From positions 1-35,356 of the forward strand of contig VGZI01000049.1 of assembly GCA_016872605.1 (NCBI GenBank): 35,356 bases of DNA. Direction: 5' to 3'. Positions within the stretch are counted from its first letter, which is position 1; the number at the start of each line of letters is the position of its first letter. The DNA comes from Planctomycetota bacterium. GTDB lineage: Bacteria > Planctomycetota > Planctomycetia > Gemmatales > Gemmataceae. Positions 1-35,356 of the stretch are shown here, piece after piece. The notes beneath the pieces are model-generated. The model made no database searches. It was not told the DNA's origin and worked only from the letters and a program-made list of their open reading frames with translations. The position numbers were made by a program, and so were the translations under genes.

Positions 1-46
1 TCACGGTGCTGTTGCTGCAACCTAACCACCCGATTTCTCCCAGCTA

Positions 47-1912
47 TTGTCCACACGCCCTAGGACTTCCACCGTGCTTTCAGAACATGTGGCCCCCTAC
101 TCCTGGATTTCATGTCTTTGGCGCTTTCTGACCCGAAAGCAAGACGGTATCTTCTCAGGTCAACGAAGCATCCGCGGCGGTAGATGGCGAGAATTGAGCG
201 TTGAATGCCTGGAAACCCGATTGCTTCCGTCCGCCACGCTTCTGAGTTTCGATGCGACCGTCGGCGATTGGGAGTCCGCGACGCCTAAGGATGGCAAATT
301 TGAGGTATCCACAATCGGCCACTGGGACCCGTACAGTCTTACGGGCGTCGTACACGGGGACTTCAACGGCGACGGCAGAACGGATGTTGCCGGCTGGAGC
401 AACCTTGGGTACTGGCTCGTTGGCGTCCCAGGGAACGACGGCCAACTGCAAACGGAACGCTGGCACTACGGATGGTCCGGCGGCTGGGATTGGCGCGCAA
501 TCCTCGTCGACGATTTCAATGGCGACGACTTGGATGACATCGCCATGTTTGCCAATTACGGTGCCTGGTGGCTGGCGCGTTCCACAGGCTCTCAGTTCGA
601 GATGGTCCGCTGGGACAAGCCTGGCGACTGGCTCAAGGGTCCTTCCTGGAAAGACTGGCAAAGCGGCGACTTCAATGGCGATGGGCTGCCTGACGTGGCC
701 GGGCTCGCCGTCACCGGACGCTGGCAGGTGGGCTTGTCCACCAGTGAGGCGTTTCGGGCCCAGACCTGGCTGCCACAGTACTCCTGGCCGGCCAGTTCTA
801 TCCACAGCGTCGTCGTTGGGGACTTTAATGCGGATGGAGCCGACGATATCGCGGGCTTTCTCGGCAAAGGAAAGAGCCTGGTAGCGCTGTCCACCGAATC
901 GGCATTCGTTTCCACTTCATGGTCCAATCTGGGCAGTGTGTCCGGCTCGCTTAGCACCTATCAGCGCGGGGATGTTGATGGCGATCGCAAAGACGACGTG
1001 ATCGCGCTCGACACGAACGGACGTACTTGGGTCTTCCACTCCCTTGGCAATGCATTTGCCCCCAAGATGGCGAGCGAATGGCCAACCGGCTATGGTGCGC
1101 CGGCCCAGGTTCGCGTGGCCGATTTCGATAGCGACGGAATCACGGAAGTTGCCATCTTGACCACTGCTGGTGTCTGGCTGGTCGGCACGTCAGACGGCGC
1201 CGCCATCCGGTATGCCCATTGGGGCAACTCCGAAACGGGAAACACCCCGGTCATCTTTGCCAGCGATCGACGTGAGCCCGATCGCTCGTCAATCGACACA
1301 CAGCCCTGCGAACCCGCTCTTCACTCTACTTCGTGTCGCCTCAGGATCTGGAACGACTTCGAAAAAACCCTGACTATTTCATCGTCATCGTTGATGCCTA
1401 TCAGCACCGACTGCGCCAACACTTTGGCGCCCTCCATCGCGATTTCAACGATCAGGCGGTGGCATTCTCCCTGGCGACCATGGTCGCCTATGAGCTTGCC
1501 TCGTACCGGGGATTCCATGATCCAGAGGGTCGGTTCCCAGCTCCGCGCGGAAACAGCCTGCCGGAGCTCCTGGCCGTGCCCAAGCTGGCTTGCAACGAGT
1601 ATTGCTACCTCGCCGCACGCCTCTACCGAATTGCCTTTCCCGCGGCAATCGATCCGAAAACGACCATCTTCATGGCCGGATTCGGCAGCGGTCCGTTCGG
1701 AAATCATGCTCAGTTGTTCTTCACCAGCCAAAGGATTTCGCTGCTCGGCGATCCGACCCTCGGTTTGGTGGCACGAACGACGTTCCCGAACCTTCGCCAA
1801 GGAAATCGTCTGGCCAGTTCCGCCATCCTACAACCGGTCTATCGATTCGAATCGACCGCCTATATGCAAAATGCTTTGGCAGCGTTTCGTTCCAATGTTT
1901 ACCTTGCCCTGA
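47..1912 (+). CDS. FG-GAP/VCBS-repeat surface protein, N-terminal part of a frameshifted gene
   Basis: Likely a secreted or cell-surface protein. Residues 55-61 (LETRLLP) match the planctomycete LEPR-XLL export motif, preceded by a basic stretch. About six FG-GAP-type calcium-binding repeats follow, such as GDFNGDGRTDV near residue 104, DDFNGDDLDDI near 155 and GDFNADGADDI near 257, in the pattern of an integrin-like beta-propeller. Protein-like sequence stops near residue 410 (about base 1280). The rest of this frame is low-quality, while frame +1 from base 1276 becomes protein-like, so a frameshift lies at about 1225-1330. The first codon here is TTG. GTG at 77 or 92 is equally possible because no clear ribosome binding site is visible. 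It is either a real pseudogene or a sequencing error. Confidence 0.7.
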   Translation: MSTRPRTSTVLSEHVAPYSWISCLWRFLTRKQDGIFSGQRSIRGGRWRELSVECLETRLLPSATLLSFDATVGDWESATPKDGKFEVSTIGHWDPYSLTGVVHGDFNGDGRTDVAGWSNLGYWLVGVPGNDGQLQTERWHYGWSGGWDWRAILVDDFNGDDLDDIAMFANYGAWWLARSTGSQFEMVRWDKPGDWLKGPSWKDWQSGDFNGDGLPDVAGLAVTGRWQVGLSTSEAFRAQTWLPQYSWPASSIHSVVVGDFNADGADDIAGFLGKGKSLVALSTESAFVSTSWSNLGSVSGSLSTYQRGDVDGDRKDDVIALDTNGRTWVFHSLGNAFAPKMASEWPTGYGAPAQVRVADFDSDGITEVAILTTAGVWLVGTSDGAAIRYAHWGNSETGNTPVIFASDRREPDRSSIDTQPCEPALHSTSCRLRIWNDFEKTLTISSSSLMPISTDCANTLAPSIAISTIRRWHSPWRPWSPMSLPRTGDSMIQRVGSQLRAETACRSSWPCPSWLATSIATSPHASTELPFPRQSIRKRPSSWPDSAAVRSEIMLSCSSPAKGFRCSAIRPSVWWHERRSRTFAKEIVWPVPPSYNRSIDSNRPPICKMLWQRFVPMFTLP

Positions 1913-1974
1913 TCGGCGGCAGCTACCCCAAGGCCTCTCTCATTTACTGGAGGAACGTTACGAACCTACCGTAG
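1333..1974 (+). CDS. C-terminal part of the frameshifted surface protein, transglutaminase-like domain
   Basis: This frame is open from about 1276 and reads as a normal globular protein of about 213 residues counted from GTG 1333. It most likely continues the FG-GAP protein that precedes it in another frame. Residues that could form a Cys-His-Asp set are C87 (in ACNEY), H125 (in GNHAQLF) and D140 (in LLGDPTLGL). Their order and local context resemble transglutaminase-like/papain-fold domains, where a Cys-x-Glu-Tyr helix is followed by a His strand and an Asp strand. The enzyme assignment is inference. GTG 1333 has no ribosome binding site, which supports a fusion to the upstream frame rather than a separate gene. 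Confidence 0.6.
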   Translation: MSPQDLERLRKNPDYFIVIVDAYQHRLRQHFGALHRDFNDQAVAFSLATMVAYELASYRGFHDPEGRFPAPRGNSLPELLAVPKLACNEYCYLAARLYRIAFPAAIDPKTTIFMAGFGSGPFGNHAQLFFTSQRISLLGDPTLGLVARTTFPNLRQGNRLASSAILQPVYRFESTAYMQNALAAFRSNVYLALIGGSYPKASLIYWRNVTNLP

Positions 1975-2445
1975 GCCAGCGCGAGGCCGCCTTTCATTTG
2001 TTTGAGAAGACCCACGTCGCCTCGGCCGTGGACGTTACTCCAAACACGGAAGGCCCTGCCGAGCCATGAACATCATTGCGTGGCTCGCGAATCACCGACA
2101 AGTGCGATCTGGACCAGCTACGAACGCCCCCCAGTAATCCCTTGCCGTGTTTCCTAGGGGAACGGGGACACCTGCGTGCCTTCCTTCCTTGCAGACCTAG
2201 CGGGTAAGGGAAGAGGACGGACGAGTGGCCGGTGACTAGCGGCCAAGTCGAGCAGGGTAGTTTTCGCCGACCCGCTGCCAAGGCACAGAAGGGCGAGGAC
2301 CGAAATCTTGGTCTTGCCGCGAACCATGAGCTACGTAAAATTGGCTTGCCTGGTGACACTACGCCAACTGCGAATTCGCGACATCGGCCGGTCCGCCACG
2401 AACGGAACGGCCGATTTTGTCAGAGGCGAAGCCAGCGAACAGCGG
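1975..2445. other. Gene-free stretch before tRNA-Arg
   Basis: No convincing coding frame was found on either strand. The short open frames here are rich in Arg, Pro and Ser and lack a ribosome binding site. No repeat or RNA could be identified with confidence. Confidence 0.5.
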
Positions 2446-2474
2446 TTGGAATGTAGCGTCGAATTTGGTACGAT
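2446..2474 (+). promoter_or_regulatory. Candidate sigma-70 promoter for tRNA-Arg
   Basis: TTGGAA (2446-2451) and TACGAT (2469-2474) are separated by exactly 17 bases, each matching 4 of 6 consensus positions. Transcription would start near 2481, about 20 bases before the mature tRNA. This is inferred from sequence only. Confidence 0.4.
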
Positions 2475-2500
2475 CAACGCAGTGAGTCATCCGATCCAGC

Positions 2501-2574
2501 GCACCCGTAGCTCAACTGGATAGAGCAATGGCCTACGGAGCCATAGGTTGCAGGTTCGAATCCTGCCGGGTGTA
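2501..2574 (+). tRNA. tRNA-Arg (anticodon ACG)
   Basis: A full cloverleaf of 74 bases can be folded. The acceptor stem is 2501-2507 with 2567-2573 (six Watson-Crick pairs plus a G-U at the end). The D arm is GCTC/GAGC. The anticodon stem ATGGC/GCCAT encloses loop CTACGGA with anticodon ACG at 2535-2537. The T arm is GCAGG/CCTGC with loop TTCGAAT. The discriminator base is A2574 and CCA is not encoded. A34 would normally be deaminated to inosine by TadA so that the tRNA reads CGU, CGC and CGA. Confidence 0.95.
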
Positions 2575-2623
2575 ATCGGGCACGACAGATCAAAAGCCCT
2601 CATCCGAGCAAACAGCCTCGCCT

Positions 2624-3169
2624 TCAGTCTCGCTGGCGCAGTTCGTCGATCAGTTTCCGCACGATTTCGATCGGCCCGGTCGCTTCCGGAGCGGCGATGT
2701 GCTGGAGCTGGGCATAGTACTGCTCGGCTCGGTGTAGGGTGCGCGATCGCTTCTGCGCCGGCGCTCGCGTCAGATCCGTCAAGTTATCGACGATGTCCGC
2801 CAGCTTGCAAATCTGAACCTGCCATGGCGCTTGCATCAAGTTGGCCAGGTAGGCGCGCTCCCGGTAGTCCTCCTGCAGTCGCTTGTCCTTGGTCAAGAAA
2901 GACACCCATGTGGCAATTTCCGGGCCAAAAGCCTCCGAGACGTCGTCGAAGTCCGTTGTGGTGTCTTCGATGACGTCGTGCAACAGGGCCGTGATCAGCA
3001 TGCGCGGGTCGTCGAAGCCGAACACATCGCGAACGATCAAGCAGACACGAAAGGGATGACTGGCATACGGCGTTTCGCCATCCTTGCGATACTGCCCGTC
3101 ATGCGCCCTCGCCGCGAACGATGCAGCTTCCAAAAGTTGACGGCTTGTGGAATCGAAGGTTCGGTTCAT
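2624..3169 (-). CDS. HD-domain hydrolase, MESH1/SpoT-hydrolase-like
   Basis: This is a single-domain 181-residue HD phosphohydrolase. It shows the metal-binding pattern of (p)ppGpp hydrolases of the RelA/SpoT and MESH1 type: H23 in AHDGQYRKDG, H38 in PYASHP, H64-D65 with E68-D69 in LLHDVIEDT, and D125 in CKLADIVDNL. No synthetase, TGS or ACT domain is present, and the length fits small alarmone hydrolases. A plausible role is removal of (p)ppGpp or a related 3'-phosphorylated nucleotide; the substrate cannot be read from sequence. The gene converges on the tRNA gene. The ATG start has only a weak ribosome binding site. Confidence 0.85.
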   Translation of the reverse strand: MNRTFDSTSRQLLEAASFAARAHDGQYRKDGETPYASHPFRVCLIVRDVFGFDDPRMLITALLHDVIEDTTTDFDDVSEAFGPEIATWVSFLTKDKRLQEDYRERAYLANLMQAPWQVQICKLADIVDNLTDLTRAPAQKRSRTLHRAEQYYAQLQHIAAPEATGPIEIVRKLIDELRQRD

Positions 3170-3197
3170 TGGTAGTACACCATGATGGGTTCAAGGT

Positions 3198-3240
3198 GCC
3201 GCGCGCGAAGTAAGCGGCCGCCGCTTACTTCGTGCGCGGC
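3198..3240. repeat. Intergenic inverted repeat, 20-bp arms
   Basis: Arms 3198-3217 and 3221-3240 match at 19 of 20 positions around a 3-base centre. The repeat lies between divergently oriented genes, so a simple terminator role is unlikely. No T-run follows on either strand. Confidence 0.8.
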
Positions 3241-3315
3241 TCCTTCCACCAGTTCCCCTAGCAAACTTCTTCCCCTCACGGTACATCCGGCTCACTGTGG
3301 GCATGGAGCAAGCGT

Positions 3316-4641
3316 ATGATGATGGCCACGCCTAGGCTACGATCTTCTTGGATTTCGCTGATCTGTCACGCCGGCCTGGGAATCGCGGTGATGGTCACCG
3401 TTGCCGCGATTCTTTGCGAGGCGCTGGCGACGGAGGCCTACCACATCCCAAGCGGCAGTATGGCGCCGGCCTTGCGTGGACATCACCGAAAGTGCGCGTG
3501 CCCGCGCTGCGGGCAGGAAATCGTTGTGGGCCGGGCGGCCGACGATCGCTATGCGACGGGCGACGCACGCTACTATCGCAATGCATTCTGCCCAAATTGC
3601 GGTCTGTCCCCGATCCCCATCGCCGACGTTCGCGAATCGCGCGGCGACCAAGTACTCGTGAACCGCATGGCCTATCGCCTTCGGTCCCCCTCGCGCTGGG
3701 AGATCGTCGTCTTTCGGCTCTTCGGGACATTCTACATCAAGCGAATCCTCGGGCTGCCTGGCGAGGTCATCGAAATTCGCGATGGCGATCTGTACGTGAA
3801 TGGCTCGCTCTGCCGCAAGAGCTTCGTCGAAGCACGCCGCATGCGAATCCTCATGTTTGATCAGGCCAAGGTCCCTCAGAACATCGGTTGGCGCGATCGC
3901 TGGGAGGCGCGAGGTTCGGTGTCCGCTGACGGCGCAATGGTATCGCTCGATGGTCGCCGGTCGGCGGCAATGTTGACCTACCGCAACTTTCTGCTCGATG
4001 AGCGTAAATGTGAGCCGATCCGCGACGAATATGCTCATAACGCCGGACTCCGCGGCGACAGCGAATGCGTCCACGATTTCTGGGTCGAGACCGAGATCGA
4101 GGTGTCGGCGGGAAGCGGAACTTTGGCGTTGCGACTGTGCGATGGCCACGACTGGGTCGACGTTACGCTTCCTATCGGGACGCGCGAAAAAATCACGACA
4201 TCGGCATCCACGGTCAAGTCGTCGAGCGCTGTACGGACGCTGGAGCGATCGGAACGGCGCGTGACATTGGAGCCAAGCCGGCGCTACCTTGTGGAAGTCG
4301 CGTTTGTCGATCGCCGTCTGAGCGTCGCGATTGATGGCGAGGTCTTGCTAAGCGCCGATTTGCCGGAAGCAAAGAACAGCGCCGGCGTCGCCAGGCCGTT
4401 TCAAGTACACGCCGACGGGGTCGCGGCCACGCTGCATGGCCTTCGCCTTTACCGCGACGTGCATTACAGCCAGCATGGCAAGAACGCCGTTCGCGGCGCG
4501 TCTGTGCGATTGGGGTCGGATCAATATTTTATGCTGGGGGACAACAGTCCGCAGTCGGAGGATAGCCGATTCTGGCCCGACGATGGTTGTGTGCCGTTCA
4601 GCGAGTTGATAGGCCCCGTGACTTCCGTGCGCGGTAAGTAG
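3316..4641 (+). CDS. lepB: Signal peptidase I with zinc ribbon and large insertion
   Basis: This is a membrane-bound Ser/Lys protease (family S26) that removes signal peptides from exported proteins. One N-terminal membrane helix (about residues 13-36) is followed by the catalytic Ser48 in PSGSMAPAL. A CPRC...CPNC zinc-ribbon-like insertion (C62, C65, C92, C95) comes next, then GDQVLVNR, the general-base Lys142 in FYIKRILGLPGE, and the conserved LGDNSPQSEDSR box near the C-terminus. About 230 residues between the Lys box and the GDNS box form an insertion with beta-rich sequence. At 441 residues it is longer than the E. coli enzyme (324). GGAG at 3305-3308 supports ATG 3316. It heads a tandem of signal peptidase genes. 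Confidence 0.92.
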   Translation: MMMATPRLRSSWISLICHAGLGIAVMVTVAAILCEALATEAYHIPSGSMAPALRGHHRKCACPRCGQEIVVGRAADDRYATGDARYYRNAFCPNCGLSPIPIADVRESRGDQVLVNRMAYRLRSPSRWEIVVFRLFGTFYIKRILGLPGEVIEIRDGDLYVNGSLCRKSFVEARRMRILMFDQAKVPQNIGWRDRWEARGSVSADGAMVSLDGRRSAAMLTYRNFLLDERKCEPIRDEYAHNAGLRGDSECVHDFWVETEIEVSAGSGTLALRLCDGHDWVDVTLPIGTREKITTSASTVKSSSAVRTLERSERRVTLEPSRRYLVEVAFVDRRLSVAIDGEVLLSADLPEAKNSAGVARPFQVHADGVAATLHGLRLYRDVHYSQHGKNAVRGASVRLGSDQYFMLGDNSPQSEDSRFWPDDGCVPFSELIGPVTSVRGK

Positions 4642-4673
4642 TAGACGTCCATTGAGATCTTGAAGGGTGAACC

Positions 4674-5183
4674 ATGCCGGCCGATCAACCGACGCCATCC
4701 AGCGGACCGCCCGATGCGATCAAGCCCGGCGTAATCCCACCCAAGGACGCGGCGCCGGCGCCCATTCCGCCCGGCGCGATCTCGGTCGAGCCGATGAACG
4801 TGCCGCCCATCCCGCTCGATCCCAAGGCCCCCGCGACCAAACAGACGCCCGCACCCGCCAGCGCATCGAAATCCGAGCCGGAGATCAAGGATAGCTATCG
4901 CGAACTGGTCGAGACGATCGTCTTTGTTGTCGTCCTCGTGTTGATGCTAAAGACGTTTCTGGCCGAGGCATTCGTCATTCCCACGGGCTCGATGGGTGAT
5001 ACGCTGCTGGGCTATCACCACAAAGTGACCTGCCGGCAATGCGGCCGCACCGAGTTCTTCAACGCCAGCGACGAAGCCGAGCCGAAGCGGGGCCGTCGTC
5101 CCATCGAAGTCGTGGAATGCCGGTGCGAGAACTGTGGTTACTGGAACCGAATCTCCAGCGCGGGGCAAGGGGGCGTACCATGA
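4674..5183 (+). CDS. Signal peptidase I, Ser half (split gene, first part)
   Basis: This 169-residue protein holds only the first catalytic half of a signal peptidase I. Residues 1-70 are a Pro/Ala-rich cytoplasmic tail, and one membrane helix spans about 79-96. The nucleophile Ser106 sits in IPTGSMGDTLLGY at the outer membrane face. A zinc ribbon (C120, C123, C151, C154) follows, and the frame then ends in TGA. The Lys box and GDNS box are missing and are supplied by the next gene, whose ATG overlaps this stop as ATGA. AAGGG upstream supports ATG 4674. Translational coupling and assembly of the two halves are inferred. Confidence 0.85.
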   Translation: MPADQPTPSSGPPDAIKPGVIPPKDAAPAPIPPGAISVEPMNVPPIPLDPKAPATKQTPAPASASKSEPEIKDSYRELVETIVFVVVLVLMLKTFLAEAFVIPTGSMGDTLLGYHHKVTCRQCGRTEFFNASDEAEPKRGRRPIEVVECRCENCGYWNRISSAGQGGVP

Positions 5184-6706
5184 ACTTGCGGCGTTGGATT
5201 TCGATTCTGCTCTTGTTTACCATGATCGCCGGCTGCGGCAACCCCTGGAGCAGCGGCGACCGCGTGCTGGTTACCAAGCTACCCCACGGCAACGGCGTTT
5301 CCGGGCCCCATCGCTACGAAGTCGTTGTCTTCAAGTACCCGACCCGGCCCATCGAAAACCACTCGCCGACCAATTACATCAAACGCTTGCTCGGATTGCC
5401 GGGCGAGTTGTTGGCGATCTTCTTTGGCCGACTCTATCGCTGGACGCCGCCGGCCGGCGGCAAGGCGCCGTTCAATGATGACGGTGTCGATGCCAAGTTG
5501 CTTTGGCGCAAGGAGTACATGCATCACAATGAGCAGCCATTCGCTTACCTCGATCCCGATCACGCCAAACGCAATGACACCGAGCGAACGGCCGAGTGGA
5601 AGAAATGGTTCGAGCAGGGGAACTTCGAAGTCCTTCGCAAACCGCCGCACGTGATGCTCTCCATGCGGCGCATTGTTTACGACAACGACTTTCAAGCCAA
5701 GGACATGGCCCACTTGCTTCGCTGGAAACCGAATGCCAAGAGCAGCGCGTGGAAGGCCGACGGCAAAACCGGCTTCACCCACGACGGGCAGGCCGACGGC
5801 CAGACCGATTGGCTCCATTACCAGCACTTGGTCCGGCCCGATGGCGTTCTCGCCGGCGCCGCCGACATCAAACCAAAGCTGATCACCGATTCGCTCGCCT
5901 ACAACAACTTCAAGTACGTCGAGCTCGACAGAGATGACCAAGGCCGATTCCGGCGCGGGGCGATGATCGATCGCAGCGGTGAGTCGTTCCCGCATTGGGT
6001 GGGCGACTTGTTGATCGAGTGCAATGTCGAAGTGACCCAGGCCAAGGGAGAATTCTGGCTCGAACTCAACAAGGGCGTGTACCGCTATCAAGCCCGCTGG
6101 GACCTTTCGTCCGGCCAATGTGCTCTGAAGAGCATCGATATGGCCGGCAAGGAAAAGGACCTCGGTTCGACCGCCACCAGCGTCAAAGGGCCGGGCAACT
6201 ACATGCTTCGCCTCGCCAACATCGACGCCCGATTGACCGTCTGGGTCGATAGCGGCCTGCCGTTCGGCGACGGCGTCGATTATCCGCCGCCCGAGCTGCG
6301 CGGCCCCGATGACAAGGACATGAAGGCCGTCAAAGACCGCCGCGGACCCACCGTCAACGATCTCAAACCAGCGAGTCTCGGCAGTAAAGGCGCCTCGGTC
6401 AAGATCACTCACTTGCGGCTCTGGCGCGACACCTACTATTCGACCTGGATTCCGAGTCAAATCCCGCCGGTCGATCCGGATTATGCCCAAGCGCCGAAGT
6501 CATTCACCGATCCGGTGGATTGGGATCCGATTCGCCAGCCGAACTTTTCGACCTGGTACGTCCAGCCCGGCCACTACATGTGCCTGGGGGACAACAGCGC
6601 CGCCAGCAGCGATAGCCGCGACTGGGGCGTCGTCCCTGAACGCCTGATGCTGGGACGAGCCCTCGTCATCTATTGGCCCCTCGACCGCATCGGCCGGATT
6701 CGTTAA
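5180..6706 (+). CDS. Signal peptidase I, Lys half with lipoprotein-type signal (split gene, second part)
   Basis: This 508-residue protein starts at ATG 5180, with AAGGGGG six bases upstream and an ATGA overlap with the preceding stop. Residues 1-19 read as a lipoprotein signal: basic start, hydrophobic core and a lipobox-like IAGC with Cys19. After it come GDRVLVTK, the catalytic Lys68 in YIKRLLGLPGE and, near the end, LGDNS (469-473) with SSDSRDWG. The middle 380 residues are a large insertion including beta-rich, lectin-like sequence similar in style to the upstream 441-residue paralogue. No catalytic Ser box is present, so activity would need the preceding protein. The frame extends upstream to 5039, but that part is the shadow of the other half. 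Confidence 0.85.
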   Translation: MNLRRWISILLLFTMIAGCGNPWSSGDRVLVTKLPHGNGVSGPHRYEVVVFKYPTRPIENHSPTNYIKRLLGLPGELLAIFFGRLYRWTPPAGGKAPFNDDGVDAKLLWRKEYMHHNEQPFAYLDPDHAKRNDTERTAEWKKWFEQGNFEVLRKPPHVMLSMRRIVYDNDFQAKDMAHLLRWKPNAKSSAWKADGKTGFTHDGQADGQTDWLHYQHLVRPDGVLAGAADIKPKLITDSLAYNNFKYVELDRDDQGRFRRGAMIDRSGESFPHWVGDLLIECNVEVTQAKGEFWLELNKGVYRYQARWDLSSGQCALKSIDMAGKEKDLGSTATSVKGPGNYMLRLANIDARLTVWVDSGLPFGDGVDYPPPELRGPDDKDMKAVKDRRGPTVNDLKPASLGSKGASVKITHLRLWRDTYYSTWIPSQIPPVDPDYAQAPKSFTDPVDWDPIRQPNFSTWYVQPGHYMCLGDNSAASSDSRDWGVVPERLMLGRALVIYWPLDRIGRIR

Positions 6707-6722
6707 TCGTCGTTTGCAGGCC

Positions 6723-6775
6723 TAGGGTGCGTGAAACGCACCGTTTTCCGTGATTGGTGCGTTTCACGCAACCTA
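6723..6775. repeat. Intergenic inverted repeat, 20-bp arms
   Basis: Arms 6723-6742 and 6756-6775 match at 19 of 20 positions around a 13-base loop. Each arm also contains the self-complementary core GGTGCGT...ACGCACC. It lies between the convergent ends of the signal peptidase gene and the HflK-like gene and could form a terminator-like structure for both, though no T-run follows. Confidence 0.85.
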
Positions 6776-6794
6776 CGGCGGCTATATCATTGGA

Positions 6795-7739
6795 TCATCG
6801 CTTCCGCGGTTGCAGCGGGAATTGCGTGATTGTCAAACCTTCGCTTGTCATGAAGTGATCCAACAATTCGACCCGGCCCGCGGCTTTCATCCGGGCGTAC
6901 AGCCGCGTCATCTCGTCGAGCCAGACGGCGTTCAGATAATTCGGGTGATCGCGCGACAGTTCGTGATAAAGAGCCAGGCGGCGGCCAAAGTTCTCCGACT
7001 CCACGCGTGCTTTCTTGATCTCGATATCCGCGTAGTTCACCGCCTGATTGTAAATTCGCTTCGCCTCCGCCTCGCTATCGCTGCGGATGTTCCTGGCCTT
7101 CTCTTCCGCCTGATTCGTTTGCGTCTCGATGCTCGTCTGAGCCTGCGCGAGCTTATCAAAATCGCTTTTGACCTGGTCGGGAGGTTCGAGTTTGGAAATA
7201 CTCGCCTGCTCGATCTCGATGCCGAGGCCGTAGCCTTTGACGCGGTCCTGCAAGTGCTGGACAATGTAGCCCGGCAATTCACTTCTGCCGGTGCGCAGGA
7301 CATCGTCGATCCGTCTCCCGGCGAACCACTCGGCCAAGAGCGACTCGGCAGCCCGCGCGACGAAGGCGTCGACGCTGTCTTGCTGCAGCACGTAGCGATC
7401 CATGTCCTCTTCGCGGACCTTGAAGTTGATCGACGCCACCACATTCACCAGGTTATGATCCCCGGTCAGCATTTGCCCATTCGGCACAACTTCCTCGTCG
7501 CGGTCCTCTTTGTCGTTGAACCCCACGGTAATGCTGCGAACGCGCCCGACCGGCGCAAGATCGACGCGGTCGATGCCCCAGGGCAACCCGATGTGCAGGC
7601 CCTGCTGCGGCTTGTGATCGAGGATGCGGCCAAACCGACGTATCACCGCGCGCTCGTGCGACCGCACCTGCGTGAGCGACGTGTACGCCGTCCACGCGGC
7701 AAAGGCGATGCCGAGCACGATCAGGATGTACCGAAACAT
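6795..7739 (-). CDS. SPFH/band-7 protein, HflK-like
   Basis: A 314-residue membrane-anchored SPFH (stomatin/prohibitin/flotillin/HflK-C) protein. One N-terminal membrane helix (about 4-22) leads into a band-7 domain that begins with SHERAVIRRFGRIL and PQQGLHIGLPWGIDRV, which is typical of HflK. An Ala/Glu-rich coiled-coil region (about 205-260) follows. In E. coli, HflK and HflC form a cage around the FtsH protease and modulate it. This gene follows an HflC-like gene and an ATPase-SPFH fusion on the same strand, so the three probably form one operon and a hetero-oligomer. The start codon is ATG with a weak ribosome binding site. No FtsH gene is in the window. Confidence 0.85.
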   Translation of the reverse strand: MFRYILIVLGIAFAAWTAYTSLTQVRSHERAVIRRFGRILDHKPQQGLHIGLPWGIDRVDLAPVGRVRSITVGFNDKEDRDEEVVPNGQMLTGDHNLVNVVASINFKVREEDMDRYVLQQDSVDAFVARAAESLLAEWFAGRRIDDVLRTGRSELPGYIVQHLQDRVKGYGLGIEIEQASISKLEPPDQVKSDFDKLAQAQTSIETQTNQAEEKARNIRSDSEAEAKRIYNQAVNYADIEIKKARVESENFGRRLALYHELSRDHPNYLNAVWLDEMTRLYARMKAAGRVELLDHFMTSEGLTITQFPLQPRKR

Positions 7740-7767
7740 CGTCTGTTACACCGTGATGCCGATTCCT

Positions 7768-7805
7768 CGTTTAGCGCTCGCACGACCCCGCGCGGGCGCT
7801 AAACG
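7768..7805. repeat. Inverted repeat, CGTTTAGCGC family
   Basis: Arms 7768-7777 and 7796-7805 (CGTTTAGCGC/GCGCTAAACG) are perfect and lie between two SPFH genes of one apparent operon. The same core recurs at 15138-15185 and, as a partial copy, at 28101-28142. Confidence 0.8.
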
Positions 7806-7814
7806 TAAACCCGC

Positions 7815-8786
7815 CTACTTTTTGTCCTTCTCCGCCGGACGAGGTTCCTTAAAGAGCGCCTCGAACATTGACCGATGCGTCGACAACAACAGCATCGTCC
7901 GCTCTCCGCCTACGATCGCTTGAAGCTGTTCCATCTGCTTGACGAACTTGAAAAACTCCGGGTCCTGGCTGTAGGCTCGATTGAGTATCTTCATCGCTTC
8001 GATATCGGCATCAGCCTCGATTCTGGCCTTGTCGCGCAGAGCCATCGCTCGCTCCAGGCGTTTGTCTTCCTCGGCTTTGTTGAGGATGTTGGCAGCCTGC
8101 AGTCTGCCGTCACTCTCATAGTCCGTGGCGGCTTTGCTCCGGTCGCTTTTGATGCGAGCGAAAATCGAATCGCGCACGCTGGCGGGGTGGTTGAATCGGC
8201 GCAGGCGAATATCCACGAGATCAATGCCGTACTTGTCGCGCAACCGGTCCTTCAGGCTGGCGATGAGATCGACGCGTAACTTCTCGACCGTGAATTCGAC
8301 GCGCGTTTGACCCGTTTGCGGATCGACGATCGTGAGACTGATGAAATCGTCCATGCGCTTTTTGCCGATGGCGGCGCCGATCTTCCCCGTAATCTCGGGA
8401 GCCAGGATGTCGCGTGCTCGGCTCGCGGTGCCGACGCTGCGGACGAACAGGTCCACACCCTTGGCATCGCTGATCTTCCAGCAGACGTAGGCTTCCAGCA
8501 GCAGAATCTTGTCGACCGTCTTACCCTTCGGGTCGTGCGTGAGCTGCTCGGTAGGCGGCAGATCGAAATGCTGCAGTCGGCGATCGAGGCGTTGCACCTG
8601 CTGGATCGGCCAGGGCCAGCCGAACTTGAGTCCGGCGCCGCTGGGATCGCCCCCATCGTGCGTCGCTGTATGCTCGCCCAAGACCGTCACGTACGCATAC
8701 TCGGCGGCGTCGACGGTGAAGAACGAAAACCGAACGTACACGATGCTCACAATCGCAACGGCGGCTAGTATGAAAACACTCTTCAT
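7815..8786 (-). CDS. SPFH/band-7 protein, HflC-like
   Basis: A 323-residue SPFH protein of HflC type. It has an N-terminal membrane helix (about 3-20) and the entry motif of the band-7 domain (DAAEYAYVTVLGEH, then AGLKFGWPWPIQQVQRLDRR). The region IDLVDIRLRRFNHPASVRDSIFARIKSDR is characteristic of HflC, and an Ala/Glu-rich coiled coil precedes the C-terminal SQDPEFFKFVK segment, also seen in HflC. ATG 8786 is chosen because GGAGG lies seven bases upstream. The longer open frame (to 8876) only translates the inverted repeat upstream. It is expected to work with the neighbouring HflK-like proteins as a membrane quality-control complex. Confidence 0.88.
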   Translation of the reverse strand: MKSVFILAAVAIVSIVYVRFSFFTVDAAEYAYVTVLGEHTATHDGGDPSGAGLKFGWPWPIQQVQRLDRRLQHFDLPPTEQLTHDPKGKTVDKILLLEAYVCWKISDAKGVDLFVRSVGTASRARDILAPEITGKIGAAIGKKRMDDFISLTIVDPQTGQTRVEFTVEKLRVDLIASLKDRLRDKYGIDLVDIRLRRFNHPASVRDSIFARIKSDRSKAATDYESDGRLQAANILNKAEEDKRLERAMALRDKARIEADADIEAMKILNRAYSQDPEFFKFVKQMEQLQAIVGGERTMLLLSTHRSMFEALFKEPRPAEKDKK

Positions 8787-8798
8787 GGCAATACCTCC

Positions 8799-8868
8799 GT
8801 GGGGCACGTTTTCAACGTGCCCGTGACCGGACCCAAGCTTCGAGTGGCACGCTGGAAACGTGCCCCAC
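8799..8868. repeat. Inverted repeat, GGGGCACGTTT family
   Basis: Arms 8799-8821 and 8846-8868 match at 21 of 23 positions. Each arm is itself a smaller hairpin (GGCACGTT...AACGTGCC). It lies between the ATPase-SPFH fusion and the HflC-like gene. A shorter copy occurs at 17943-17960. Confidence 0.85.
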
Positions 8869-8876
8869 GGCGCCAC

Positions 8877-11800
8877 CTAATGATCATCCTTCCCCGGCCG
8901 AAACGGTTGTCGAATCTCCGGGTCGGGCCGCATGATGATCGGCGGCGGGGCCCGGAATAGCTCCGGATCGAACAGCATCAGATTCCGCCGCACGTTGATC
9001 TTCTCCGCGTCAATCAAAAGCAGATCGCGGCCAACGAGCGCCTTGGCCACCGCATTCCAGTAATGGCGAAAGTCCGTCAACCCCGGTTGCAGTTTCAAGA
9101 GTGCATCGCGTTCGCGCTGCGGCGCCGCAATCGCCTCCTCGAGCGACTGCCCGGCGAACAGCGCTTTCGAGGCACGCCACGAAAAGACCAGATCGATGTC
9201 GATCGGCAACTCGGAGCGCGGCCGATACTGCGCTTCAAACCGCAGGCGGTCCCTGTCCGCCTCTTGCAGCTTCTCGGCTTTCTCCGCGCGAGCCACGGCA
9301 CGGATCCTCGCTGCTTCCGCCTCGGTTTCTTTCTGCTTGCGCTTGGCCTGCTCGTTGGCCTCGTTGATACGTTGATCACGGCGTTCCATTGCCTTGGCGA
9401 CTTCGTAGTACGCATCCACGACATCCCCCGGCGGATGCAAATCGATGATCGATATTCCGTCGAGTTCGACGCCGAGGCCGTTTGCCGCCAGTTCATTGCA
9501 GCGAGCGGCAACGCGGCGAAGGACATCGTCCTGAAATCGTGCGCGTTCCACCGTCAGAAGCTCGGCGAACTTCCGGCCCGCCACCATGGTCCGCAATTCC
9601 GATTCTGTGGCGGCGCGAATGATCTCGTCCGCATCGCTGATTTCGAATAAGTACACGCGCGCCTTCGTGACGCGAAAGCGGATCGTGACCAGGATATCGA
9701 CGAGGTTGCCGTCGCCCGTGATCATCATGGCTTCGTTGGCGACGCGGGTTTCCTTGCGATGCGCGCTGGCCCAGGTCATCGCACCGGTCTTGGTCGCTTC
9801 GGCCGCCTCACGGAAGCCGATGTTCAGCGTCCGCGCACGCTGCGACACGCGCACCGCATCGTCGATCGGCCACGGATAGCGCCAGTACCAGCCGGGCTGC
9901 AGGTCTTCGATGGGCCGACCGAATCGGCGAACAACGGCGACCTCGTCCGGCGCAACGACCGTCAACCCGCTGGCGACATATGCGACTACCAACAGTCCCG
10001 CGAGCGCGCCGGTCAGCGGTTTCCAATTGTGCTCGCACCAGTGAAGCGCCGCGCCGAAGTCCGCGTACTGCGTCAGCCACGACTCGGCGTCGTTCAGCCA
10101 TTCTTTCCAGGCCTTGAACGTCTCGCTCGTTTCGCTGCGTTCGAACCAAAGCAGCCGCATCGAATTCAGCAACACCAGCATGGAGCCGAACTGATGGTAG
10201 ATCACCGCGGCGAGCGGCGATTGCTCGTACCAGGCGTCCGGCGTGAATAGCGGCCAAAGCCAGGCGGTCAGCACGATGCCGATGGCGTTGACGATGAACG
10301 CGAAAACGATGATATTCTGGCGAATGATCTTGACGGTCTCGCGCGAGAGCCGAACGAGCAAGGGCAACGGCTTGAGCAGATCGCCCATAAGAATAATGTC
10401 GCCCGCTTCGGCCGCAATGTCCGAGCCCGTGGAACCGATGGCGATGCCGACGTCGGCGGCGGCGAGAGCGGGCGCGTCGTTGATGCCGTCGCCGACCATG
10501 GCCACCTTCGATTTCGTCTTCATGTCGGCAATGCGCTGGGCCTTCTGATCCGGTAAAAGTTCCGCATGGATCTCGCTCAGGACCAAGTCTTGCGCGACCG
10601 ATTTGGCGGCCGCATTGCGGTCTCCCGTGAGCATGACGATCGGCTCGATGCCGAGGTCGCGCAGCTCCTTGAGCACGATGGCAACGTCCGTGCGCACGCG
10701 ATCGCGCGCTCCGATGACGCCGAGCAAAATACCGTCTCGTGCAACCAACAGCGCTGTCTGCCCGGACGCGTCGAGCTTTGCAAGAGCTTCGCCAGCCGAA
10801 TCGGAGACTAGAATGCCCTGCTCTTCCATGAGCCGTGGCGTGCCGACGAGAATCTTGCCCGATGCGGTGGTTGTCACGACGCCAGCGCCGGCTTGAGCTT
10901 GAAACTCCATGACGCTATCGAGTGGAAGCTGGCGTTTGCCGGCTTCTTGAACGATGAGCCGAGCGATCGGGTGCTCGCTGCGCTGCTCGGCGCCGGCGGC
11001 GATGCGCAACAGTTCATCGGGGCTGATGTCAGCCAGGCAGACGATGTCGCCGATTTCGAGTTTCGCCTCGGTGATCGTGCCCGTCTTGTCGAACGCGAAT
11101 GCGTCGACCTCGGCCAGACGTTCGAGGGCGGCGCCGCTCTTGATCAACACGCCGGTGCCGGCCAGTCTGCCAAGCGCAGCGATGACGGCCGCCGGCGTTG
11201 CCAGGATCAAGGCGCACGGACAGGCGACCACGAGGACCGAGAGCGTCGGATACACGCTGAACGTGATCGCCGCGCGGAGCCCAAGCCGCGGCGCGTTCGC
11301 GGGCCGAAACCAACCCGCGCCGAAATGAAGCATGCAGCAAAGAAACGTGACGGCTGCGATGCCGAGCACCGCCGGTAGAAACATCCGCGCCAGCCGATCG
11401 GCCGTCCGCTCGATGTTGCTTTTGTCTTTCAGCGCCTTGGCGGTCGTCTCGATAACGCGCCCAGCCACGGTATGTTCGGCGACGCGCTTGGCGTCGATCA
11501 CCAGCGCTCCGGCAACGTTGATCGAGCCGGCCAGCACCTCGTCGCCGGGACCCTTGTCAATCGGCAAACTTTCGCCGGTGAGCGCGCTCGTGTCGACCGT
11601 CGATCGGCCTTCGAGGACGACGCCGTCGACTGGAATCTTGCCGCCCGGTTTGACGACGACGCGGTCGCCGATCACCAGGTCCTTCGTGAAGGCGCGTTCT
11701 TCCTTGCCGTCGCGCAGAACCCAGCAGCGGATTGGAAAGACCTCGACGAGTTGCCGGATGGCGGCTTTGGTGCGATCGAAAGTGAAAGCCTCGAGGCATT

Positions 11801-12224
11801 CGCCGAACATGCCGATGAAGACGACCTCGGCAGCGACCATCCACTCGGGGATGGCGATGGCGGCGAGAAAGGCGATGGCGATGGCCAGGTCGGCGCCGAT
11901 CTTGCCGTCGAACAGCCCTTGCAACGCCGTGTAGACGACGCGAGCGCCGCCCAGCACCGCCGCGAGTATCACGAAGCGAATCGTGCCGAAACGGTATGTG
12001 CCCAGATCGCGCGGCCAAGCGTCGAAGAGCGACCAGGTCATCCATTCGCCGAAGCGCGGCAACAAATCGAGCGCCATCAATACCGCCAGCAGCCCCGTCA
12101 TCAGGTAGAGCGGCAGACTGCTGTCGTCGCCAAACGCGTCGTCGCTGTGTGAGATTTCACGATGCATGAATCGACGTCGATCGAAAGTTTCCGATCCGTC
12201 GGCTGGGGGTTGGGATAAACCCAT
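8877..12224 (-). CDS. P1B-type metal ATPase fused to an HflK-like SPFH domain
   Basis: A 1115-residue fusion. Residues 1-700 are a complete heavy-metal P-type ATPase: membrane helices near 38-54, 80-98 and 112-142, TGES (216-219), a CPC metal-binding motif in the membrane (335-337), phosphorylation site D379 in DKTGT, the P1B-specific His-Pro pair (418-419), GDGIND (578-583), and last helices near 636-690. No N-terminal metal-binding domain is visible. The last helix reads HQFGSMLVLLNSMRLL, so the metal (Cu, Zn or Co class) is unclear. After a linker, residues 738-754 form a ninth helix, followed by an HflK-like SPFH domain (about 755-1000) and coiled coil. The predicted topology puts the SPFH domain outside, as in HflK. 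The start is uncertain (ATG 12224, or Met20 at 12167). Confidence 0.9.
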   Translation of the reverse strand: MGLSQPPADGSETFDRRRFMHREISHSDDAFGDDSSLPLYLMTGLLAVLMALDLLPRFGEWMTWSLFDAWPRDLGTYRFGTIRFVILAAVLGGARVVYTALQGLFDGKIGADLAIAIAFLAAIAIPEWMVAAEVVFIGMFGECLEAFTFDRTKAAIRQLVEVFPIRCWVLRDGKEERAFTKDLVIGDRVVVKPGGKIPVDGVVLEGRSTVDTSALTGESLPIDKGPGDEVLAGSINVAGALVIDAKRVAEHTVAGRVIETTAKALKDKSNIERTADRLARMFLPAVLGIAAVTFLCCMLHFGAGWFRPANAPRLGLRAAITFSVYPTLSVLVVACPCALILATPAAVIAALGRLAGTGVLIKSGAALERLAEVDAFAFDKTGTITEAKLEIGDIVCLADISPDELLRIAAGAEQRSEHPIARLIVQEAGKRQLPLDSVMEFQAQAGAGVVTTTASGKILVGTPRLMEEQGILVSDSAGEALAKLDASGQTALLVARDGILLGVIGARDRVRTDVAIVLKELRDLGIEPIVMLTGDRNAAAKSVAQDLVLSEIHAELLPDQKAQRIADMKTKSKVAMVGDGINDAPALAAADVGIAIGSTGSDIAAEAGDIILMGDLLKPLPLLVRLSRETVKIIRQNIIVFAFIVNAIGIVLTAWLWPLFTPDAWYEQSPLAAVIYHQFGSMLVLLNSMRLLWFERSETSETFKAWKEWLNDAESWLTQYADFGAALHWCEHNWKPLTGALAGLLVVAYVASGLTVVAPDEVAVVRRFGRPIEDLQPGWYWRYPWPIDDAVRVSQRARTLNIGFREAAEATKTGAMTWASAHRKETRVANEAMMITGDGNLVDILVTIRFRVTKARVYLFEISDADEIIRAATESELRTMVAGRKFAELLTVERARFQDDVLRRVAARCNELAANGLGVELDGISIIDLHPPGDVVDAYYEVAKAMERRDQRINEANEQAKRKQKETEAEAARIRAVARAEKAEKLQEADRDRLRFEAQYRPRSELPIDIDLVFSWRASKALFAGQSLEEAIAAPQRERDALLKLQPGLTDFRHYWNAVAKALVGRDLLLIDAEKINVRRNLMLFDPELFRAPPPIIMRPDPEIRQPFRPGKDDH

Positions 12225-12282
12225 CGTACAGGGTTAGCGGCTCGCGTCAAGCATACGACGCTCTTGCGTTAAAGAGCTTCCG

Positions 12283-12300
12283 AAAAAGGCAGAATCTGCC
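12283..12300 (-). terminator. Possible weak intrinsic terminator
   Basis: On the minus strand GGCAGATTCTGCC is followed by five T bases. The stem is short (four to six pairs). It lies just after the end of the secreted-protein gene and upstream of the ATPase-SPFH gene, and could separate the two transcription units. Confidence 0.3.
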
Positions 12301-12361
12301 CGGCGGCATACGATCATGGTTCATTTCGGCGCTGGGGGCTTCGGAATGGCATCCCATTTCA

Positions 12362-12892
12362 TCAGAATCTTCTCGGTATCTGGGCCATTTTTTCCAGCCA
12401 CGCGCTCATCTCTTTACCGATTTTCTTGCCATAGACGCGATGCGAATAAATCACGGCCGAGCCAATGCCGTCGTGCATTCGAAATCTGGCGAATGCAACT
12501 TCGATGAACTCAGGACGAGGGAAGAGCACGACAATGAGATGCTCCGCTGCTTTATCCTTGGTCTTTGGCACGGAGTCAGTTCGAATTACCAACCCCTTGG
12601 CGACCTTGTAGTTCTCAAGCACCGCGTTGGCCACGGCAGCAAGTGCGTCACCGTCTTTGGTCTTGCGGTAGTAGTGAATTGTCACCATATCTTTCCAGGC
12701 CTTGAGATCCTCTTGCCCCGCTGGCGTGTATTCGTGCTGATCGTCCTTCGTGAATCGATGGAAGTACTTGACATCCGCAAATGAAAAAGCCGCTTCCTTG
12801 TTTTTTTTGCCGGAATCTGGTGAGTTCGCAGCGTCTCCGACATTGTGACAAATCGGCGTTGTGAGAAAGAACAGCAAGATAATCGAACGCAT
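12362..12892 (-). CDS. Small secreted protein of unknown function
   Basis: A 176-residue protein with a typical signal peptide (MRSIILLFFLTTPICHNVGDAAN). The mature part has no family I recognise. It is mixed alpha/beta in character and rich in charged residues, with aromatic-rich stretches such as KYFHRF and VTIHYYRK. ATG 12892 is chosen because GGAG lies about eight bases upstream and the signal peptide begins there; the longer frame to 13027 adds an Arg-rich, non-protein-like tail. It is divergent from the acyltransferase gene and upstream of the ATPase-SPFH gene on the same strand, about 140 bases apart. A link to that operon is possible but unproven. Confidence 0.65.
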   Translation of the reverse strand: MRSIILLFFLTTPICHNVGDAANSPDSGKKNKEAAFSFADVKYFHRFTKDDQHEYTPAGQEDLKAWKDMVTIHYYRKTKDGDALAAVANAVLENYKVAKGLVIRTDSVPKTKDKAAEHLIVVLFPRPEFIEVAFARFRMHDGIGSAVIYSHRVYGKKIGKEMSAWLEKMAQIPRRF

Positions 12893-13110
12893 GAAACGAT
12901 CTCCAATCAAACTCATAAGACCAGCGTGGTGCTGGCGTGATATGCACTTCTCTTCACAAATCGCTCCGTACTTGTGGAAATTATACCGAAGATCTCGGGA
13001 CCGTTTGCGAAACCGACACCGAAGCAAGACGAGCGGCGAAACAGCCTTGACATCCTTCCCAACTTTTCGCGAAGATATCTGCCAATCGTCGTTGCCGAAG
13101 GAGTGGCGTC

Positions 13111-14049
13111 ATGGAAGAAACGAAGGAACGATCGGCGGTTGTGGATTATCTCGTCTATCTCGCGGTGCGCGTCGTCGTTTGCTTCTTGCAGGCGCTGTCG
13201 TTCGAGACCGCGATGCAGCTTGCGAGTTTCTTGGCGTGGGTCGTCTACAAGGTCGACAAGCGCCATCGCGAAGTGGCGACGGAGAACCTGCAAAAAGCGT
13301 TCGCGGGAAAGCTGAGCGACGCCGAGATCGACGCGCTCGTGTTCGCCGTTTATGAGCATTTCTGCGCCGTGCTGATCGAGATCGTCCACATCCCGCGCAA
13401 GCTGCATCTCCAGAACTACAAGAAGTTCGCTCGCCTTCACGATCCGGCCCGCATGATGGAGGCACTGCTGTCGGGCCGACCGGTGCTCTTCGTCACGGGA
13501 CACTTCGGCAACTGGGAGATGGCGGGCTATGCCCTGGGCCTGCTGGGCTTCCATTCGCACGCCATCGCCCGTCCGCTCGACAATCCGCACCTCGATGAGT
13601 ACCTGCGATCGTTCCGCGAACGGACGGGGCAGAAGCTGCTGGCCAAGCATGGCGACTTCGAGAACATCGAGAAGATTCTGAGCGAAGGCGGCGTGATTGC
13701 GACTCTGGCCGATCAGGATGCCGGGCAGCGCGGGCTGTTTGTCGACTTCTTCGGTCGGCCCGCATCGACGCACAAGGCGGTAGCTCTGCTGGCGCTCGAA
13801 CACAACGTGCCCATGGTCGTTTTCAGCGCTCCGAAAGTCGCTGGGACCTATCGGCTCTGGGCGATCGACGTCATCTATCCGGAGGACTATGCCGACTCGC
13901 CCGATCCGGTGCGCGAGATCACGCAGCGATTCACGACCGGGCTGGAAGCAATGGTCCGTCAGGCGCCGGAGCAATACTTCTGGCTGCACCGCCGCTGGAA
14001 GCACGCCCCGCCCGAACGCCGCAAGAAGGCGAAGCCCGTGGCGGCATAA
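13111..14049 (+). CDS. Lysophospholipid/lipid A acyltransferase, LpxL/HtrB family
   Basis: A 312-residue membrane-associated acyltransferase. An N-terminal hydrophobic segment (about 10-30) precedes the catalytic HFGNWE motif (H131 to E136, the HxxxxE pattern of the family). The C-terminal QYFWLHRRWK segment is diagnostic of the LpxL/LpxM group, which adds secondary acyl chains to lipid A. The closest E. coli relatives have about 306-323 residues, so length fits. AAGGAG upstream supports ATG 13111. In a planctomycete this supports a diderm envelope with lipid A or a related acylated lipid, but the acceptor is not known from sequence. It is first in a same-strand run with the DUF420-like gene and scpB. 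Confidence 0.85.
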   Translation: MEETKERSAVVDYLVYLAVRVVVCFLQALSFETAMQLASFLAWVVYKVDKRHREVATENLQKAFAGKLSDAEIDALVFAVYEHFCAVLIEIVHIPRKLHLQNYKKFARLHDPARMMEALLSGRPVLFVTGHFGNWEMAGYALGLLGFHSHAIARPLDNPHLDEYLRSFRERTGQKLLAKHGDFENIEKILSEGGVIATLADQDAGQRGLFVDFFGRPASTHKAVALLALEHNVPMVVFSAPKVAGTYRLWAIDVIYPEDYADSPDPVREITQRFTTGLEAMVRQAPEQYFWLHRRWKHAPPERRKKAKPVAA

Positions 14050-14075
14050 TCGACGCCAATCGCTATGATGAGCGT

Positions 14076-14477
14076 ATGCAACCGGGTGTCGTCATCCTGA
14101 TCCTCAAGGTGGCCGTCATTGCCGTCACCGTCCTCTGGATCGGCTCTCTCATCGCGTTGGCGAGCGGCAACACGAAACTGCATGGCCGCATCAATATCGC
14201 TTTCTTCAGTCTCACTCTCGCGGCCTTGCTCGGCTTGGAAGTTCTGGTGCGGCTGATCAGTCCGGGGCTGTTTGACAACTATCAGCATCATGCCGAGAAC
14301 GCAATGCTGCTCCACCTGATCTTCTCCGTGCCGTCCGCCGTGCTGCTGTTCGTTATGCTGTTCACGGGCCTGAAACAGCAACGCCAACTGCACATCGCCG
14401 GCGGCATTCTGTTCAGCGTTCTTTGGACCGGAACGTTCATCACGGGAATCTTTTTCTTGCGCCATGAGTTGCCATAA
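14076..14477 (+). CDS. Membrane protein, DUF420-like
   Basis: A 133-residue integral membrane protein with about four hydrophobic helices (5-28, 40-63, 80-98, 108-128). Conserved-looking histidines lie at the helix edges (TKLHGRIN, NYQHHAEN, LLLHLIF-like and QLHIAGG). This pattern resembles DUF420/YozB proteins, which are found near cytochrome oxidase and copper-handling genes. No such genes are adjacent here. The gene starts 26 bases after the acyltransferase stop, and its end is 14 bases before the likely scpB start. The family assignment is moderate; the function is unknown. Confidence 0.6.
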   Translation: MQPGVVILILKVAVIAVTVLWIGSLIALASGNTKLHGRINIAFFSLTLAALLGLEVLVRLISPGLFDNYQHHAENAMLLHLIFSVPSAVLLFVMLFTGLKQQRQLHIAGGILFSVLWTGTFITGIFFLRHELP

Positions 14478-14490
14478 CAAGGATGACGCG

Positions 14491-15120
14491 ATGGCGGACG
14501 GACAACCGACAACCCCGGAAGACCTGAGCCGAGCGTATGCGGCGATGCTGCCGGACACACCGGCGATAGCGCCCGAGGCGAGCGAACCGGAAGATGCGAC
14601 GCCGCCGCCGGCCTTGCGCATCATTGAAGCACTGTTGTTCGTGGGCGGCGCGCCGTTGACCGCCAAGCGTGCGCGAGAAATCTTGCGCGGGCTCACTGAA
14701 GAGCAATTCAACGACGCCATAACGCAACTCAACTCCGACTATCGCCGGCAGGCTCGCCCGTACACGATTCAGCCGCAAGGCGCCGGCTGGGTGTTGACGC
14801 TTCGGCCTCGTTTCCGCCACGTCGTTGACAAATTGTACGGCGGTGTGCGCGAGGCGCGCCTATCGACGGCCGCCATCGACGTGCTGGCCCTAGTGGCCTA
14901 TCGCCAGCCCGTGACCAAGCCCGACATCGACAACATGCGCGGCGCCGAATCGGGAGCCCTATTGCGCCAACTCGTCCGCCGCGGTCTCATTCAGGTCATC
15001 CCGATCCCCGGCGGCAAGGCGAAAGAAGTGATGTACACGACGACGCCGAAGTTTCTGGACATGTTCAACCTGCGCGGGCTCGAAGATTTGCCGAAAACGC
15101 ACGATTTGCAGCAGATGTGA
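14491..15120 (+). CDS. scpB: Segregation and condensation protein B
   Basis: A 209-residue ScpB, the kleisin-associated subunit of the SMC-ScpAB condensin complex that organises and segregates chromosomes. The two winged-helix domains are visible: ALRIIEALLFVGGAPLTAKRA begins the first, and STAAIDVLALVAYRQPVTKPDID with the following RGAESG starts the second, the most conserved part of the family. The N-terminal 45 residues are a Pro/Glu-rich extension. ATG 14491 is preferred because AAGGA lies seven bases upstream. The earlier ATG 14464 would overlap the preceding gene. scpA is not in the window. Confidence 0.9.
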   Translation: MADGQPTTPEDLSRAYAAMLPDTPAIAPEASEPEDATPPPALRIIEALLFVGGAPLTAKRAREILRGLTEEQFNDAITQLNSDYRRQARPYTIQPQGAGWVLTLRPRFRHVVDKLYGGVREARLSTAAIDVLALVAYRQPVTKPDIDNMRGAESGALLRQLVRRGLIQVIPIPGGKAKEVMYTTTPKFLDMFNLRGLEDLPKTHDLQQM

Positions 15121-15137
15121 TTCGTTTGCCCGCGAGC

Positions 15138-15185
15138 GTTTACGTTTAGCGCTCGCATGGCGCGACCCGATCGCTAAACGTAAAC
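15138..15185. repeat. Inverted repeat, CGTTTAGCGC family
   Basis: Perfect 14-base arms (15138-15151 GTTTACGTTTAGCG and 15172-15185 CGCTAAACGTAAAC) lie between the convergent scpB and proS ends. It is the fullest of three copies in the window and may act as a bidirectional 3'-end structure. Confidence 0.85.
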
Positions 15186-15192
15186 CAGCGTA

Positions 15193-16704
15193 TCAATACG
15201 CCTTCGCGAAAACGACCCGGCCTTCCGACGGCTTGCCGGTGACGATGCACTTGCCCGCTTCCTTCGCGCGGCTGAACGGAATGCAACGAATGGTCGCCTT
15301 CGTCTCGGCCGAGATGCGTTCCTCGGTCTCTTTCGTGCCATCCCAGTGGGCCCATAAGAAACCGCCGGGCTCTTCGATCTTCTGCTTGAATTCGTCATAC
15401 GAGTTCACTTCCATGCTGTTGGCGTCGCGATACTTCTTGGCCCGCTCAAACAGGTTCTTCTGAATTTCCTTCAGGAGCGCTACGATCTTCGTCGGCGTCT
15501 CGCCTAGCGGCACGCCGACCGTCTTGCCTTCCTTGCCCGGGAAATCGCGCCTCGCCAGAACGCAAGTGCCCTGTGCTAAATCGCGTGGCCCAAGCTCAAT
15601 GCGGATCGGCACGCCTTTTACTTCCCAGTCGATGAAGCGAGCGCCCGGCGATTGGCCGAATCGCTTGTCGATCTCCACGGCGAGCGGCTCGTAGCCGAAG
15701 AACTCGTCACGCGGAATCTTGACGATGGCGTCCTTGAGCGTTTCGGCGGCTTTGACCGAATTGGCTTTCTCATCGTCGGACTTACCCAGCGGTACGATGA
15801 CGACATGAATCGGCGACAATCGCGGCGGCACAACGAGGCCGCCGTCGTCCGAATGCGTCATGATCAGCCCGCCGATGAGCCGAGTCGACACGCCCCAACT
15901 CGTCGCCCAGGCGTATTCGAGTTGTCCGGCTTGCGACTGGAACTTCACGTCGAATGCCTTGGCAAAGTTTTGGCCGAGGAAATGACTGGTGCCGGCTTGC
16001 AGCGCCTTCTTGTCCTGCATCATTGCCTCGATGCACAACGTATAGACCGCGCCCGGGAATTTTTGGCCATCGCTCTTCGGTCCGGTCAGCACCGGCATCG
16101 CCATCCAGTCCTCGGCAAAGCTGCGATACACTTCCAGGATGCGATGGGCTTCCTCTTCAGCTTCCTTCTGCGTAGCGTGGGCGGTGTGCCCTTCTTGCCA
16201 CAGAAACTCCGCCGTGCGCAGGAATAACCGCGTGCGCATCTCCCAGCGAACCACGTTGGCCCACTGATTGATCAGCAGGGGCAGATCGCGATAGCTTTGG
16301 ATCCACGTCTTGTACGTGTTCCAGATGATCGTTTCCGATGTCGGCCGAATGATCAGCGGCTCCTCGAGCTTCGATTCCGGATCGACGATGAGCCCTTCGC
16401 CCGGTGACGCTTTGAGGCGATGGTGCGTCACGACGGCGCATTCCTTGGCAAACCCGGCCGCCATCTTCTCTTCGCGTTCGAGGAACGATTTCGGAATAAA
16501 GAGCGGAAAATAGGCGTTGACATGCCCCGTCGCCTTGAACATGCGGTCAAGCGCTCGCTGCATGTTCTCCCACAGAGCATAGCCGTGCGGCTTGATGACC
16601 ATGCAGCCTCGCACGTCGGAGTTTTCCGCCATGCCGGCGTGCTTGACGATGTCGAGATACCACTGCGAGTAATCGGTCGCCCGTTTGGTGATGGCGTCGG
16701 CCAT
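15193..16704 (-). CDS. proS: Proline--tRNA ligase, archaeal/eukaryal type
   Basis: A class II aminoacyl-tRNA synthetase charging tRNA-Pro, about 503 residues. It starts [16 protein letters not shown], typical of the short type-3 ProRS. It has motif 2 sequence ([15 protein letters not shown], then [25 protein letters not shown]), the proline-pocket [14 protein letters not shown], and motif 3 ([17 protein letters not shown]). The anticodon-binding domain (HVVIVPLGK onward) and the C-terminal zinc-binding-like extension ending in a Tyr follow. The bacterial INS editing domain is absent. Start 16704 agrees with family N-termini; frames reaching 16764 translate an inverted repeat. The rraA-like gene is upstream on the same strand. 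Confidence 0.93.
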
Positions 16705-16723
16705 TGAAGGATCCATTTGAAAG

Positions 16724-16796
16724 CCAGGGGTGAGGTACTCCGAACCCCTGGGATCGCGTGACACTATCCCAGGGGTTCGGAGTACCTCACCCCTGG
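16724..16796. repeat. Perfect inverted repeat with 30-bp arms
   Basis: Arms 16724-16753 and 16767-16796 are perfectly complementary over 30 bases around a 13-base loop. Each arm is also an internal hairpin (CCAGGGGT...ACCCCTGG). The repeat lies between the RraA-like gene and proS and just upstream of the proS start. Confidence 0.9.
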
Positions 16797-16802
16797 GGTA
16801 CT

Positions 16803-17528
16803 TTATTTGCCCTTCAGTCGTTTCGCTAGCGCATCAATGCGTTCTTTGCATGCCTTCCGCGCCTCGCCAAAACCCTTCGGATTGATGTTCGGCGATTTCA
16901 GGTAATCGAGCACGATCTGCTCGGCGGCGACCAGCTCGGCGCAAGCATGGGCGACTTCGGACGCGATGTCGTTGGGGATCGTCGTCACGCCGTTGCGGTC
17001 GCCGTGCAGGATCAGGCCGGGGACGATCTGAATGCCGCCGACGTGGACCGGGACGTGAATCTGCAGGATGTGGCAATAGCCGTGAGCGCAGATGGCGCCG
17101 TCGGCGAAGCACGGGAAGCTCATCGCCTCAACCTGGTCCAGATCGCGGGCCGCTCCGCTGGTGACCAGGCCGACGGCGCCGAATGCCTTGTAGGTCGTGC
17201 ACATCACCTCACCGAACGTTGCCGACATCACGGGAGCGTCGAGGTCCTGGAACACGACGACCGGCGGCCCCGGCAGTTCCGCGAACGACGCCACTTGCTG
17301 ATCGAGACCCGCGTACACGTTTCCCGACGTCGGCGGAAATGCCGAGCGAAACGTCGCCGTCGATGCATACCCCACCATCGGCGGCAGCTTCGGGTAGCAC
17401 GCCTGGATGCGTTTGTCCATGTAGAACGCCGTCCGCGAGCAGCGATCGAACAGTTCGACCACGTTGCACACCGTCGGGGTATCGTATTTCTTCAAGAGCG
17501 CCAGGTCGGCGGTAGAGATTGCTTGCAT
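16803..17528 (-). CDS. RraA-like / HMG-aldolase-like protein
   Basis: A 241-residue protein of the RraA fold. Members include the RNase E regulator RraA and class II 4-hydroxy-4-methyl-2-oxoglutarate/oxaloacetate aldolases. Visible marks are the N-terminal [11 protein letters not shown], the central [17 protein letters not shown] with the conserved Arg-Asp pair, and [11 protein letters not shown] in the last third. The usual Asp-Gly before the RD motif is Ser-Gly here. ATG 17528 is preferred because GGGGAG lies seven to eight bases upstream; the alternative ATG 17543 overlaps that ribosome binding site. Whether it is an aldolase or a regulator cannot be told from sequence. It is followed by proS. 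Confidence 0.82.
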
Positions 17529-17542
17529 TCGTCGGCTCCCCA

Positions 17543-17575
17543 TCCCAGGGCTTCGCTGCGCTAATCCCCGGGCTT
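17543..17575. repeat. Short dispersed hairpin, CCCAGGG...GCAGCG family
   Basis: Read on the minus strand the element is AAGCCCGGGGATTAGCGCAG followed by CGAAGCCCTGGGA. It closely matches 26876-26909. It lies in the 5' leader of the RraA-like gene, directly upstream of its ribosome binding site. Confidence 0.75.
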
Positions 17576-17651
17576 CCGTTTCTCACCACTCACCACCCAC
17601 CAATATTATGTAAAATGACCGGTATCTCCACCCTGCTGCGAAGGACTGCCC

Positions 17652-17942
17652 TTGTATCTGTATTTAGCGCTGTTCTGGTTGATACTCGGCGTCCTGATGC
17701 AGTTCTTCTGGGACGATCTGCAACGCCACGCGTTTGTGCGCATCGATCGTTCACTGGCCGGGTTTGTGTTGTTCGTTCTATTCAGCTACAATTTCATCCG
17801 CTGGCGGTTGTCGCGAATAATGGAACAACATGAAAAGACCGACGACGAACCGCCTGACCAGCATCGTGGCGGCGGGCAAGATTACAATCCTGAGTTAGAT
17901 TTTTCAGATTCCAAGCCGAAAGAGGCCGATGAAAAGACATAG
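17652..17942 (+). CDS. Small two-helix membrane protein
   Basis: A 96-residue protein of unknown function. Two hydrophobic helices (about 2-18 and 35-46) are joined by a short polar stretch (WDDLQRHAFVRIDRS). A polar, acidic C-terminal tail rich in Asp, Glu, Gln and Lys follows. The start is TTG 17652 with AAGGA about six bases upstream; no ATG in frame precedes the first helix. The stop codon overlaps the start of a small hairpin repeat, and the LOG-family gene follows 44 bases later on the same strand. I do not recognise a family. Confidence 0.6.
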   Translation: MYLYLALFWLILGVLMQFFWDDLQRHAFVRIDRSLAGFVLFVLFSYNFIRWRLSRIMEQHEKTDDEPPDQHRGGGQDYNPELDFSDSKPKEADEKT

Positions 17943-17960
17943 GGCACGTTGGAAACGTGC
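17943..17960. repeat. Short hairpin, GGCACGTT family
   Basis: GGCACGTT-GGA-AACGTGC forms a small hairpin immediately after a stop codon. It matches half of the larger repeat at 8799-8868. Confidence 0.6.
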
Positions 17961-17986
17961 GCCACGGGCATCGCAGAGGATCGTGC

Positions 17987-19021
17987 ATGAACGCCAGCCA
18001 AGAACAGAAGTCCTTCCATCACGTCCATGACCATACTCCCCAGCAGCCAGATGACGACGCCAAGGGCTACGGCATTGAGCATTATGTCCAACAGATTCAC
18101 GAGACCGCCAATAAGCTGATGACCGATCGCGCCAATCGCGGCGACGTCAAGATGCTCAGCGTGGCACTCAAGGAACTGCGCTATTGCCTGAAGGTCTTCG
18201 CCAACTATCGCCATCGCCGCCAGGTGACCGTGTTCGGCTCGGCGCGACTACCGCCCAGCGATCCGTCGTTTCAGCAAGCGGTCGAATTCAGCAAGCGCAT
18301 TGCCGACGCCGGCTTCATGGTCATAACCGGCGGGGGCAATGGCATCATGGAAGCAGGGCACATCGGCGCCGGGCGCGAGAACAGCATCGGCCTCAACATT
18401 CTCTTGCCATTCGAGCAACATCCCAACGCCGTCATACGCAACGATCCGAAGCTGATGCACCTGCGCTATTTCTTCACCCGCAAGCTCTTGTTCGTCAAAG
18501 AGTGTGAAGCCGTCGCCCTCTTTCCCGGCGGCTTCGGCACGCTCGACGAGGGCTTCGAGGTGCTCACCCTGGTGCAGACCGGCAAGAGCCACATGTTCCC
18601 GATCGTCATGATCGACGCGCCCGGCAGCGACTATTGGCATCACTTCCTTCGTTTCACCAAAGAGGTGCTGCTGAAACGGCAGCTCATTTCCGACGAAGAC
18701 CTGCATCTCTTCAAGGTGACGCATTCGGTCGACGAAGCCGTCAAGGAGATCGTCGATTTCTATCGCGTCTACCACAGCATGCGCTACGTCCGCGGCGATC
18801 TCGTCGTTCGGCTCAACCGCACGATCAGCGACGCGACCCTGGAGAAGATTCGGGCCGAGTTCACCGACATGATCAAGGGGGGCACGTTCGAACTGACGGC
18901 GGCGCTGCCGGAAGAGAGCGAGGATCCTACTATTGCCCAGCTGCCGCGGCTCAAGTTCCGCTTCGATCGGCACAAGCTCGGTCGGCTGCGGCAGATGATC
19001 GACGTCGTGAATCAGGACTGA
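17987..19021 (+). CDS. LOG-family nucleotide 5'-monophosphate phosphoribohydrolase (TIGR00730-like)
   Basis: A 344-residue Rossmann-fold protein of the LOG/'lysine decarboxylase-like' family. Characterised members hydrolyse nucleoside or cytokinin 5'-monophosphates to base and ribose 5-phosphate. The two signature motifs are present: GGGNGIMEAG (residues 115-124) and PGGFGTLDE (180-188), which carry the catalytic and phosphate-binding residues. VTVFGSAR opens the Rossmann core. An N-terminal helical region of about 75 residues and a C-terminal extension of about 80 residues make it longer than the 190-residue minimal LOG. ATG 17987 has AGAGGA upstream; the earlier frame start at 17957 translates a hairpin repeat. 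Confidence 0.88.
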   Translation: MNASQEQKSFHHVHDHTPQQPDDDAKGYGIEHYVQQIHETANKLMTDRANRGDVKMLSVALKELRYCLKVFANYRHRRQVTVFGSARLPPSDPSFQQAVEFSKRIADAGFMVITGGGNGIMEAGHIGAGRENSIGLNILLPFEQHPNAVIRNDPKLMHLRYFFTRKLLFVKECEAVALFPGGFGTLDEGFEVLTLVQTGKSHMFPIVMIDAPGSDYWHHFLRFTKEVLLKRQLISDEDLHLFKVTHSVDEAVKEIVDFYRVYHSMRYVRGDLVVRLNRTISDATLEKIRAEFTDMIKGGTFELTAALPEESEDPTIAQLPRLKFRFDRHKLGRLRQMIDVVNQD

Positions 19022-19102
19022 GCCGTTGCCGGGTAGACGAGGACCCGCGCCGCCGCTAAGATACCGCGACCGAGCGCCTTGACATTCCGCGGAGCCTATC
19101 CA

Positions 19103-19456
19103 ATGAGCAGTTACGATGATGATGACAGCATGTCGATCAGCCGAAAACCACGCGAGGCGTCGGGAGTCACGTTTGTCGACTTCATTTTGTTCAAGTCGAT
19201 GGTGGCGCCGTGGGTCTTGATCATCTTGTTTTACATAGTTTTGCTGCTCGTCATCATCGCGGGAGTGGTTTTCATCATCATCGGCATCATCGGCATCATC
19301 GAATTATGGAACGACGACCCTGTGGGATTGATCCCCATGCTTTTGGGAGTCCTCACCCTTGTGCTCGGTCCGATCTCGCTGCGCATCTACGTCGAGTTTG
19401 TCATCATCGTGTTTCGCATTCACGATGTGCTGACGGAAATCCGCGACAAGTTGTGA
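19103..19456 (+). CDS. DUF4282 membrane protein
   Basis: A 117-residue membrane protein with two strongly hydrophobic helices (about 35-68 and 75-95). A short cytoplasmic N-terminus rich in Asp precedes FVDFILFKSMVAPWVL. A C-terminal segment (LRIYVEFVIIVFRIHDVLTEIRDKL) matches the RxxxEllivlFrI pattern of DUF4282. The function of the family is unknown. ATG 19103 is chosen because GGAG lies about nine bases upstream; the frame can be extended to TTG 19079 without support. The 3' end abuts a terminator that points towards it from the opposite strand. Confidence 0.75.
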   Translation: MSSYDDDDSMSISRKPREASGVTFVDFILFKSMVAPWVLIILFYIVLLLVIIAGVVFIIIGIIGIIELWNDDPVGLIPMLLGVLTLVLGPISLRIYVEFVIIVFRIHDVLTEIRDKL

Positions 19457-19462
19457 GCGCGC

Positions 19463-19501
19463 AAAAAAAAATAGCCAGGCCCTCCACGAGAGAGCCTGGC
19501 T
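19463..19501 (-). terminator. Intrinsic terminator of the c-di-GMP riboswitch RNA
   Basis: Read on the minus strand, AGCCAGGC (19494-19501) pairs with GCCTGGCT (19473-19480) and is followed one base later by nine T bases (19463-19471). This is the clearest intrinsic terminator in the window. Its 3' arm could instead pair with the identical GCCAGGC inside the aptamer (19543-19549), which offers a switching route. Confidence 0.8.
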
Positions 19502-19528
19502 TAAACCAAGCATACTTACGGGTCCCGT

Positions 19529-19633
19529 CCATCCCTTCGGTAGCCTGGCAGCCTTATCCGTCCCCCAAAGGACGGTTAACGCCCATGGCTTTGCGTCCCC
19601 GCCTCACGACGGGTTTGCCCTTATCGAGAATGG
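19529..19633 (-). ncRNA. Cyclic-di-GMP-I (GEMM-I) riboswitch aptamer
   Basis: On the minus strand the conserved GEMM-I blocks appear in order: GGGCAAACC (19612-19620), a P2 hairpin capped by the GNRA tetraloop GTGA (19604-19607), GGGACGCAAAGCC (19587-19599), a P3 hairpin closed near 19560-19575, and GCCAGGCTACCGA (19537-19549). P1 can form between CCATTCT (19627-19633) and GGGATGG (19529-19535). The blocks line up with the known Vibrio cholerae Vc2 aptamer. A strong terminator follows about 30 bases downstream. Unusually, no minus-strand gene follows: the next two genes are on the plus strand. It could be a stand-alone riboswitch RNA, a 3' element of the secA transcript or a controller of antisense read-through. 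Confidence 0.88.
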
Positions 19634-19688
19634 CCACGAAAGTAGCACGCGTTGCGGCGTGCGCGGGTGGCCGACCAACGCACAACCA

Positions 19689-19717
19689 AATCTAGACTGC
19701 AAAATCGCTACAGGCAA
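19689..19717 (-). promoter_or_regulatory. Possible promoter for the riboswitch RNA
   Basis: On the minus strand TTGCCT (19712-19717) and TAGATT (19689-19694) are 17 bases apart, each 4 of 6 to consensus, in an AT-rich patch about 55 bases upstream of the aptamer. If real, the riboswitch has its own promoter after secA. Confidence 0.25.
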
Positions 19718-19747
19718 ATTAATCGTCAAAATCGATAGGATTTTTTC

Positions 19748-19799
19748 CGCTTGCGGCTTCGCGCTCGCAGTTCGCCGTGCGAGCGCGAAGCCGCAAGCG
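19748..19799. repeat. Perfect inverted repeat with 22-bp arms after secA
   Basis: Arms 19748-19769 and 19778-19799 are perfectly complementary around an 8-base loop and lie directly after the secA stop. On the minus strand the hairpin is followed by GGAAAAAATCC rather than T bases, so it is not a classical terminator. Confidence 0.9.
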
Positions 19800-19800
19800 A

Positions 19801-23967
<4,167 letters not shown>

Positions 23968-24059
23968 TGTTCCTACCAAATCGAGGTCTCCAGAGCCCGA
24001 AGCGCAAGCGATGCGTATCGGGCAGGATCCCGTGTAAACCGTTTCTGGTCCGAAAGTTC

Positions 24060-24088
24060 AGTCTAAGTTTCCTGGTTCGCCGGGTCAA
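24060..24088 (-). promoter_or_regulatory. Candidate sigma-70 promoter for secA
   Basis: On the minus strand TTGACC (24083-24088, 5 of 6) and TAGACT (24060-24065, 4 of 6) are exactly 17 bases apart. Transcription would start near 24053, giving a leader of about 85 bases before the secA ATG. Confidence 0.5.
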
Positions 24089-24234
24089 TACAGATTGCCC
24101 CGGTTCCAACGCGTCTTCCACTATTATATGGATGAGAAAATCGCAGTTCCTCGCTCCGTGGACAAACCGCGGCCAATCGGCAAGAATGAGTATGCTGCTT
24201 CGGTGTAGGGTGGGGCCAACCGTGCTGCGTGAGC

Positions 24235-24271
24235 GGCCGGTAGACGAGGATTGCCGCACAATCTACCGGCC
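24235..24271. repeat. Short inverted repeat, 10-bp arms
   Basis: GGCCGGTAGA (24235-24244) is perfectly complementary to TCTACCGGCC (24262-24271). It lies in the divergent region upstream of the zinc-ribbon protein gene. Confidence 0.7.
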
Positions 24272-24356
24272 CCTGACGGGGCTCGGCTCGCCGACAATGG
24301 CCTACGACCGGCAATTGGATTACTTCGGAATCACACGACACTGGTAGTTCAGACCG

Positions 24357-25541
24357 ATGACTCCAAGTACATGCACTGCGTGCAATGCGATCTTGCCAAC
24401 GATCTCGGCCCCGGCAGCCGCGGAGAAACTGCCCTGCCCTCGCTGCGGTGAGCTCGTTCCCGCGGCGCGCTGGCCGCTCGCCGTCGCGCAGGGCATCGCC
24501 CCGCCGCCAGCGAAGCCCGCGGAATCTGATCCGCCGCCCGGCATTCACCAGACGGCATGGATCGTTGTCACCATCATGGTCACCACTGCGTCGATCGGGC
24601 TGGGCTACATGCTCTGGACCGTGAAGGATCGCCGGGCGCGTGATCCCAAGGCCTTGCTCGATCCGGTCAAGTACGCCAAGCCGATCGATCTGACCGGCCT
24701 GACGTATTTGCCCAAAGATGCGGACGTCATCGTTGGCGTGCACCTGGCGGAATGGCTGGACGACAAAAAGGTCGGCAAACCGCTCTTGGACGAACCTCGC
24801 CCGTCGCCGCTCGATTGGCTTCTGAAGCAGCTGCCACGCGTCACCGGATTGCCGATGGAAGAGATCGACCACGTCGTCTTGTCGGCCAAGCTTGATGCGC
24901 TCCAGCTTTCGCTCGTGATCAAGACGCGGCGAGCATATTCGCTGGAAAAGATCGCCGAGTCGGCCCGGCGCTCCGAGACATCGATGCATCAGGGCAAGCC
25001 GGCGTACGCGGTCTCGCTGCCGCCTTATGCCGAAGCGATGGTATGGTGCGTCGAAGAAAAGACGATCGTGTGCATCATCCGCCTGCTGGACGCGCCGAAG
25101 CCGGAACATCTGAACGCCTTGTCGCCGACGCCGCGCAAACTTGAGGATATCGTACCAGCGCCGCTGCTGTCGGCATTAAGAACCCGACTGCCGCGCAAGC
25201 ATTTCGCATGGGCAGTCGGCCGCCTCGATGCCGTGAAGGAAGCGCCGGCGTTCGTGCCGATGGGCAAAGGCGACGCCGCGATGTTGCGCGGGATCAAAGT
25301 CTTCGCTGTCGGCCTCGAGCCGGTGGAAGAGTTGACGTTTTCCGGCGATTTTCTGATGGCCGACGCGAAGGCCATTGAACGCTTCAAAACGTATCTGGAG
25401 ACCATCATCGTTCCAGGCGCGAAGTCGCAGAAGGTCGTTGTCCCGCCGCCCGATCAAGAGCCATGGCTGACCTGGCAACTGCGCGGCGACGTGGCGACGA
25501 TGCGGCAATGGCTCAACCGCGGACAAGAAATCAAGAAATAG
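24357..25541 (+). CDS. Zinc-ribbon membrane protein of unknown function
   Basis: A 394-residue protein with an N-terminal zinc-ribbon-like module (C6, C9, C27, C30: CTAC and CPRC), a Pro/Ala-rich linker and one membrane helix (about 67-88). A large extracytoplasmic domain of about 300 residues follows. That domain begins YLPKDADVIVGVHLAEWLDD and continues with alternating beta and helical sequence; I do not recognise an enzyme motif. Its style (a 'surviving value' domain measuring DADVIVGVHL, LSAKLDALQLSLVIKTRR) resembles planctomycete envelope proteins of unknown role. ATG 24357 is the first in frame. It is divergent from secA and followed by an inverted repeat. Confidence 0.75.
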   Translation: MTPSTCTACNAILPTISAPAAAEKLPCPRCGELVPAARWPLAVAQGIAPPPAKPAESDPPPGIHQTAWIVVTIMVTTASIGLGYMLWTVKDRRARDPKALLDPVKYAKPIDLTGLTYLPKDADVIVGVHLAEWLDDKKVGKPLLDEPRPSPLDWLLKQLPRVTGLPMEEIDHVVLSAKLDALQLSLVIKTRRAYSLEKIAESARRSETSMHQGKPAYAVSLPPYAEAMVWCVEEKTIVCIIRLLDAPKPEHLNALSPTPRKLEDIVPAPLLSALRTRLPRKHFAWAVGRLDAVKEAPAFVPMGKGDAAMLRGIKVFAVGLEPVEELTFSGDFLMADAKAIERFKTYLETIIVPGAKSQKVVVPPPDQEPWLTWQLRGDVATMRQWLNRGQEIKK

Positions 25542-25543
25542 GC

Positions 25544-25609
25544 CCGGCAAGCCGAGCCTCGTTAGCACTATCAACCTCAAGCACCCTCTAACGGGGCTCG
25601 GCTCGCCGG
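25544..25609. repeat. Inverted repeat, GGCTCGGCTCGCCGG family
   Basis: Arms 25544-25565 and 25588-25609 match at 20 of 22 positions. It lies between the convergent zinc-ribbon and TIM-barrel genes. A single-arm copy (GGGGCTCGGCTCGCCG) occurs at 24277-24292. Confidence 0.85.
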
Positions 25610-25660
25610 TTTGACACGCTCTCGCATGGGCTATTTCGGGCGCAATACAAAGACAATTCG

Positions 25661-26830
25661 TTACGCCTTGAGCATCTCGTCGTGCCGCATGCCGCTGGGC
25701 GGCAGGTCCGCCTTGCGGCAGTTGGCGAGGGCGGCCTTGGCGCCGGCGTGCTGCTCGGCGTCGTTGTCTTCCCATTCGATCGAGACGGCTCCGTCGAAGC
25801 CGACGCGGTTCAGTTCGATGAAGATTTCCTCACAGCTATTGGCGTCGCGAGCCGTTCCCGCTGTGACGAAGTTCCAGCCGTTGAGCGGATGGCCCATCGG
25901 GCGATGGCCGCCAAGGAGACCGGCTCGGGTGTGTTCTCGGCTGACCTGGACGCCCTTGATGTGAGCGCAATGGATGAACTTGCCGAACTCGCGGATGAAC
26001 TGCACAACGCTGACGCCTTGCCATTCCATGTGGCTGCCGTCGAGGTTGAAGCCGACGACCCCTTCGTAGCCAGCCTTGCACATGAAGTTGATGTAATCGG
26101 ACGCTGATTCGATGTCGCCCATCGCACGTTCGCTTGGATGGCATTCGAGATCGAAGGTGACGCCGTACTTCTTGCACAGGTTCAAGAACGGGCCGAAGCG
26201 TTCCACGAGCAATTCGAGACTGACCTGGCGGACGTCGGGGATCGCGAAGCCGCCGATCGACGTCGGCAAGGGTGGAAAGAGGAAGAAGTGGCTCCAGCAA
26301 TGAGCCGGCGAGCCTACGAAACCGGACATGGCGATCCTGCGATTTTGCAGCTTGCCGAGGTAATGGCCCAGCCGAGCGCAGCGCATCAGTGATTGCTCGG
26401 CTTGTTTGTGGATCGCCCTGCCGACTTCGTCCGGAACGTAATACGGATCGGTGCGCGGCGGGTTGTTGCCCTTCGATCGCCAGGCCTTGTACATCTCGAC
26501 CGCTTCGCCGCCACTGAAGTTCAACGTCTTCGCGCTCGGCTCATCACCCAGGCATTGTCCTTGAAGGTGCGTGGCGATCGTGAAGATTTCGAGCTTATGC
26601 TTCTGAGCAAGTGCATACCGCTCCTTGGCATAGGCTTCGGCGCCGGCGTCGGTGTCGCACTTGCTCAGGTCGAGTTCCCAGCTTGCTTCTTCCCAGCCGT
26701 CGAAGCCGGCGTCGCCGACGAACTTGACCCAGTCGTTCATATCGACGTTGCCGAACTGCCCTCGCACCAGGCCGATCTGGTGGTAGGAGCCCTTGCCGTA
26801 ACGATGCTTGTCGGTCTGCTTGAAGCCCAT
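25661..26830 (-). CDS. Sugar phosphate isomerase/epimerase-like TIM-barrel protein
   Basis: A 389-residue protein of the AP-endonuclease 2/xylose-isomerase-like TIM-barrel family. Candidate metal ligands at strand ends are the Glu and His in FDLECHPSERA, the Asp and His in GFNLDGSHMEWQG, the His pair in FIHCAHIKGV and the Glu in GAVSIEWEDND. Such proteins isomerise or epimerise sugars or inositols using a divalent metal. The substrate is unknown, although the family is abundant in planctomycetes. ATG 26830 is chosen because GAAAGG lies about nine bases upstream. The open frame to 27019 includes a dispersed hairpin (26876-26909) and is not protein-like. Confidence 0.85.
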   Translation of the reverse strand: MGFKQTDKHRYGKGSYHQIGLVRGQFGNVDMNDWVKFVGDAGFDGWEEASWELDLSKCDTDAGAEAYAKERYALAQKHKLEIFTIATHLQGQCLGDEPSAKTLNFSGGEAVEMYKAWRSKGNNPPRTDPYYVPDEVGRAIHKQAEQSLMRCARLGHYLGKLQNRRIAMSGFVGSPAHCWSHFFLFPPLPTSIGGFAIPDVRQVSLELLVERFGPFLNLCKKYGVTFDLECHPSERAMGDIESASDYINFMCKAGYEGVVGFNLDGSHMEWQGVSVVQFIREFGKFIHCAHIKGVQVSREHTRAGLLGGHRPMGHPLNGWNFVTAGTARDANSCEEIFIELNRVGFDGAVSIEWEDNDAEQHAGAKAALANCRKADLPPSGMRHDEMLKA

Positions 26831-26875
26831 GAGGGAGAGCCTTTCTGTGTCTGAGAGAAGGAGTGGTATCGGGGA

Positions 26876-26909
26876 AGCCCAGGGGTGAGCGCAGCGAATC
26901 CCTGGGAGC
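26876..26909. repeat. Short dispersed hairpin, CCCAGGG...GCAGCG family
   Basis: AGCCCAGGGGTGAGCGCAGC then GAATCCCTGGGAGC forms a hairpin by CCCAGGG/CCCTGGG pairing. It is nearly the same as 17543-17575 read on the other strand. Both copies lie in 5' leaders of minus-strand genes. Confidence 0.75.
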
Positions 26910-27074
26910 GTCATGGAAAAATTACAGGGCGTGAATGCCGACTTCAAGCGCCGACTTAGTTTTTCAGCGGATTTGATTCGTCCGGCGTTGCTCCAGCGTC
27001 TATGAACGGTATGGACCACATCGTGCTGTTTCGAGTACGATAGTTTGGAAAGGTCCTACACAGGAGGCTGATGT

Positions 27075-27539
27075 ATGAGTACGCGACACATCCTATTAGC
27101 AATCGCAGTCGTGGTATTCGCCGGTGCTCACGGTCAGGGCGACACCGGCGGCGAGAAATCCGACTCGAAGGTCAAAGCGACGATTTCCGCGACCAAGTTG
27201 ACGGCGAGCGGCAAGCAGACCGTGACGGTCACGCTCGAAATCGAGAAGGGCTGGTACATCTACGCCAATCCCGTCAACGACGAGGACTACGAAATCAACC
27301 GTACGCGCCTCTCCTTCAAGGCCAAGGACAAGGTGACGGCGCTTGTCAACTATCCGACGGGCAAGATGAAATCGGGGGCGAAGTACTTCATCTACGAAGG
27401 CAAGGTCGTCATCGAATCCGAGTTGAAGCGAACGCCCGGCGACACAGGGCCCGTCGAGGTCAGCATCGCCGTCAACTCCTGCGGCGGCCCGAAAATGGAA
27501 TGCTTGTTGCCCGGCGTAATCAAGATCACCGTTCCCTGA
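27075..27539 (+). CDS. Secreted DsbD N-terminal-like domain protein (copy 1)
   Basis: A 154-residue secreted protein. A signal peptide (about 1-20, ending AGAHGQ) is followed by one immunoglobulin-like domain resembling the N-terminal domain of the thiol:disulfide reductase DsbD: VTVTLEIEKGWYIYANPVND, then a late Cys pair. The pair here is C-x6-C (SCGGPKMEC) instead of the usual C-x4-C. The transmembrane and thioredoxin parts of DsbD are absent. AGGAGG at 27062-27067 supports ATG 27075. A paralogue follows on the same strand, 84 bases downstream, after a perfect inverted repeat. A role in periplasmic redox or electron transfer is inferred. Confidence 0.75.
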   Translation: MSTRHILLAIAVVVFAGAHGQGDTGGEKSDSKVKATISATKLTASGKQTVTVTLEIEKGWYIYANPVNDEDYEINRTRLSFKAKDKVTALVNYPTGKMKSGAKYFIYEGKVVIESELKRTPGDTGPVEVSIAVNSCGGPKMECLLPGVIKITVP

Positions 27540-27541
27540 CC

Positions 27542-27601
27542 GTCAGAGCCTGACGCGTAAGCGAAGGGGAACCAAACTTCGCTTACGCGTCAGGCTCTGA
27601 C
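27542..27601. repeat. Perfect inverted repeat with 25-bp arms
   Basis: Arms 27542-27566 and 27577-27601 are perfectly complementary around a 10-base loop. The repeat fills nearly all of the space between the two DsbD-N-like genes, beginning three bases after the first stop codon. Confidence 0.92.
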
Positions 27602-27622
27602 AATCTTGTGAAGGAGCAACTC

Positions 27623-28087
27623 ATGCGAACGCTGTTTTCAATCATCGCGATGCTTGGTTTTGTTATCATCGCGTCGGCCAACGAAACGGGCATCGAGAAG
27701 TCCGATTCCAAGGTGAAAGCCAAAGCAACTGCCGGCAAGATCGACGCCGACGGCAATCAAACCGTCACCATCACGCTCGACATTGCCAAGGGCTGGCATC
27801 TCTACGCCAATCCCGTTCGGCACAATAACGACTTTCTCAACGGCAACAAGACGGTCGTCAAAATCGCGGCCAAGGACAAAGTGTCGATCAAACCGAAATA
27901 CCCCGAAGGCATGACCGTGAAAGACAAGGACGAAGAATACGACGTTTACAAAGGCGTCGTGAAAATCGACGTCCAAGTCATACGGACCAAGGGCGACACA
28001 AGTCCGCTTGAGATCAGCATCAACGTGTCGGCATGCGACGACAAGGCATGTCTGGCGCCAGGGGTCGTCAAGCTGACGGCGCGATGA
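27623..28087 (+). CDS. Secreted DsbD N-terminal-like domain protein (copy 2)
   Basis: A 154-residue paralogue of the preceding gene with the same layout: signal peptide (about 1-19, ending ASA), a conserved IEKSDSKVKAKA segment, VTITLDIAKGWHLYANPV, and the canonical DsbD-N Cys pair C-x4-C in SACDDKACLAPG. The repeated SDSKVKA segment after the signal peptide in both proteins shows tandem duplication. ATG 27623 has AAGGAG seven bases upstream; GTG 27608 is unlikely. It may accept or donate electrons in the periplasm, but the partner DsbD membrane protein is not in the window. Confidence 0.78.
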   Translation: MRTLFSIIAMLGFVIIASANETGIEKSDSKVKAKATAGKIDADGNQTVTITLDIAKGWHLYANPVRHNNDFLNGNKTVVKIAAKDKVSIKPKYPEGMTVKDKDEEYDVYKGVVKIDVQVIRTKGDTSPLEISINVSACDDKACLAPGVVKLTAR

Positions 28088-28100
28088 TGCGGGCAATTGT

Positions 28101-28142
28101 TTGAGCGGTCGCATGGCGCAGCGCGAGCGCTAAACGTGAACA
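28101..28142. repeat. Partial copy of the CGTTTAGCGC-family repeat
   Basis: The right arm (GCGAGCGCTAAACGTGAAC) is well preserved, and the CGCATGGCGC loop sequence matches the copy at 15138-15185. The left arm is degenerate (GAGCGGTCGC). It lies between convergent genes. Confidence 0.65.
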
Positions 28143-28144
28143 GT

Positions 28145-28606
28145 TTATTTGCCGTTCGCCTTCACTTCTTCGGCCGCGGCCAGCTGCAAGTCGGCTACGA
28201 TTTGGGCGGCGCGATTGGCGTCGTGGACGGTGTCGAATGCCGCGTAGCCGATGAACTTTCCTCCCATGACGGCCATGGTCAGCCCTTGCAGATTGATGCC
28301 TGCCATCGCCCATTGTTGTGTTATGTGGTGGCCCAGACCGGCTTCATTGTCGCCTTCGATGCGGCGAACGATCGGCGAGTCGGCCTCGTGCATGCCGGCG
28401 GCTTTGGCGGCTCGCACTTGATTCGGACCGGTCACCGGCGCGACATAGAGGACGCCGAAGCCCGGCTTGTTCGGAAGCCGTTTGGTAAAGATGTACTCGA
28501 GGTTTGCATCTGCCTGAGCGAGATGAGCCAATTTTTCCGCCACGCTCCCGGGCTGATCGGTGATTTCGCACGACCAGACATGGACGCGATCCCATTTGAA
28601 GCTCAT
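28145..28606 (-). CDS. ACT-domain protein
   Basis: A 153-residue protein with two ACT-like regions. The first, VHVWSCEITDQPGSVAEKLAHLAQADANLEYIFTKR in style, begins near residue 8. A second beta-alpha-beta unit begins near residue 85 (GLGHHITQQWAMAGINLQGLTMAVMGGKFIGYAAFD pattern, quoted in outline). ACT domains bind amino acids or similar small molecules and regulate metabolism; here there is no attached enzyme, so it could be a stand-alone regulator. ATG 28606 is chosen because AAAGGCGG lies upstream and the domain starts there; the frame to 28786 adds non-conserved sequence. Confidence 0.78.
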   Translation of the reverse strand: MSFKWDRVHVWSCEITDQPGSVAEKLAHLAQADANLEYIFTKRLPNKPGFGVLYVAPVTGPNQVRAAKAAGMHEADSPIVRRIEGDNEAGLGHHITQQWAMAGINLQGLTMAVMGGKFIGYAAFDTVHDANRAAQIVADLQLAAAEEVKANGK

Positions 28607-28969
28607 GATGCACCGCCTTTCAATCACGGTAAAAGGAGTCATTCCGACCGAGCCGATTGAATCGGCTGTAATTCTGCAACGGCCAACATAGGCGTCATCC
28701 GCCTCGATGCCAAGAGCGAGAATGCGCGGATTTTGCTCCTCAGCGAAGCAGTTCCCGGCAGTCCATCGACTGACCGAAGGCCTCAAGGAATGAACGAATC
28801 CAGTGAGTGGATCGTCGTACTGGTAAGTCGTGGCGATCGGCCGCTCGAAAAAAATGCCCAGTTTGACGGAATTGCTGTTGCACGTTGCGGTTAGAAACCC
28901 GAAAATAGGCGGGGAGCATCGACATTTCGAGTTTCGGGGTCGAGTTTAGCCTCAGGAGGTTTAAGGCCT
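28607..28969. other. Divergent intergenic region
   Basis: No convincing gene was found. The region must contain the 5' signals of the ACT-domain gene (minus) and the Gly/Pro-rich protein gene (plus); AGGAGG lies upstream of the latter. No clear promoter pair or repeat was found. Confidence 0.5.
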
Positions 28970-31444
28970 ATGAAGCGTCTCCTGTTTATCGCCGGTCTTT
29001 TTTTCGTCAGCGCCGGTAGCGCGTCGGCCGATTACGTACTCATCAAGATCGATGTGAACAAGCTTAGCTTCTCCTCGCAGATGCCGAACGGCATGGGCGG
29101 CGGCGGGCCGCTTCCCGGCGGCGCCGGCGGCGGAGCGCCATTCCCTGGCGGCGCCGGCGGTGGTGCGCCATTCCCTGGCGGCGCCGGCGGCGGAGCGCCA
29201 TTCCCTGGCGGCGCCGGCGGTGGTGCGCCGTTCCCTGGCGGCGCCGGCGGTGGTGCGCCGTTCCCTGGCGGCGCCGGCGGTGGAGCGCCGTTTCCCGGCG
29301 GCGCCGGCGGCGGAACTCCTCCCGGTGGTTTTGGCGGGAAATTTGGCGGGCAAGCCGGCGGCGGCCCCATGATCCCTGGCGGTGCGGGTGGCGGTGTCCC
29401 CCCTGGCGGATTCGGCGGCGGCGTTCCGCCTGGCGGCATGGACCCGAACAAGCCGGCGGTCGATCCCGACGCCAAGTTCCTTTACGCGTGGGTCGAAATC
29501 AAGCCCACCAAGCAAATCATGGCCAATCAGATGATGCGCGTCTTCTCCATTGACCACAAGTGGGGCAAGAACAACTGGCTCATCATGTCCCCGATGTTTC
29601 CTCTCTTCGAAAACTACATCGTGGCCGACCCCTTCAGCAAAGACTTCGACCGTGATCTCAGTGCGGCCAAGAAGCCCAAGGAAAAGAACGTCAAGGACTT
29701 CTTGCACCTCGCTCGAAAAGCCCTCTCGCGCGGCCAAATGAAGGAGTTCCACAAAGCCATGGACGAGGCTGAGAAGGTCGATGCCAAGAATGCCATCGTC
29801 AAGAATTATCTAGCCGTTCGAAAGAAGCTGCAAAGTCCGTTCACTGCCGACGATCCCGCTCAGAAAGAGATCATCGATGAGTTGAAGACGCGCGGCTACA
29901 AGTTCACCGACAGCGACCGCGGACATTATCGCATGTACGCCCAGGTCAACGCCAGCGATGCCAATGGTACGGCAGCCATCAAGCGCCGCCTCGCCTTGAT
30001 GGAAGAGACCCTGGACAGTTTTTATTACTGGTTCGCCGTGCAAGACGATGGCCTAGACAAGGCCGTCCGGCAACCGAACCTGCCGCGCTATCGGCTGAAC
30101 GCGATCATGGCTGCATCGAAAGAAGAGTTCACAACCCGCCACGTCGAGTGGGGTGAAGTGCCCATGGCCGGCGACGGTTTCACGCCGCGCCGCGACAACG
30201 TGGTCGTTTTGTCCAATCGCGTTCGGCTCCAAGATCCGGTGTTCGATGAATATCAGCGCAAGCTCGACGACGCGCTCAAGGACGCCAATCTCAAGATGCA
30301 GCAGCTCAAGCTGACCATCACCAAAGAAGAGCTTCTCTCCGGCGACATCAGCAAACGCAAAGAAGCCTATGCGGCATTCGTTATCATCGGCGTTGCGCAG
30401 ACGGCCCTGCTGCTTTCCAAGGCCCTGGAAGACGACGCCGAGCGGCACACGGTCACGAATGCGTCCGTGCGCCAGCTGTTGATCGCGTCGGAAATGTTTC
30501 CTCGCAATGTGCAGATTCCCGAGTGGATGGTGGAAGGACTCGCCGGTTTCTTCGAGACGCCGACCGGCGCCCTCTATCCGAGCGTCGGTGCTCCAAGCTG
30601 GTCGCACCTGGTTTCCTTCAAGCATCTTTTGAAGACCAAACGTCTCGCGGCACCGTCGGACGTGCTGGACAAGGTCGTGACCGATCAGTACTTCCTGCAA
30701 GCCCGGCAAAAGACCAAGGCCGCCCAAGATCGCCGCGACAACGAGGAACTTCATGCACAAGCACGTGAATCGTGGGAGATGGCTCGCAGCACGGCGTGGG
30801 GTTTTGTGTACTACCTGGCCCAGGACCGCAAGCTGCATTATCTCTTCCGCTATGGTGAAGAACTCGACAAGCTGCCTCGCGACATGGACCTCAACTCGCA
30901 GGTCCTTCGCAGCGCCTTCGCGTCGGCCTTCGAGATGCGCGGCGTGCGCGATCCGCGGCAGGTCGACACCATCAAATTGAAGAATATGGCCAGCACGTGG
31001 TTTGACATCATGCAGCAGGCCAACCTCGATCTCGTCACCGTGCAGGCGTTTTACGAAAAGGAACGCGCCAAGTTCGACGTCACCTCCACCAAGCCGACGC
31101 CTCCGTCCTCAGGCGGCACAACGCCCGGAGGCATTCCGGGTGGCAACCCAGGCGGCGGGCCCGGAGTCGGTCCGCTTCCGGGAGGCAATCCCGGCGGATC
31201 GCCAATTCCAGGAGGAATCCCCGGCGGCAATCCAGGCGGAGCGCCAATCCCCGGCGGCATCCCGGGCGGCCCAGGCATTCCTGGAGGCATCCCGGGGGGC
31301 GGACCTGGCATTCCCGGAGGCATCCCAGGAGGACCGGGCATTCCAGGAGGACCCGCAATCCCCGGCGGCATCCCCGGTGGGGGACCAGGCCTGCCGGGCG
31401 CCCCAGGCGGTTTGCCTCCCGCTCCAGGCGGATTACCTCGTTAG
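28970..31444 (+). CDS. Secreted DUF1570-like protein with lost metalloprotease motif and Gly/Pro-rich ends
   Basis: An 824-residue secreted protein. A signal peptide (1-20) is followed by a Gly/Ala/Pro tandem-repeat region (about 45-160), a globular core (about 165-700) and a collagen-like Pro-Gly-Gly tail (about 718-824). Core residues 497-531 align in style with the gluzincin segment of DUF1570 proteins, where HEATHQL is followed by P-W-x-x-EGLAxxFE. Here NASVRQL (497-503) replaces the HExxH motif, while IPEWMVEGLAGFFE is kept. The zinc site therefore looks lost, suggesting a non-catalytic structural or binding protein. AGGAGG upstream supports the start. The family call is moderate. Confidence 0.75.
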   Translation: MKRLLFIAGLFFVSAGSASADYVLIKIDVNKLSFSSQMPNGMGGGGPLPGGAGGGAPFPGGAGGGAPFPGGAGGGAPFPGGAGGGAPFPGGAGGGAPFPGGAGGGAPFPGGAGGGTPPGGFGGKFGGQAGGGPMIPGGAGGGVPPGGFGGGVPPGGMDPNKPAVDPDAKFLYAWVEIKPTKQIMANQMMRVFSIDHKWGKNNWLIMSPMFPLFENYIVADPFSKDFDRDLSAAKKPKEKNVKDFLHLARKALSRGQMKEFHKAMDEAEKVDAKNAIVKNYLAVRKKLQSPFTADDPAQKEIIDELKTRGYKFTDSDRGHYRMYAQVNASDANGTAAIKRRLALMEETLDSFYYWFAVQDDGLDKAVRQPNLPRYRLNAIMAASKEEFTTRHVEWGEVPMAGDGFTPRRDNVVVLSNRVRLQDPVFDEYQRKLDDALKDANLKMQQLKLTITKEELLSGDISKRKEAYAAFVIIGVAQTALLLSKALEDDAERHTVTNASVRQLLIASEMFPRNVQIPEWMVEGLAGFFETPTGALYPSVGAPSWSHLVSFKHLLKTKRLAAPSDVLDKVVTDQYFLQARQKTKAAQDRRDNEELHAQARESWEMARSTAWGFVYYLAQDRKLHYLFRYGEELDKLPRDMDLNSQVLRSAFASAFEMRGVRDPRQVDTIKLKNMASTWFDIMQQANLDLVTVQAFYEKERAKFDVTSTKPTPPSSGGTTPGGIPGGNPGGGPGVGPLPGGNPGGSPIPGGIPGGNPGGAPIPGGIPGGPGIPGGIPGGGPGIPGGIPGGPGIPGGPAIPGGIPGGGPGLPGAPGGLPPAPGGLPR
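29116..29318 (+). repeat. In-frame 30-bp tandem repeat (GGAGGGAPFP)
   Basis: Six near-identical 30-base units encode GGAGGGAPFP. Differences are almost all synonymous third-position changes (for example GGCGGA/GGTGGT and CCATTC/CCGTTC), so the repeat is maintained at the protein level. There are no spacers, so it is not a CRISPR. Confidence 0.9.
31126..31440 (+). repeat. Gly/Pro low-complexity coding tail
   Basis: Irregular units encoding GGIPGG, GGNPGG and GGPGIPGG give a collagen-like tail of about 100 residues at the C-terminus of the preceding protein. The units are less regular than the 30-base repeat at the N-terminal end. Confidence 0.85.
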
Positions 31445-31476
31445 CTCAGAAATCAAAGTGCGAATCAGACGTGTCC

Positions 31477-31516
31477 CACGAACACCCAGGCGCGACCCCG
31501 CGTCTGGGTGTTCGTG
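31477..31516. repeat. Inverted repeat between convergent genes
   Basis: Arms 31477-31494 and 31499-31516 match at 17 of 18 positions around a 4-base loop. It lies between convergent genes and could serve as a bidirectional terminator-like hairpin; no T-run follows. Confidence 0.8.
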
Positions 31517-31539
31517 TTGGTGCTTCCGCTAGCAGCCGC

Positions 31540-32226
31540 CTACGCCTTGTCCACCGGCGGCTTGTCCTCGCCGCGCAGCATGTACCCCTTGCCCCAACAA
31601 GTCAGGATGATCGGAAAATCAAATCCATTGTCGATCTTCTTGCGCAAGTAACGGACATACACATCGACAACGTTGGATCGGCTCTTTTGCGCGGGGTAAA
31701 CATGATCGCGAATCTTGGCCCGGCTCACAGGCTTGCCCCGATGCTGAGCGAGAAAGTGAAGCAGGTCAAACTCGCGCGGCGTCAATCGAATCGCCAGCCC
31801 CGCTCGTTCCACCGTCCGTTCTGTCGTATCGATTTGCAAATCAAAGATAACGATCGCCTTGCTTCTACCGGCTGCCCCGCTTACGGGTGTCAGCGTCTGC
31901 AATCGCGTCGACAGGTCGTCCACGTCAATAGGCTTGGCGATGCAATCGTCGGCCCCGACGCTGAGCACCTCGATCTTGCCATTGATGCCGTCGAGATTCG
32001 TCAACACAACAATGCGGGACAGAATGCCGTCGCTGCGCCAGCGTTTGACGAGAGGCACGCCGGCATCGGAAACCGTCTCAAGGTCCAGCACAATGACGTC
32101 AAACGACTCCGCTCGCGCCATACGGTCGGCTTCCTTGCCGTCTTTGGCGGTCTCGACTTCAAATCCCTTTCGTTCCAGCGCACGTCTGAGGGGTTGCGAC
32201 CGGTTCTCGATCAAAAGCACTCGCAT
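31540..32226 (-). CDS. OmpR/PhoB-family response regulator
   Basis: A 228-residue regulator with an N-terminal receiver domain and a C-terminal winged-helix DNA-binding domain. In the receiver the phospho-acceptor D48 (VIVLDLE), T76 and K98 (AKP) are present. The acidic pocket is E7-N8 instead of the usual pair of acids, so metal binding may be altered. The DNA-binding domain starts at LTPREFDLLHFLAQHRGKPVSR and ends with VYVRYLRKKI and GKGYML. GGAGG upstream supports ATG 32226 over ATG 32286. No histidine kinase is adjacent, so it is an orphan here. It is divergent from the WD40 gene. Confidence 0.9.
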   Translation of the reverse strand: MRVLLIENRSQPLRRALERKGFEVETAKDGKEADRMARAESFDVIVLDLETVSDAGVPLVKRWRSDGILSRIVVLTNLDGINGKIEVLSVGADDCIAKPIDVDDLSTRLQTLTPVSGAAGRSKAIVIFDLQIDTTERTVERAGLAIRLTPREFDLLHFLAQHRGKPVSRAKIRDHVYPAQKSRSNVVDVYVRYLRKKIDNGFDFPIILTCWGKGYMLRGEDKPPVDKA

Positions 32227-32535
32227 GCGAAGCGGATCCTCCGATGACCTAGTGGAGACAGGAATCTTCCTTGTCATTGTTACCACAGTACGACGCGAGT
32301 CCTACATGCAAGTTCCAATCTAAGCCATTTTTAATCTCAATGATAAAGAACACGTAACCCGTCCTAATGACATCCGATGAGGCCCACACGTGTACTTTCG
32401 CCTTACCCGGATGCTCGCAACCAATTTGCCCCGCCCTGTTGACAGTCCGGCATGAACGTCCGAAACTAACAGTCCAACCACGATGCCGCCCGGAATGATC
32501 CCGCCGTCCGCCTTGCACCTTGAGGAGTCGCATCG
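32227..32535. other. Divergent intergenic region
   Basis: It lies between the response regulator (minus) and the WD40 gene (plus) and is more AT-rich in its middle (32320-32360). It probably holds both promoters, but no clear -35/-10 pair or operator repeat was recognised. Confidence 0.5.
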
Positions 32536-35356
32536 ATGACGCGCCGCATGCTAGCCACCGTCGGACTTTTCGCCCTTGTTCTGAGCGTCGCCTGCCTGCC
32601 GATGATTGCCCAGGACAAAGGTGGCACAGCGGTCGTACATCACCTGAAGGGCCATGGCGACGGTGTCTACGCCGTCGCCTACAGCCCCGATGGCAAGTTC
32701 CTCGTGACGGCCAGCTTCGATAATACGCTCAAGCTGTGGGACGTGGCGTCCGGCAAGGAGGTCCGAACCTACGGCGGCGCTGCCGGGCACACCAAGCAAG
32801 TGATCTGTGTGGGGTTCAGCTCCGACGGTTCGATGATCGCATCGGGCAGCACCGACAACACGCTCAAGGTCTGGGATGTCCCGGTGAGCACACCGATTCG
32901 CTCGCTGAAGACCAACGACGCGGCACAAGCCGTCGCTCTAAGCTCCGATGGATTGAAACTCGCGATTGGCGGCAAGGACGGCTCGCTTCGGCTCGTGGCG
33001 CCGACCGACTTCAAGGAACTGGTCAAGTTCGAGTCGGGCCATCAAGGCCCCGTCACCGGCGTCGCTTTCAACGGCAACAACACGGTCCTGGCATCCGTCG
33101 GCGCCGACCGCACTTTGCGCTACTGGAACGTCGTGAATGGCCAACTCATATCGGTCGTCGGCGCGCATACGGCCGGCGTCAATGCGGTCGCCATCAACCC
33201 CAACAACACGGCGGCCTACACCGTTGGCGACGACGGCAATCTGAAGTTCTGGCAGCAACCGCCGCCGGCCCTGGCCAAGACCTTTCCTGGCCATGGCGCT
33301 CCGATTCGAGCACTGGCGATGACGACCGATAATGCCGCGTTCTACACCGCGAGTGACGACCGCACCGTACGTCACTACACCCTGGCCGGCGCGAAGGAAG
33401 TCCGCGCCCTGGTCGGTCCAGCGAGCGGCATCTCCAGCGTCGCGACGCACCCCGCCAACGCTTTCATCGCCGCCGGCACGCTCGATAGCCGAGTTTTCCT
33501 TTGGAACAACACGGATGCCAAGGTTCTGTCGAGTTGGCTTGCGCACGCCGGCGCCGTCCACAGCGTCCAGGTCAGTCCACAGAGCACTCAAATGATGACG
33601 GCCGGCGCGGACGGACTTGTGAAGTTCTGGGCTTTGCCTCCGGTGCCGCCTCGCGTGATCGCGCATGCCGACACTGTTTTGGCCGCGGCGGCGAGCCCGG
33701 ACGGTAAGAAGTTGTACACGGGCACAAATGACAAGTTCGTGCGCATCTGGAACACGGCGAACCTTGCCATGGAAAAACAATTCGCGGGCCATACGGCGCC
33801 GGTGTCGGCCGTCGCGGTAAGCTCCAATTTGCAAGTCCTCGCTTCCGCCAGCGCCGACAGCACGATTCGCCTGTGGAATCAGCAAACGGCCAAAGAATCC
33901 GATATTATCATCACGCCCGCCCCGATCACGTCGCTCGGCATCAACGCCACCGGCTCGCAAATGTTGTCCGCATCCGCCGACGGCGCGGTCCGTTTGTGGT
34001 CCTTGCCGCTCGTCGCGCCGAAGGCGTTCGTTCATCCCGATCAGGTCGCGACGCTCGTTGTCACGGCCGATGGCGCCAAGATGCTGACGGCCGGCAACGA
34101 CAAGATCGTTCGGCTCTGGAACGTCGCCAGTGGCGTGAAGGAAAAGGACTTTGCCGGACCGACGCTTCCTGCCACGGCCATCGCAATCAGTTCCAACGGG
34201 GCAGTAATCGCAGCGGCGTCGGCGGACAAGACCGTAACGCTTTGGAACGCGGCGGACGCCAAGGTGCTGCACAAGCTGCCGATGCCAGCGAATCCGACTG
34301 CGGTTGCCTTCAGCGCCGATGCTCAAAGTGTTTTCGTCGGTCTCGGCGACAACACCATCAAGCAGATCAAAGTCGCCGACGGCAAAGAAATCAAGACGCT
34401 GCCGGCCGTGCACAAAGGCCCCGTCGTGGCCTTTACGCTGAGTCCCAAGGGAGATGTGCTGTTCTCCGCAAGCGCCGACAAGACGGTGCAAACCTGGAGT
34501 TTGCCGGACGGCGCCGCCAAGGCCAAGCTTGACCACATCGGCCCGATCACCGCGATGACTCTAAGTAAGGATGGCACGCGTTTGGCGGCGCTTGCGGAAA
34601 AGGTCGTCAAGGTTTGGACGATCCCGGACAGCAAGGAAGTCGCCGCGATCAAGCTGCAAGGCGATGCCAAGCACATTTCGCTGTCGCATGACAACGCCCG
34701 AGTCGTCGTCGCCGGCAGCGACAAGCTCGCTCGCGTCTATGAGCTTGACGGCAAGCTACTCGAACTCTTGCCTCATGACGGCCCCGTGCACGCGGCTGCC
34801 TTCGTGGACGCCAAGAAGATCATCACCGCGGGCGCCGATAAAGCCGCCAAGCTCTGGACATCGTCGCTGGTATGGCATCGCCAACACCAGGGCACCGTTC
34901 GTCAGGCCCTGTTCACGCCCAAAGGAGACCAGATTATCTCCGCCGGCGACGACAAGGCGGTACGCATCTGGACGGCCGCCGACGGCAAGGAGTTCAAGTC
35001 ACTCGCCAACGAAACGCCGATCACGCACCTGAGCTTGAATGCCGATGCCAGCAAGATCGCGACCGCCGGCGCCGACAAGAACGTCAAGATCTGGACCATC
35101 GCCGACGGCAAATCAACATCGATCCCAATGCCGGGCGCTATTCAAGGGTTGGCCCTGACTCCGAATGCCCAGCGTGTCGCCGTCGCCCTTGCGGACGGCC
35201 CGACGCACGTCGTCCGCGTCCATGATCTGGCGCTTGGCAAAGACGTGCAGGTCTTCGCCGATCATGCCGCCGCCGTGACGTCGCTGCAGTTCTTGGGCGA
35301 TGGACGCACGTTGGTGTTGGCATCCGCCGACAAGACGGCCCGACTCCTCGATGTGG
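32536..35356 (+). CDS. Secreted WD40-repeat protein (3' end outside window)
   Basis: At least 940 residues; the gene continues past the window edge. A signal peptide (about 1-25, MTRRMLATVGLFALVLSVAC then LPMIAQ) is followed by about twenty WD40-type repeats. Repeats end in units such as ASFDNTLKLWDV, GSTDNTLKVWDV, ASADSTIRLWNQ and AGADKNVKIWTI, so two or three seven-bladed propellers are likely. No catalytic domain is visible in the part present. Planctomycetes often place such repeats before cytochrome-type or DUF1549/1553 domains; whether that holds here cannot be seen. GAGGAG about nine bases upstream supports ATG 32536. It would act as an extracytoplasmic interaction scaffold. Confidence 0.9.
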   Translation, partial: MTRRMLATVGLFALVLSVACLPMIAQDKGGTAVVHHLKGHGDGVYAVAYSPDGKFLVTASFDNTLKLWDVASGKEVRTYGGAAGHTKQVICVGFSSDGSMIASGSTDNTLKVWDVPVSTPIRSLKTNDAAQAVALSSDGLKLAIGGKDGSLRLVAPTDFKELVKFESGHQGPVTGVAFNGNNTVLASVGADRTLRYWNVVNGQLISVVGAHTAGVNAVAINPNNTAAYTVGDDGNLKFWQQPPPALAKTFPGHGAPIRALAMTTDNAAFYTASDDRTVRHYTLAGAKEVRALVGPASGISSVATHPANAFIAAGTLDSRVFLWNNTDAKVLSSWLAHAGAVHSVQVSPQSTQMMTAGADGLVKFWALPPVPPRVIAHADTVLAAAASPDGKKLYTGTNDKFVRIWNTANLAMEKQFAGHTAPVSAVAVSSNLQVLASASADSTIRLWNQQTAKESDIIITPAPITSLGINATGSQMLSASADGAVRLWSLPLVAPKAFVHPDQVATLVVTADGAKMLTAGNDKIVRLWNVASGVKEKDFAGPTLPATAIAISSNGAVIAAASADKTVTLWNAADAKVLHKLPMPANPTAVAFSADAQSVFVGLGDNTIKQIKVADGKEIKTLPAVHKGPVVAFTLSPKGDVLFSASADKTVQTWSLPDGAAKAKLDHIGPITAMTLSKDGTRLAALAEKVVKVWTIPDSKEVAAIKLQGDAKHISLSHDNARVVVAGSDKLARVYELDGKLLELLPHDGPVHAAAFVDAKKIITAGADKAAKLWTSSLVWHRQHQGTVRQALFTPKGDQIISAGDDKAVRIWTAADGKEFKSLANETPITHLSLNADASKIATAGADKNVKIWTIADGKSTSIPMPGAIQGLALTPNAQRVAVALADGPTHVVRVHDLALGKDVQVFADHAAAVTSLQFLGDGRTLVLASADKTARLLDV

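Follow-up and report, generated by a model that had tools for sequence, protein, structure and literature searches.

The 35,356-nucleotide stretch of DNA analysed here (the window) carries a P1B-type metal ATPase fused in a single reading frame to an HflK-like SPFH domain (SPFH-1), followed by two further SPFH genes, and the same components recur, fused or as separate genes, in one operon in other bacteria, with common residues in SPFH-1 and in the sixth membrane segment (M6) of the ATPase. The fusion is real and conserved, and the module to which it belongs is broader than the first-pass annotation of this DNA had seen. We consider it fairly probable that the locus is the fused form of a widespread module of one P1B ATPase and three HflK/HflC-like SPFH proteins, in which the pump is a built-in member of an SPFH assembly and handles Zn2+ or Cu+. 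The features of the locus are compiled in Table 1.

Table 1. Features of the fused locus and the adjoining SPFH genes, in positions of the window.
Feature	Positions	Strand	Evidence and remarks
Fused P1B-type ATPase and HflK-like SPFH domain (SPFH-1) gene	8877..12224	(-)	1115 aa, without internal stop
P1B ATPase core, residues 112-692	10149..11891	(-)	TIGR01525 match, 548 bits, residues 112-691
CPC metal motif, residues 335-337	11214..11222	(-)	59/60 aligned rows, gap in the remaining row
DKTGT phosphorylation motif, residues 379-383	11076..11090	(-)	60/60 rows
M6 motif HQFGS, residues 677-681	10182..10196	(-)	H677 and S681 in 21/21 fused rows compared
Predicted ninth membrane helix, residues 734-751	9972..10025	(-)	AlphaFold2 helix; hydropathy peak 740-758
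SPFH/Band_7 domain, residues 756-960	9345..9959	(-)	Pfam; PF01145 score 90.3 bits vs cut-off 23.6
W-x3-H signature (W818, H822)	9759..9773	(-)	within insertion missing from E. coli HflK
HPP signature, residues 930-932	9429..9437	(-)	E. coli HflK has RPP
Predicted long helices C-terminal to the SPFH fold, residues 933-1063	9036..9428	(-)	AlphaFold2; read as coiled coil
HflC-like SPFH gene (SPFH-2)	7815..8786 (ATG start)	(-)	Pfam Band_7 58 bits; TIGR01932 120.5 bits
HflK-like SPFH gene (SPFH-3)	6795..7739 (ATG start)	(-)	Pfam Band_7 74.2 bits; TIGR01933 122.7 bits

Translation of the fused gene probably starts at Met20 (coordinates 8877-12167 (-)), because M20-H21-R22-E23 is retained in at least 90% of 55 aligned fusion rows. 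Pfam places an E1-E2_ATPase domain at residues 163-355, a Hydrolase domain at 373-591 and Band_7 at 756-960, each above its cut-off; no N-terminal metal-binding domain was found by the Pfam search. Membership of the heavy-metal P1B ATPases follows from the NCBIfam model TIGR01525, whose cut-off of 346.25 bits is well exceeded, and from the motifs TGES, CPC, DKTGT, EHP, TGD and GDGIND, which include the HP and GDGxND of the family. The description of one 1115-residue frame with all P1B motifs, a ninth helix and an HflK-like SPFH domain, made earlier from the letters alone, is thus borne out by Pfam, NCBIfam, the motifs and AlphaFold2.

Among P1B ATPases, class P1B-1 is recognized by MxxSS in M6, P1B-2 by an aspartate in M6, and P1B-4 by SPC in M4 together with HEGxT in M6. 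The fusion stays short of the copper class P1B-1 (TIGR01511, 387.8 bits against a cut-off of 397), with HQFGS where E. coli CopA has MALSS, and far short of the Zn/Cd class P1B-2 (ZntA model NF033775, 328 against 1240), with histidine where ZntA has aspartate (DTGAT in M6 of the E. coli enzyme); the broader model TIGR01512 is passed with 417.8 against 313.5. It does not belong to P1B-4 either, having CPC and HQFGS and only the M6 histidine in common with the HEGST of 7QBZ, a cadmium-annotated P1B ATPase which we take to be P1B-4, in a weak alignment (E 1.3). CopA, ZntA and 7QBZ share fold and motifs with the fusion, which alone carries an SPFH tail.

All three genes are members of the SPFH/Band_7 family, the PF01145 cut-off of 23.6 bits being exceeded by each. 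The designations are kept as HflK-like and HflC-like because all three fall under the equivalog cut-offs, namely 159.4 bits for HflK (TIGR01933; 113.5 for the fusion, and below it also the frame 6795-7739 of SPFH-3) and 134.4 bits for HflC (TIGR01932; frame 7815-8876 of SPFH-2). Both downstream genes, recognized by Pfam and NCBIfam, lie on the strand of the fusion, as the first-pass annotation had stated. In a sequence comparison restricted to its SPFH part, the fusion matches E. coli HflK with E 3.1e-18. The fusion shares this match with HflK, and also has long helices after the SPFH fold; it differs by the attached ATPase, by the insertion with W-x3-H, by HPP and by its score under the HflK cut-off. 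The cage formed by E. coli HflK and HflC around FtsH is known from the solved structures 7VHP, 7VHQ and 7WI3.

The AlphaFold2 model of the fusion, computed from a 55-row alignment, reached a mean pLDDT of 82.5 and a pTM of 0.63, with low confidence at residues 810-818. It displays eight long helices, which we assign to the membrane part of the ATPase, then the helix 734-751, an SPFH-like fold and long helices up to residue 1063. A Foldseek search with this model returned 4bbj, 7r0g (CopA), 4umw (ZntA) and 7qbz among its top matches, CopA and ZntA ranking first. In the predicted topology the eighth helix of the ATPase would bring the chain back to the cytoplasm, and the ninth would deliver SPFH-1 to the periplasmic side. 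An unfused SPFH-1 from a Pseudomonas relative was modelled with a domain of its own, of six helices by our assignment, in front of the SPFH part. Since the number of helices before the SPFH helix is even in both forms (eight fused, six unfused), the SPFH domain should lie outside, as proposed earlier and in agreement with the helix count of the fusion model, and the pump would consequently be placed at the wall of the cage, its cytoplasmic domains lying beneath. In Foldseek the six-helix N-terminal domain matched the CDF zinc transporter YiiP (E 8.4e-3); with no CDF family among the 25 of 27 Pfam families listed for 50 members, kinship with CDF is retained as a weak lead.

The distribution of the fusion was surveyed with its SPFH part as query in 99 genomes, a frame being counted by us as fused if it was open over at least 861 aa and contained the SPFH match. 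Such frames occur in 60 of the 99 genomes, the source genome included: 50 of 61 in the window's family, six of seven in the second family of the order and four of 31 elsewhere in the class. In two further family members (G322, G316) the fused frame is interrupted by a frame or contig break; nine members of the family are without it, including three genomes of 94% completeness or more (G308, G309, G348). ATPase and SPFH parts stand in a single frame in 59 of 60 fetched loci (only partially in L084), and L123 is unfused; the fusion of G343 was separately confirmed (L135), while G315 and G350 were counted by frame length alone. Among the best matches listed from a phylum-wide sample of 392 genomes, confirmed fused frames are those of G000, G160, G216, G361 and G454; the long frames of G165 and G179 turned out not to be fusions. 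None of the best-scoring 5000 plasmid records spans 80% of the fusion. By these counts the fusion is largely characteristic of the window's order. An alignment of 60 rows (the window and 59 loci, some shortened by contig ends), to which the counts for CPC and DKTGT in Table 1 refer, retains TGES in 55 rows and TGD in 54, with SGD in the remaining six. The source genome is a 372-contig assembly, in which two contigs might have been wrongly joined; with the identical in-frame join conserved in many independently assembled genomes, such an artefact was rejected and is given practically no credence. Absence of the fusion from close relatives, named in the first-pass annotation as a ground for abandoning it, is likewise contradicted by the fused frames in 60 of 99 genomes.

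The same survey bears on the question raised earlier whether ATPase-SPFH and the two SPFH genes always occur together, to which the answer is usually, not always. Outside the window, 59 fused loci were fetched; an HflC-like gene accompanies the fusion on its strand in 43 of them, in 39 cases together with an HflK-like gene, and in the other 16 the HflC-like gene is missing from the fetched stretch, at least two of which end at a contig edge (L117, L103). In 11 genomes with an HflK-like match elsewhere, the HflC-like gene lies beside it in five (L136, L137, L140, L142, L143), the HflK-like gene being present in 11/11 because these loci were chosen for it. Apart from the SPFH genes, the commonest neighbour cluster of the fusion appears in eight of 61 loci, according to heuristic gene calls and clusters without annotation.

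The system extends beyond fusions and beyond the window's lineage: an unfused four-gene kit is common in Pseudomonas and Burkholderiales. The unfused locus L123 contains, in a contiguous row, SPFH-1 (599 aa, multi-helix), an HflC-like gene, an HflK-like gene and a separate P1B ATPase of 646 aa. Named plasmids from Paraburkholderia sprentiae and Burkholderia ubonensis also carry this quartet, with HflK, HflC, SPFH and P-type ATPase as annotations; in P. sprentiae a gene for a PCu(A)C copper chaperone adjoins the kit, and a zinc ABC operon lies further upstream. Genomes were scanned with an alignment of proteobacterial SPFH-1 built from three plasmid loci; of the 151 relatives obtained, 80 were kept, these being the closest and mostly from Pseudomonas (among them P. 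nitroreducens, L179, and P. protegens, L221) and Burkholderiales. Genes for SPFH-1, HflC, the HflK-like protein and the P1B ATPase lie on the same strand in all 80 genome loci and the three plasmid loci (83/83), a co-occurrence not built into the scan, because SPFH-1 alone was the query. By frame start this is also their order in 77 of 83; in five loci the frame starts overlap, so that the last two genes are listed in reverse, and one has SPFH-1 in two frames. Downstream of the Pseudomonas kit, 16 loci have a gene of MbnB/TglH/ChrH type and 15 one of DUF2063 type (one member of each identified by Pfam), and in L205 the region also holds a small frame of 83 aa with cysteine; such genes together presumably make up bufferin-type metal-peptide clusters.

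Beyond the window's family, 48 planctomycete loci were selected by SPFH similarity; the kit is unfused in 22 of them and fused in one. According to the position of the ATPase, fused loci are here called type A, those with the ATPase gene downstream type B, and those with it upstream type C (L237-L239, L250). Seven planctomycete SPFH triads (type D: L234, L235, L236, L243, L244, L247, L274) resemble the fused locus in having a long SPFH gene with an HflC-like and an HflK-like gene, and differ from it in having no ATPase in the fetched stretch and W-x3-H in 0/7. These arrangements also bear on whether neighbouring genes merely became joined by accident, neutrally and without a joint function. 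The kit is an operon, and a deletion could fuse ATPase and SPFH-1 in type C, where the ATPase gene precedes SPFH-1; in type B, the more frequent arrangement, the ATPase follows the SPFH genes, so that loss of a stop codon cannot yield the ATPase-SPFH-1 order. With the fused frame persisting in 60 of 99 genomes and its motifs and signature retained, an accidental fusion appears very improbable.

A special feature of SPFH-1 is the pair W-x3-H and HPP, invariant in 16 aligned rows, fused and unfused, and likewise in a set of 50 unfused rows, part of them picked after the motif had been noticed. In ATPase-linked rows, L240 has F for W together with HVP, and L273 has HPD. In the 48 planctomycete loci the signature and the ATPase are both present in 23 and both absent in 20; the signature appears without an ATPase in the fetched stretch in four (L241, L248, L249, L270, of which L249 ends at a contig edge), and the ATPase without the signature in one (L263, with an ATPase that falls among the other P1B rows). 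The association has a Fisher p of 2.3e-8, with only about two signature changes on the tree, and the signature therefore marks a subfamily and is not independent proof of function; a test of independent pairs had one or two usable pairs and no power.

The M6 residue corresponding to His 677 is histidine in 49 of 54 module ATPases compared, where CopA has methionine and ZntA aspartate: 21/21 fused, 11/16 unfused planctomycete, 13/13 proteobacterial and 4/4 type C. In 29 other planctomycete P1B rows this position is occupied by Met (19), Asp (4), Asn (3) or His (3); of the three His rows, L026 and L030 fall with type C, and L026 is the gene also present in L237. All 21 fused rows retain CPC, as do 8/16 unfused planctomycete rows; the second cysteine is missing from the other eight, and transport is therefore doubtful there.

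It is conceivable, if somewhat unlikely, that the fusion is an ordinary P1B exporter whose SPFH tail merely links it to HflKC-FtsH quality control, by which it would be stabilized or degraded, the SPFH proteins having no role with metal. All three SPFH genes are HflK/HflC-like, they account for three of the seven matches in a Band_7 search of the source genome, and this genome has two FtsH genes; furthermore, P1B ATPases normally serve as efflux pumps according to the accessible part of a review (PMC10393844). Both FtsH genes, however, lie on contigs other than that of the fusion, and the signature, absent from E. coli HflK and HflC, accompanies the ATPase in 23 of the 24 planctomycete loci that have one and occurs in four of the 24 whose fetched stretch has none, albeit with few independent changes. 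The zinc response of the unfused operon, discussed below, likewise points toward metal.

In the ATPase tree the fused proteins form one clade (support 94) and types B and C another (support 100), other P1B rows falling on the fused side of the midpoint root. Constraining all module ATPases to one clade was not rejected (AU p 0.573), and neither was one clade for SPFH-1 (p 0.178), which is split in the free tree; there the fused row L127 stands near ordinary HflK. A single ancient kit may have diverged, or comparable kits may have been assembled more than once, a single origin being allowed by the trees and not proven; under either history, SPFH-1 proteins of this kind are repeatedly found with P1B pumps in the sequences compared.

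By gene content and by order, taken from published gene numbers and the description of the locus, the unfused kit appears to include the hmtA locus of Pseudomonas aeruginosa (PA2439-PA2435), with the same four components in the same order. Unlike the window, it encodes the ATPase separately, and the unfused enzymes branch in a clade distinct from that of the fused ones. The window locus has likewise, in one operon, a P1B ATPase and three SPFH domains or genes, by which we define an hmtA-type module. In the accessible parts of the published record Zur, the zinc regulator, is bound at the first promoter of the P. aeruginosa locus. Excerpts of PMC4542158 give PA2437-PA2439, annotated there as HflC/HflC/HflK, as 9- to 14-fold up in a znuA mutant and HmtA (PA2435) as 5.6-fold up, and list a weak Zur site; proteomics excerpted from PMC11761036 goes in the same direction, with only partial significance, and the portion of PMC9431628 at hand assigns PA2437-PA2439 to the Zur regulon with hmtA unnamed there. 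Contrary to this, published hmtA data, again in excerpt, report a low mRNA level without repression by added Zn, and in the available part of PMC10393844 hmtA is the exception among Zur-bound uptake promoters, the import direction needing confirmation. A scan of the proteobacterial set for Zur-box-like sites (at most four mismatches) found one near the start or upstream in 42 of 83 loci, which belong almost entirely to Pseudomonas, and in each of these at most three of 26-36 stretches of the same locus were equal, the site itself counted; no good site was found in the other 41, which include every Burkholderiales locus except one.

A recent survey (PMC13086221, 2026) names the SPFH genes PaFlo5-7; its accessible text describes a patchy occurrence of the operon in ten Pseudomonas references and gives no pronounced phenotype for it in the traits tested, and a term search of the text did not return 'ATPase' or 'hmtA'. 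The word 'ATPase' is also absent from the 2009 SPFH survey (PMC2636767), and a term search of PMC3377617 gave no match. The open-licence literature on SPFH/HflK/HflC with P-type ATPase, Zur or planctomycetes, as far as its texts were accessible, yielded no description of an ATPase-SPFH fusion, and in the open-licence literature no paper was found that combines HmtA with SPFH, or SPFH with P-type ATPase and planctomycetes. There is no new protein family here; the fusion and the module are undescribed as far as these searches went.

It can be rationalized from these findings how the module might work. SPFH-1, the HflC-like and the HflK-like subunits would most likely form a ring or cage in the periplasm, and, SPFH-1 being covalently attached to the pump, the pump would be a built-in member of the assembly and not free cargo, located in an SPFH microdomain or cage. 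In analogy to hmtA, the unfused locus that responds to zinc, the module may handle Zn2+ or Cu+ when the metal is scarce. A bolder and, in our view, unlikely extension has the three SPFH subunits enclosing a periplasmic chamber in which the SPFH-1 histidines of W-x3-H and HPP bind Zn2+ or Cu+ and hand it to the M6 histidine; if true, the chamber would be a substrate-capturing antechamber for a pump that has been reported as an importer.

SPFH cages are known around the FtsH protease, and the fusion together with the unfused operon points to a second kind of client. For Pseudomonas the finding offers a testable role for PaFlo5-7, and, more speculatively, it may, if true, bear on the reported import by HmtA, whereas most P1B ATPases export. 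The fusion and the unfused hmtA-like set suggest that certain metal pumps operate within a protein cage.

The CPC metal motif is replaced by CPG or CPV in the ATPases of the unfused planctomycete modules at L123 and L128, and in the former a glutamine stands in place of the histidine of the last ATPase membrane helix (M6); both enzymes are possibly non-transporting. In the P. aeruginosa hmtA locus, PA2436 would occupy the same place, in the gap between SPFH-3 and the ATPase, as the short frame of L178. The six-helix N-terminal domain of the P. nitroreducens SPFH-1 (L179) is also present in other unfused SPFH-1 proteins; once SPFH proteins are set aside, CDF zinc transporters (YiiP, E 8.4e-3) rank first among its Foldseek matches, a likeness of predicted structure that provides a weak lead.

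Features of the window and of the fetched loci
Feature	Location	Strand	Basis
S26 signal peptidase, single frame	window 3316-4641	+	Pfam
S26 signal peptidase I, apparently split in two frames	window 4674-5183 and 5039-6706	+	Pfam
SecA-like frame, 1392 aa	window 19801-23979	-	model matches
150-aa frame between SPFH-3 and ATPase	L178:11234-11686		
Unfused SPFH-1, six-helix N-terminal domain	L179:7029-8984		
Planctomycete triads (long SPFH, HflC-like and HflK-like genes)	L234, L235, L236, L243, L244, L247, L274		

In the window, the first frame of the apparently split signal peptidase holds the membrane helix and the PTGSM serine region; the second opens on a leader (LLFTMIAGCG) that resembles those of lipoproteins, and GDRVLVTK comes after it. 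The same split recurs in three fetched relatives (L068, L069, L070), and therefore the two-frame form looks like a conserved arrangement and not a sequencing error. The adjoining single-frame enzyme, whose two Pfam stretches are parted by a large insertion, also has counterparts in these relatives. The models that score best against the SecA-like frame have 814 and 787 positions, far fewer than its 1392 residues, and the matches are spread over several separate stretches.

Within the fetched stretches of the seven triad loci no ATPase was found, and W-x3-H, the SPFH-1 signature of the module, is absent from their SPFH proteins. These planctomycete triads are another SPFH kit.
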